This document shows, in pieces, positions 1 to 64,000 of a stretch of 64,000 nucleotides of DNA (position 1 is the first letter of the stretch; every line of letters starts with the position of its first letter). Both the position numbers and the translations under genes were made by a program. Where the stretch lies: contig NC_088880.1 of assembly GCF_032884065.1 (NCBI RefSeq), positions 31,585,298 to 31,649,297 of the forward strand, given 5' to 3'. The stretch is from Artemia franciscana. Lineage: Eukaryota; Arthropoda; Branchiopoda; Anostraca; Artemiidae. The notes below the pieces were generated by a model, which searched no databases, had not been told where the DNA came from, and was given only the letters and a program-made list of their open reading frames with translations.

Positions 1-2440
1 ATTTTCAAAGAGACTACAAAAGAGACTAAGAAACTAAGGGACTGTGAAAGAGGGGATTTGTGGTAGAAAACACTACTTTGCTCTGGCACAATCTCGTTTC
101 TTGCTTAAAAATGATTTCACGGTGATTGATGAAGAGCCTAATTAGTTACTGCAGCGCATATGCCATTATCAGCCGACGATTTTATGAACAAAGTTGACCT
201 CACAGTGACATTAACGTCAAACTATGAGAATTAATCTGCACAATGTATAGTCATTTTTAAGATAAAGAAAACGCTCTTTGGGCAAAAATATCTTGTTAAT
301 TAAAGAGGTCGTCATCTGCTGATGATCTATCAAAAAGTTTAGACTGCAACATTCATACCATTATTAGCTGACGAATTACAAATAAATATATAGCCCAGTG
401 CAGCTTTCACGTTATGCCTTAGAACCACTTTTAAGATTGGGTGGAACTCAACCCCAGTTTAACTCAACCTCTTTTAACTCAACTGCCATTCAACTCAACT
501 TCCAATCACCTCAACTTCCATTAACCTGAACCAGCTAACGCCCATGCCACTCAACCTTAATTCAACTCAGTTTAGTCAACTCAGTTAACTTGATTGAGGG
601 TTGTGTTTTGTCGGGTTTGAGCTCAATCGAGTTAAAGAGAGAGTGAGTTATCAGGGGTTGAGTTGAATGAGGGTTCAGTTACATGCACAGCTAGTGTTTT
701 CCATTCAGAAAGTTGATTTTGATTGTTTTTCAGGAGAGAAGGGAGCTTAAATTCTTCTTTCTAGGAGTATGGACTTTGGCAATTCCAATGGCACGCTGTC
801 CATTTAAATGCTGCGCTATTTTTGAGGGGTTTTAGGTTCTATTTGTAATTCCTGTAATTTTTTCTCGTAATCAAGTTTTACTATTAATTTTAATAATAGT
901 TACAATTCCTGAATCAGCCATAAATAGTAATATTTTTTCACTAGACACGCTTTCTTTTTGTAAAACAGGTTTTTAAATTTTTGGTTACAAGGATTCGGTT
1001 AGTCTTTCCTAGGTTGCAGCTATCGCTGGAACCATGAAGAAGGTGGTTCTATCAATTATCTTAAACTAAAACCTTTCCTAAAAGTTTGCTGCTGAAATAT
1101 AAAAAAAAAAGTGTGGCGAATATCAAGACTTTGTTTGTAGGCTACTTGACACCAAGGAAGTGTAAAGCCACTAACAAGAAAAATACAAGGCCAATAGAAG
1201 TAAAATACAGTCTTTTGACTAACAGAGATAAGAATAGTGGATAGGATAATAGAAAGGATTCAAACAATGCCCCGTGATTGTTTTAATTTTTTGACGTGAA
1301 TACAATATTTAATTTATTCTAAAATATCCTATGGGTGCCTCACAAAAGGGTCAAGCCTGGATTTTGGCCTCCCACTATTCCTGAAATATCAAAAATATCT
1401 CTCAAAATTATCGTTACCCCAAAAACATCCTTCTTACAGAAAAGCTTGCTGGCCTAGGCAAGTCCTTAGACTTTCATATAATTGATTGAATATGTTGTAT
1501 AACGCCCTTTCCTCTCCCTCCCCAAAAATAATGAAAATTTTCTGATTATATCTATAGAATTTGTAATATTCTTCGCATTGCTTTGTATGTTTTGTATTTT
1601 TGTAAATATGTTTAACTTTTTTGGCGTTATACATTTGAGTTTTTTATTTTATTATTATTATTTTTTTTTTACTTATGGTGATTATTGAAAGATTTTGATT
1701 CGTGAACTGTCACTGTTAATCAACTTCCAAAAACAGTCTGAATTTTATTAGTATCATCATTTTCTAAGAATCTATTCTAGTGCCAAATTCCACTAACAAG
1801 AAGACAAGAGCATAAAACGTCTAAAATAGCCTTCAGCTAGTATTTTTGTCATATTGATTCGTCAGTTTTTGCATTTTTTTTAAGAGTTTGCAAATCAAAG
1901 CTTGTTTTTCTTTCTTTTTACTACTGATAGCGATTATAAAAATATTTAGATTGACGAATTGCCATTTTTTGTCACCGTTCTCAAAAAAGGGGGAAAAGTA
2001 TTCGTTTTTTTAGTATCGTTTCCTTTTTAGGAACCTTTCCAAAGATGAAATTCCTATTGCGAGAAGGAGTGGGACAAGAAGGATAGAGATAGTCGAGAGC
2101 CATTACCTACGAATAGGGTGTCGATTTGTTGTTTCATTTGCTGGATATTTTTAGCAGAGACATGTAGCGGCCTTGCTTCCATGGGTATAGATCCGTGGGC
2201 CTCGAATTACCTGGCAAGGCAGCAGCAAGCAATGTAGCAATATTTGTATGTAGATTATAACCAGGATAGAATAATTCCGAGAACTTTATTTGCAACCGAG
2301 TGTGGATGGGATTTCCTTATTTGCCTTTTTAATATACTAAATTTTTGCTATTATTTTTTTTAATTTTGTGCACGATATCAGGCAAAGAGGTCAATGGGGA
2401 AAGAGAAGTAGGGAGGAATATCCTAGATTTTCAAAATAGC
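1..2440. other. No gene recognised; AT-rich intergenic sequence
   Basis: No reading frame with recognisable protein motifs and no RNA gene was seen on either strand. The only structure noted is the degenerate CAACTCAA-type repeat at about 430-690, listed separately. Short open frames here have low-complexity AT-driven translations. Confidence 0.5.
430..690. repeat. Degenerate CAACTCAA repeat that switches strand
   Basis: From about 430 to 570 the plus strand repeats variants of AACTCAAC. From about 590 to 680 the complementary motif (TTGAGTT, GGGTTGAG) recurs on the same strand. The two halves could therefore pair as an imperfect long hairpin. No coding function is visible. Confidence 0.5.
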
Positions 2441-2449
2441 TGTTAAATA

Positions 2450-2769
2450 ATTCGGGGTAACGAACTATAGTAAAGAGTGACCCGACTCAGTAATAACCAG
2501 AACTCTAAAAAGGTACTAATTGATACACCAAAAGAACTGGATTTCAAGCTGATTTTAAATATATTAGTTTCATTAAATTTAATCTTACCCATCAAAAGTT
2601 ACGAACCTGAGAAAATTTGCCTTATTTTGGAAAATAGGTAGAAACAATCCCCCCCCCCCCACACACACACACATACCCCGAAATGTCATAACATCTTAAC
2701 CAAAACACGCTGTCACATTCAGCGCATTTGAGAGACCTACTTTAGGAGTTTCAAGCTCCTATTTACAAC
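2450..2769 (+). repeat. Dispersed repeat family A, copy 1, left part
   Basis: Begins near a GTAACGAACTATAGTAAAG-type motif followed by 'GTGACCCGACTCA'. It shares runs such as 'GAGAAAATTTGCCTTATTTT' and 'TTTCAAGCTC' with copies at 6965, 10129 (inverted), 10792 (inverted) and 48668. The copy is interrupted after 'CTATTTAC' by the tandem-unit element and resumes at about 5439 with 'AAAATATGGAATTTTG', which is exactly the continuation seen at 7236. The family is noncoding and its class is unknown. Confidence 0.65.
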
Positions 2770-5438
2770 AAGAGGTAAGAGCTCATATGGCACTTGTGAC
2801 GAGGCGAGAAGAGCGAAGAGCCAAGAGATCATATGGTATGAGCTCTAACAAAATTCTATGAATCAATAGATTGATTTAAAAAGGAAAATAAGAGGCTCAA
2901 TGCAGGTCAAGATTTAAAATAAGAGCTCTGCGTCACAATGTCCTTCTAAATATCAAAATTCATTAAGATCCGATCACCCACTCGTAAGTTATAAATACCT
3001 AATTTTTCTAATTTTTCATCTCCCTATAGCCCCCCAGATGGTCGAATCAGGAAAAACGACTTTATCAAGTCAAATTGTGCAGCTCCCTGACACGCCTACC
3101 GATTTTCATCGCCCTAGCACGTCCAGAAGCACCGAACTCGCCAAATCACTGAACCCCTCCCCCCAGATCCCCCAAAGAGAGGTAATCCAGTACGATTCTG
3201 TCAATTACGTATCAAGGACATTTGTTTATTCTACCCACCGAGCTTCATCCCGATTCCTCTACTCCAAGTGTTTTTCCAAGATTTCCCCCTCCAACTCCCC
3301 CCAGTGTCAAACGATCTGGTCGGGATTTGAAATAAGACCTCTGAGACATGAATTCCTTCTAAAAATCAAATTTCATTACGATCCGATCATCTATTCGTAA
3401 GATAAAAATACCCAATTTTCATGTTTTCCAAGAATTCTGATTTCCCCCTCCAACTCCCCTGAATGTCACAGGATCTGGTCAGAATCTGAAATTAGAACTT
3501 TAAAGCAAAAGATCCTTCTAAATATCAAATTTCATTAAGATCTGGTCACCCTTTCGTAAGTTACAAATAGCTCAATTTTCAAAATTACACCCCCCCCCCC
3601 TCCAATTCCACCAAAGAGAGCAGATCCGGCCCAGTTATGTCAATCACGTATCTTAGACAGGTTTCTATTCTTCCCATCCAGTTTCATCCTGATCTCACCG
3701 CTTTAAGTATTTTCTAAGATTTTCGGTCCCCCCAACTGCCCCCCCCCCCAATTACGCTTGATCCGGTTGAGATTTAAAATACGATATCTGAGTTACGAGG
3801 TCATTCTAAATATGAAGTTTCATGAAGTTCCGATCACTCCTTCGTAAGTTAAAAATACGTCATTTTTTCTTATTTTTCAGAATTACCCCCCCCCCCCCCC
3901 TCCAATTGAACGGATTCGTACCAATTATGTAAATCATGTATGCAAGAATTCTGCTTATTTTTCCAACCAAGTTTCAGCCCGATCCCTCCAATCTAAGCGT
4001 TTTCCATCATTTTTGGTTTCCCCATCTCAAACATCCCCCAATGTCACCAGATCCGGTCAGGATTTAAAATAAGAGATTTGAGACACGATATCCTTCTAAA
4101 TATCAAATTTCATGGAGATCCAATCACTCGTTCGTAAGTTAAAAATGCCTCATGTTTTCTAATTTTTCAGAATCAACCCCCCCCCCCCTCCAACTACCCC
4201 ATAGAGAGCGGATCCGTTCTGGTTATGTCAATCATGTATCTAGGACTCGTGATTATTTTTCCCACCAAGTTTCATCCCGATCCGTCCGCTCTAAGTGTTT
4301 TCCAAGTTTTAGGTTTCCCCCTCCCAACTCCCCCCCCCCAATGTCACCAGATCCGGTCGGGTTTAAAATAAGAGCTCTGAGCCACGATATCCTTCTAAAT
4401 ATCAAATTTCATTGAGATCCGATCACCCGTTCGTATGTTGAAACTACCTCATTTTTTCTATTTTTTCAGAAATAACCCCCCCCCCCCAACTACATCAAAG
4501 AGAGCGAATCCGTTCCGTTTATGTCAATCATCTATCTAGGACCTGTGTTTATTTTTCCCACCATGTTTCATCCCGATCCCTCCACTTTAAGTGTTTTCCA
4601 AGTTTTAGGTTTCCTCCTCCCAACTCCCCACCCCCGTCACCAGATCCGGTCGGGATTTAAAATAAGAGCTCTAAGACACGATATCCCTCTAAACATCAAA
4701 TTTCATTGAGATCCGATCACCTGTTCGTAAGTTAAAAATACCTCATTTTTTTATTTTTAAGAATTACCCCCCCCCCCCAACTACCCCAAAGAGAGCGAAT
4801 CAGTTCCGATTATGTCAATCATGTATCTGGGACTTGTGCTTATTTTTCCCATCAAGTTTCATCCCGATCCCTCCACTCTAAGTGTTTTCCAAGATTTTAG
4901 GTTTCCCCCCCTCAAACTCCCCCCAATGTCATCAGATCCGGTCAGGATTTAAAATAACATTTCTGAGACACAATATCATTCCAAACGTCAAATTTCATTA
5001 AGATCCTTAATGAAATTTGGTAATCCTAGCTTACCTGGAAGTGCCTAAAGTAGCAAAACCGGGACTTTAGGTTTCCCCCTCTAACTCCTCCCAATTTCAT
5101 CAGATCCAGTCGGGATTTAAAATAACAGCTCTGAGACACAATATCATTCCAAACATCAAATTTCATAAGATCCAATCTCCCGCTCATAAGTTAAAAATAC
5201 TTCATTTTTTCTATTTTTTGCGAATTAACCAGCCCCCCACTCCACCCCCCCCCAGATGGTCAAATCGGGAAAACTATTTCTAATTTAATCTGTCTGGTCC
5301 CTGATAAGCTTGCCAAATTTCATCGTCCTAGCTTACCTGGAAGTGCCTAAAGTAGCAAAACTGGGACCGACAGACAGACCGACAGACCGACAGAATTGGC
5401 GATTGCTATATGTCACTTGGTTAATACCAAGTGCCATA
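2770..5438. mobile_element. TIR-bounded element built of about 290 bp tandem units
   Basis: An 11 bp inverted repeat, TATGGCACTTG at 2786-2796 and CAAGTGCCATA at 5428-5438, bounds a block of roughly eight diverged units. The recurring landmark 'TTCGTAAGTTAAAAATAC' appears near 3553, 3839, 4130, 4430 and 4722, a spacing of 286-298 bp. Each unit has a poly-C tract, a 'GATCCGGTCGGGATTTAAAAT'-like segment and 'ATATCAAATTTCATT'. The right end carries a short ACCGACAG microsatellite and the palindrome CACTTGG-TTAATA-CCAAGTG (5414-5433). The left end has a separate 10 bp inverted repeat (2778-2787 with 2837-2846). It sits inside a family A repeat, so it is an insertion. No transposase is encoded, and it is presumably a non-autonomous DNA element. 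The open frames within it are products of the tandem repetition. Confidence 0.6.
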
Positions 5439-5600
5439 AAAATATGGAATTTTGTAGCAAGTTTTTTCAACTGAAAGTAAGGCACGACATTAAAACTTAA
5501 AACGAACAGAAATTACTCCGTATATGAAAGGGGCCCTTCTCTCCTCAACGCCCCACTCTTTCCACTAAAGTTTTTTATTGTTTTAAAAGGTAGAGTTGTG
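5439..5600 (+). repeat. Family A right part joined to one foldback arm
   Basis: Continues the family A copy interrupted at 2770. It runs into 'TTTTTTCAACTGAAAGTAAGG', which matches the left arm of the foldback family found whole at 49724-50040. The matching right arm is not seen downstream, so this is a half element. Confidence 0.55.
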
Positions 5601-5684
5601 AGAAAGGGTTAAAACCTTTTGATTCTGAAAGATAAATTTGGCTACCTTCAAACATTTTCTTGAGTACCCACTACTGGTACCTAG

Positions 5685-5800
5685 TGATCTTAGGAAAACT
5701 TAATTGAACCGCTATATAAGAAAGGCAATAAGAATGAGTTGAGGAATTACAGAATTAATAGCTTGAGTTCTTTAGGAAGCAAATTACAGAGCTTGAAGAT
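5685..5800 (+). mobile_element. Old RTE-type LINE fragment (reverse transcriptase)
   Basis: Reading with small frame changes gives a peptide like YKKGNKNELRNYR followed by a SLGSKL-like stretch. This matches YKKGDKSECRNYRG and SVGSKLL in the well-preserved RTE element on the minus strand near 15060-15130. It is a strongly decayed plus-strand fragment. A family A repeat starting at 5805 appears to separate it from the related fragment at 6300. Confidence 0.55.
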
Positions 5801-5804
5801 CTGT

Positions 5805-5990
5805 GTCAAACAGTTCATGGCAACGAACTGTACTAAGGAGAGACCCGGCTCAATAGTAACCGAAACTCTAAAAACAGATAATAAATGAAAGTAATGGAGA
5901 AATTATTAATTAATTCATAAACTCAAAAATAAATCAAATGAATAGCTATTAGTTGCTAATAATAAATAAATTAAGATAACAATAATCAAA
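5805..5990 (+). repeat. Dispersed repeat family A, short copy
   Basis: Starts with the motif 'GGCAACGAACTGTACTAAGG', close to the start of the better copy at 48672. It continues with 'AATAGTAACCGAAACTC' and then fades into AT-rich sequence. Between it and 6300 nothing else was recognised; a minus-strand open frame at 5998-6282 has no family features. Confidence 0.5.
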
Positions 5991-6299
5991 AAATCAATTA
6001 TAAATTAGTCAATAAATTGGAAATAATTTTATTAGTAAATGAAAATTTTTGTCCGAATTTGGCCTGAAAATATTTGGGGGCGTCGGGAGGAGTACTAATC
6101 AAGATTTTGCCCCAGGCACAAAAAAGCCAGAACCGCCACTGGGAAAACAGCAAAGACAATGAGAGAGCACGGTACCAAATAGAAAGGTAAAAAATCTTCC
6201 CAGCTATGATTAAGGAGATGATTTGAGGGTCCCGGAGGAAAATATTAGACATTTTTGGAAGTTTCATGAAGTCTGAGTGCAAGACTAGGTTTGAAAGTT

Positions 6300-6660
6300 A
6301 ATATTAAGTAGACTAAGTTGCTTAGAACAGGAATAAATGAGAGTGAGCAGGTGATGGTAGGTATCAAGAAAATAAATCAAGCAGATCCTTCGACTTGCCT
6401 GGATAGTATTAGTAAAATGGTGGATACAGAAAACATATAAAATGTAGAATGGATGGGGCGCTTTCGATGAAGGTGCCCTTTTTCTATGTCGAAACGAGTT
6501 TGGAAGATTAGACAGATAAGTCTACAAACTAAAATATTGAAAGTTACGGAAAAGACAGTGGTGAAGCATAGCTCTAAAATTTGATAGTGGTGAAAGCTTT
6601 CTCGTAGTGACCCTGAGAGTAGTAGTCACAAAAAAGGGGCCTACTGCTTAATTCACAATC
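6300..6660 (+). mobile_element. Old RTE-type LINE fragment (C-terminal part)
   Basis: Decayed plus-strand sequence. The stretch translating as VWKIRQISLQTKIL corresponds to VWKNRKISLQTKIR of the RTE element at 13764-17565, and upstream pieces resemble its SEDEQVTLGNEKIDQ region. It has several frame disruptions and stops. It probably belongs to the same ancient insertion as 5685-5800. Confidence 0.5.
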
Positions 6661-6960
6661 TAGCCACTAGCCTTCCTCCCTAGTATATGACCTTAAATCA
6701 GGGTATTTGAGGAATGTGCTACCAAGATTTTATGGAGCTATACCAACAATTCCTGCCATAGTAATGCCCAAGGGAATTCAATCCTCCTGGATATTTAAAA
6801 TGCCACCAACGGTGCAAGAAAACATACCCTGAGGACACCCTGAAGATCAAAAGTTGCATTCTCTAATGGCTGGTCAGAGGAGGTGATTCTCGCCTCTTTT
6901 TAAGGGTTCTCAGAATGGATAAGAAAATTGGTGGAAACATTGATATTGCCAAGGAAAAAT
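6661..6960. other. No feature recognised
   Basis: Unique-looking noncoding sequence between an old LINE fragment and a family A repeat. Confidence 0.4.
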
Positions 6961-6964
6961 CTAA

Positions 6965-7640
6965 GTAAGGGGTGACGAGGGTCGACAGTAAACGAAACTT
7001 CAAAAGTAGAACTTTGATAACAATACAAACATAAAAAGAATTTTATTTTCATATTGATTCCAAATATATAAAATTTATTAAATTTAACATTACCTATCAA
7101 TTTGACGAGCCAGAGAAAATTTGCCTTATTTTCTGAAAAGGGGATACACTGACAAAAAACCAATCCCTCTTAATGAAAGTCACACCTTCAGATTCATTAA
7201 ATCCGAGAACCCTACTGTAGTTTCAAGCTCTATTTATAAAAATATGGAATTTTGCTTCTTCTTTTTTTGCCAGAAGGAAGATCATACATGCGTGTTTATT
7301 TGTTTGTATCATTCTTTTTGGTTGCTTCGGCTGCTGTTTTTTTCTTCAGGGTAATAACATCAAACCAGTGATTTTAAAAGGTTGGTAGAGGACTCATTTG
7401 ATGAAAAAAAAAAAAATCAAATTCCTAAAGACCTTTTTAAGTGGTCATAAGAATTGGAGTACAATTAACCCTCTCCCTTGCCCATTTTCCCCAAAGATTC
7501 CTGATCAATTTTTAGATAGCCGTTCTGTTCAACAAAGTTGAAATGTCACCTAACTATGCCTTTGAAGATGACTAGACCCCCTTAGCGCCTGAGAAAAGGC
7601 TGTAAGTTACCCAATCTGCACATTGTTCACATATAGTATT
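6965..7640 (+). repeat. Dispersed repeat families A and B, contiguous copy
   Basis: 6965-7275 matches family A, including 'CCAGAGAAAATTTGCC' and 'AAATATGGAATTTTGC'. From about 7370 to 7640 a second module B follows, with 'GACCTTTTTAAGTGGTCA' and 'TTTAGATAGCCGTTCTG'. The same order A then B recurs at 48668-49320, so the two modules probably form one long repeat. Open frames in both directions within it have no recognisable domains. Confidence 0.55.
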
Positions 7641-7764
7641 ATTTACTGAAAAATATACAGATTTTTTGGAGGGGGAGGGGTACTTTTTACTTGGGTACCT
7701 TCTACGGGGAGAAGCTTCAGCAGGAAAGTGTCCAGAGGAAATTTTACACAGAGAGAGGAAAGGG

Positions 7765-8072
7765 AGGGTAGCAACATTAAAACTTGAAGCAAAAAACATT
7801 ATTTTGTATATGAAAGGAGGGGCTTCTTCTTCCTTAATACTCCCTCTTTACTCTAAAGTTTGACCTTTTATCACAATTCTATATGAAAGATTACTCTGAC
7901 ACAACTCCTGGTGAGTTTGAATGAAATGTATTTTCAAAGAATTTTAATACTGTATCGTGAAGGGTGAAGGCTGAGGAAGGCACAGCCCCCTCATATACGG
8001 AATGGTTTCTGCTCGTTTTAAGTTTTAGTATCGCTCCTTACTTCCAGATGAAAAGACTCGTTTTTATTTTAT
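7765..8072. mobile_element. Foldback (MITE-like) element, copy 1
   Basis: The left arm (about 7765-7862, with 'GCAACATTAAAACTTGAAGC' and 'CTTTACTCTAAAGTTT') and the right arm (about 7962-8072, with 'GCTCGTTTTAAGTTTTAGTA') are diverged inverted copies of each other. The same arms occur at 9398-9700 and 49724-50040. No coding capacity. A non-autonomous DNA element is the likeliest class. Confidence 0.55.
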
Positions 8073-9397
8073 TTTTTATTGCTTTTGAAAGAAAAATGAA
8101 ATTAATACGAAAGGTTGATTTTGCAATTCCATTCTTTTGTGCATCTGGGCATGAATAATATTGCAAGTATATTCGAACCTAAGGTAATGAAATTGGGTCA
8201 TAAAAAACTCATTTACAATTAACCTCACTAAATTATTTTGGAGTGTTTTCCCTTATTTTTTAGCAATAAACATAAAAAGATTAGAAATTAGAGTTGGTTG
8301 CAAAAACACAATATTTCAAAACATCAAATTCATGATGATCAGAGGCATGCCTGAGCACACGGAAACGGGATTATGGGTTTCTCTTAAAGATTAGTCCTAA
8401 GGATATTCCTCTTCTAAGATAAAATTGAAAAATATTGAGATTTAATTACATCCTTTTCTAGTCATACACATTGAAAGTGCCCACATGATTCCACTTCATA
8501 CTAAGTGCAGCGTGACTACCTCCCTGCTAATATAAAACAAAAAAAACAAAGACAAAGTTTTTCAGTTTTCTTAGGGGATAAGTGCTCAAAAACAAATTTA
8601 GATTTAGATAAACTTATCTTGGGCCGTATTTTCACGATTTTAATTGTTCGAATAAGAATCAAGTGTTTATATCCGAATTCGATTTGCATTTCTTGATAAA
8701 AAAAATTTTGAATGAGTTTTCTGAAATTGCCTGAAATTTGGTCTCAGTGTCTCTTCGGCACTTGATGAAATTAGAAAAAAAAATGTTAAAAAGAACATTT
8801 TACTGAAATAATTAGAAATTGAGCTTTATACCTTGACCTTAGGTTCAAAAATAACGTTTAAACCTCAGAGTCTCAAAATCCAGACATTCCTGAGTAGAAA
8901 AGCTCTATGTCACTTGAAACGTGTCCAAAAATGTAGTGAATAGTCAACTCCAATCCCCAATTGTGATCCAATTAATCTTCCGATTGCTAGTAAAAAGAAA
9001 CCAATGAAAAGACCGTAACTGGGTCATTAACTTGGCACCCTGTGATTTTCCTCTTTCTTCCTCCACTTTCCATCTTGTGGCCTTCACGATGCACAACAAT
9101 CCTCCGAATTTGCTTCAAAACAATTCTGACATTTTCCTAATGTTTCAATTATATGAACATTCGTTTTTTATGAATTTTTATTAAACTGTGTAATGTAACT
9201 GTGTAATGAAAATGCTAAAAATTGCATTATTAGGCCATTAGTATCCCTTTTGGGAAGGTTTCTGAACCATTTTGTGGGAGGAAACACGTTTTTTCAGCTA
9301 TAAAAAAAGCACATTATGAGGACAACCGTTTCTCTATTTCACTTATTTTTCTGTTTTTCTAATTGTTCTTATGTAATTTGTTAAAAAATTTTCACTA
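8073..9397. other. No gene recognised
   Basis: About 1.3 kb of AT-rich sequence without recognisable coding, RNA or repeat features. A 63-codon open frame at 8505-8696 shows no family motif. Confidence 0.4.
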
Positions 9398-9700
9398 CAA
9401 AAAGTTTTTCACCTGAAAGTAAGGAGCAACATTAAAGCCTAAGACGAGCAGAAATTATTGTGTATGAAGGGGTTGTCCCCTCCTCAGTACCTTATTCTTT
9501 GTGCCAAAGTTTGCCTTTTTTCCAAAAATTTAAGAATAACTATTAGAATAATAAGCTTTTTTTGAAAGTTCTAGATAAAACTCATTCGTAAAAAGCGAGT
9601 TATTGAGAAAGGGCAAACTCCCTCGCTTACTTAACAATTCCTTTGAGTTTCAAATTTTAATATTGATCCCTACTTTCAGTTAAAAAACTCTTTTCTTTAT
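9398..9700. mobile_element. Foldback (MITE-like) element, copy 2
   Basis: The left arm contains 'CACCTGAAAGTAAGGAGCAA' and the right arm contains the complement-like 'GATCCCTACTTTCAGTTAAA' near 9669. The centre is about 100 bp. Same family as 7765-8072 and 49724-50040. A further block of repeat B-like sequence, inverted, follows to about 10080; the 71-codon minus-strand frame there is not supported as a gene. Confidence 0.55.
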
Positions 9701-10128
9701 TTATCATAGTTTTTTATTAATTTCATTTCTGATCGTTTTTTAAATAGTGTCCTTAATCCGGCTCCCCCTCCTCGGAAAATTCCTTTCCTCCATTAAAATT
9801 CCTCGGTGTAAAGATCTTCCCACGTAATGCCCCTACCATAAAAATCCCCCTCGAATAATATCTGCGTACTGTAACCCGTACTATATGTAAACAATAGACA
9901 AAGTTCACAGCTTGCAGCCCTTCTCAGGGAATTGTGGGGAGTCCAGTCATCCTCAAAGGCATGGTTACTAGGTCTTTCGTCTATGCTGAACAAAACATCT
10001 ACCAACAAAATAGGTGACTTTGGGGAAAAGGGGCACGGAAGGGGGGATAGGTGGCCTCCAATATTTTTGGTGACTTAAAAAGGGCACTTGAACTTTTTAT
10101 TTCTGACTAAATGAGCCCTCTTCTGACC

Positions 10129-10450
10129 CTCTACGATGACTGGTTAAATACAATTACCTCTGAGGAAAAAAAAATAGAAAAAAATAAACACGTATCCGTT
10201 GTCATCCTTCTGGCAAAAATGCAAAATTCCAATATTTGTATATAAAAGCTTGAAACCTCAACAGTAGAGCTCTCTGATTTTTCTGAATCAGATGGTTCTA
10301 TGGTTTGAGATCAATTGATATTTCGGGGCTATTTTCCCCCCCTTTATCCCTTTACCTTTTTACCCCCTTCATTTATCATATCTTTAGAAACTGGGCAAAT
10401 TTTCTTCGGCTCATAACTTTTGATGTCTAACACTAAACTTCATTATTTTT
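10129..10450 (-). repeat. Family A repeat, inverted, tandem copy 1
   Basis: Reads as family A on the minus strand and is closely matched by 10792-11085. Together with the zinc-finger fragment beside it, it forms a roughly 660 bp unit present twice in tandem. Confidence 0.55.
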
Positions 10451-10454
10451 ATAT

Positions 10455-10719
<265 letters not shown>

Positions 10720-10791
10720 TTATTAAGTGATTAAACTTACAAGTATTTCACTGCTAAATGTCTACAAACTAACACTACAAAGAAAGAAAGA

Positions 10792-11085
10792 CGACCCTCT
10801 AGGATCACTGGTTCGATACAATTACCTCTGAGGAAAAAAAAAAAGTAAAAAAAAATAAACACGCATCCATTATCATTTTTTTGGCAAAAATGCAAAATTC
10901 TAAATATTTGTATATAAAAGCTTGAAACCTCAACAGTAAAGCTCTCTGATATTCTGAATCTGATGGTTTGATTTTCATTAAGATCACTTGATATTTTGGA
11001 GCTATTTTCCCTCCTTTTTCAAAAATTGGGCAAATTTTCTTCGGCTTGTAACTTTTGATGGCTAACACTAAACTTCATTATTTTA
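10792..11085 (-). repeat. Family A repeat, inverted, tandem copy 2
   Basis: Near-duplicate of 10129-10450. Both copies share 'ACAATTACCTCTGAGG' and 'ATAAAAGCTTGAAACCTCAA'. It precedes the second zinc-finger fragment as copy 1 precedes the first. Confidence 0.6.
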
Positions 11086-11155
11086 TATATTTTGGAATGT
11101 CGCACATGTCACATTTGGACGGTTTTTCTCCAGTAGGAGTTCTCTGATTTGTATA
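11085..11155 (-). pseudogene. C2H2 zinc-finger fragment, tandem copy 2, left part
   Basis: Minus-strand linker and finger start (THQRTP-like, GEKPSKCDMC) equivalent to 10480-10540. It stops at 'TTTGTATA', where the Helitron begins, and resumes at 19363 with 'TAAACTATATATG'. Confidence 0.75.
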
Positions 11156-11840
11156 TCTATACTAGCTGTTGGGGTGGCGCTTCGCGCCACCCCAACACCT
11201 AGTTGGTGGGGCGCTTCGCGCCCCCCCCCCAAGCCCCCCCCCCGTGCACGTAAGTCGTTACGCGCCATATTAGTTACGCGCCATTGTAGTTGTGTCCGTG
11301 TGTCCCACCCGTGAGTAGAGATAGATATAAATATATGTTTTTAACTACGTAAAACATGCGAATATACAACATTCTTCGCTGTCCCATTGTCTGTGCATAG
11401 AAATAGATTTTCAGTTTACTGACTCTTGAACATGCAACATATAATTGTCCATGGGAAAAACAATCCGTATTCAGATCTATACCTCATTATTCTAATGATG
11501 TGTCCCTGTGTCCGGTCGTCATTAATATATCCCGCCTGTGCCCCCGGAGTCCCCGTTGTAGTTGTGTCCCTGTGTCCCAGTCGTCATTTATATTCCCTGT
11601 GTCCTGGTCGTGATTTGTGTCCGGGTGTCCCAGTCTGTAATTTCTCTTTGAGGTTCCCGGTCGTCATTTGTATTCCCTCTGTCTCGGTCGTCATTTGTGT
11701 CCCGGTCTGTAATTTTTCTTTGAGTGTTTTTTCTTTTTAGTTTTTTTTTTTAGTTTTTTACCTTTTTTCTTTTTTCTTTTTCCTCTTTATTTTTCAGCGT
11801 CACTATGAAGTACATTTCCCCGAACCTTTGTTTTTTTACC

Positions 11841-12191
11841 TTAAATCTGGTAGGCTTTGATGACCTTATCCAAGTCAAAATCCCAAACCCAATCATCATC
11901 GCTATCATTTTCAGTTTTGATATGTTTTGACTCTCGCTGTCCATGTTGATTTTCATCTAAATGCGCGGTTTTGCGTTCTTTAGCCGCAAGCCTGTTTTCT
12001 TGCTGTTCTTGAAATTCCTCGGCACGCTCTCTTTTCTTACTTTCTCTATCAGCAGCAAGCCTGTTTTCTTGCTGTTCTTGTGATTCCTCGGCACGCTTTC
12101 TTTTCTTACTCTCTCTATCAGCAGCAAGTTTTTTCGCATAGATTCTTTGAGCAGCTTCCTCGGCTGTTGCCATTGTAGGTTCTTCAGTCAT
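11841..12191 (-). pseudogene. Helitron replicase/helicase N-terminal remnant
   Basis: A 116-residue frame on the minus strand starts MTEEPTMATAEEAAQ. It contains two near-identical 23-residue charged repeats (core AADRESKKRKRAEE, then QEQQENRL) and ends in an acidic segment (NDSDDDWVWDFDLDK). Arginine/glutamate-rich repeats of this style precede the Rep domain in many arthropod Helitron proteins, and I rely on that recollection for the call. The protein stops where normal Rep sequence should follow and runs into T-rich low-complexity DNA. A shorter, broken copy of the same start lies in plus orientation at 12632-12835, where the first 50 bp are duplicated. Function here is unlikely. Confidence 0.5.
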
Positions 12192-12299
12192 TTTACAATT
12201 AAATATTTTTCCGTGAACGAATGTCTTAAATACGTCACCGTCATAACAAACATGACGACAACTAACTTCATGACGTCAGTCGACACACAAACATGACGT

Positions 12300-12309
12300 C
12301 ACTTGACAG

Positions 12310-12341
<32 letters not shown>

Positions 12342-12360
12342 ACACACACACACAGACAAC
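12300..12360. repeat. (CA)n microsatellite inside the Helitron 5' region
   Basis: Runs of ACACAC interrupted by AGAC at 12308-12357. The matching TG-rich stretch occurs at 12490-12508 in the opposite-strand copy. Confidence 0.8.
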
Positions 12361-12381
12361 TTATTTATATATATATATATA

Positions 12382-12467
12382 CTAGCTGTTGGGGTGGCGC
12401 TTCGCGCCACCCAACACCGCACGTAAGTCGCTAGCTTTGTGGCTTCGCACCACACCCCAACAGCTAG
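12382..12467. repeat. Palindrome of two opposed Helitron 3' termini
   Basis: CTAGCTGTTGGGGTGG at the left and the complementary CACCCCAACAGCTAG-like sequence at the right enclose about 55 bp. The left half has its own hairpin (GGTGGCGC-TTC-GCGCCACC) and the right half a diverged one ('TGTGGCTTCGCACCACA'). The left end is a minus-strand and the right end a plus-strand Helitron 3' terminus. Immediately after it, at 12468, a new Helitron 5' end (TCTATATATATA) begins. Confidence 0.65.
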
Positions 12468-13205
12468 TCTATATATATAAAAATAAGTTGTCTGTGTGTG
12501 TGTGTGTCGAGTGACGTCATGTTTGTGTGTCGACTGACGTCATGAAGTTAGTTGTCGTCATGTTTGTTATGACGATGACGTCATTAAAGGTATTTAAGAC
12601 ATTCGTTCACAGAAAAATGTTTAATTGTAAAATGACTGAAGAACCTACAATGGCAACAGCCGAGGAAGCTGCTCAAAAGACAAATTTTTAATTGTAAGAA
12701 GATCGTGGACGGAAAAATGTTTAATTGTAAAATGACTAAAGACCTACAATGGCATCAGCCGAGGAAGCTGCTCAAAGAGTCTATGCCAAAAAACTTGCGG
12801 CTGATAGAGAAAGTAAGAAAAGAAAGCGTGCCGAGGAAAAAATAAAAAAATGAAAAAAAAAAACTGAAAAATAAAGGAGAAAAACAAAACTAAAAAAATA
12901 AAAATAAAAAAAACTAAAAAGGTAAAAACTACAAAAAAAAACTAAAAAGAAACAAAAAAAACTAAAAAAATTAAAACAAAGGTAAAAACAAAAAAAAACT
13001 AAAAAGAAAAAAAGGGGGAAAACACAAAATTTATTTCATCATATACCAATTCAAAAACGAATGTATATACAGACCGGGACACCGGGACACAAATGACGAC
13101 CGGGACACAGGGAATATAAATGACGACTGGGACACAGGGACACAACTACAATGGGGATGCCGGGGGTCACAGGGGGATATATAAATGACAACGGAGACAC
13201 AGAGA

Positions 13206-13265
13206 ATGTTCGATTAACAATCACCATCAACAAAGCTCAAGGCCAATCATTAGAATCAAGAGGTA
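13206..13265 (+). pseudogene. Partial duplicate of the Pif1 helicase motif
   Basis: Reads VRLTITINKAQGQSLESRG, the same stretch as 13560-13613 but followed by A-rich sequence instead of the rest of the domain. Together with the flanking minisatellite it shows that this part of the Helitron was duplicated in tandem. Confidence 0.6.
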
Positions 13266-13559
13266 TAACTAAAAAATACTAAAAAAAAAGGTAAAAAACT
13301 AAAAACTAAAAAAAAGACCAATTCAAAAACGAATGTATATACAGACTGGGACACAAATAACGACCGGGACACCGGGACACAGGGAATATAAATGACGACC
13401 GGGACACTCAAAGAGAAATTACAGACTGGGAAGCCGGGACACAAATGACGACCGGGACACAGGGAATATAAATGACGGCCGGGACACAGGGGCACAACTA
13501 CAACGGGGACGCCGGGGGTCACAGGGGGATATATAAATGACGACGGCAACACAGGGAAT

Positions 13560-13757
13560 GTTCGATTAGCAATCACCATCAACAAAGCTCAAGGGCAATC
13601 ATTAGAATCATGAGGTATTGATCTGAATACGGATTGTTTTTCTCATGGACAATTATATGTTGCATGTTCAAGAGTCGGTAAACCTGACAATCTATTTATA
13701 TGCACAGACAATGGGACAGCAAAGAATGTTGTATATTCGCAAGTTTTACGTAGTTAA
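13560..13757 (+). pseudogene. Helitron Pif1-like helicase, C-terminal remnant
   Basis: Reads ITINKAQGQSLES, one TGA stop at 13611-13613, then GIDLNTDCFSHGQLYVACSR and a tail ending NVVYSQVLRS with a stop at 13755-13757. KAQGQ and YVACSRVG are late helicase motifs of the Pif1/SF1B class, which in Helitron proteins form the C-terminus. The stop replaces what is usually a codon between LES and GID. Everything upstream of KAQGQ (Walker A and B, the Rep domain) is missing and replaced by minisatellite, so this is a relic. It identifies the surrounding element as a Helitron independently of the termini. Confidence 0.8.
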
Positions 13758-13779
13758 AAACATACTACTACTACTACTA

Positions 13780-14926
13780 CTAATAACTCACTGCAGCACC
13801 AAGCCGCCTGAGGCCAACACAGCTACGCACGCTCCTCCTCCAACCTAGTCTATTTAAAGCCTCCCTCTTTACACCCTCCCAGGAAGTTCCCATTTCCTTT
13901 AAATCCTTATTTATGACATCCTCCCAACCCAGACAAGGACGACCTGCTTTCCGTGTAGCCCCAGACGGTTGGCCAAAAAGGACAATCTTCGGTAATCTGT
14001 CATCCTTCATCCGTAGAACGTGGCCTAGCCATCTCAACCTTTCTTTCATTATAGCCCCAGAAAGCGGGATTGAACCACACTTTTCGTACAACCTACTGTT
14101 TGAAATACGGTCAGTCAGCCGGGTACCCAGAACAATCCGTAGGCAATTTCTCTGGAAAACATCTAGTAAATTTTCATCTGCTTTTCGGAGTGTCCATGCT
14201 TCAGAGCCATATTTGACCACTGTCATCACTGTAGCTTCCAATATTCTAATCTTGGTTTGTAGGCTTATCTTTCTATTCTTCCAAACTTTTTTTAACTGTG
14301 AAAAAACACCCTGAGCTTTAGCTATTCTACTTTTAACATCTTCACTGCTCCCACCATCTTTACTAATAATACTACCAAGGTAACTGAAGCTCCCAACCTG
14401 ATCAATCTTTTCGTTACCTAAGGTCACCTGTTCATCTTCACTTATTCCTAACCTTAGTGACTTAGTCTTCTTAACATTAATTTTCAAGCCTATTTTAGCA
14501 CCCTGAACTCGTAAAACCTCTAAAAATTCATTCATTTTGCTCACACTTTCATCTAATATGCTTAAATCATCAGCATAATCTAAGTCCAGGAGCGTTCTTC
14601 CTCCCCATTTGATTCCATGGTCTCCAATTGCCTTTCCTGTGCTCCTTAAGACGAAGTCCATCAAAATGATCCATATAAAGGGGGATAGAACACAACCCTG
14701 CTTAACTCCTGATTTAATACAAAACCACTTGCTAACCTCATTTCCTACCTTAACCGCAGCAGTATTATTCTCGTACATAGCGCAAATCACTTTAATGTAT
14801 TTTTTCGGTATACCATATAACGATAAGACCTTTGTTAACGCTGTTCTATCAACAGAATCGAAAGCTTGCTCATAATCGATAAAACTAAGGACCAAAGGTG
14901 TTTGACAACGAAGGGACTTCTCAATT
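13780..14926 (-). CDS. RTE LINE reverse transcriptase, second part
   Basis: Continuation of the frame interrupted near 14967. It carries the RT catalytic boxes SFIDYEQAFDSVDR, SGVKQGCVLSPFIWI and LDYADDLSIL, with both aspartates of YADD intact. The thumb and C-terminal domain follow (GSFSYLGSIISKDGG, IRILEATVMTVVKYGSEAW, RLRWLGHVLRM, RKAGRPCLGWEDVI). It stops at the border with the (TAG)n tail. The first ATG of this segment (14895) is internal to the RT domain and is not a genuine start; the segment is translated with the upstream one in intact relatives. Confidence 0.85.
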
Positions 14927-14927
14927 A

Positions 14928-16703
14928 TTAACCTAAGAGTGAAAACATGGTCGACACATCCTCTACCTTTCTAAAACCGCATTGTTCTTCCCTTAAAACT
15001 TTATCTACAGCATGTCTTAGTCTAAAAAGTATCATATTACTCAGTAATTTGCTACCTACAGAGACCAGACTAATGCCTCGATAATTCCGACATTCACTCT
15101 TGTCACCTTTCTTATACAGTGGTTTAATTAAGGTTTTCCTAAAATCATTGGGTACTTCCCCTTTTTCAAAAATCATGTTCATAATCTTCAGTAGCTTATT
15201 CCTAACCTCAGAGCCACCATATTTAAGGAACTCATTAATCATACTATCAGCACCTGGGGCCTTATTATTTTTTAATCCTTCTAGTACTGTCGCTAATTCT
15301 TCCTCACTAAACAAATCTTCCTTCACATCCAAGGTATCACAAACTTTTTCATTTTCATCTATATCTTTTCCTGCAACTGTATCTCGGTTTAGCACATTCT
15401 CAAAATGTTCCACCCTTCTTTCTTTAACTTTTTCCTTATCACTAATTGTGACCCCATTTCTATCTTTAACTGGGACTAGTCCGGATCGACTACTCCCTTT
15501 CAATTTATTAACATGCCAGTATAATATTTTACTATTATGCCGTCTAGCCGCATCTTCCAGATCCTCAGCAATTTTATCCATCGCCTCCATTTCACATCTC
15601 CTTAGTTCATATTTTAATGCTTTCTCCACTTTCTTTACATTCCTTTTGTTTTCATACGACCTATCGCTCAGATAATTCTTATACAAACCCCTTCTACTCT
15701 CTATTAAACCTAAAGCTTTTTCACTAATATTCCTAGTTGCTGTCTTAGCACTCTTCCCTAGGACACCATCAGCAACTTCACAAATTGTTTTTCTGAAATT
15801 ATTCCATCCATCTTCCACATTGTCAAATTTTAAACCCTCAAGTTTAGTACTCAACTGTTCCTGGAATTTTTTTCTCAAATTTTCATCCTGAAGTCTACCA
15901 ACATCATAACTTCCCGGGAGGGAGTTACTCTTCCGAAATTTCAGCTTTAAATTAACCTTAGACACTACTAGATGGTGATCTTTACTTTTAACATCAATAA
16001 CGGCACTCCTATACACCCTAGTATCTTGTATTGATCCTGCTAGTCTTCTGTTTACAATAACATAATCAATAAGGTTTCCTGTCTTACCATCACGTGAATA
16101 CCATGTCAACTTATGGGCCATTTTGTGACCAAACACCGTAATGGTTATAACTAGGTTGTTATACCTACAAAATTGCAAAAGTCTATAGCCATTACTGTTT
16201 TCTTTTCCTACACCAAAATTACCTAGGCTAGGATACCATCTATCCCTATTTCTACCAACCTGTGCATTAAAATCTCCTAGCAACAACACAATATTTCTAC
16301 CTGGTACCCTGTCTATTTGCTCCTGTAACTGTAAGTAAAATTCATCTGAGTCACTAGTATCTCCATCAGTTGGTTCAATGGGGGCATATACTACTATAAC
16401 TGATACCCTAAACTTTTTAGTCATAAAATGAGCAATTAGTATTCTATTATTAATACCTTCCCAGCCTAAACAAGACTTAGCAGCTTCCTTATTCATCATG
16501 AGCCCTACTCCCTGTCTATGTACCCCATCCTTCCTTCCTGAGTAAACAAATTCTATGTCACCTAATTTCATGCTTCCTACCCCTGGGATATGAGTTTCTG
16601 AAACTCCTAATAAATCCAGTTCAAACCGTCTGAATTCGTCAGTCAAAATGTCGATGCGATAGTCATTTTTTAACGTCGTAACATTCCAAGTTCCAATTTT
16701 CAT
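14928..16703 (-). CDS. RTE LINE endonuclease plus reverse transcriptase, first part
   Basis: A 591-codon frame starting MKIGTWNVTTLKND. Residues 1-240 are the APE endonuclease, with LLGVSETH, VVYAPIE, LLGDFNAQVGR, WYSRDGKTGNLIDYV and the catalytic SKDHHLV. A basic linker follows, then from about residue 450 the reverse transcriptase begins (KNNKAPGADS, LIKPLYKKGDKSECRNYRGI, EEQCGFRK). The frame shifts after GFRK, near 14966-14968, where one base appears to be missing. Supplying it conceptually leads into GRGCVDHVF, the usual continuation. The start codon is the first in frame and sits right before the GTWN motif, as is common for such proteins. In arthropod annotations such frames are often mislabelled 'craniofacial development protein 2-like'. 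Confidence 0.85.
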   Translation of the reverse strand: MKIGTWNVTTLKNDYRIDILTDEFRRFELDLLGVSETHIPGVGSMKLGDIEFVYSGRKDGVHRQGVGLMMNKEAAKSCLGWEGINNRILIAHFMTKKFRVSVIVVYAPIEPTDGDTSDSDEFYLQLQEQIDRVPGRNIVLLLGDFNAQVGRNRDRWYPSLGNFGVGKENSNGYRLLQFCRYNNLVITITVFGHKMAHKLTWYSRDGKTGNLIDYVIVNRRLAGSIQDTRVYRSAVIDVKSKDHHLVVSKVNLKLKFRKSNSLPGSYDVGRLQDENLRKKFQEQLSTKLEGLKFDNVEDGWNNFRKTICEVADGVLGKSAKTATRNISEKALGLIESRRGLYKNYLSDRSYENKRNVKKVEKALKYELRRCEMEAMDKIAEDLEDAARRHNSKILYWHVNKLKGSSRSGLVPVKDRNGVTISDKEKVKERRVEHFENVLNRDTVAGKDIDENEKVCDTLDVKEDLFSEEELATVLEGLKNNKAPGADSMINEFLKYGGSEVRNKLLKIMNMIFEKGEVPNDFRKTLIKPLYKKGDKSECRNYRGISLVSVGSKLLSNMILFRLRHAVDKVLREEQCGFRKVEDVSTMFSLLG

Positions 16704-17565
16704 GTTCTTTAAATCTTTGAAATTATTTTGGCCTCAAGAAAAGCAGTGATCCCGGATACCAGTGCAGGATGGGGACCAACATATCTTCTCAAGTCTACAC
16801 CGAAGCGCTTAAGCCGGCTTAGAACCGGACAGCAAGAAGTCCCTGGGACCTCCAGTAAGTTGGAGGCTTTGTGCAATCCTGGGCCCATCTTGGTCACAAC
16901 ATGGTTTTCAGCACTTGGCGATGCTCTTCTATCAACAAGAGTCGAAATCCTGCACAGACAGTCCCAAGCCTATTACCTCCGACTCATTATATATTCATGC
17001 CTACAAATATTATGCTACTACGGGGAGGCAGCCAATAGTAGATAAATTAGCTAGGAAGAGGTTTTTCAGCCCGAAAACGCCCATCAAAACAAACCAAGCC
17101 CAGAAAATTATCCAATAATCAGAATCCCGTACGAGTGCTGTGTTGTTTACTAGGCTATAATTTCCTCGAGGGGCGCCACTCCTCAAGTGGGAAAAATTGA
17201 CCGCAAGTTTCCCAATCTTGCAGGTACCCCGAAAGGGTCGAGGCAGCCCTTTACAGAGGCCGTTGTCCATAAATCTGGATCTTACGCCCTGCCGCAGTTG
17301 TCCTCCTATAGAGGATCCTCCCACGATGGTGTTCTGCTTCACCATGCAATTTAACCCTTTACTGGGAGAAGGTTTGTAACTCATCTGACGCGTGAACACG
17401 GCAGTTGGCCCTGCTGAGTGTACATTTGAGGGGCCTTCTTCCTCCTCCACCTGAAATTATGACCCCCAGGGGAGGGTTTCCCAGTTTCTATTATGGGCCC
17501 CACTGGGACAAGGTCCTACTTGGCCTAAGCCTCCTATGGAGCTACTCTACCTATCTATAGGGCTT
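16704..17565 (-). other. RTE LINE 5' leader
   Basis: Shared almost base for base with 48042-48602 at the second copy, so it belongs to the element. It contains minus-strand open frames of 62 codons (16709-16897) and 146 codons (17010-17450). I recognise no ORF1 domain, such as a zinc knuckle or coiled coil, in them. Promoter activity is expected here for an RTE element but no motif proves it. Confidence 0.5.
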
Positions 17566-17567
17566 AC

Positions 17568-17576
<9 letters not shown>

Positions 17577-17648
<72 letters not shown>

Positions 17649-17712
17649 CATATACATACACACATACATATACACATACACACATATACACATACATACA
17701 CATATACTCACT
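17577..17712. repeat. (TA)n then (CATA)n microsatellite
   Basis: About 65 bp of uninterrupted TA followed by CATA/CACATA repeats. It abuts the presumed 5' end of the RTE LINE and may be the insertion target. The open frame of repeated I and Y codons here is an artefact. Confidence 0.9.
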
Positions 17713-17717
17713 AACGT

Positions 17718-17865
17718 GCAAATATATACCCTGAATTGGTATAGGCTAGGTCTGTATATGGTGAATATTAATTTCCTTTCTGATGCAAATGCACAATAAC
17801 TTTGGATTCAGGATGCAATTCTGACTATAGAGATAAGTATTTTTCTTACTTGAAGTGTATGTGCA
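17718..17865. repeat. Fragment related to the foldback repeat at 59985-60240
   Basis: Contains 'CCTGAATTGGTATAGGCTA' and 'GGATTCAGGATGCAATTCTG', similar to 'TGGATTCAGGGTGCAATTTT' near 60100. A diverged and probably partial copy of the same repeat, lying between the microsatellite and the satellite array. Confidence 0.4.
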
Positions 17866-19188
17866 GAATTAGAAATTCTGTTGGTACTACAAAAGTAGAC
17901 CTAAGCAGCCAATTTAGCCTGTCTGAAACATCTCACAAGCCAACACCTTATAAAAAACACCTTTGATAATTTAAATGAATAAGAAAACTTATTAGAAATT
18001 CTGCTGATACTGCAAAAGTAGACCTAAGTAGCCAATTTAGCCTTTTTGAAACATCTCACAAGCCAACACCCTATAGAAAACACCTTTGAGAATTTAAATG
18101 AAGAAGAAAACTTATTAGAGACTCTGCTAATACTGCAAAATTAGACCTAAGTATCCAATTTAGCCTGTTTGAAACATCTCACAAGCCAACACCCTATAGA
18201 AAACACCTTTGACAATTTAAATGAATAAGAAAACTAGTTAAAAACTCTGCTAATACTGCAAAAGTAGACCTAAGTAGCCAATTTAGCCTGTTTGAAGCAT
18301 CTCACAAGCCGACACCCTATAGAAAAACACCTTTGACAATTTAAATGAATAAGAAAACTAGTTAAAAACTCTGCTAATACTGCAAAAGTAGACCTAAGTA
18401 TCCAATTTAGCCTGTTTGAAACATCTCACAAGCCAACACCCTATAGAAAACACCTTTGACAATTTAAATGAATAAGAAAACTAGTTAAAAACTCTGCTAA
18501 TACTGCAAAAGTAGACCTAAGTATCCAATTTAGCCTGATTGAAACATCTCACAAGCCAACACCCTATAGAAAACACCTTTGACAATTTAAATGAATAAGA
18601 AAACTAGTTAAAAACTCTGCTAATACTGCAAAAGTAGACCTAAGTAGCCAATTTAGCCTGTTTGAAGCATCTCACAAGCCGACACCCTATAGAAAAACAC
18701 CTTTGACAATTTAAATGAATAAGAAAACTAGTTAAAAACTCTGCTAATACTGCAAAAGTAGACCTAAGTATCCAATTTAGCCTGTTTGAAACATCTCACA
18801 AGCGAACACCCTATAGAAAAACACCTTTGACAATTTAAATGAATAAGAAAACTAGCTAAAAACTCTGCTAATACTGCAAAAGTAGACCTAAGTAGCCAAT
18901 TTAGCCTGTTTGAAACATCTCACAAGCCAACACCCTATAGAAAACACCTTTGACAATTTAAATGAATAAGAAAACTAGTTAAAAACTCTGCTAATACTGC
19001 AAAGGTAGACCTAAGTATCCAATTTAGCCTGTTTGAAACATCTCACAAGCCAACACCCTATAGAAAACACCTTTGACAATTTAAATGAATAAGAAAACTA
19101 GTTAAAAACTCTGCTAATACTGCAAAAGTAGACCTAAGTATCCAATTTAGCCTGTTTGAAACATCTCACAAGCCAACACCCTATAGAA
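17866..19188. repeat. 123 bp satellite array, about 11 copies
   Basis: The landmark 'AAAAACTCTGCTAATACTGC' recurs at 18241, 18364, 18487, 18610, 18734, 18858, 18981 and 19104, a period of 123-124 bp. The first three units (from 17866) are more diverged. Units 18241/18610 and 18364/18734 share private variants ('GAAGCATCTCACAAGCCGAC'), suggesting a 369 bp higher-order repeat. The array ends abruptly inside a unit at about 19188, where the Helitron tail resumes. Confidence 0.9.
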
Positions 19189-19560
<372 letters not shown>

Positions 19561-19708
19561 TATTTTATTAAGTGATTAAACCTTTACAAGTATTTCACTG
19601 CAAAATGTACAAAGGAAGAAAAAAAAACTAGAATAAATGAAACTAATAAATGCTACAATCAAAGGCAACAATCAGGTATAATAAACGAGAATTTGTAGCA
19701 AAACAATG

Positions 19709-20661
19709 TTATTTTGTAGCATGAATTCTTTGATGAGCAGCTACGAGGGATTTTTGACGAAATACTGTCTGACATACGTCACATTTGAAAGGTTTATCTT
19801 TAGTATAAGTTCTTTCATGATCAGATAGACTTGATTTAAGACTGAATGTTTTTTTGCATATGTCACATTTGAAAGGTTTCTCCCCAGTATGAGTTCTTTG
19901 ATGAATAGATAGATTGTATTTTACACTGAATGTTTTAACGCACATGTCACATTTGAATGGTTTTTCTCCAGTATGAGTTCTCTGATGTGAAAATAGGTTT
20001 GATTTATGATTGAACATTTTTTCGCATATGTCACACTTGAAAGGCTTTTCTCCGGTGTGAGTTCTTTGATGTAAAGATAGGTCGGATTTCCAACCGAATG
20101 TTTTATCGCACGTGTTGCATTGGAAAAGATTTTCTCCAGTGTGACTTTTTCGATGATAAGTTAGTTGGGATTTCTGACTGAACATTTTTTCGCATATGTC
20201 ACATTTGTAAGGTTTTTCTCCAGTATGCGTTCTTTGATGAACAATTAAATCAGAATTTCTAGAAAAACACTTCCTGCAAATATCACATTTGAATGGTTTT
20301 TCTCCAGTATGATTTCTCTGATGTGAAAATAGGTTCGATTTATGATTGAACATTTTTTCGCATATGTCACACTTGAAAGGCTTTTCTCCGGTGTGAATTC
20401 TTTGATGTGAAGATAGGTCGAATTTCCAACCGAATTTTTTATCGCACGTGTTGCGTTGGAAAAGTTTTTCTCCAGTGTGACTTTTTCGATGATAAGTTAG
20501 TTGGGATTTCTGACTGAACATTTTTTCGCATATGTCACATTTGTAAGGTTTTTCTCCAGTATGCGTTCTTTGATGAACAATTAAACCAGAATTTGTAGAA
20601 AAACACTTCCTGCAAATATCACATTCAAAAGGTTTTTTCACAGTGTGGCTTCGTGGGATAT
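19709..20661 (-). CDS. C2H2 zinc-finger protein, last exon (11 fingers)
   Basis: The acceptor 'TCCATCCTTGCAG' precedes the exon at 20661, which enters in phase 1 and reads DIPRSHTVKKPFECDIC. This phase fits the donors of both exon 3 copies. It encodes eleven C2H2 units at 28-residue spacing with TGEKPF/Y linkers, ending HQRIHATK before TAA (19709-19711). Such proteins bind DNA as nuclear transcription regulators; the target is unknown. Fingers 1-4 and 5-8 are near-identical blocks offset by 112 residues, an internal duplication. Finger 3 has Arg for its first Cys (FQRNTC; its twin, finger 7, has FQCNTC) and finger 10 ends DHERTY instead of His, so nine fingers keep all four ligands. An open frame continues upstream to an ATG at 20704, but that lies in the intron and is not favoured. 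Confidence 0.85.
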
Positions 20662-22369
20662 CTGCAAGGATGGAAACGGAAATAATGTAAAGTTCACTCA
20701 ACATAAATTACTTTTTATTGGACACTTAATTCCATTTTTAACACTTAACCTTCATTATTCACTATATATTTAGTTTTAATGAATTTTGCCTTCGGGGTCA
20801 AATTTTAACGGGTAATTTGAGGTATTATTCTCGTGATTCAACGAATCCTTCATTTATTATTTTAGATAAAGAGCAGAACAAGCTATTTTTTGGCAAATAT
20901 ATTCTCAGTTTTAAAACCTTAAACTTGTAATGTAATTGAAATTCTTAAGCTTGAGGTTGTGCATGTGTTTACTTAAACGTGAGTTTATTTTTCAAAAAAA
21001 AAATTTCTACAGTGTGGTATCCAGGAACTGAATTTATTCAGTACTGACTGAGTGACTAATTTATTTGTAAACTACATATTAATAAGCAGCAGTTAAATCA
21101 ACCATCAAGGGAGGGCAACAATGCGTGTGATAAAAGAATGCTGCAATCCTTTGACTCCCAGCCAATTACTCCTTCATTAAATGTCAATGATAAGGAGTAA
21201 AAGAACTGGCTTAAAAAAAGAACTTCAGGGCTTGCTTCCTCCATGACAAGCATGTCAACCACATACAATCCACAGATGTAATACGATCTAGATGGAGAGC
21301 ATACTTTGTGAATAAACTAAATTCGACCATTCTTCCTTACTCAACTGGGACATCCAGTTTGTCCCTGATCCCTAGTGTATTCACTTACTGTCTGAATTAG
21401 CCAAGGTATTGCCCTGGGGACATGAAACTATGTACATGACATATCTTTTATGACTAAAATATCAACAAGATAGAAACCTTTCCACTAAAATGTATATTTG
21501 AATCCTTCGTTTTAAATTAGTTAAATACATGAATGTTAAATACTTGATGTGCTAGCTTGGCCCTAGGTGCTGCACTAATCAAGTCCTCCCTACAGACACA
21601 TTTTCAGATATTTCAAACCTTCAAACCAATGCGCCTGATAAAAGATAGCTGCTATCTTTTGACTTTCAACAAATTATTCATTAATTTAAAACAAAATGAA
21701 TGTACTCCCACTATACCTTTTTCATAAAGAAAATCTACTAATAAACTACGTTTCTTCATTCAAAAAAACACTTTTTTTATTTACTTTTAAATAAAAAGAT
21801 GCACTCAGCTCCCGGAATACTACTGATACAATAAATTTCGGCTCGGTAATCATGAATCTGTCAAAAGATAAGCACTCTCAAACGCTTGAAACAAAATACC
21901 TTTTCATTAAAGCCATCAACATAATCTTGTAACAATGGAATTATTTTACTATGTATTACTTGGTGTATTATTCTTGTCATTTTGCAAAACCTTCAAAAAA
22001 GCTGGTCTAAAAAATACTAAACAACTTTTACAAACATCTACATCCTTGCACCAGAAACAAAAGAAAATATCTAATATTTTTCAAAAAAAAAGATGAAATG
22101 AGTTTGAAAAGTTAGAAGAGAGTTGCAAATAAAGGTATGTCTGTCGTTTTGTTCATGGATTTATTTGGGATATAAAATTTAATATCCTAATAACTAAAAC
22201 TATCCGAGACGTTTGGAAACTAAATGTTTATTTGACAAATGTAACCGGCATGACAATATGCAGCCAGCATGTAACTTTGATGCCCCGCCACAATATGAAA
22301 GGAAGTGATATGCCTTATTATTTTGGACACCCAAATATACACAAGAAGCTCAATATACTTGAAAAATAC
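20662..22369 (-). other. Zinc-finger gene intron 3
   Basis: Noncoding sequence between the exon 3A donor and the finger exon acceptor. It contains two diverged similar stretches about 500 bp apart (near 21120 and 21628, both with GATAAAAGA then a CTTTTGACT-type run). No other feature was recognised. Confidence 0.55.
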
Positions 22370-22528
22370 CTTTGTCCTCGCCACTTTGTGACTCCACTTT
22401 AAGATGACCAGAACTGGGTTTGCAATCTGCAGATATGCCAGAAGAGCCAGCCAAAAGATTGTATTCGTGTTTCATTGAAAATAAAGGGAAAATATGTTTA
22501 TCGTCGTTTGTTGATTCGTCTTTAGGTT
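22370..22528 (-). CDS. Zinc-finger gene exon 3, proximal copy (3A)
   Basis: 159 bp, 53 codons, phase 1 at both ends. The acceptor is 'GCAACTTTCCTAG' and the donor 'GACAAAG|GTATTTTTC'. It reads EPKDESTNDDKHIFPLFSMK and ends HLKVESQSGEDK. The stretch is acidic with no known fold. HLKVES fits the SUMO-acceptor consensus (hydrophobic-K-x-E), common in the N-terminal regions of finger proteins. Its protein sequence is identical to the distal copy at 24826-24984. It would join directly to the finger exon. Confidence 0.75.
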
Positions 22529-23299
22529 CTAGGAAAGTTGCAATAAAAATCACATATAAATTCTCATATTAAACAAGTTTGTTACTTAAATAGTGAATAA
22601 TGAATTGCGTCACTTAAAAAGTTTTAAAAAAAAACCATTTAGAGAGAAAACAAGTCATTTCTGACAAATTGGTTTCTTAGAACTCAGGTGACATCGGTGA
22701 TTGGCACAGATGGCGACTTTTATTTCGGTTTATTTTAATGGCAAAAGTTTATAGTAAGAAAAAATTTAAGAGAAATTTCAAAAAGAGTGGCATAGGAATA
22801 GAAAGACCACCATTTGGAATCACCATAGTCGATATTCTTTAACGTAGGCTTTCAGCTCCTCATGAATGATTAAAGTAGCAATTTAACTGAGCTATTGGCA
22901 CAATTAACAGCCAAACAACCGCTCACAACTACAGAAACCGAAGAATAACTACTCATTTAGCACTTAACTGAAACTAGCACCATCCATCTCAAAAGGAGTT
23001 TTGAAATATAATTCCGATTAAAACATCAAGTCTAAAACTCCAGATAGATACGATTTTAATACTAATTTATGTTGGTATTGCTCCATCTGTACAAAAAAAC
23101 AAAAACAAACAAAATTCAATTTTAACGGATTAAAAAAAATCAAATACGATTTTAGCTGGTTAAAAGACATAGTTTGTTATACATATTTTTTTATTAATTG
23201 TTTTTTTTTACCACATGCTATTCTCAGACTGAAGACAACGATCTTTGTCGTGCTAAAAGTTCAGCTCGATTATAGTAATAAATTTTGAGTTATATTTTG

Positions 23300-23400
23300 A
23301 AATATAGTCGGATCCCAGAAGTAACGTTCCAGAAGCAACCAGAAGGAAGAAGAAGAAGAGGCAGGCGGCGCAATACGCTGAGGCGCACCTATCAGACGTT
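23300..23400 (+). repeat. Segment present only in duplication unit A
   Basis: Unit B lacks about 100 bp found here. On the plus strand the segment reads PEGRRRRGRRRNTLRRTY, an arginine-rich motif resembling the C-terminal tail of some non-LTR retrotransposon proteins (PEGKRKRGRPxxTWRRT in many animals, from memory). It could be a short LINE-derived insertion in A or a deletion in B. Confidence 0.35.
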
Positions 23401-24167
23401 CAAATTTACTACTGCAGTGATTTTTGTTTTAAAAAAGAGGTTTAATAATTCCAATGAAGAGGCTACCAGCGACGCGATATAAGACCGTAATAGAAGCTAA
23501 ACAATTGACATCACCATCGTTGGAAATCCTATACTGGGTACTTGCAATCCCCCACCTTCATCAACAAGGTAAATTATTGTTTTCCTTGTGTTTACTAGTG
23601 CTTTGGGGACAAATAATCCTGCTTGTGTTATGTAGATAATCAAAATTATATATTAAAAGTAACGAAATGATAACTTTAGAAAATTTCGTGAGAGCTTTAT
23701 AAATTTTCCTTTAATTATCTCTTTTTTCTCTTCTTTATGTTCTCTTCTACTATTTTAAGAATTTCATCAATGCAATAAATCACTTTACGATTCTTTGACT
23801 AAGTTTGATGTTAATAGTATGTGTATATTAACTGTCATCAATAAAACCACGTGTGATAGAGTTTAAAAAAACATATTTCTATTATTGTTGGCATCCTGCT
23901 CACAGTTTATACTGTTTGGCATAAAACAGTAGATTGTATAGAACATTTTTAGAATGATAGAAAAGGATTTAAACTAGACCAAAAAGTTTGCCATTTGAAT
24001 TTTTTTTCAAGAGAATCAACTTTGGGAAAAAAATGATTATCACAGCCATTGACTTCATGACCATCCAATAAAATTCCTTTTCAGTTCTACTGCATTTTCT
24101 AAGGCTGCTCAAAATGTAATATTCTATTGTGACCTGCAAACATACGAATAAATATGGAAAAGCATAC

Positions 24168-24338
24168 CACTGTCCTCGTTAACATTTAGCTCCTGTTTCA
24201 GGGGGTCACAATTGGGCTTGAGCTTGGTTGATAGGTCTTGAAAACAATTCAAAACATCACTACCCTCCATAGGTAATGAAATAAGATCAGTAAAACCAAA
24301 CAGACTTTTGTGATCATTTGGTTGAGGATCTTCAAGTT
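24168..24338 (-). CDS. Zinc-finger gene exon 2, proximal copy (2A)
   Basis: 171 bp, 57 codons, phase 1 at both ends. The acceptor is a poly-T tract ending TTTTTTTTTAG, and the donor is 'GACAGTG|GTATGC'. It reads ELEDPQPNDHKSLFGF, then LPMEGSDVLNCFQDL, and ends PLKQELNVNEDS. Joined to exon 1 the junction becomes AVKQELEDP, a SUMO-consensus site typical of finger-protein N-termini, which supports the splice. LKQE near the end is a second such site. It differs from the distal copy at a few residues (DVL versus DLL, LKP versus LEP, NED versus NVD). Confidence 0.75.
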
Positions 24339-24728
24339 CTAAAAAAAAATTATAGAAAATTTAGTTTAGAAATCTTAGGACAATGATTTAATGGTAACCA
24401 AAGACACTTTTAATACCCAAAAAAGTTTTGCAGCGTTTTTGGCTTTGTCATTGCACAATCAAACATTATAAGATATAAAACTATAAGTAAAGCAGAAAGC
24501 AACTCATACCAGGAGTAAACAGAACAAAAACCCCCGTCCGTCGTTCGCAACTAAATATAGGTGTACAATGCCGTCGTTGGAACATGATTGATAAGTTTTA
24601 CAATTTGTTTTGTGTATTTGTCTAATGAAAGTACAAGAAAATAAATGGAATATTGTATTACTCCTAAATTTTAGATAAAGTAGTAGAATCTAAAACAGAT
24701 GGGCTTAATCAGCTGCAAAATCAATTAC

Positions 24729-24771
24729 CTTGCTTCACAGCAGCAATTCCAAAGACGTTGAGACTGTCCAT
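24729..24771 (-). CDS. Zinc-finger gene exon 1, proximal copy (1A)
   Basis: Coding part of 43 bp: MDSLNVFGIAAVKQ plus one base, with donor 'AAGCAAG|GTAATTGA'. It is identical in protein to exon 1B. Its upstream similarity to unit B ends about 20 bp before the ATG, where sequence derived from the intron after exon 3B begins. It therefore lacks the original promoter and 5' UTR. Unless a new promoter has arisen it may be skipped, since a first exon has no splice acceptor. Confidence 0.6.
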
Positions 24772-24825
24772 CCTTCAATAATTGGGTCAATAATATTATT
24801 ATTCAATAAGTTAATTCAATAATAC

Positions 24826-24984
24826 CTTTGTCTTCGCCACTTTGTGACTCCACTTTAAGATGACCAGAACTGGGTTTGCAATCTGCAGATATGCCAGAAG
24901 AGCCAGCCAAAAGATTGTATTCGTGTTTCATTGAAAATAAAGGGAAAATATGTTTATCGTCGTTTGTTGATTCGTCTTTAGGTT
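24826..24984 (-). CDS. Zinc-finger gene exon 3, distal copy (3B)
   Basis: Same 53 codons as exon 3A, with acceptor 'GCAACTTTCCTAG' and donor 'GACAAAG|GTATTATTG'. The donor sits at the duplication border, so only its first few bases are ancestral. The exon is symmetric (phase 1/1) and can be followed in frame by exon 2A or by the finger exon. Confidence 0.75.
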
Positions 24985-26549
24985 CTAGGAAAGTTGCAAT
25001 AAAAATCACATATAAATTCTCATATTAAACAAGTTTGTTACTTAAATAGTGAATAATGAATTGTGTCACTTAAAAAGTTTAAAAAAAAAACATTTAGAGA
25101 GAAAACAAGTCATTTCTGACAAATTGGTTTCTTAGAACTCAGATGACATCGGTGATTGGCACAGATGGCGACTTTTATTTCGGTTTATTTTAATGGCAAA
25201 AGTTTATAGTAAGAAAAAATTTAAGAGAAATTTCAAAAAGAGTGGCATATGAATAGAAAGACCACCATTTGGAATCACCATAGTCGATTCAGCTCCTCGT
25301 AGCTCCATTAACGTAGGCTTTCAGCTCCTCATGAATGATTAAAGTAGCAATTTAACTGAGCTATTGGCACAATTAACAGCCAAATAACCGCTCACAACTA
25401 CAGAAACCGAAGAATAACTACTCATTTAGCAATTAAGTGAAACTAGCACCATCCATCTCAAAAGGAGTTTTGAAATATAATTCAGATTAAAACATCAAGT
25501 CTAAAACTCCAGATAGATACGATTTTAATACTAATTTATGTTGGGATTGCTCCAGCTGTACAAAGAACAAAAACAAACAAAATTCAATTTTAACTGATTA
25601 AAAAAAATCAAATACGATTTTAGCTGGTTAAAAGACAGAGTTTGTTATACATATTTTTTTATTAATTGTTTTTTTTTTTTTTACCAGATGCTATTCTCAG
25701 ACTGAAGACAACGATCTTTGTCGTGCTAAAAGTTCAGCTCGATTATAGTAATAAATTTTGAGTTATATTTTGAAACATCTTTTTAAATTTACTACTGCAG
25801 TGATTTTTGTTTTAAAAAATAGGTTTAATAATTCCAATGAAGAGGCTACCGGCGACGCGATATAAGACCGTAATAGAAGTTAAACAATTGACATCACCAT
25901 CGTTGGAAATCCTATACTGGGTACTTGCAATCCCCCACCTTCATCAACAAGGTAAATTATTGTTTTCCTTGTGTTTACTAGTACTTTGGGGACAAATAAT
26001 CCTGCTTGTGTTATGTAGATAATCAAAATTATATATTAAAAGTAACGAAATGATAACTTTAGAAAATTTCGTGAGAGCTTTATAAATTTTCCTTTAATTA
26101 TCTCTTTTTTCTCTTCTTTATGTTCTCTTCTACTATTTTAAGAATTTCATCAATGCAATAAATCACTTTACGATTCTTTGACTAAGTTTGATGTTAATAG
26201 TATGTGTATATTAACTGTTATCAATAAAACCACGTGTGATAGAGTTTAAAAAAACATATTTCTATTATTGTTGGCATCCTGCTTACAGTTTAATCTGTTT
26301 GGCGAAAACAATAGATTGTATAGAACATTTTTAGAATGATAGAAAAGGATTTAAACTAGACCAAAAAGTTTGCCATTTGAATTTTTTTTCAAGAGAATCA
26401 ACTTTGGGAAAAAAATGATTATCACAGCCATTGACTTCATGACCATCCAATAAAATTCTTTTTCAGTTCTACTGCATTTTCTAAGGCTGCTCAAAATTTA
26501 ATATTCTATTGTGGCCTGCAAACATACGAATAAATATGGAAAAGCATAC

Positions 26550-26720
26550 CACTGTCCACGTTAACATTTAGCTCCTGTTTCAGGGGGTCACAATTGGGCT
26601 CGAGCTTGGTTGATAGGTCTTGAAAACAATTCAAAAGATCACTACCCTCCATAGGTAATGAAATAAGATCAGTAAAACCAAACAGACTTTTGTGATCATT
26701 TGGTTGAGGATCTTCAAGTT
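26550..26720 (-). CDS. Zinc-finger gene exon 2, distal copy (2B)
   Basis: 171 bp, phase 1/1, with the same splice signals as exon 2A (donor 'GACAGTG|GTATGC'). It reads ELEDPQPNDHKSLFGF and ends LKQELNVNVDS. Slight amino-acid differences from 2A show that the two copies have begun to drift while both remain open. Confidence 0.75.
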
Positions 26721-27110
26721 CTAAAAAAAAATTATAGAAAATTTAGTTTAGAAATCTTAGGACAATGATTTAATGGTAACCAAAGACACTTTTAATACCC
26801 AAAAAAGTTTTGCAGCGTTTTTGACTTTGTCATTGCACAATCAAACATTATAAGATATAAAACTATAAGTAAAGCAGAAAGCAACTCATACCAGGAGTAA
26901 ACAGAACAAAAACCCCCGTCCGTCGTTCGCAACTAAATATAGGTTTACAATGCCGTCGTTGGAACATGATTGATAGGTTTTACAATTTGTTTTGTGTATT
27001 TGTCTAATGAAAGTACAAGAAAATAAATGGAATATTGTATTACTCCTAAATTTTAGATAAAGTAGCAGAATCTAAAACAGATGGGCTTAATCAGCCGCAA
27101 AATCAAATAC

Positions 27111-27153
27111 CTTGCTTCACAGCAGCAATTCCAAAGACGTTGAGACTGTCCAT
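27111..27153 (-). CDS. Zinc-finger gene exon 1, distal copy (1B)
   Basis: ATG at 27151-27153, reading MDSLNVFGIAAVKQ and ending in phase 1 with donor 'AAGCAAG|GTATTTGA'. This is the copy with unduplicated upstream sequence, so the native promoter should lie above 27153. No TATA box is obvious. A transcript could run 1B-2B-3B-(2A-3A)-finger exon; all inner exons are phase 1, so inclusion or skipping of either pair keeps the frame. Confidence 0.7.
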
Positions 27154-27173
27154 CCTTCAATAATTGAGTCAAA

Positions 27174-27709
27174 TACACGGTCAGCTTCACTTCGTAGCTC
27201 TGGACAATTAAGAATCTGAACAATCTACAAATTTGATAGCCTTATCTTCAAAGAGTACAAGGAGAACCTAACCTAGAAGAATTTTTTTAGAAACAGGTAA
27301 AACCAAAAGAGATAAATGGATTTCAAAATTCAGAACCCAGAACCAAAAACACTGTAATACAAATCTATGATTCGTAGAAAAGTAAAGTCTTTTCAGAAGC
27401 AATGCTCGAGCGTTGTCCATAGTAAAAGTCATAATACTTTAATAAATTTTTATTATTATCTTTTTCCCAGACCGGCTTTATATTGAGGCGCTGGTTGTCT
27501 AAGGTTGACAGGGAACTAATCCGATTGCCAATAAAAAAAAATTTAGTACCATTTCTAAGGAACAAACATGAATGGAGGTCAACCAGTCCTGTCCAATGCC
27601 CTTTTTACCCGCATTCTTAATAAGGATATCTTACTCAAATTTTAGGTAATTGTTCAATATAGTCTAAAGATCAAACAATCATAAGGGACTCCTTAAAAAA
27701 TAAGGACTC
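27174..27709. other. Upstream region of the zinc-finger gene
   Basis: Presumed 5' UTR and promoter region of the minus-strand finger gene. No core promoter motif stands out. The 66-codon minus-strand frame at 27365-27565 has no supporting features. Confidence 0.4.
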
Positions 27710-28692
27710 CATAAGGAACTCCAGGGGCTAAAGAACAAATATAAGCAAATATCGGAAGACGTGAGTGCATTTGACGTTGTGTGTTTAGTGGAAACTTGGC
27801 ATGACCCCAACGAAACGCTACTGTTTGATAGATTTTATGTAGAAAAAGTGTCAAGAAGAGAGTCGTCGAACAGAAGATATTACGGGGTGTTATTGTCCTG
27901 CTAAAGTGAAAGTGTGTCAAAATACCAGAGATTAAGTAGTAAGTTGTAAAATATAATTTTAGTCAAAGTTCTTTTATCTGACAGACGGAAGATAGTGATC
28001 GGATCAGTGTACTTACCACCACAGAACAGTTCCTACACAAATGAAGATACCTGGGATATTCTGGAAAAATAGATTGAAGAAATGAAATTTAAATACCATG
28101 GCCATAGTTTAACGCTATTGGGAGACTTTAACGCGTACACCAGCGTGAAAAAAGAAGTAGTGGATAGAGTGATTTGTGAAGAAGTGATTCCAGCTCCTAA
28201 GGCTTACGGGATTACAAGAAGTAGCATGGATGAAGGTAGGAAGTTGAATATTTGGGGTAAAAGGCTTTTGGATCTTTGTTGAGAAAATGGGCTAGTTATA
28301 GGGAATGGGAGGTTTGGGAATGATAAGGGTAAGGGGGACTTAACGTGTTTTACGGGTGTGAAAGGGAGTGTTATTGATTATGTACTGGTGGACGTTTCCC
28401 TCGCGATGGATGTTAGAAATGTAGAAGTTCTCCCTTTTGTAGATTCAGATCATTTCCCAGTTTTAATAGAAATCTTGCAAAAATTTCGGACGAATGTTCC
28501 ACAAACACAGCATAGAGGAAATTTCCAGAGAAAAGAAATTCTAAAAAGAAAAATGTCGAAATCAGAAATACACAAAATGGAAGAAATATTACTTGATAAG
28601 AAGGTACAAGAGGAACTGAAGGTCTTGAAAGAAGGTAAATTACCAGTCGATCAGATGATCGACGGGCTAAACTTCATGAAATCACGCCTAAA

Positions 28693-29412
28693 GTGTCCCC
28701 TGAGAGCGAGCGAAAGGAATTTTTTGATGATGAATGCTTAGCAAGGAAAAAAGAATTGATGCAAATAATAGAAAAAGTGAAGGCCCTCAAAGAGAGCCCC
28801 CTAAAAGTGACAGTAGTTCTCCAGATGAAAGCTATCCGGCGAGATTATAAACAGTTATTAAAACAGAAAAAAAGAGAAGCGAAAATAAGGGATATAAAAC
28901 AATTATCGGAGAGTTGTAAAATGAATGACATGAAAGTATTTTGGAGGAAAATTCAACATCCTGAGAAAAGAAAATCTACCCAACAAAAATGCCCAGAACC
29001 AGAAACATGGCCACCATATTTTGAAATAGGAAACGATACAGCACCTCTTGGAGTGCTAAATTCTATCCCGACGGAGGGAACTTGTTTCCCGCTCCAAGAG
29101 CATGACTACAGTTTGCTGGAGGAAACAAAGGAGGAGGAAATAAAAAACATTTTGAAGAATCAGAAAGGGGGCACAGTGCCGGGGCTGGATGGAATCCCTA
29201 TTATGGTTTATAAGAAGTTTGCACTGTCATTCGTTCCCATAGTGGTCCTCATATTCAATGCAATTCTTAGCACTTGTAAATGGCCCGAAGCATGGAAGAC
29301 GTTAGTAATTTTGCCGCTTTTCAAAAAGAGAAAAGCGGAGGAACACTCCAACTATAGACCCATATCCCTAATACTAACGATGAGTAAAATTTTTGGAAAA
29401 TTATTTATGTGA
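28693..29412 (+). CDS. LINE copy 1: linker and start of reverse transcriptase
   Basis: A 239-codon piece of the LINE polyprotein. It has a lysine-rich linker, then KNQKGGTVPGLDGIPIMVYK (RT fingers), ICKW/CKWPEAWKTLVILPLF-type sequence and NYRPISLILTMSKIFGKLF. It ends at a stop just after the RISL box. Normal continuation (GFWAGYNTADRMFVLHAL) lies in another frame at 29459-29525. Not a host gene. Confidence 0.7.
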   Translation: MSPESERKEFFDDECLARKKELMQIIEKVKALKESPLKVTVVLQMKAIRRDYKQLLKQKKREAKIRDIKQLSESCKMNDMKVFWRKIQHPEKRKSTQQKCPEPETWPPYFEIGNDTAPLGVLNSIPTEGTCFPLQEHDYSLLEETKEEEIKNILKNQKGGTVPGLDGIPIMVYKKFALSFVPIVVLIFNAILSTCKWPEAWKTLVILPLFKKRKAEEHSNYRPISLILTMSKIFGKLFM

Positions 29413-29551
29413 GACTGTCAAATGGCTTGAAGTGTACAAAAAAAATAAGGAAGAGCAAGGAGGCTTCTGGGCCGGATATAATACAGCGGACAGAATGTTT
29501 GTACTGCATGCCCTTTCTGAAAAATAAAGAAGAGGAAAAAATAAATTTTAT

Positions 29552-30292
29552 GTGGTTTTTTTAGACCTCCAAAAAGCTTTCGATAGCGTGGATAGGGAAT
29601 TACTGATAATGGAATTAATTAAAATTGGACTACCTGGTCATTTTGCACAGCTGGTAGCTAATATGTATGGAAGTACAAAAGCAGTCGTTAGAGTGTTTGG
29701 AAAAGGAGATTTAAGGATATTTGAACAGACAAGAGGTGTTAAACAAGGAAGTGCCCTGTCACCTCGGCTATACTTAATATTCGTACACGACACTGTAGAA
29801 TTCTTGGAGAAAAGATGGGCCCCAACCGTTAAGGTCGGCAACAGAACGATTTCGGCTTTGCTGTTCGCCGACAACATGGCATTAGTAGCGAAAAAAGCTC
29901 GTGAACTACAAATTTTAATTGACCTGATGGCAGAATACCTTGAATCGAAGAAACGACGTCTAAATCTTGGGAAGACGGAGATAATGATCTTCAATAAAGG
30001 AGGAAGAAGGAATTTAGTCGAGAACGAGAAATTTCGGTTCAAAGGACAAGAGATTAAGGTAGTGGAAAAGGCGAAATATCTGGGATTTACCCTGACACCT
30101 AACTGCAGTTTGAAGGAACATGTGAGCGAAATGTCAAAGCGAGGGAAAGCAGCAGTGGGTGCAGTATTACGTAATGACCTAGTGAAAAAGTCGAAGCCAT
30201 TAAAATGTTTAAGCAAATATTCGATTCGAAAATTAAACCGACAATCCATTACGGAGCTGAGCTATGGGGCCTGGAGGCCGCGGAGAATCTAG
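29552..30292 (+). CDS. LINE copy 1: reverse transcriptase core
   Basis: 246 codons with FLDLQKAFDSVDRELLIMEL, TRGVKQGSALSPRLYLIF and SALLFADNMALVAKKA, then a thumb region (KYLGFTLTPNCSLKEHV). The second catalytic aspartate of FADD is Asn, as in copy 2. The frame drifts at LKCLSKYSIRK, where copy 2 reads LKMFKQIFDSK. The continuation at 30205-30453 is in the other frame. Confidence 0.7.
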   Translation: MVFLDLQKAFDSVDRELLIMELIKIGLPGHFAQLVANMYGSTKAVVRVFGKGDLRIFEQTRGVKQGSALSPRLYLIFVHDTVEFLEKRWAPTVKVGNRTISALLFADNMALVAKKARELQILIDLMAEYLESKKRRLNLGKTEIMIFNKGGRRNLVENEKFRFKGQEIKVVEKAKYLGFTLTPNCSLKEHVSEMSKRGKAAVGAVLRNDLVKKSKPLKCLSKYSIRKLNRQSITELSYGAWRPRRI

Positions 30293-30466
30293 AATCAGTC
30301 CAGTTTAGAAACTACAAAAGACTTTTCGGGGTGCACCAGACAACACATAACCAGCTTATCAAAGGAGACTTCTGCATCTTCTCACTGAAATTGCACCGGC
30401 TTTATCAAGTATTTAAGTTTTGGCTGATATTACCCCAACTTCCTGAGGACTGATTGGTTAAACAAG

Positions 30467-33400
30467 CTTGTGAGAAGTCCCTTTCTATTATTTATTTATT
30501 GCTTTATATTATATTCTATAATATAACATACACTATGCGCCATAGCTATACGACATTTAATTATACGACAGGCTGACATCCTCAAATTCTTGTTTACCCA
30601 TTATTTACCAGTTTTATTTTTAGACGGGTAACCTTCACCTACGATCAAGTTCAACAGGCTGACACCTTCAAACCCTTGTTTACCCATTTTTATTTGTCTG
30701 CCCGTATTTACTTTGAGCGTTAGATAAACTTCAACCTATAGTCAAACTCAAAGCTTTAATTTATTACAAAACCGGACCGGAGAGGGCGACCCTTAAAAGC
30801 AAATGTTAGAACAATATTTTGGGAGTTCTGATTCACAATGTCTGGACGACAGATAGATATAACAACCCTGCTACTTTTATTTGGTTTATCTACTTTCCTC
30901 TTGGATCACCATTCTTTCCTTGGATACCAGCTTTTCAATTAATACGAGGGACAGCCTGTCGTGTGTATTTACAAGATTTAACGTAAGTTTTTTTTATTTC
31001 CAGATTCATACTTCTTCCCCATGGGCAAGCAAGAACTTTTCATCTACCAGAAAGAACTCTCCGCTTCAGCTTCTCCCCACTTTATATTTCTTTTACCTGT
31101 TTTTTTACACACTCCTTCTAAAATAAAATTCCTAGTTTGGAGAAATTGTGACTTATAATAGGCCTTAGGAAACAGATAGACTGTTGCCATAGTAGATAGA
31201 AAAGTGAACCTATTCGCACGTTGAATACTAGTGACACGCAACCATAATTCAAAGCACTAGTATTCGCTTACTCACCCCATAGGGTGGAACCTTACAAAGT
31301 GGTGGCCAGCGGTGTTCTTTTCTGCTCTATGATGGCATTCCTACTGTTTTTTATCTACTTTTTCAATTGATTTTTCCCCTACTACAATTTTTTTCTTCGC
31401 CCGAGTCGGCTCGTTTTTAGCAAGGGAGATTCCCATATTCCTCCCATATATCATCTACCTATATTAACAGCCCCATATTCATCTATAAGCTAGAATTTTC
31501 TTGTCTATACACTAACGTACTAGTTTCACCAAGTCCGATAAATTTTTTTCTCATTAATTCATGAGTTTAGTCTCTTTAAATTATCCATAGGTCATTTTTA
31601 TTTTTTTACATTATCTTTACTGTCTGTAACATCAATAGGTTTTTATTGACTCATACTAAAATTAACACAGCATATCTGTCTCCAAATAAATTTTATTGCT
31701 TCTTGTAAAGATTTACGATGTCCACCGGAAATTCAAGTGACCCGACAAATATCCCAGATAATTCTCAATCAGCCTATCAACAGGTCCCTTCTCAAATAAC
31801 CCATCAGATGGTATTTGACCCTTTTTTACACATTCAAACTTTAACAAAACCATTGGAAGTAAAGATTTGGATAAGACAACATAAAAGCATGAAGGCTACT
31901 CTAAAATGGGACGATGATTATACTTTAGATATGGCGTCAAACACCTGTAGAGGAATTTTCCACCGGTATGTGGACGAAATAATTGAGTCGGGAAATACTT
32001 TTACGCTCCAACATACCTTATAGCGATTATATTATAGCGATGTTGAGTTAACCATTAATAATAATAAAAGAATAAGATTAGGGAAATCAAAATGAGAGGA
32101 TGCATGTCTATGTCGATGTAACAGCTGAAATTTAGGTAGGTTTTTTTTTAACACCCGGGGTCAATTTGTCACAAACATACAAACCCCCTCCCCCCAAACT
32201 TCCTGGGTATTTAAATTAAAAGCATGCTTATGAAAATGATACCCCAACTCATGCTGCGCCCAGGGATCACTGTACCCCCTTCCTTAGCTACGCCATCGCA
32301 TACGAATGCGTCAAGTTGTTTTTGTAATCTTTGAAATTGAGATATTAATATATTTTTATCTTGTTTTTTGGTCCTTCGAACTTTCTATGAAATAAAAGAT
32401 GCCACTCGGTTGTAATTCGCTTCGGGGCTTGGTTTTTCCCCTCCTAAAAATCTATTAATGCAATATTAGTTTTTTAACTGTTGAACGAAAGTGGATGCAG
32501 GCAAGGTCAAACTTGAAGGAAGGAAAATTGGAGAAAAAGAACTCTAGGGGAGAGAAAGTTGAAGGAAAGTCAGAACAAGAAGTTTAGGGGATGGAAATTT
32601 TGCTACCCTCTGCGTGTACATCGTTTGAGTCTTAAATAAAAAAAGAAAGAATAAATATTAAAATTTAAAAATAGAAATGTAATTTTTATTCGATTCAAAC
32701 TGTTTTCTACAATACAGATGCCACTTGGCTGTGGTTACTCCACTGGCTTATTAAAAGATGCCAATCGGCTAAGGTAATTCAAAAGATGGTATGTCTCAGC
32801 ATAAGTTTTGAAGAGAGGGAAGACTGGTAGAAAAATTTATTTATTTTTCACTTTATCGGACCAATTATTTCACACAGGTTATTTCAAACACGACATAAAT
32901 CTTCAATTACTATGTGTTTCGGTTGTACGGTTTGTTTTCCGAACCTGAACTACGATTGTTAACTACTGTTATGTGAACCACAATTCATACGATGATTCTG
33001 ACAGGGCCTTGGTGTCAAAGGTTTGCTACTTTGTCAGCAAGTCAATTGTCATGTTGTCAGACAGAAACATAAAATGGCTCTGCATTAAGGGGAAGCTCAA
33101 CCCAGTTGACTACTGTTATGTGAACCACAATTCATACGATGATTCTGACAGGGCCTTGGTGTCAAAGGTTTGCTACTTTGTCAGCAAGTCAATTGTCATG
33201 TTGTCAGACAGAAACATAAAATGGCTCCGCATTAAGGGGAAGCTCAACCCAGTTGACTACTGTTATGTGAACCACAATTCATACGATGATTCTGACAGGG
33301 CCTTGGTGTCAAAGGTTTGCTACTTTGTCAGCAAGTCAATTGTCATGTTGTCAGACAGAAACATAAAATGGCTCTGCATTAAGGGGAAGCTCAACCCAGT

Positions 33401-34906
33401 TGATGTATTAAGCCGACCACCAAACAACACGCCTCTTCAAACTCGAGCTTTCTCACTCGCGGATAAAGAAGTGGTTTTTTGTTGCAGTGACAGTACAGAC
33501 AGAATCACCGACAATGAATTCAACTTCGCCGAAAGGAAGTTTGGACTTTCTAGGTTTGGAAGTTTTAAAAGATTAGAAAGTACCAGATTGACGACTTAGA
33601 ATTAACACCAATTTTAAGCTTAATGCTTCAGAACGGGACAAATGATTACGCGAAATTTGGATTTAGTAGCACAAAAATGGGGATGCCCTGCAAAGACAGG
33701 AAGATCGGGACGCCGGGATGAGATTTAATGAAGACAGAAATGGCAAAAATAGCCATATTACAGTTAGTCCACAGGACCATGACTCCCTAGGAGAGGCTGC
33801 TAGTCTCCAAGACCAGCCTAATTATATTGATACTTCGGAAAGAAATGAGAATTTGAATGATATGAAAGGAAATGAATCTATATTTATAGATCCACAAATG
33901 AATCCAGGAAAGCTTGATAAGCTACTGGAAAAGTGGAATATTGTGCCATGGCTGCAGAAGGAAGTTGACAGGCTCATTTTGTGGGAGAGGATCTTGTATC
34001 GGATGCCGCCACCGGAAGAAGACAGAAAATCAAATGCGCAAATTTTACAACTAATGATTCCTAGGTGCCTGATTTCTGGTGTTTTACAGCTGTCGCATTC
34101 ACATGTCCTCATGGCCGCCCACCATAACGCGGAAAGAAGCCTAGACAAACTAAGAAATTTCTGCTATTTTGACAAAATGTCGACACTTATGAAAAATGAG
34201 GCTCAGAATTGCCATATTTGCATGCGTAGAAATATTACCCCCAAAGTTGTGCCCGAGCTACAAAAAAATATCTTCACTGAAATAAGCTTTGAAACGTGAT
34301 GTTTGGACACTTTAGGTCCTTTGCCTTTGTCTGGAGGCAACAAATATGTCGTTGTCTGCGTAGATGTCTGTACTTCCTTAGTTGTCTTAGAACCCGTACC
34401 TAATGTTACTTCAGAGACTATTGTAAATTTTTACTGCGTCGCGTTATTTCTTTTTTGGAATGTTTCGTTTTCTATTGACAGATTGTCACGCGGCTTTCCG
34501 CTTAAGTCTTTTCAAACGACTTATGAGTTCTTTGAAGGTGAAAAAACTCTTCACCAGCCATCGGGGTCCTTCCACGAATGGAACAGCAGAGAACAAGGTC
34601 AAACTTCTTAACCCCTCCTCTGGATACGGCCTTGGCTAATGGTGTTTGACGTGCTTAAATAGGATCGATGTTATTGTTTTGCTATTAAATGCCATTATTA
34701 TAGGTTCTGCACAAGGTGGAAATTGCTTTTTCTAATTTCAATAATCACATTGTAAGACTGAGGGGTAGGAGCACTTGATGCTAAAATAAAAATCAATAAA
34801 AAAAAGTATTTTTAAAATCTCTAACTGCTGATGAAGCTAACTTCAGTTTAGGTCAGAACAATTTTGGTGTGGGATGCGTTCTTTTATATAGGTATCATTG
34901 TATGGA
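30467..34906 (+). mobile_element. LTR-retrotransposon fossil, Ty3/gypsy-like, broken
   Basis: Recognisable parts in order are a leader region (30467-31700) that may hold a degraded 5' LTR and primer region, a gag-like start (31718-32023), and a gap filled by unrelated repeat (about 32040-32960). Then come the tail of an RNase H domain ending in NPVDVLSRPP, and an integrase zinc-binding region with the start of the integrase core (33718-34611; CHICM, DTLGPLPLSGG, VVVCVDVCT). Most of the pol centre is absent. No matching 3' LTR was recognised. It is old and clearly inactive, with multiple breaks. It lies between two copies of one LINE family. Ty3/gypsy is favoured over BEL/Pao by the integrase style, with moderate confidence. 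Confidence 0.6.
32962..33402 (+). repeat. 147 bp unit repeated three times inside the LTR fossil
   Basis: Units start at 32962, 33109 and 33256, a period of exactly 147 bp (49 codons), and are almost identical. The unit encodes part of the RNase H region. The near-identity means this amplification is much younger than the decay of the element around it. Confidence 0.9.
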
Positions 34907-36330
34907 TATTTGAACAGACAAGAGGTGTTAAACAAGGAAGTCACCTCGGCTATTCGGAATATTCGTACACGACATTATAGAACTCTTGGAGAAACGATGG
35001 GCCCCAATCGTTAAGGTCGCCAACAAAACGATTTCGGCTCTGCTGTTCGCCGACAACATGGAAATAGTAGCGAAAACAGCTCGTGAACTACAAATTTTAA
35101 TTGACCTGATGGCAGAATACCTTGAATCGAAGAAACTACGTCTAAACCTCGGGAAGACGGAGATAATGATCTTCAATAAAGGAGGAAGAAGGAATTCAGT
35201 CGAGAACGAGAGATTTCGGTTCGAAGGACAAGAAAATAAGGTAGTGGAAAAGGCGAAATATCTGGGATTTATCCTGAAACCTAACTGCAGTTGAAAGGAA
35301 CATGTGAGCGAAATGTCAAAGCGAAGGAAAGCAGCAGTGGGTGCAGTATTACGTAATGACCTAGTGAAAAAGTCGAAGTCATTAAAAATGTTTAAGCAAA
35401 TATTCGATTCGAAAATTAAACCGGCAATCCATTATGGAGCTGAGCTATGGGGCCTGGAGGCCGCGGAGAATCTAGAATCGGCCCAGTTTAGAAACTACAA
35501 AAGACTTTTCGTGCTGCACCAGACAACACATAAGCAGCTAATCAAATGAGACTTCGGCAACTTCTCACTGAAATTGCACCGGCTTTATAAAGTATTTAAG
35601 TTTTGACTGATATTAACCCAACTTCCTGAGGACCGATTGGCTAAACAAGCTTATAATGATTTGATTCGAATTAATAGGAAAACTACTTGGACTCAACAAA
35701 TCAAGAAATCTCTTGACAAACTAGGCTTCTCTTATTTGTGGATGGTAGGAAAGGGACCCGGAAACACACAATGCCTTCCAGAAATTATACAGAGATTGAA
35801 AGTCCAAGAGATACAAGAGTGGGGTAAGCGGTGTTGTTTAGTACGTTCGTCGGAAACACTGAAGGAATATAGTAAAATAAAAGAAGTTTTTGGGGAAGAA
35901 TATTATTTTCAGGTAAATTTACCTTTTAGATATTTAAAATCATGGATCCATTTGAGGAAAAATTGCCTTCCAGTACATAGGGGACAGAAAAAAAATAAGG
36001 GTGCAAATGGTAAGTGTGGGTATTGCAGAAAAGAGAATAATGATTTGGCCCATTTCCTCATGGAGTGCCAGGAGCTTGAAAGTCTTAGGGATGAAATTTG
36101 GGGGGTCCATCGGTTGGTGCTGCTTTCTGATATCCTGAGGTCTCCAATCCCTGGAACCATATGCAAAATGGCACGGTATGTGGAAAAGGCGGGAGAGGCT
36201 CAGTCGAGCCCGAGTGAATGAAATAAGTATTGTTTTATATTGAGTGTGTGTTCTGTGCAGTGTTGTATTATTAAATCATGTTGTGCATGGCCGTAGGGCT
36301 CAAGTAAACTTTCTTTCTTTCTTTCTTTCC
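34907..36330 (+). mobile_element. Non-LTR retrotransposon (LINE), copy 2, 5'-truncated
   Basis: Starts inside the RT domain at 'GATATTTGAACAGACAAGAG' and runs to a (TTTC)n tail at 36305-36329. It overlaps copy 1 from about 29715 to 30466 with high identity. Frames: SALLFADNMEIVAKTA (34986-35294), MSEMSKRRKAAVGAVL (35304-35549) and a C-terminal domain (35637-36221) with CGYCRKENNDLAHFLMEC, a C-x2-C-x8-H-x4-C knuckle typical of several LINE clades. Two or three stops or frameshifts interrupt it, for example the TGA after LKPNCS. The 5' truncation and simple-repeat tail are usual for LINE insertions. Confidence 0.75.
35637..36221 (+). CDS. LINE copy 2: C-terminal domain
   Basis: 194 codons: a tryptophan/lysine-rich segment (SLDKLGFSYLWMVGKGPG, FRYLKSWIHLRKNCLPVHRG), then the zinc-knuckle-like CGYCRKENNDLAHFLMEC, ending shortly before the (TTTC)n tail. 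The ATG at its start is internal to the polyprotein. Copy 1 lacks this part. Confidence 0.65.
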   Translation: MAKQAYNDLIRINRKTTWTQQIKKSLDKLGFSYLWMVGKGPGNTQCLPEIIQRLKVQEIQEWGKRCCLVRSSETLKEYSKIKEVFGEEYYFQVNLPFRYLKSWIHLRKNCLPVHRGQKKNKGANGKCGYCRKENNDLAHFLMECQELESLRDEIWGVHRLVLLSDILRSPIPGTICKMARYVEKAGEAQSSPSE

Positions 36331-38737
36331 ATTGCATAAACCACACTCTCAAACATATTCCAAGACAAGAGCAAATGTAATTTGTGCCTGGTTTTCTTCC
36401 AGTAAAAAAAAATCAAGATCAGGCTGCATCCAGGGGGATCGAAGGGTTTGACTCCCTCCCCTGAAATGTTTTTCCCACTCGTAAAAACGTAAAAAAGCAT
36501 ATTTTTTTTTTGATGTGTTTCTTTCAGCTTTCGTGTATCCATCCCCAAGAAAAAACCCTCTCCCCCCGAAAAAAAAATTATGGACAAGATGTAATTTTAA
36601 GGTCGCCACAGAAGTTATAGCCACTGATTTCCTCCGAACTCAAAACTCACTCCTCTGTTCACGATTCTAAACACAACATTGTTCAAGATAAGAATATATG
36701 CCTAAAATGTTCGAAACTTCGTATATAGTGTTAAAGTTAATTGTTCTTCTTTTCTCTATCTCTTACAGGTTTTAGAACATTAAAGTTAAGTTTTAATTAA
36801 CACTTGGATTAAAATTAACTAATAAAGAACCTGTCCTTCAACTTCGCAAAACTTGACGCCAAATATTGTAAATTTGAATAACCAACTTGATTGGGGTTAT
36901 TTAAAAGGTATTACGTCACACATCTACTGTTCAATCAGTTAATAGTATCTTCAATCAGTTTTTTCCATCAACTGTGTTATATTTTAACATGTTCCGAAGA
37001 TGAACAGAGGTTTGTGTTTTGTTTTTTCTCTAAAAGGGGGTATAATATCTTTTCTCCAAAAAAGAAATTGTTAGTACTTTCTGATATAAAGATTGTTTCT
37101 AATAAAAGCAAATCTTATACCGAAGCTTTTTTCACAATATTTAAATTCGAAAATATAACTGTTCATTGATAACAATCAAAATTCAAAAAAAATTAAACAA
37201 CTATTTCAGTATGATCCTATTTTTGAGTTGATTACATGTTGTTTTTTGTTTTGTTTTTTAATTACACAATAGCTGCTTTCCTGAAAAGATAAAATTGTTT
37301 GAATCTGGAGCAGTTGATATCAAAATTGTTTTTTCTTATCTCCAAGTTAGAAAAAAGAAAATCGCCAACAACAATATAAATTACCATTTGGCTGCTAGAG
37401 CTCTAAGAAATTACAAAGATTGAAACTTGACTCAATATTTTAAGAGGCAAGCACAGGGCTGGCTTAATTATAACCTAAAACCTGACTGAGTTTCTTAGAA
37501 ATGATTGTGAAATTTAGCTCTATGTAGCTGAAAATCACTAGAATCCCACAAAATTCCAAAAATTAAATTTAACTTACATTTTGTTAGAGCTAAAACAGTC
37601 ATAAGGGTGTCATAAATGCAACTGAGCTGTTTAGAACGGTGTTGCAGTATTTACGCCGCTAGAAATCCGAAGCTCCCTGGGTCACGTGATTTAAATTCGA
37701 ATTGCTTACGTGGCGCTATAAAAAGTTTTATGGCGTTTTTCGGGGTCTTTCTAGTGTCAGTTTTTATTGTCAAGTTTTCTTGGCCGGTATTCTAAGCTAG
37801 TTGAATAAATTATAATATTGATCTCCTTGATTGTCTTAGCATATTGGCTTATAAAGAAGAGTAGGTTTATAATCTCCTTTTTTTTCATTTAATTGGGGAG
37901 CCCTGATATACGGATGAAAGAATTTGTATTAAATACATGTTTCTACATCAAAAACCAAACACATCTTTGAAAATGAGTTTGAAAGCTAGAATGATCCCTT
38001 TTGTGGACTTATTCATTAGCCAAATTTGAAAAAACATTGAGGCATAACGAAAGATTGTTTCATTCTTGTATTCAGATATTTTAATGGCTATCATCCCCAA
38101 TATTAAATATTCAACAAGGCTATTAACCTTTACCTTTCTATACTGTATGTTGAGCCAAAATTGAGTCCTGTAAAGGTGTTTTCAAGTTCCTATATCCCCC
38201 CCCCAGCAGAAAACTATCTTGCTTAAACTTGGAAAACGGCTGCAGTACGCCACTAAGGCTATGCAATACAGCCAAGTCAGTATTTACGAAGAGAGAGGGA
38301 GGGTTAGATCAGGCCTAGCTCCTCAAATATCGAGGTTCATGAGGTTCTTTGCCTATTTTTAGTAATTTTGTCTGCACAAGCAAATCTTTTTTAGGTTTCG
38401 TCAAATTCAAGTTTTCTAATCTCTCCATACTCCACATTAGTAGTGACTGTCCTTTAGATTCAAACGGGCCAATAGCCGCTACTCTTTTCTTCACCGTTAT
38501 TCATGAAAACGTTTAATGGCGATTTCCTCGAAACGCAGGCATTAGTGATTTTCTTTGAGACGCAGGTCCTTGTCCCGTAATTAAGGACCGTTTATCTAGG
38601 TTGAGGATGATACAACCTCGCTTGACCTGTTAAATTTAGTGAGAATGATGTAATGTCGCGTGACTTGGTGTTTGGGAGCTCATGGGACACTAGTCAAGTG
38701 GGGAATCCCCGATTTTAACTGAGGAATGCACATCTTT
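36331..38737. other. No gene recognised
   Basis: About 2.4 kb without convincing coding sequence. Overlapping minus-strand frames at 36300-36624 are low-complexity and look repeat-derived. A TATAAAAAG at 37717 and a TCAGT at 37757 lie too far apart for a standard core promoter and no gene follows. Confidence 0.4.
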
Positions 38738-40045
38738 GGGATACTACGTAAAACTTTAAGAAATGTTTTATCTTTTTTTTTTACTTTAAGGGCTCTTTTG
38801 GCTATCAAGACGATTTTTGGCGCTCATTAAAAAGTAAAGATTGTTTTTGAATAAACGATTCTTGTATCAACAGCTTTACGGGCTTTGAGAGACTTTGCTA
38901 CCTGATTCCCTGTGCTATTCTTTAATTGGTGCTCATAAAAAAACGAAGATTTATTGTTCTATCCCACATCTTTGGAATACTACGTAACACTATAAGAGAT
39001 GTTTTATCTTTTTTTTACTTTAAAGGCTCTTTTGGCTATCAAGGCGATTTTTTTCTTACAGCCATTTTTCCCTGATGGGTTTTTTTTCTTCTAGATATCT
39101 TTTCTTCAATATTATTTTTGTTTTGGGATATTTTTTCATGAAGATCTCTTTTTCATCAAAATTTAATTTTGAACTCGATAACTAGAATTAGGCTTAGGGG
39201 GATATTTTTGTTCTATAATTGACATACAAGTAAATGATGCACCATAGTATTTTCCTCCCGCTTCGAGAGCTACCGCAGTTTGAGACGTTGATTTGCATAT
39301 TTTCTTTATTTTTTGGGCATCAACGTCTTTGCATGGCGCTCATTAAAAAGTTAAGATTGTTTTTAAATAAACGATTCTTGTATCAAGAGCTTTACGGGGT
39401 TTGAGAGACTTTGCTACCTGATTCCCTGTGCTATTCTTTAATTAGTGCTCATAAAAAACGAAGATTTATTGTTAAATAAATAATTCTGATATCTTTTAAA
39501 AGAGCTTAACGGGGTTTGATAGACTCTTTTGCGTGATTTCCTTTGGTTTTTTTTCACTTGGTTCTCATTAAAAGACTAAGATTTTTTGTTATATAAATAA
39601 TTTTTGTATCTTTGAGAAAAACTTGACGGGGTTTTAGAGACTCTGTTGCGTGATTCTACGTGGTTTGTTCTTTAATTCGTTCTCATTATTTGTTATATAA
39701 ATAATTTTTGTATCTTTGAGAAAAACTTGACGGGGTTTTAGAGACTCTGTTGCGTGATTCTACGTGGTTTGTTCTTTAATTGGTTCTCATTAAAAAGTGA
39801 AGATGTTTTGTTAAATAATTAGTTCTTCTATCTTTTTAAAAGAGCTTTACGGGGTAGGAGAGACTTTCTTACCTAATTCTATGTGGTTATTTTTTTACTC
39901 GGTGCTCATGAAAATACGAGGATTTCTTGTTGAGTGAATGATTCTTGTACCTTCTAAAAGAGCTTTACGGAGTTTAAAAGACTCTGTTGCCTGCTTCCGT
40001 GTCGGTCGTTCTTTACTTAGTGTTTATTGAAAAAAACAAAGATTT
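38738..40045. repeat. Tandem repeat of about 112 bp units plus larger duplications
   Basis: The landmark 'GAGCTTTACGGGGTTTGAGAG' and variants recur near 39391, 39507, 39620, 39728, 39848 and 39960 (spacing 106-119 bp). An earlier copy at 38871 lies in a roughly 140 bp block repeated at 39340 ('GGCGCTCATTAAAAAG' to 'GAAGATTTATTGTT'). Another block, 38738-38830, is repeated at 38968-39050 ('CACATCTTTGG' and 'TCTTTTGGCTATCAAG'). No coding potential. Confidence 0.75.
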
Positions 40046-40132
40046 TTTATTCAAAAGAAGACAAGAAGAAGACAAGTCTACTACAACACCAACGTCAAAA
40101 TATATATGTTATCTATGGGCTAAAACTGAAAC

Positions 40133-40309
40133 ATGTGTGAAAATAATATCGTAATCGACGATGAAACCGCAAGTAGAATAAAAAGAGCATTGACAGACAA
40201 TATCTTCAGAGACTCTAAAGATGAATTGATGAATACAAAGCACAGGCAAAAGCCAAGCAGAGCCATTGGTCGCTTACCAATATTTATTGTCAGTGAACCC
40301 AATTGTTAA
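40133..40309 (+). CDS. Hypothetical 58-residue open frame
   Basis: ATG at 40133 and TAA at 40307-40309. It reads MCENNIVIDDETASRIKRAL, continues with a charged segment (DNIFRDSKDELMNTKHRQKP) and ends LPIFIVSEPNC. The composition looks more protein-like than neighbouring AT-rich frames, and an AATAAA lies about 120 bp downstream (near 40430). No family is recognised. It could be the last exon of an unseen gene, a repeat-derived fragment or chance. Confidence 0.25.
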   Translation: MCENNIVIDDETASRIKRALTDNIFRDSKDELMNTKHRQKPSRAIGRLPIFIVSEPNC

Positions 40310-40639
40310 ACGTTGTGTATGACCTCGAATGGAATAAGTACCATGTCAAAAGAGAAAATAATGAAGTACTTTATGAAATTAATTTAAAGCACTTATGTTT
40401 TATGATGGTATTCTACATGTTATTATTTCAATAAAACATTTTATCGCATTATTTTGTTATGTTTCTATTATTTTTAGAGTAAGCTAACAATTACAACGTT
40501 TAGAATCTTTAATCAAACGTCGAAGATACAAGAAAAGGAATTTCCAGAGACAAAGTTATTACTACCAGGCTAATAGGGGATCTCACATAGTCTGAGATAG
40601 ATAATCATGGGTTATTACTGAGGTCTGAGAGAGATGGGC

Positions 40640-42535
40640 AAAATTGTTTCCAAAGTCCACACGCATAGACAGGCAAACTGACGGTCAGGCCTATGGACAC
40701 AGAAAAAGAGAGATGAAAACATACACAAACAAACAAAGTCAGAAAACAGGCACCCAGAGACAGGCAAACAGATGCTGAGACACAAAGGTACAGAGAGAGA
40801 GAGAGAGATACAAAAACAAAGAAACACACAGAGGCACACAAAATAAGAAATAAGGACAAATGGAGACAGGCAAAAACACACAAAAATAGATACAAAGGCA
40901 TGCAAATAGACGCAGAGACATTCAAAGGGACACCAAAACACACAGACACAGAGACGGGCAAACACATAAAATCAAACACACAGGCGCACAGACATAGGCA
41001 TACAGACACTCCGACAAACAGGGACAGAGAGGGCAAAGAACTTATACAAAAAAACAATGTCAGACACACTGGCATACGAACACAAGAAACCAGACGGTAA
41101 GACCAATGGGCAAAAAGACATAGAGAGAGATAAAAACACAAACAAATGCAAAAAGTCAGACAAACAGGCACACAGAAAAAGGCGAAAAGACTCATAGAAA
41201 AAAAAGGCATAGAGAAAGAGAGAAAAAAAAACACACAGACATAGGCAAACGAAATCAGACACAAAGACACACGGAGACAGGTGAACCGAAACTCAGACAC
41301 GCAGGCTCAGAGAGAGACAAAAACAAAGAGAGTCTGGCAAAACGGTAAACAGATTTTGAGACATGCAAACAGACACAATGAAACACAGGCAGAGAATGAC
41401 AAAACCCACAAAATCAGACACACAGGCACACAGAGACATGCAGACAGATGCTTTCAACACAAAGGAACAGAGAGAAAAAAATACGAACACACCAGTTAAA
41501 CACGCAGGAATGAAAACAGACACAGATAGATGTAAACAGAAGCTCAGGCACACAGGCAGGGAGAAATACAAAAAAACACTTAAACAAACAAAGTCAGACA
41601 TAGAAGCAAAGAGAAATGGGAAAACAAACGCTCAGACACACATTCACAAAGAGACAAAGACACTAACAATCACAGAATGTCAGACACGCATGCATACAAA
41701 CAAACGCATAGACAAGTAAAAAGACGCTCACCATACAGGCACAAAGAGAGACAAAAAGACCCTTAAACACACAAAGTCAGACACGGGCAAACAGAGACAA
41801 GCAAACAGACGATCTTACTCACGAGCAGAGAGAAACTAAAACAAACACGCACAGACACAGTCCACACACAGAAGCAGTCATACAGACGATCCAGCCCAAG
41901 GACACATAGAAAGAGAAAGAGGGAAAGATAGAGAAATAGAGAGAAGGAGAGAGAAAGAGAGAATAAAAAAGAGAGAGAAAGATAAGTATACACAGGCATT
42001 AAAACGGACGCAAAGACATGCAAACACTCTCGGAGCCACAAACAAAAAGAGAGACAAAAACAAGCAAACACACAAAGTTTGAAACAAAGGCACAAAGAAA
42101 CAATACAAATAGACACTCAGACGCACAGGCAAATAGAGATACAAAAACACACGCAAACATGCAGAGTTATACAAACAGGCATATAGAGCCAGGTAAACAC
42201 CAAGACTCAAAAACACAGAGAGAGACAAAAATGCAATCAAGACCACAAAGTAAAACACAGGCACACAGAGACAGGCAAACAGACGCTAAGACATTGGTAC
42301 AGAGAGACAAAAAAACTCATTAACAAACAAAAGTTAAACACACAGTCTTTCAGACTGTGTGAACAGACGCAGGGGAAAGCAAAAAGACGCCCAGTCACAC
42401 AAGCATAAGGAGAAGCAAAAACACAAACACATATAAATTCAGACATACAGGCATGCAAACAGATGCAGAGACAAGCAAACGCACGATCATACCCACGGGT
42501 ACAGAGAGATATAAAAAATAACGCAAAAATGGCGA
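40640..42535. repeat. Degenerate purine-rich CACAGA/GACAGG tandem array
   Basis: About 1.9 kb of short motifs (ACAGACAC, AGAGAGAC, CAAACAGA) with a loose 80-110 bp periodicity marked by 'AAGTCAGACACACAGGC'-like phrases (for example near 40974, 41069, 41155, 41261 and 41415). The purine bias removes stops, so long frames appear on both strands: Cys/Leu/Phe-rich on minus (231, 128 and 117 codons) and Lys/Thr/His-rich on plus. They overlap each other and have no domain, so none is called a gene. Confidence 0.85.
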
Positions 42536-42544
42536 CAAAAACCA

Positions 42545-43590
42545 CACTGTCTTTCCATTACAAACAAATGACAGTGGAAATCAGTGGAATCAGTTTAAAG
42601 AACGTCTATTGGAGTCAATATATGGATGATGTAATTTCACTTTAGAATTATGGGGAAGCTGAACTTCGGGGCTTATTAGATCACCCTAATACTTATGACC
42701 AAAATTTGCAGTTCACCCTAGAAGTTGAAATTGAAAATAAACTACCGTTTTTAGATGTGTTAATTATTCGTAATACTGATAAACTGGATTTTACTCTGTA
42801 TCGAAAGCCAACGCAAAACAATAGATATCTTCGATCCAAATCCGATTAATCATTTTAATTCAAATCACCCCCCAAAAGTTAAAAGAGCAGTTGTAACTTC
42901 TTTCATTGATCGTGCTCAGAACATTTGCTCCGATTCGTGTATAAATGCCGAAATTTTGTCAATAAGATAATTAACCGTACACTAAAAAGACATTCCCGTA
43001 AAATCAAAGAAGATATTTCACAATTTGAGGCAAGTGATTAGCCCTCAAATTATATCTACCTTGCGTATATCCCAAAAATTACAACAAAATTTAAAAATAT
43101 TTGCACAAAAATAATCTGTATGTAGTTTTTACTAATAATTTTAAAATCATCAATTTCTTAAATTCGGTTAAAGATAAAACCACAGTTACTCGCCAAAGCG
43201 GGGCTTATCAAATACCTTGGGACTGTGGAAGCTACTACGTTGGCAGGACCCTTCAGAATCTAGAAAAACGGCTATACCAGCGTAAAAAAGATACAAACAA
43301 GGCGTTAATTTCAAATAGTTCTAATTATTCCTTTGATTCTGCTTTAGGTTGGCATATATTTATTAGTCCTTCCCCCACGATACTTTCTGAAAAATCTTTG
43401 CTCATCAGTAATGGCTTGGGGATAAAATATGTGGTTTGGGAATCAATCGAAATTAGTCTCAAATTAAATAATAATATTTCTTTGAATAGGGAATTCAGGA
43501 AGTACTCACTAAATTCTATATGCTCAAATTTATTTAAAAATGATCTAACAAAATATTTTACTAAACCAATTTATAATAGTATTTAAACAG
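42545..43590 (+). mobile_element. Penelope-like element, copy 1, broken
   Basis: Carries reverse-transcriptase motifs (YMDDVISL, FLDVLII, FTLYRKPTQNNRY) followed by a GIY-YIG endonuclease region (GAYQIPWDCGSYYVGRT, SALGWHIF). RT joined to GIY-YIG defines Penelope-like elements. The coding sequence is broken in a few places and the 5' half is missing. It starts directly after the purine-rich array. The copy at 63080-64000 is better preserved over the shared part. Confidence 0.75.
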
Positions 43591-43809
43591 TTACAGAAAG
43601 AAATTTGAGGCAGGCTGCCAAAAATGCAAGGCTATTATCGAAAACTTGTATTTAATCATTTTGTTCTGTTTTGTTTGAATGAATTTATCATCTCACTTCA
43701 TTCTAATTATCAGTCCTGGTTGAACTTCGTTGAAGTAAGGATACTAAGGCTGTTTTATAAAGTTTTTAAAAACATTATTAGTTTTAATTTTCACATTTTA
43801 GTGTAAGTT

Positions 43810-43845
<36 letters not shown>

Positions 43846-44520
43846 GGTGGAGCTTATTTTAAAAATTTTTGAAATATTATTTTCTTACCCCCCTAAGTTG
43901 TTCCATATCACCTGAAAAAATTGTAGAAAAAGTTTGAGCCATTTATAATAATGTTTAGGGGTAGCTCAAGTACCTCAAAGATTAAGAAAAAAAGTAAAAA
44001 AGAAGGAAAAAGTAAAAAAGAAGGATTTCGAGCAACTTGTATTTTGCTTAAAAACACATAAACAAAATTGTTTAGTTCCTATTTATGGTTGACCGGATAG
44101 AGTCTGTTTCCTGCTATCGGGATAAGCTCTGCGGTGTTCATTGACAACTTGCAGCAGAACCAGACATAATTTAGCCGGCAATGCAAAATTTCCATCCTTC
44201 AGAGATGAACGTGTTCAGACTTGTTTGCTTTTGACCGGTTGCGCTTACTAGAGTCTCGGACACCAAGACTCAGTCTGGTGTAGTTTTTTGCTCGAGGCGA
44301 TATTGTATCAGTTCTGTTTTGTTATCAGTGTTGTTTTTTTTACAATAATAAGCTTATTGTGTATTAACTTGTCTCAAGACAGTAGATTTCTATAACGTTA
44401 ATGACTACTGAGCGTTGATTGACGAACTTGAATGTAACTGAGCCTATTCTTTTGTTGGAGAAGCAATGAGTTGAACAATTTTTGCTCTTTTTTCTAAAAA
44501 AAATTCACCCTACCTAAGTT
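43591..44520. other. Region upstream of the transposase-like gene
   Basis: Contains a (TA)n run at 43817-43841 and otherwise unremarkable sequence. Promoter and first exon of the gene at 44555 may lie here, since that exon has a splice acceptor. No TIR was recognised. Confidence 0.4.
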
Positions 44521-44572
44521 CATGATTATAAATTCTGTTTTCTGTTTATTTCAGACCCAATTGAGACTGAAA

Positions 44573-46586
44573 ATGTTAGCAAATGCAACTAGATCTCGAA
44601 CGGAGTTATATCTCATTGGTAGCTCTGTGTCTGAATTAAGAGGTAGCAAGCTGCCTTCATTGCGGATGGCTCTTGGGTTCTTCCTTCATCTCCACCTTGA
44701 ACTGAATGAGACCATTAGGCACTCGTCGGCTGCTACTGTAACCGAACTAGCAAAGTTTTGGCGGAAAGCTCGAATTCCAATGAGAGATCATCAAAACTGT
44801 CAAACCAAGCTTGAGCAGGCATTTGAAGAATGGCGTCTTCTCAAGAAGAACAAAGCACGAAAGTCATCAACTCAACAGGCGAGAGAGGCGGCCTTCGTAT
44901 CTAGGCTCGAGGATCTTTTTGACATCGCTCACGCCGATGCCCTGAACACGATTTCAATACAAGAAGACAAAGATTTCTTGTTAGCCCAGCGAGAAAAAGG
45001 GAGACGGGGGTCAATGGTTGGCGTAGATGAAACACTAGCTTGCAAGGAGAAAAGGGTGTCTGAGAGAGAGCAGCAAACACTTAAAAGACGACAGCAAACA
45101 GAGAACATACAACAGATAGAGGCTTCCATAGCTGAACTTACCACATCTGGTTCAGAGATCAGCGCAGCAGAAGACGTTGACAGTGAGGGGGCTGTTGGAG
45201 GAAGCAGAACTCAAAAAAGAAAGAGGGGCCGAAAAGCTGTAGTTACACCTGAACTAGCAGCAGCTCTTGATCGTACTAAAGTATCAGACCGCAAGGCTGT
45301 TTTTGTCATAGCAGAAACTGCCAAAAGCTTAGGAATGACTATTGACCAACTAGCTCTAAATAGAGATTCAGTTCGCCAACTCAGAGCAAAACATCGAATT
45401 CACAGTTCTGCAAGCATCAAAGCCAAGTTTCAGAGTGATGTTCCCCTCGTTGTCCACTGGGACGGCAAAATGATCCCCGACCTCATTGGAAAAGAGAAGG
45501 TTGATCGTCTGCCTGTTTTGGTTTCCGGAAAAGAAGTTTTACAGCTACTCACAGTAGCCAAGCTTCCATCCGGAATAGGCGAGGCTCAGGCTTCTGCTGT
45601 CTTCGGAGCTATTGAAGACTGGGGCATACCCGGCAACATCCGAGCCATGTGTTTCGATACTACAAGATCAAACACTGGCAGGATCTCTGGTGCTTGTGTT
45701 CTGTTGGAGCAAAAGCTAGGTAAGGGACTCTTGTCACTGGCTTGTAGACATCATATTATGGAGCTCGTCATTGGTGCTGCGTTTCGAGTGTGCATGGGAT
45801 CGACATCTTCTCCTGAGGTTCCACTCTTCAAACGCTTCCAGGACTATTGGAGATTCATAGATACAGATAAATATGAAACAGGAATTGCAGCTGATGATGT
45901 GGCGCGTCTAGTGGATGACATCAAACAAAGTACCATCGATTTTGCTAACAAGCACCTTGAACAGAGCCAGCCGAGGGATGATTACAAGGAATTCCTGGAA
46001 CTTGTGCTCATCTTTCTTGGTGCTACTCCTGCGAGAGGAGTACGATTCATGTCACCCGGAGCGATGCACCATGCCAGATGGATGAGCAAAGTGATATACA
46101 GTTTAAAGATCTGGATGTTCAAGGCTCAGTTTAGACTGACTCTCACAGAAGAAAGAGGTTTGCATGACGTGTGTGTGTTTGCAGTACGTGTGTACCTGAA
46201 AGCCTGGATCTCTGCACCTTTAGCCTCAGGTGCTCCGTACAGTGACCTACTACTGCTGAAGTCGCTGCTCGAGTACTCGTCCATCCATTTGGCAATCTCA
46301 AAGGCCACATCAAACAAGTTTTCCGATCACTTGTGGTATTTGTCACCCGAACTCGTTGGCTTGGCTTTCTTCGACAGTCGCGTCAGTTCGTCGACGAAGA
46401 GACTGATGGTGAGTGCCATGCAGAGTGAAGACGACCAGGAACAGGAACATACCAAGCGTATCACCATTGATCTTGATTCAGCCAAGAATAAAAACCTGGA
46501 ACATTTTGTTACAGCAAAGTCAGCAAAACTTTTTCAAATGATGGATCTTCCGGATGGATTTCTCACAGTTGATCCAGACTTGTGGG
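44573..46586 (+). CDS. RNase-H-fold (hAT-like) transposase-derived protein, 3' end in gap
   Basis: An uninterrupted frame of 671 codons to the gap at 46587. The acceptor 'CTGTTTATTTCAG' ends at 44554, so the in-frame ATG at 44522 is intronic; MLANATRSRTELYL at 44573 is the first exonic Met, though coding may begin in an upstream exon. Layout: an N-terminal helical part, a charged coiled-coil-like stretch (residues about 150-210), a basic KRKRGRK nuclear-signal-like motif near 215, then VVHWDGKMIPDL (about 294), MCFDTTRSNTGRISGAC (about 360) and LACRHHIMELVIG (about 390). Asp in HWDGK, Asp in FDTT and the C-x-H-H motif recall the catalytic and insertion elements of hAT-type transposases, so an RNase-H-like fold is inferred. 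Long uncharacterised proteins with this FDTT-SNTG motif are scattered through invertebrates, as I remember. It may be a recent transposon or a domesticated gene. Confidence 0.6.
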
Positions 46587-46686
46587 NNNNNNNNNNNNNN
46601 NNNNNNNNNNNNNNNNNNNNNNNNNNNNNNNNNNNNNNNNNNNNNNNNNNNNNNNNNNNNNNNNNNNNNNNNNNNNNNNNNNNNNN
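46587..46686. other. Assembly gap (100 N)
   Basis: A run of exactly 100 N. The transposase-like gene enters it on the left and an RTE LINE 3' end leaves it on the right. Gap size is probably nominal. Confidence 0.99.
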
Positions 46687-46858
46687 CTGGGTTGGGAGGA
46701 TGTCATAAATAAGGATTTAAAGGAAATGGGAACTTCCTGGGAGGGTGTAAAGAGGGAGGCTTTAAATAGATTAGGTTGGAGGAGGAGCGTGCGTAGCTGT
46801 GTTGGCCTCAGGCGGCTTGGTGCTGCAGTGAGTTATTAGTAGTAGTAGTAGTAGTAGT
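46687..46858 (+). mobile_element. RTE LINE 3' end, plus orientation
   Basis: Reads LGWEDVINKDLKEMGTSWEG to the stop, then a (TAG)n tail at 46840-46858. It is nearly identical to the 3' end of the element at 13764. It emerges from the gap, so its true length is unknown. Confidence 0.85.
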
Positions 46859-48602
46859 ATAATATTTTACTATCATGCCGTCTAGCCGCATCTTTCAGAT
46901 CCTCAGCAATTTTATCCATGCCCTCCACTTCACATCTCCTTAGTTCATACTTCAATGCTTTCTCCACTTTCTTTACATTCCTTTTGTTTTCATACGACCT
47001 ATCGCTCAGATAATTCTTATACAAACCCCTTCTACTCTCTATTAAACCTAAAGCTTTTTCACTAATATTCCTAGTTGCTGTCTTAGCACTCTTCCATAGG
47101 ACACCATCAGCAACTTCACAAATTGTTTTTCTGAAATTATTCCATCCATCTTCCACATTGTCAAATTTTAAACCCTCAAGTTTAGTACTCAACTGTTCCT
47201 GGAATTTTTTTCTCTAATTTTCATCCTGAAGTCTACCAATATCATAACTTCCCGGGAGGGAGTTACTCTTCCGAAATTTCAGCTTTAAATTAACCTTAGA
47301 CACTACTAGATGGTGATCTTTACTTTTAACATCAATAACGGCACTCCTATACACCCTAGTATCTTGTATTGATCCTGCTAGTCTTCTGTTTACAATAACA
47401 TAATCAATAAGGTTTGCTGTCTTACCATCACGTGAATACCATGTCAACTTATGGGCCATTTTGTGACCAAACACCGTATTGGTTATAACTAGGTTGTTAT
47501 ACCTACAAAATTGCAAAAGCCTATAGCCATTACTGTTTTCTTTTCCTACACCAAAATTACCTAGGCTAGGATACCATCTATCCCTATTTCTACCAACCTG
47601 GGCATTAAAATCTCCTAGCAAAAACATCATTTTTCTACCTGGTAACCTATCATTTTGCTCCTGTAACTGTAAGTAAAATTCATCTGAGTCACTAGTATCT
47701 CCATCAGTTGGTTCAATGGGGGCATATACTACTATAACTGATACCCTAAACTTTTTAGTCATAAAATGAGCAATTAGTATTCTATTATTAATACCTTCCC
47801 AGCCTAAACAAGACTTAGCAGCTTCCTTATTCATCATGAGCCCTACTCCCTGTCTATGTACCCCATCCTTCCTTCCTGAGTAAACAAATTCTATGTCACC
47901 TAATTTCATGCTTCCTACCCCTGGGATATGAGTTTCTGAAACTCCTAATAAATCCAGTTCAAACCGTCTGAATTCGTCAGTCAAAATGTCGATGCGATAG
48001 TCATTTTTTAACGTCGTAACATTCCAAGTTCCAATTTTCATGTTCTTTAAATCTTTGAAATTATTTTGGCCTCAAGAAAAGCAGTGATCCCGGATACCAG
48101 TGCAGGATGGGGACCAACATATCTTCTCAAGTCTACACCGAAGCGCTTAAGCCGGCTTAGAACCGGACAGCAAGAAGTCCCTGGGACCTCCAGTAAGTTG
48201 GAGGCTTTGTGCAATCCTGGGCCCATCTTGGTCACAACATGGTTTTCAGCACTTGGCGATGCTCTTCTATCAACAAGAGTCGAAATCCTGCACAGACAGT
48301 CCCAAGCCTATTACCTCCGACTCATTATATATTCATGCCTACAAATATTATGCTACTACGGGGAGGCAGCCCATAGTAGATAAATTAGCTAGGAAGAGGT
48401 TTTTCAGCCCGAAAACGCCCATCAAAACAAACCAAGCCCAGAAAATTATCCAATAATCAGAATCCCGTACGAGTGCTGTGTTGTTTACTAGGCTATAATT
48501 TCCTCGAGGGGCGCCACTCCTCAAGTGGGAAAAATTGACCGCAAGTTTCCCAGTCTTGCAGGTACCCCGAAAGGGTCGAGGCAGCCCTTTACAGAGGCCG
48601 TC
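46852..48602 (-). mobile_element. RTE LINE central and 5' part, minus orientation
   Basis: Nearly identical to 15520-17270. It begins in the middle of the element, directly after the (TAG)n tail of the oppositely oriented piece, and ends within the 5' leader at about 48602. It encodes MKIGTWNVTTLKND through the endonuclease (frame 48041-47214). A TAG stop replaces the Leu after QDEN; the frame then resumes (47192-46850) as STKLEGLKFDNVEDGW. It is truncated at both ends. Confidence 0.85.
47214..48041 (-). CDS. RTE LINE endonuclease domain, truncated
   Basis: 275 codons covering the whole APE endonuclease: GTWNVTTL, GVSETHIPG, VVYAPIEPT, LLGDFNAQVGR, VKSKDHHLVVSKV. It ends at a nonsense codon (DEN-stop, where the copy at 13764 has DENLRKKF). 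It differs from that copy at few positions (for example NDRLPGRKMMFLL versus IDRVPGRNIVLLL). No reverse transcriptase follows, so the fragment cannot transpose by itself. Confidence 0.8.
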   Translation of the reverse strand: MKIGTWNVTTLKNDYRIDILTDEFRRFELDLLGVSETHIPGVGSMKLGDIEFVYSGRKDGVHRQGVGLMMNKEAAKSCLGWEGINNRILIAHFMTKKFRVSVIVVYAPIEPTDGDTSDSDEFYLQLQEQNDRLPGRKMMFLLGDFNAQVGRNRDRWYPSLGNFGVGKENSNGYRLLQFCRYNNLVITNTVFGHKMAHKLTWYSRDGKTANLIDYVIVNRRLAGSIQDTRVYRSAVIDVKSKDHHLVVSKVNLKLKFRKSNSLPGSYDIGRLQDEN

Positions 48603-48667
48603 GTTGTCACGTATAAAAATTGTCACTTTTAATTAACTTTTAAACCTATGCACTACATGCAGTCGCC

Positions 48668-49320
48668 TTAAAACAGTTCGTGGCAACGAACTGTAAGTAA
48701 GGGGTGACCCGACTCAATAGTAACCGAAACTGTAAAACACGGAATTTTGACATCAATAGATATATCAAAAGAATTGATTCTTATGCTCATTTTAATTATA
48801 TAAGTTTTATTAAAATTAGTTATGCCGATTAAAAGTTACGATCCTGAGAAAATTTGCCTGATTTTTTTTAAAAGAAAGAAAAACCCCTAAAAGTCATAGA
48901 ATCTCAGTGAAAATCACACCATCAGATTGAGCGTATTAACGAACCCTACTCTAGAGGTATCAAGCTCGTATCTGCAAAAGTGTGGAATTTTTTGTTTTAG
49001 CCAGAAGAAAGATCACGGATGCGTGTTTTTTCGTTTGTTTTTTGTTTGTTTTCCCCAGGGTTCATCGTATCGACCCAATGGGCCAAGAACAATGAGAGAT
49101 AGTTTATCTAATGGAAATTAAAAGTTTTAGCGCCCTTTTTAAGTGACCAAAAACTGCAAGGCAACTAAGCCGCCTCCCATGCCAGTTTTTTCCCAAATTC
49201 GTCTGATCAAAATTCTTACATTGCTATTTTGTTAAGCACAGTGAAAAGGTCTAATAACTATGTCTTTGAGCAAAACATGGCCCCCAGAAGCTCCGGGGGA
49301 AAGCTCTTTAAGTTATAAAT
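48668..49320 (+). repeat. Dispersed repeat families A and B, best copy
   Basis: Starts 'GTTCGTGGCAACGAACTGTA', which contains an inverted pair (GTTCGT...ACGAAC). It continues through 'GAGAAAATTTGCCTGATTTT', 'AAGTGTGGAATTTTTTG' and the B module ('CCCTTTTTAAGTGACCAAAA'). The A-B order matches 6965-7640. Open frames here are not supported. Confidence 0.55.
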
Positions 49321-49723
49321 TTGTCCATTGTTTGCCATGGCCTAGTATTCGTACAGTGTTAGTATTTTGGGAAGCATGCATATGTTTTTCGGGTGGCGAG
49401 GGAGGACGAATTTCTGCTGGAGGGACTTTGCATGGGAGGGGGCTTTTCCATGGACAGGAAATTTTCAGTGCGTGAGCTTTTGAGGGGAAATTGTATACTG
49501 GGGAAGTTTGCCAAAATTCCTATACGAAATTTCTTTATGTGTCTTGCTTTTCCTTTACTGACTCAATTTTATGGGTGGAGTTGATAAGGGTAATTGTCCG
49601 GGATAAATTTTCACAAGGAATTGTCCAGAGGATATTTCCGAGGAAAGGGGGGTTTCCCGTGGAGTTTGAGCCAGATTTCCTGGCGTTATTTCAAAAGCAA
49701 TCAAAAATTAAATTAAAAATAAT
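49321..49723. other. Repeat-derived spacer
   Basis: G-rich sequence with short overlapping open frames (49260-49745) and no domain. It appears to be part of the same long repeat that includes the flanking A/B and foldback modules. Confidence 0.35.
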
Positions 49724-50040
49724 AAATTTTTTCAACAGAAAGTAAGGAACAATATTAAACCTTTAAACAAACAGAAATTATTACATTCCGAGGGGGCTTG
49801 CCCCCTCCTCAACATATCTTTACGCTAAAGTTTAGATTGTGTCCCATATCTTTAAAAATGACACCCGAAACACAATGGTCGTTGAATTAGAACAATAAGT
49901 AACTTTTTTTTAAATGTCATAAGTTTTAACGTAAAGAGCAAGGTGTTGAAGAGGGGGCAAGCCCCCTCGTATGCGTAATAATTTCTGTTCGTTTTAAGGT
50001 TTAATATCGCATCCTAATTATAGTTGAAAAAACTTGTTTT
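49724..50040. mobile_element. Foldback (MITE-like) element, copy 3
   Basis: Arms of about 100 bp. The left has 'TTTTTTCAACAGAAAGTAAG' and 'GGGGGCTTGCCCCCTC'; the right has 'GAGGGGGCAAGCCCCCTC' and 'TTATAGTTGAAAAAACTTG'-like sequence. This is the clearest copy of the family seen at 7765 and 9398, with half a copy at 5455. The CTTGCCCCCTC motif is itself a small palindrome. Confidence 0.65.
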
Positions 50041-50429
50041 TTTTTTTTTATTTAATAGCACACTAATGTCAACTGGTTGATTTATGCTAAGTGAGAAAAC
50101 AGTTCTGCTACCCGTTCTACATCACCTATAGCTTAGCGTCATCGTCTTCAGACTGTTGGCTGGCTGCATATTACCGATACTCTAAATTTTACAAAGTTTG
50201 GTGTTACGTTCAAACTGATTCTACTGAACACACCAGCTATTGCTACTAACAACACATCAAGGATAAAGTGACTTAAGGCTAAAATGCTTAAAAGTTGTGT
50301 CTGCATCTTGGCTGTATTTTTCTCAAGGATTGGAATCCTCTGGGGAGAATGCTATGTGAAAAGCAGGTTTGAACATGACAGGGTTCAACATTCTGTCAGA
50401 GGTCCAGAAATTTAAATGTTGAGTTTACA
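50041..50429. other. No feature recognised
   Basis: Unique-looking noncoding spacer between the foldback element and an RTE fragment. Confidence 0.4.
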
Positions 50430-50790
50430 GACCAATACGACGAACACATTACTACGATTAGTATTAGCTAGTCACTGTAGCGCAGCACTCACTTCAACTG
50501 CTCTCAAGCCACCTGAGACCAAAATAGCTACAAACGCTCTTCCAAAATCCCAATCTATTCCCAACCTATCCCAAACCTCTCTCTATATATCCCCCCAAGA
50601 AGTTACCATTTCTCTTAAATCCTTACTTATGACCTCCTACCATCTTATTTGGGGATGATCTGCATTTCGTCTGTCTTTATATGGCTGGCCAAAAAGGACT
50701 ATCTCTGGCAGTCTGTCATTTCTCATCTGCAGAACGCGCACTAACCTTTCCAGCCTTTTTCTCATTACATTAGCTTTATCTAAGCTTTAA
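50430..50790 (-). mobile_element. Old RTE LINE 3' fragment, minus orientation
   Basis: Diverged match to 13770-14060. It has a CACTGTAGCGCAGCACTCAC-like start in place of CTCACTGCAGCACC, and CCACCTGAGACC in place of CCGCCTGAGGCC. Further in, 'GGCTGGCCAAAAAGGACTAT' aligns with 'GTTGGCCAAAAAGGACAATC'. Reading frames are destroyed. Older than the copies at 13764 and 46852. Confidence 0.65.
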
Positions 50791-51139
50791 ACATAACTAC
50801 GGCAAACAGCTTCAATCAATCTCAGTCCAGTACTACTGTTATAAAAGTATCAATTTTTCTTTTTCTTTTTTTCAATTTGTCATAGAAAATTCACTACAAT
50901 TTATAATCTTCCAATCAATCTTGGCTTATAAATGAACACAAAATACATCAAGGCAGGTACGGACGTGTGTTAGGCTATTGTTAGCCAGTCGAATTCATTC
51001 AGGTAATGTTTTGTTACAACAGAAAAAAATTTAGTCTCTAATTGATTCAGAATATAATCCTTTTTCCACGCTTGTTCAAAAACTGGTTATTAATCCTTTT
51101 AAGGGAATGAATTGGTCTTAACAGGTCAGAGACTGAAAA
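50791..51139. other. Spacer between two opposed RTE fragments
   Basis: No recognisable feature. Confidence 0.4.
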
Positions 51140-51785
51140 GGTTTGAGAATTAATTTTAAGATGACTAAGTCACTTAAGCTAGGAATAAGTGAAGATGAAA
51201 AGGTGACGTCAGATAACGAAAAGATTGATCAGGGGTTCAGCTTCACTTACCTGGGTAGTATTATTAGTAAAGACGGTGAGAGCAGTGAAGATGTTAAAAG
51301 TAGAATAGCCAAGGCTCAGGGTGTTTTTCACAGTTAAAAAAAGTTTGGAAGAATAGGAATATAAATCTGGAAACCAAGATTATAGTAGAAGGTAAAGTAA
51401 TGACAGTGGTCAAATATGGCTCTGAAGCATGGGCGCTCGGAAAAGCGGATGAAAATCTATTAGATGTATTCCATAAAAAATTGCACTCGGTTCAATCTCG
51501 TTTTCTAGAGCTATAATGAAAGAAAGGTTGAGATGACTAAGACACGTTCTTCGGATGAAGGATGACAGATTGCCGAAGATTGTCTATCGGACAACCATCT
51601 AGGGCAAAACGGAAAGCAGGTCGTCCTTGTCTAGGGTGGGAGGATGTCATAAAGAAAGTTTAAGGGAAAGGGGAACTTTCTGGGAGTGGGTAAAGAGAAA
51701 AGCTTTGAATAGATTGGGATGGAGGAGGAGTGTGCGTAGCTGTGTTGGCCTCAGGCGGCTTGGTGCTGCGGTGAGTTATTAGTAG
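51140..51785 (+). mobile_element. Old RTE LINE 3' fragment, plus orientation
   Basis: Reads KMTKSLKLGISEDEKVTSDN, then FTYLGSIISKDGESSED and KSRIAKAQGVF before a frameshift. Decayed but alignable sequence follows to the end of the RT C-terminus. The tail 'TTATTAGTAGTAACAGTAGT' is the family (TAG)n tail with substitutions. It is 5'-truncated and of intermediate age. Confidence 0.75.
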
Positions 51786-52706
51786 TAACAGTAGTAATAG
51801 TAATCTTGGCTATTATGTTTTTTCTTTCTTTTTTTTGAATCTTTGCGACGAATAAAAACACATAGCTTGAAATAAAAAATTTTCAGTAAAGTGAAAATGA
51901 AGCTATGATCTCTTGAAGGAATAGGGGTATTAGTCCTACTTCTACTCGTGTTAATCTTTGCTTGTTTCACGTGTGACTTGGTTAATTTTATAATTTCAGT
52001 TCGCTTTGGGTTTTATGATTGAATTATTATTTGACTTTATTCTACCTGTCTTTCGCTTAAGTATATCTTTACTTTTCTCTGAAAAACCTTTTTTGGAAAA
52101 TCTTCTAAAAAAATATATTCTCAGGTAGAATGATATTAAGCTTTTAGATTTGGTTGGAGCAAAGGACAGTACGAAAGTTAATATGCTTGATTCAGGAGTT
52201 CTAGCCTGAAGCTGGCATTTTTCACTATTTTTACTATTTTGTAAAGTGAATACGATCTTACTTCTAAATTCAAGAAAATATTATTTGCAAGCTAAGGATT
52301 GTCTTAATTTTAGAATTTGTACAGAGAAGAAGCTAGGCGAAGATGTTTGTTTTTCAATTTTTGTTGTTGCTATTGGATAAATGATTAAAAGAAGTAAATT
52401 TACATATCAAAATAAAAAAAAGAATTGTCTTTATAGCGATTGCTGGTTCTCAGTTTGCTAATTTCAGAACCCAAAGGTATTTAAAGTCAGGATGGTAATT
52501 TGCTAACTCCAGTGCCCTAGGAAACCTAACAAAATAAATTTCAGTTCTAATAATTTTTCTAATTGGGTTTGAAGGATTCGGGATTTCCATTTTTTTTCCC
52601 CGGTTAAAGGAACCATGGATACTTTGTACTTTTCGTTTTACATCTTTGGATCTTAGGGAAAGAGGATGGAGGTAAAAGATGAATAGATATTGGTTCCCTG
52701 TTTTAT
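51786..52706. other. No feature recognised
   Basis: About 0.9 kb of AT-rich sequence without coding, RNA or repeat signals that I could support. Confidence 0.4.
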
Positions 52707-53470
52707 TTGATCTGTAAACTGACTAATATTTTCTAGCGAAACGGTTTTTCTAAAGTAATTATCTTCACCGGAACCAATCTGATTTGCAATTTTGTCTTCT
52801 ACATTTCCTGAGCACTGATATTAACAGTTGGAAAAACCTGAATTTAGATACCTTTGAATATCTTACGTATCTAAAAAAGCAACTTCCTGTCCCAACTTTC
52901 GGCCCCTAGAGAGCCAACCTGGGTATCGAAGCACTAACTTTGGTTTTACCAAAACCAAAGCAGAAACCAAAAACCAAAGGTTTTTGGTTTCTGCAATTTC
53001 TATAACAATGAACCATATAATATTATTCATATATTTCATGAGACTAAAGAAACAAATAACATGTAACGGAACACACTACAATCTGACTAATATCTGTAAA
53101 ATGACTAATATTTTCTAGCTTAATGGTTTTTCTAAAGTAATTATCCTCACCGGAACCAATCTGATTTGCAATTTTGTCTTCTACATTTCCTGAGCACTGA
53201 TATTAACAGTTGGAAAAACCTGAATTTAGATACCTTTGAATATCTTACGTATCTAAAAAAGCAAGTTCCTGTCCTAACTTTAGGCCCCTAGAGAGCCAAC
53301 CTGGGTATCGAAGCACTAACTTTGGTTTTACCAAAACCGAAGCAGAAACCAAAAACCTTTGGTTTTTGGTTTCTGCAATTTCTGTAACAATGAACCATAT
53401 AATATTATTCATATATTTCATGAGATTAAAGAAACAAATAACATGTAACAGAACACACTACAACAAACAT
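52707..53470. repeat. 382 bp tandem duplication with internal palindrome
   Basis: 52707-53088 and 53089-53470 are about 97% alike by eye, with a constant offset of 382 bp. Each contains a 16 bp perfect inverted repeat, GCAGAAACCAAAAACC paired with its complement, around a 3 base loop (52960-52994 and 53342-53376). The loop is AAA in the first copy and TTT in the second. No coding sequence. Confidence 0.85.
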
Positions 53471-54044
53471 AACAATTGAAATTAAAAGTTCTTCGTCAAC
53501 TTCTATTATATTCAGCCATGGTAGCCTCCCGAGCTGCTCCCTGTAAAATAAAATATACTTATGAGATATGTAACTTTGCAGTAACTAGGCAATCTCGTGC
53601 AGAAGGAAATAGGTCAACATATATAAAAGGCATATAGTAAATATGAAGGGTAACATATGGTAAAGAAATTACTTGTGGTTGTCCACAAAACAGATATAAA
53701 ACAGAAAATCTGAAATATTTATCAGTAGTATGTTTTTAATTAAATTAAGTAATATTCTTATTCGTGTATATCTATAGGCTCTAACAATACCTAGACACTT
53801 GGTCAGGGCATGGGAACGCAAATCTATCACAAAATATGTGTGAAAGCCACTATTTGTGAAGATGATAATAGTTGAAGTAGTTCGCTGTTTTTCAAAACTG
53901 TGCAAATACCTCTAGGTTCTAAAAGTGGATGCCTAGATGTAATTTATTTAAGTCTCACACTGAATACTAGCTTTTAATGGGAAGAGACTTTGCCAAAGTC
54001 TGGATCAAACATTGGTCTGGGTTGAAAGTCTAGATAGCCGTACA
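53471..54044. other. No feature recognised
   Basis: AT-rich spacer. The 78-codon minus-strand frame at 53669-53905 has no family motif. Confidence 0.4.
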
Positions 54045-54428
54045 TGAACTTGACTTGACTTTATTAAACAAGAAACGATATACATAAATCTTATACAAAG
54101 GAGACAGGGAGGCAACTCGTTTTGTCTCCTTTATAATAGAGAGAGAAAAAAAGAAGAAGGAATTACACCTCAATAACTCATACGTAGTACATAGAGCAAG
54201 AGAGAGAGAGAGAGAGAAGAAGCGGAAAAAAAAATCAACTCATGGAGACACGGATGGGACTTATAAACTAATTTATAAATAAACCAATTTACATTCAACC
54301 CCCGCTACTATAGGCAGAAAGAACTATCTCTTTCAATTTCTTTTTATATGTATAAAGTGATGGTGACTCACTTATTAAATTAAGTAGTTTATATTTATTG
54401 GCAATCTCAGGAAGTTGATGTCTTAAAC

Positions 54429-54803
54429 TTAGTCTTGATCTCTCATTTTTAATAAAAGAAAAAAAAACTTATTCCTTGCTCTTGATAAATGGCTATGTTT
54501 GTTTTCAACCAAGAGTTCCATTTTATTGAAAAAATTATCCCTACGTTGAATTTCTAAAAACCATATGCTTATATTAAGGTGAAAAATGTGTTGTAAATGA
54601 AGAATATCAAGAAATAAAAATGATGGTTTAGTTTCATATAATTCTTCTGTCTTCCTAGAGTGTGTTAAAAAAAGGTCCAGGGTTCTTATTGCCTTGTTTT
54701 GGACAATTTTGAGTCTTCGTAAATGTGAATGGAATGTCAACATCCAAACGGTCGGGCAATATTGAAAATAGCATTCCACTAATGAAAAATATAATTTTCT
54801 CAT
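54429..54803 (-). CDS. LINE C-terminal domain (Jockey/CR1 group)
   Basis: 124 codons: MRKLYFSLVECYFQYCPTVW, LRRLKIVQNKAIRTL, LDILHLQHIFHLNISIW and a basic tail. The pattern (LYxSLVxxxxxYCxxVW then LxxLQNKAIR) matches the region after the RT in Jockey/CR1-type elements. It directly follows the RT core piece in another frame, so one frameshift separates them. Confidence 0.75.
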   Translation of the reverse strand: MRKLYFSLVECYFQYCPTVWMLTFHSHLRRLKIVQNKAIRTLDLFLTHSRKTEELYETKPSFLFLDILHLQHIFHLNISIWFLEIQRRDNFFNKMELLVENKHSHLSRARNKFFFLLLKMRDQD

Positions 54804-55366
54804 TATTTGGTAAGGAAACAGGAACCTTTATGCAAACAGCCGAGATTCTTGGACTCTGTTGCCTCGAGTTTATTAATATGCGCCTTGAAAGACAGAGTTG
54901 AGTCAATGTAGATACCTAAATATCTAAATACATCCGCTCTTTTTATCGAGGAAGTTCCAATACTAATAGTTTTAAATGATACACGCTTCACTGCTCTCAA
55001 ACTTCTCCCAAAAACCACAAATTCCGACTTCTCTAGGTTAGGTATTAGTCGATTAGCAGGAAACCACGAATTTACATTAAAAGCAACAGTTTCGAGAGCC
55101 ATTCGTAGGTCCTCCTCGTTGCCAGCCTTCAAACTAATTGCTGTATTATCTGCAAACAATATTGGTAATTCATCGTCCAAAGGCATGCATTTTGGAAGGT
55201 CATTTATGTATATCGAAAAAAGTAACGGCCCCAATACAGACCCTTGTGGAACCCCAAGGGAAAAATATGAGATGATTCCTCGCCAACTTGGACTGTAAAA
55301 CTTCTTTCTAATAAATAAGATTGTCACTAATTCAAGAGCTATTCCACGAATTCCTACATTTTCCAA
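54803..55366 (-). CDS. LINE reverse transcriptase core (Jockey/CR1 group)
   Basis: 187 codons with the strong motif GVPQGSVLGPLLFSIYINDL, then ILFADNTAISLKAG, NLEKSEFVVFG and VFRYLGIYIDSTLSFKAHI. GVPQGSxLGPLLF and YLGIxxDxxL are characteristic of the Jockey/CR1 assemblage. The second catalytic Asp of FADD is Asn. The upstream catalytic AF-D box lies in the disrupted part before the ATG, so the enzyme is not functional. Confidence 0.8.
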   Translation of the reverse strand: MENVGIRGIALELVTILFIRKKFYSPSWRGIISYFSLGVPQGSVLGPLLFSIYINDLPKCMPLDDELPILFADNTAISLKAGNEEDLRMALETVAFNVNSWFPANRLIPNLEKSEFVVFGRSLRAVKRVSFKTISIGTSSIKRADVFRYLGIYIDSTLSFKAHINKLEATESKNLGCLHKGSCFLTK

Positions 55367-55813
55367 TTTATCAAAAAGAATTGCATGTTCTATTGTATCA
55401 AAAGATTTTTTAATGTCAAAAATATAGTTGCCGCCAAGTAACTATCATCCATAGCATCTGATAAGAAATTATGTAAAGCAGCTACTGCTTGCTCTGTTGA
55501 CCTACCACACAAGAAACTAAACTGATTGGGAGAAAAAATTATTCTTTACCAGAAATGAAGTAAATCTACTCTTTATTATTTTTTCGAAAACTTTAGAAAC
55601 ATGTGATCAAATAGCAATAGGCCTGTAATTATTTGGATTATCTTTATTTCCCTTTTTAAACAAAGGTAAAACCTTAGCTACTTTAAGACCAACTGAAAAA
55701 AACATTTTTTATGCAAGAATTAAAAATAAATAAAAGCGGCTGACTAAGTACTTCAGCTAAATCTTTAAACAAAGAAGTCGAAATACCGTCACATCCTATC
55801 GAAAATCCGTTTT

Positions 55814-56272
55814 TCAAACTAGTAACAGCTTTTTGAAATTCCAAGACCGGATAGGGTACATAAAAATAGTCTTATCTAATTTATTTGGAATATATTTTCT
55901 ATGATTATGTCTCCCAGCAGAAATTTGATCCACCAGATCACGTCCAATTTTCCTAAAATGGTTAGCAAATGCTTCTGCCATTACTCTCTCATCCGTTATT
56001 TTAACTCCTTCATTAGTTGTAATGTGGGATGGAATATTTCTTGTTTTCACATTATTTATTCTTTCATTTATTATTTTCCATGTTTTCCGTGGTGAATCGC
56101 ATTCACGAAATTTCTTTTGATAATATTTTGCTTCTGCCTCTCTGAGAACAAAATTTAACCGATTTTTATATTTTTTTAAGTTTTCAATATTAATTTCATT
56201 TGGATACTGCATCTTCACCTTATATAATCTATTTTTTCTTTTATACTGTTTAACAAGCTTTGAGTAACCCAT
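55814..56272 (-). CDS. LINE pre-RT linker region (Jockey/CR1 group)
   Basis: 152 codons: GYSKLVKQYKRKNRLYKVKM, LNFVLREAEAKYYQKKFREC, PRKTWKIINERIN and FANHFRKIGRDLVDQI. This lysine/arginine-rich stretch precedes the RT fingers in CR1/Jockey proteins. The endonuclease that should come before it is missing, so the element is 5'-truncated near 56290. Confidence 0.7.
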   Translation of the reverse strand: MGYSKLVKQYKRKNRLYKVKMQYPNEINIENLKKYKNRLNFVLREAEAKYYQKKFRECDSPRKTWKIINERINNVKTRNIPSHITTNEGVKITDERVMAEAFANHFRKIGRDLVDQISAGRHNHRKYIPNKLDKTIFMYPIRSWNFKKLLLV

Positions 56273-56290
56273 GGTTTACGAGGTAAATCC

Positions 56291-57445
56291 TGACTTTTTC
56301 TTAATACCAAAGGACATGAACGGAGCCTAATTATGTTTTATGCTAGGAATATCATGTTTATTCACGTTTCATGTTTATAATTATTTATTTTAATTTATAA
56401 ATATGAAATTATAAATGGGTAATAGCTATTAAGCCACAAACGAGATCACTGGTGGACAACTAAAACCTTTATTCTGCACTATTAGGTGAAAAAAGTTAAA
56501 GTTACTCGTCAAAGGCTGCGATCCAAAGATAACTTGCCTGATTTTAGAATCATATTCCTGATTTTGGAATTATACCAACATTTAAAAGAATTAAAAATTT
56601 AAATTTGTATGGCTGACTTCAAGATTCACATCATTCCCAGAACAACTGGGATTGCGGCATTGTCCATAGCTATCTTTAGACTTAGGTTATACGTTTCAAA
56701 ATATTTTTCAAAGACAGGGTAATAATGCTGCCTAAGTAAAGACCGGTGTGGGCACAATGTATTATTTTTTTTTCTGACCAAGGCACTGTGTAGAATGGGT
56801 AGTCGTAGAAACTTTAAAAAGAGCTTTTTGAAAAGGGATTGTAAGGCAACCAGCCCCCCCCCCCCCCCCCCCGTCTTCCCATACCTATCAGTTCCCTAAA
56901 CACATCCTATCAAAATTTTTAGGTAGCCATTTTGCAGAAAATAGAAGGTACAGTTTAAATGTCTTTGGGAATGAGGACAGCCCTCAGGGCAAGGGCTTTA
57001 AGTTATACTAGCTGCTCGTCATTAAGCATATAATATTTTTATGGAAGAGGTAGTCGTAAAAATTTTGGAGGGGCTCATTCAATTGGAAATCAGATGCTCT
57101 AGTGCTTTTTTTTAAGAGTCAAAAGTGATCAGAGGGCAATTAGGGATCGGTGGGCCTCCACCCACGGTTGTATTTTTCAAAATGAATCCGATAGAAATTT
57201 TGAGTCAGCCATTTTGTTCAAAATAATCCAAAGATCATATAACAAGGAATTTATGGTTGACATCGCCCCTCAGAGAATGTGAGTAGCAGTTGTAAGTTAT
57301 GCCGCGGGGGCATATGAGGCTTTTATGGAATTAGTAGTTATATAGTTTTTGAAGAGGCTCATTTGATTGGAAACTGAAACTTCTAGTTCCCTTTTAAGAG
57401 TCAAAAGTGATAGGAGTTAAAGCGTGTGTTAAGGGGGGTATTAAA
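56291..57445. repeat. Dispersed repeat A-like and B-like modules
   Basis: A weak family A match near 56485-56620 is followed by at least two B-like units (about 56800-57050 and 57060-57300, and a partial at 57340). They share 'TTAAGAGTCAAAAGTGAT' and 'AGCCATTTTG' phrases. A poly-C run of about 19 bases lies near 56855. No coding sequence. Confidence 0.45.
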
Positions 57446-58260
57446 GAAACCAAAGGTGGTATGTGCAAGCTGCTACTAATGCTACTACAGCTATTAAGAT
57501 TTTATGTTAATTACAGCTATTTAAGATTAAGAATTATGCTTATATATATGCTTATATATTAAGAATTATGCTACTACAGCTCTTAAGATTTTAAGAATAT
57601 TTAGGCGGATGTTGAAATAAATCAAAACGAAGTAGGAACATTTAGATTGTCAAGACGGTGACAAAGGAATATCTGAAGAACGGCTTAAATTATCAAGTTA
57701 GACCTTTCAGGTTAAGTTTTGTCAGATTTTGAACTAGCCAGTAAGTACTCTGTGCATTCTATTAATACTAATACTACGACTGCTGTTGTTTATTTCGTTT
57801 TAAAACGAAATCAAAAGGCACTGTGTGCATGCTGGTTACCAATAAGACATCTCAGCAATACGCCAAGAACGACTTCGGGTAATATGTTGAAACATAAGTT
57901 GAAATTGTTCTAAACTAAACCAAAACACAATCTGCTCATACGGGTTGTCAAGAGAACGTATCAGCAATGCTTTAGCAGTGGTTTATGGTATTAATTTGAA
58001 ATTTTCAGCATGTGTTGAAGGGGATATTGAAGAAAACAAAAGGTGCTATGTGCATATTGCTACTAATGCTGCTACTGTTACCACATCTATTGCTACTACG
58101 CAAGCTAAAGGTATTAAGATGTAGCTTTCAAAGAATATTTAGGTGGCTGTCAAAAGGAACAAATCAAAAGGAACACGATCATGTGGGTTGGCAAAAGGTT
58201 GGCGAAGTTTTACTGAAAAAAAGAACAACATCAATTGAATGTGGATTGACAATGTGATAT
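57446..58260. repeat. Two diverged copies of a GCTACTAATGCTACTAC-containing repeat
   Basis: Stretches near 57450-57610 and 58010-58150 share 'GAAACCAAAGGTGGTATGTGC'-like and 'TGCTACTAATGCTRCTAC'-like sequences in the same order. The ORFs in them (57719-57913, 58012-58257) lack domains. Confidence 0.45.
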
Positions 58261-58435
58261 AAATATACTGATATTTGATTTATTAAAATCAAAAAAGTAG
58301 GAGCATTTAAAATGTATTTTCTTTTCAGTAAGTAAGTGTAAATTGTGCCCGTTCTGACTTTTTCTAATATTTTTTTTTCTGTTCATTTTTTGGGTTTCAT
58401 TGATTTATTAATGACGATTTGATGTAGCTCTAAGT

Positions 58436-58729
58436 TTGAAAGATTATTCTACTGTATTTCTGCTCCATTTCGGTTTAATTTTGTGGAATTTTTTTCTTAA
58501 TAAATCTAAGAAGGGATCTAACACCTTTACAGTAACAGAAAAGGAGGTTGATAGAACCAAAAAATCTAACCAAAAACAAGCCGAGTCAAACCAAAATATT
58601 AAACACCCGATGACAAAAGTGTTTACCCTCCCAAAAGCACCCAGCATCAGTCAAATGCTCCTTAGCAGCAACAAGCAACAGTGGGGGTTCTTAACCCCCA
58701 TGATTAATGTTCTTAACCTCTGGTTGTAA
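58436..58729 (+). CDS. Doubtful open frame, 97 codons
   Basis: The C-terminal two-thirds (from about 58510) is hydrophilic, rich in Lys, Asn, Gln and Ser (TVTEKEVDRTKKSNQKQAES, then KVFTLPKAPSISQMLL). It ends in a segment whose DNA forms the hairpin GGGGGTT-CTT-AACCCCC (58682-58698). No family is recognised. It may be a terminal exon starting after the AG at about 58509, or chance. Confidence 0.2.
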   Translation: MKDYSTVFLLHFGLILWNFFLNKSKKGSNTFTVTEKEVDRTKKSNQKQAESNQNIKHPMTKVFTLPKAPSISQMLLSSNKQQWGFLTPMINVLNLWL

Positions 58730-58993
58730 GCTTTATTCCTAATATTTATTAAAATCTTATCGAATTCTTGAACATGTTGTTCTTTGTAAATTCGAGAAAA
58801 TATTTTACCGTGTATGGGTCTTTACTTAAGACGTCAGAATTCGTTTCTTTAAAAATTTATTATTAATGGAGGGATGTATTTTTGATTTGTTTTAAAATAC
58901 CCTCCAGATTAATTTTTAATTATTCGTATTGATAATTGTGTAGTACAGGTGTGTATTTCATAAGAATATATTCCAAAACAAAAAAAAACTTAC

Positions 58994-59309
58994 CATAGCC
59001 ACTTGGAGGAATTACAACAATTGCTCCTCCACCACCGTAACCACCACCATGACCTCCAGCAAAACCAAATGATCCACCAGATGAGCTGCCGCCATAGCCT
59101 CCACCAAATCCATATGATCCTCCTGCATTGCCACCGCCAAAGCCAAATGACGGACCAAATGATCCACCGGATGAACTGCCACTATAGCCTCCATTAGATC
59201 CTCCACCATGACCACCACTGAATCCAAAAGAGCCACCGCCACCTCCATAGCCAGAACTAGTGCCAGCAAGTGTACATCCCAGAAGGGAGGAGATATAGAT
59301 GGCACAAAT
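58994..59309 (-). CDS. Glycine-rich secreted protein, internal exon
   Basis: 316 bp exon between acceptor 'ATATCCTTCTAG' and strong donor 'GGCTATG|GTAAGTTT'. It reads ICAIYISSLLGCTLAGTSSG, a hydrophobic signal-peptide core with likely cleavage after CTLA. About 80 residues rich in Gly, Ser, Tyr and Phe follow, with repeats such as SSSGGSFG, GFGGGNAGGSYG and GGHGGGYGGGG, and it ends IVVIPPSGYG. Such composition is typical of arthropod cuticle or other extracellular glycine-rich proteins. It has no ATG; the initiator Met would be in a short upstream exon on the minus strand (above 59309), as is common for cuticular genes. The minus-strand ATG frame at 59012-59305 is an out-of-frame shadow. Downstream exons would lie below 58994 and were not identified. 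Confidence 0.65.
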
Positions 59310-59624
59310 CTAGAAGGATATTAGAGTTCTTTGATATGCTGTTTATAATGGTGTGGTTTTGATTAAGGTCACTTTGACTTTTGCGGGTGTTTCTTTCTTT
59401 TTCAAAAATTAGAAAAACTACCTCTATTTCGCAGCCTTTGATGAGTAATTTTTAACTTAATTAATGTAATATATTTGGAGTCATTATAGAAAGTTTATTA
59501 TTATTGAGGAGAATTAATTGTTATTAAATATACTTTTTTTAGAGTTTTGGTTCCTAATATTTCGAGTCATTTCATACTAACTGTTTGTTACCATGATCTG
59601 TTTGATTCCAAACACACAAAATTC

Positions 59625-59724
59625 NNNNNNNNNNNNNNNNNNNNNNNNNNNNNNNNNNNNNNNNNNNNNNNNNNNNNNNNNNNNNNNNNNNNNNNNNNNN
59701 NNNNNNNNNNNNNNNNNNNNNNNN
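59625..59724. other. Assembly gap (100 N)
   Basis: A run of 100 N. The first exon of the glycine-rich gene or downstream cyclophilin exons could be affected. Confidence 0.99.
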
Positions 59725-59775
59725 ATGTTCAGAAAGTCAAAATGCATCTACCAACAATAATTTAACCCAAAACAG

Positions 59776-59880
59776 TTGTTATATTATGTTATATTATGGG
59801 TTAATAATGTTATGTTATGTTAATATGTTATATGTTAATATGTTATGTTATATTATGGGTTAATAATATTAACCCAAAAC
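59776..59880. repeat. Short tandem repeat of GTTATATTATGGGTTAATAAT
   Basis: Repeats of TATGTTATATTATGGGTTA and TTAATATGTTATATG, flanked on both sides by 'AACCCAAAACAGTTGTT'. Confidence 0.75.
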
Positions 59881-59984
59881 AGTTGTTCAGGTAATACCAA
59901 CATGACTCATTTCTAATTGTTCCTTTTGAGACTTCTTACCACTTTTCTAAAATTACACATAAATAAAGTGCAACCTTGAATCAA

Positions 59985-60240
59985 AATTTTACATGTATTT
60001 GCATTGTAAATGAACTTTAATATATACCAATTCAGAGTATATTTTTGCACATTAGAGGGAGGGGGGTAAAGTTTTGAGGCAGATGAATGTTAGATTTGGA
60101 TTCAGGGTGCAATTTTGACTATAGAGGCAAGTTTGAAATTTCATCTTCCCCTCTAATGTGCAAAAATAAATAGCCTACCCAGAACTGGCATATATAAGGG
60201 CAGAGGTGAAGTTCATTTCCAATGCAAATAGGCTACATGT
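59985..60240. mobile_element. Foldback (MITE-like) element
   Basis: An inner perfect 20 bp inverted repeat, TATTTTTGCACATTAGAGGG (60040-60059) against its complement (60149-60168), is extended outward by imperfect pairing. 'GCATTGTAAATGAACTTTAA' on the left pairs with 'GAAGTTCATTTCCAATGCAA' on the right. The whole is about 255 bp and noncoding. A diverged relative lies at 17718-17865. Confidence 0.65.
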
Positions 60241-60838
60241 TAAACTTGGATGCAATTCTGACTGTAGTAGAAAGTCTATTGCATGGCTATCCATTAATAT
60301 AAATCCATTAATATAAACCTTACCTTGTTATTCTATAGCCTATATACTCCTGGTCTGAAACTGTTTTACAAATTAATTTTTGGTTTGGTCATAATGATCA
60401 TCTAAGTTCAAAACAAGCAAAAAGGCAATAAAATCATTAGTAGCTTGTGTCACTTCTTATAGGCTATGTTAAAAGTCAGGTGCTCAGCATTGATAGGCTA
60501 TATATTAAATGGATTTGCATTCAAAATAAAATTAATTCAGTCTATGTATATATATATTTATTAGCTGTGTTTCAATCCTAGAGACTGAATTTTGGGCTAT
60601 TTTAGGGAGGATAAGAGTAGCCTAGCAAAGATCTGTTTGCTTTAAATAAATCACATTTCCCATGGAATCAGTCTATTCAGAGGTTCTGTCAATAGCTTTG
60701 AATGAAGGGGGAGGCTACAACCTCCCTACCATGCTGCTTCAGCTATTCTCAGAGCCTAGCCTATAGCCAAGCCCAATTAATCTAAGATAACAGTAGCCTA
60801 CTTAATAGCCTACTAATTTAGAGAAAACAAATTCTTAC
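60241..60838 (-). other. Presumed cyclophilin intron 1
   Basis: Downstream of the cyclophilin exon 1 donor. No second exon motif (such as a TAENFR-type sequence) was found in the minus-strand frames here; it may lie in or beyond the gap. Confidence 0.5.
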
Positions 60839-60997
60839 CTCCATAGTAACTCTTCCAACATTTTTGCCATCAGCAGTGAGGTCAAAGAAAACCTTTGGGT
60901 TTGGCATTTTAGCGTAAGTTCTGGTAAAACTTAATAAGCCAGTACCTGCAATGAGAGGTGTTCCAACTAAGCACAAATTTCTAATAGCACCAGACAT
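60839..60997 (-). CDS. Cyclophilin (peptidyl-prolyl cis-trans isomerase), first exon
   Basis: The ATG at 60997 gives 53 codons ending at donor 'ATGGAG|GTAAGAAT' in phase 0. It reads MSGAIRNLCLVGTPLIAGTG, LLSFTRTYAK and then MPNPKVFFDLTADGKNVGRV with TME. VFFDxTADGKxxGRxxME is the diagnostic first strand pair of the cyclophilin A-type fold, which catalyses proline isomerisation in proteins. The first 30 residues are a basic, Ser/Thr-containing leader without acidic residues, typical of a mitochondrial presequence. An internal Met (MPNPK) could give a cytosolic form, a dual arrangement known for some animal cyclophilins. An upstream in-frame ATG at 61084 adds a hydrophobic stretch that I judge non-coding 5' sequence. 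The catalytic part lies in later exons, not found in this window. Confidence 0.85.
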
Positions 60998-61125
60998 ATT
61001 TAAAATGTAAACGAAAATCAGGTAATTAATTAAAGTAGTCAGAAGAAAAAAATTTAACTGGTTTTCAGGAAGCTTAAAATCCAACTGAGAAAACTTTTAT
61101 AGAGGAAACAGTTGAAAGCTGAAAG
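60998..61125. promoter_or_regulatory. Putative bidirectional promoter (128 bp between starts)
   Basis: The whole interval between the cyclophilin ATG (minus) and the PhzF-like ATG (plus). It must hold both 5' UTRs and both core promoters, unless the annotated starts are internal. It is AT-rich with no clear TATA in either direction. Inferred from gene arrangement only. Confidence 0.5.
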
Positions 61126-61212
61126 ATGCCAAATAAATTATTTGTCATAGACGCCTTTACTAAAAATAGATATTCTGGAAACCCAGCAGCTGTTTGTTTG
61201 TTAGAAAATAAG
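61126..61212 (+). CDS. PBLD: PhzF/PBLD-like isomerase-family protein, first exon
   Basis: ATG at 61126. 29 codons read MPNKLFVIDAFTKNRYSGNP then AAVCLLENK, and the exon ends at donor 'AAAATAAG|GTAAAT' in phase 0. The pattern (F-x-x-DAFT, then F/YxGNPAAVCLL) is the N-terminus of the phenazine-biosynthesis-like (PhzF) family, whose animal member is PBLD (MAWBP). Bacterial PhzF is an isomerase; the animal protein's substrate is unsettled. The exon is too short for the 60-residue scale of simple ORF searches. The following exons would lie downstream; none was recognised up to the repeats at 62349, so they are probably beyond the window or unseen. Confidence 0.75.
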
Positions 61213-62348
61213 GTAAATAATAAAATTTTATTAATTTGAAAAGTGTGGACTCACCAGGATGAAAGGGAAATTAATCTACAATGGCGGTTTCCGATTTAAG
61301 CCTTTTGATTCACCTAGGAAAAATCTACATAGATGGCGCTGATTAATTATAGGTAGCGCTGTTATGCCTTGAGCAATTTTTTCCAAACTACATTTAAAAT
61401 ATCAAACAATACAAAGATATGTTTTATGTTTTTGTAACTTCTCATGGGTTTTAAAATAATTTTGACCTACCAGTGAAGAAGATACCATAGATTTTTTGAT
61501 AGATTTTAAAGTTAAAGGTGAAAAAAATATCTCTCGCCCTTATGGCCCTAACTCTAATTTTTCAGCTAACCCTAGGTACAAAATGTGCCTCTTACAGATT
61601 AGCCTCACCTACATTTTTCAATGTTGCAAGTGGTTTAAAAAATTTGAATCATTCTTTACACAATTCTGAAAAATAATGAGAATAATTCTTTTGGGCAGTC
61701 AGTTAATAAAATTCTATGTAAACCATTACTCGAAGTAAAAATGAAAGGTATGCAACGAACGATTGTGCTGATCATGAATAGGATTTATAACATTACTCTG
61801 CCTGGTTGTGCTGAACTGGAAGAAGTAAGTTTGAAATTCTGAAATGCTATGATAAAACAGCCCACCATGACGTTGGTTTCCTTAATAGTGCCCTTGTGGC
61901 AATGAGACATTCGGAAAATATTTCACCTCATTGGTATGCAAGGCTAATTTCAGCACTTTAGTCATCGTCTATTCTGAAATAAAAGACAATTCATGAAAAA
62001 AAAAAAATATACTTCATTAAATACAGAAAAGTTTAGATTTTTGGATTTTCAGAATCACTTTCATTTTAACCGCGTCTCAGGCCCAACGACAAATTCTTAG
62101 AAATAGCCATAAGATATATACAGGAGTTGGCCGGTTTTATTGGCTTTTGTCTCTTGTTAACAGTTTATTTATTTCTCATTTTATTTAATTTATCTACATT
62201 TAATTTATGTTATTAGTTTGTATTTAATTTATATATTTTTTAATTTATATATTCAATTTATTTATATTTAGTTTATCTCTCACTAACAGTTGGTTCATAG
62301 TGCAAATGAAAAGAACTATTGACTGTAGCCTATGACAGACATTTTCTG
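61213..62348 (+). other. Presumed intron of the PhzF-like gene
   Basis: Noncoding, AT-rich. No exon with PhzF motifs was recognised. It may extend through the repeats that follow. Confidence 0.45.
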
Positions 62349-62652
62349 AATACAACAACAAAAGAAGAATAATGAGGACTTTTTTCCCCCAAGACAGTGA
62401 ACCAACAAAACCTATTTGAATATTTCGGCCCTATATCTAAGGGCCGTCTTCAGCAAAGGAAAAAATAAAAAACAATAAAACACTTACAATAAAAGTTCTC
62501 AGTTAAAAATCCATTTTTTATTTTAAAATAGCCTTGGCATCATTACTTCTTAACGAAAAGTTCAGCCAAGACTCAAATATTCAAATAGGTTTTGTTGGTT
62601 CACTGTCTTGGGGGAAAAAAGTCCTCATTATTCTCTCTTTTGTTGTTGTATT
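62349..62652. mobile_element. Long palindrome: 76 bp arms around a 151 bp centre
   Basis: 62349-62424 ('AATACAACAACAAAAGAAGA' to 'CTATTTGAATATT') is an almost perfect inverted copy of 62576-62652. The centre starts with a hammerhead-like motif on the minus strand (62418-62454). The same motif lies next to the Penelope-like element at 63086, and 'AAGACAGTG' is shared upstream of both. This suggests the palindrome derives from Penelope terminal sequence. Confidence 0.65.
62418..62454 (-). ncRNA. Hammerhead-like ribozyme motif 1
   Basis: On the minus strand: CTGAAGA, C, GGCCC, loop TTAGATATA, GGGCC, then GAAATATTC. CUGANGA followed by a strong stem and GAAA is the hammerhead catalytic core. One extra base between the core and stem II resembles motifs I recall from other Penelope-like elements, which are known to carry hammerhead ribozymes. 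Alternatively C pairs with G and the core would lack its G12. Activity is unproven and stems I and III look very short. Confidence 0.4.
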
Positions 62653-62899
62653 ATGGAAAGGCAGTGTGGTCTTCGTCATTATTTACATTTTCTGAATGTA
62701 ATTAAATTCTTACTCAAGTAGGAATTTTGTCATAACAGTATTTAGTCATGTAGAAGACATAAACTGTAATATTACCAGACTAATCTCAACATGCAGTATT
62801 CTTGTATTGCTAGAGAAACATCTCATAACTTCTTCCCAACTCATTTGGAGAGATTATGATTAAATTATTTGATCATATCAGAATCATGATTTTATGTAG

Positions 62900-62990
62900 C
62901 GTACCATCCTTCATCCGTGAAAAGTGTCTGAACCGCATTAACCTCGTGGGATAGAACCACTCTTCTATATGAGGCTCTTTGTCTGAAACA
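62900..62990 (-). mobile_element. Very old RTE LINE scrap
   Basis: 'CCATCCTTCATCCGTGAAAA' and 'GGGATAGAACCACTCTTCTA' align with 'TCATCCTTCATCCGTAGAAC' and 'CGGGATTGAACCACACTTTT' at 13998-14090. It is in minus orientation and heavily diverged. Confidence 0.4.
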
Positions 62991-63079
62991 CTGTCGAGAA
63001 CAGTGAAAGACAGTTATCATATCAAACAAATACAAAGTAGAAACAATAGGGAAAATCTTTTCAAGACAGTGGAAATCAG

Positions 63080-64000
63080 TTCTGTGAATATTTCGGCCCT
63101 ATGTCCAAGGGCCGTCTTCAGCACAATACGAGAATCCGGGCTACTGGCAAATATTTATGTCGAGAACCTTGAAATTTGGGCATTAAATTCTTACTTTTTA
63201 AAACACTTCTATTGGGGTCGTTATATGGATGACGTAATTTCACTTTGTAATTATGGGATAGCTGAACTTCGGGGCTTCTTAGATCATCTTAACACTCATG
63301 ATCAAAATTTGCAGTTCACCATAGAAGTTGAAATTGAAAATAAACTACAGTTTTTAGATGTGTTAATTATTCGTACTGCTGATCAACTGGATTTTACTAT
63401 CTATCGAAAGCCAACACAAAACAATAGATATCTTCACTTTAATTCAAATCACCCCCCACAAGTTAAAAGAGCAGTAGTAACTTCCCTCATTGATCATGCC
63501 CTGAATATTTGCTCCGATTCGTATATAAATGCAGAAATAAACTTTATCAGAGATATTCTTTTTGGTAATGGATACCCCATTCCTTTTGTCAATAAAATAA
63601 TTAACCGTCGAATAAAAAGACATTCTTTTAAAATCGAAGACGATATTTCACAATGTGAGGCTACTGATAAGCTCTCAAATATTGTCTATCTTCCGTATAT
63701 CCCGAAAATCACAACAAAATTAAAAAATATTTGCACAAAAAAATAATCTGTACGTAGTTTTTACTAATAATTTTAAAATAATTAATTTCTTAAATTCCGG
63801 TAAAGATAAGACCCCAGTTACTCGCCAAAGAGGGGTCTATCAAATACCCTGTGATTGTGGAAATTACTATGTCGGCAGGACCCGTCAGAATCTAGAAATA
63901 GAACAGAATAAAAAAGACATAGACAAGGCATTAATTTCAAATAATTCCAACAACTCCTTTGATTCTGCTTTAGGTTGGCATATATTTAATAATCCGTCCC
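63080..64000 (+). mobile_element. Penelope-like element, copy 2, runs off the window
   Basis: RT motifs from about 63130: LLANIYVENLEIWALN, YWGRYMDDVISL, LQFLDVLIIRTADQ, FTIYRKPTQNNRYLHFNSNH and LPYIPKITTKLKNI. These are followed from 63755 by the GIY-YIG region (GVYQIPCDCGNYYVGRT, SALGWHIFNN), cut by the window end. The N-terminal half of the RT is absent. In its place sits a segment holding an antisense hammerhead-like motif (63086-63122), so this is a truncated or rearranged insertion. It is close kin of 42545-43590 and better preserved. Confidence 0.8.
63086..63122 (-). ncRNA. Hammerhead-like ribozyme motif 2
   Basis: On the minus strand: CTGAAGA, C, GGCCC, loop TTGGACATA, GGGCC, GAAATATTC. 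Identical to motif 1 except in the loop, where the changes leave the stem untouched, as expected if the structure was selected. It lies antisense to the adjoining RT frame. Confidence 0.45.

Follow-up and report, generated by a model that had tools for sequence, protein, structure and literature searches.

The Drosophila gene hydra is said to have nine alternative first exons, which were amplified within one recently evolved gene. The locus described here shares with hydra the multiplication of a first exon, but it differs in that the use of alternative first exons is not supported for it.

More generally, tandemly duplicated exons occur in about 10% of animal genes, according to a 2002 study cited in PMC9013439, and the passages on tandem exon duplication in PMC9013439 emphasize mutually exclusive choice. 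As in the duplications treated in those passages, a genomic tandem copy of part of a gene has doubled exons at our locus. In contrast to them, the copied part comprises three exons, including the one with the start codon, and leaves the upstream region out, and a mutually exclusive use of the copies is not supported for our locus. Multi-exon 5' cassettes in tandem before shared downstream exons are also found in the sDscam genes of Chelicerata, where, according to the relevant passages of PMC4835542, each cassette is generally preceded by one promoter. The ZF271-like/APEZ genes of Hemiptera are described in a section of PMC6444547 as clustered paralogues of varying exon structure, with disrupted members and no other domain. 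Our gene likewise encodes many C2H2 fingers with a pentapeptide linker and a finger array without any other domain, and its leader has no Pfam match; this is a resemblance by description. A three-exon leader such as ours, in contrast, does not appear in the description given in that section of PMC6444547. Our literature search, which was not made by species, yielded no description that we recognized of either the leader or its duplication, which could still be in print.

The window, that is, the whole stretch of 64,000 nucleotides that was analysed, lies on contig NC_088880.1 (here C18) of the 1.27-Gb assembly of Artemia franciscana. Its relevant features, from 5' to 3' along the gene, are:

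27154..27340, minus strand: shared leader and proximal sequence 5' of exon 1B, 187 bp, not present at 1A beyond position -19
27172-24821, minus strand: unit B, with exons 1B, 2B and 3B
27111..27153, minus strand: exon 1B, the first coding exon, 14 codons plus 1 nt, with ATG and donor GTATTT
26550..26720, minus strand: exon 2B, 171 nt, phase 1-1, acceptor ttttttttag, donor gtatgc
24826..24984, minus strand: exon 3B, 159 nt, phase 1-1, acceptor ttcctag, donor gtatta
24791..24820, minus strand: junction filler of about 30 bp between B and A, with no counterpart at either homologous flank on C13
24790-22365, minus strand: unit A, with exons 1A, 2A and 3A
24729..24771, minus strand: exon 1A, the copy of the first exon, with 19 bp of native leader and no good upstream acceptor
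24168..24338, minus strand: exon 2A, with three amino-acid changes specific to unit A (L>V, E>K, V>E)
23306..23400, minus strand: dispersed element of ~90 bp in intron 2 of unit A only, absent from B and C13
22370..22528, minus strand: exon 3A, encoding the same protein as 3B
19709..20661, minus strand: shared terminal finger exon, 11 finger repeats, open frame, stop TAA

Units A and B are direct repeats placed head to tail, each with an exon 1 (43 nt), an exon 2 (171 nt) and an exon 3 (159 nt). The sequence-only reading had described two tandem units with exons 1-3 before one shared finger exon, and its coordinates prove correct to a few bases. The homologous exon copies are adjacent and on one strand, as expected of a tandem exon duplication, and would be carried by a single shared transcript. 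The units have the same 43 nt in exon 1, 3 differences in the 171 nt of exon 2 and 1 in the 159 nt of exon 3. At the protein level, exons 1 and 3 do not differ and exon 2 differs by three residues, in line with the reading of identical or nearly identical products. The acceptors of 2A and 3A equal those of 2B and 3B over the 25 nt compared, and GT donors follow all three exons of each unit. All internal junctions are in phase 1, and the seven exon orders tried each remain open as far as a single final stop, so the exon pairs can indeed be combined in frame. The exon boundaries recur elsewhere in the genome: the exon 1 copy on C13 is a 100% match to 1B over 43 nt, and the edges of 16 exon-2 matches coincide with the exon 2 edges within 2 nt (40 of 56 candidates scored). 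In the 2421 columns of their alignment, A and B are separated by six indels, each of which falls in intron 2 by position. The largest is the ~90-bp element of A, which 11 other places in the genome match by itself.

We consider a genuine tandem duplication of ~2.4 kb on the C18 lineage the best explanation, with a predicted doubled leader in a 551-aa protein and a near-neutral extra copy (probability roughly 60%). The duplicated stretch would begin 19 bp before the first ATG and end after the first 5 bp of intron 3, and the breakpoint would have been sealed by the ~30 bp of filler, as in end joining. Transcription would start only upstream of 1B. Exon 1A, which has no good 3' splice site, would be removed inside a 487-nt intron, and 2A and 3A, with the same acceptors as 2B and 3B, would be included by default, yielding a 551-aa protein that contains the leader module twice. 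Splicing could skip the exons of unit A, and the extra copy is probably near-neutral rather than under selection. This is an ordinary tandem exon duplication, a known kind of change in a fast-changing family, and adaptive regulation is unsupported.

The age of the duplication can be judged from a paralogous block on C13 that has one unit only. The leader unit and its flanks on C13 are ~94-96% identical to the window over long pieces, and intron 3 with the finger exon is 92-93% identical. The block covers positions 5875-37026 of the window and C13:6013907-6029568; window stretches at about 11156-19363 and 30469-34904 are missing from the C13 block. Another gene pair (C13 at 5.97 Mb, C18 at 31.56 Mb), with an alignment at ~95%, is probably part of this block.

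Divergence was counted over the 2338 sites that have letters in A, B and C13. A and B differ at 58 of these (2.5%, K2P 0.025) and have near-equal branches, with 72 differences between A and C13 (0.032) and 76 between B and C13 (0.033). When the sites are rooted on copy 1 from C8, 15 derived sites are shared by A and B, 2 by B and C13, and 1 by A and C13. The corresponding counts are 12, 0 and 0 with C294 as root and 15, 1 and 1 with C96. In a tree of 11 copies, A and B are sisters with a support of 0.998 (FastTree) and an ultrafast bootstrap of 100 (IQ-TREE). With A and B as sisters and C13 as outgroup, the duplication postdates the split between C13 and C18. The single-copy C13 locus and the tree thus back the earlier claim that the tandem duplication is recent. 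The rooted sites and the tree disfavour the idea that C13 lost one of two older units. With a neutral rate near 3e-9 per site and generation, the divergence of A and B would be of the order of four million generations, only a guess.

Allelic copies would give an identical topology, so the tree alone does not distinguish a duplication from an assembly artefact in which the two alleles of a single unit have been placed one after the other. The two sister sequences differ by 2.5%, which is possible between alleles in a very diverse species. Moreover, the insertion in one unit could be heterozygous, and the junction is found on no other contig. The structure of the junction, however, speaks against an artefact. 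After exon 3B come GTATT of intron 3, the filler and the 19 bp that precede the ATG of 1A; there is no N gap. The filler resembles neither intron 3 nor the upstream region of C13, and a search of the window with 29 of its bases (24792-24820, at most 3 mismatches) found no second match beside itself. A 211-bp query across the junction matched the assembly at full length only once, at this locus, and the other 31 matches covered one side only. Furthermore, the 5' homology of A ends 19 bp before the ATG and does not run into the allelic upstream sequence. A join of alleles by overlap is not expected to create such filler, and hence we regard an artefact as highly improbable. The false duplication of alleles against which the sequence-only reading had cautioned is thereby made unlikely, given the filler of ~30 bp and a junction unique in the assembly. 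We also considered the flanks as template for the filler. The p values were marginal (0.03-0.04 under a local Markov model, 0.05-0.09 with shuffles), and therefore we do not claim such templating.

The upstream regions were compared in an alignment of eight exon 1 copies, each with at most 300 bp of 5' sequence. The 187-bp upstream region is alignable in six of the eight (B, C13, C13b, C18b, C96 and C20a), the exceptions being A and C294. Within these 187 bp before the ATG, B shares 184 of 187 positions with C13 and about 80-88% (150 to 164 of 187) with C13b, C18b, C96 and C20a. Further upstream, B aligns poorly with all other copies. The leader of A matches that of B at 18 of the 19 positions adjoining the ATG, and then only at chance-like levels (15/41, 30/57 and 27/57). 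Hence, exon 1A has indeed lost its native upstream sequence about 20 bp before the ATG, as had been noted. The exon 1 of C294 breaks at ~20 to 25 bp before its ATG, near the breakpoint of 1A (16/19, then 6/26), and upstream of this break lies a CT repeat ending in TTTTAG.

Exon 1A still has an ATG and a donor, and its frame stays open as far as the fingers. Conceivably, unit A could therefore act under a new promoter of its own as one of two alternative 5' cassettes, with alternative leaders as in chelicerate sDscam. Yet, in contrast to the sDscam cassettes as presented in those passages of PMC4835542, unit A, judged by its sequence, lacks the upstream region common to six of the eight copies. 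In addition, only 54 nt separate 3B from 1A, and an alternative leader would bring little because 1A encodes the same 14 residues. We consider this arrangement very unlikely. The suggestion of a new promoter at 1A has no positive support, since the upstream region common to the other copies is missing from A. Inclusion of 1A as an internal exon after 3B was also rejected. Four AGs lie between the donor of 3B and the donor of 1A; splicing to any of three ends in a premature stop, and the fourth, at the end of 1A, would eliminate this exon altogether. With no good acceptor, 1A is probably spliced out within the 487-nt intron from 3B to 2A.

We return to the genuine duplication and its predicted product. 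The likeliest transcript would be 1B-2B-3B-2A-3A-finger, with 1A skipped, which predicts 551 aa instead of the 441 aa of the single form. As far as can be told from the exons, the doubled N-terminal region is the most economical prediction. Some indication of splicing might have come from retrocopies, and we queried the genome with the spliced leader. None of the 45 matches (40 of 56 candidates scored) extends more than 4 nt across any exon join, so no processed leader copy is seen among them, and this line of evidence was dropped.

The 125-aa leader matched 0 Pfam families at E values up to 1. It contains three [VIL]KxE motifs, which is above shuffle expectation (p 0.0003); the SUMO-consensus character that had been attributed to the leader holds as a statement about sequence motifs. 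The finger exon matches Pfam zf-C2H2 and zf-H2C2_2, and its linkers are mostly TGEKP. One of its repeats is without the first Cys and another has Tyr in place of the last His. Positions 19833-20637 have an internal period of 336 bp (four fingers), with 2.4 copies and 90% matches. BolA (PF01722) and DUF7128 also exceeded the cut-off in the whole protein. We read both as spurious: they fall on finger residues, and no single stretch passes for BolA.

Selection on the two units was assessed from the private changes in their exons, polarised with C13. Unit A has three nonsynonymous and zero synonymous changes, all in exon 2A (L>V, E>K in the motif LEPN, and V>E), and unit B has zero nonsynonymous changes and one synonymous change, in exon 3. 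The E of LEPN is kept in all the 15 other copies read (B, C13, C294, three on C8, C13b, C18b, C96 and six on C20). In unit A, exons (3/371) and introns (22/1967) changed at about equal rates (p 0.79). In unit B, exons (1/371) changed more slowly than introns (28/1967; p 0.07), with small counts. Exon length was set at 371, not 373, in this comparison, and the counts were tallied by hand from the alignment and the exon comparison. Across the family, dN/dS ranged from 0.23 to 0.84 in exon 3 and from 0.47 to 1.08 in exon 2, with a value of 1.59 for A-C13; these ranges omit pairs lacking synonymous or nonsynonymous changes. Constraint on the leader across the family is modest at best, and the evidence leans to relaxed constraint on unit A, with few changes. 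The intact frames of both units are weak evidence, because zero indels in 373 coding nt have a chance of about 0.32 under no constraint.

These results give some weight to a related explanation, in which unit A would be a silent passenger, with 2A and 3A omitted in splicing or transcripts containing them lost, so that the 441-aa form alone would count. The private changes of 2A all alter amino acids, one of them at the widely kept E of LEPN, and on C8 the second exon 2 has a frameshift. However, 2A and 3A have intact splice sites at both ends, with acceptors equal to those of 2B and 3B. A silent passenger is a serious alternative, and yet clearly the less probable one. The proposal that the locus is a natural experiment in finger-protein regulation does not find support, because unit A leans towards relaxed constraint and the comparable duplication on C8 includes a decayed leader copy.

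The genome contains at least 16 exon-2 matches and at least 20 exon-3 matches (40 of 56 candidates scored). We read 13 loci, nine of which have one exon 2 and one exon 3. C294 has an exon 2 without an exon 3 in the 19.8 kb read. More than one leader copy is present at three of the 13: the window, C8, and C18 at 31.557-31.559 Mb, the last with an additional partial exon 3. At C8:43648822-43660801, three exon 2-3 pairs lie in tandem units of 3.77 kb that are 97-98% alike; the sequence up to 43668700 yielded no exon 1. It is the middle exon 2 that carries the frameshift, and the finger exons there are broken by stops or frame changes. This tripling of exons 2-3 is independent of the duplication in the window. 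It could be taken to mean that exons 2-3 form a modular cassette whose copy number has been raised repeatedly (2 in the window, 3 on C8) and which sets the dosage of repression like a knob. If true, the number of acidic regulatory modules with SUMO sites would vary between one and three among the finger proteins, but we find this idea hardly probable.

The finger exon of C13 also changes frame, which could also stem from an indel error in the assembly. Further finger exons were seen downstream on C13 and C8; they are interrupted or short. A genome search with the finger exon gave 2351 first-look candidates, and among the 125 scored the next best match, on C20, is 68% identical and has an open frame. 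The C2H2 family is thus large and includes broken members; in its clustered genes, varying exon structure and disrupted copies it resembles the hemipteran ZF271/APEZ expansions.

The duplication offers a rooted case of partial gene duplication, in which coding exons were copied without their upstream region and a single-copy sister locus serves as control. If both modules are translated, one could test whether doubling of the leader alters a finger protein. Otherwise, the locus is a record of exon rearrangement in this C2H2 gene family.

Several minor observations concern the assembly and the neighbourhood of the gene. Many of the 75 genome matches to COX1 lie on contigs of chromosome size, a sign that mitochondrial DNA may have numerous copies in the nucleus. 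Contig C6468 (15,822 bases) may be the mitogenome; ARAGORN, run with the bacterial code, found no tRNA in its first 4500 bases. Just downstream of the finger exon, at 17885-19189, lies a tandem array with a period of 123 bp and 10.6 copies. Another tandem repeat, of 147 bp in 3 copies at 32958-33403, is in frame within a 208-aa open frame.
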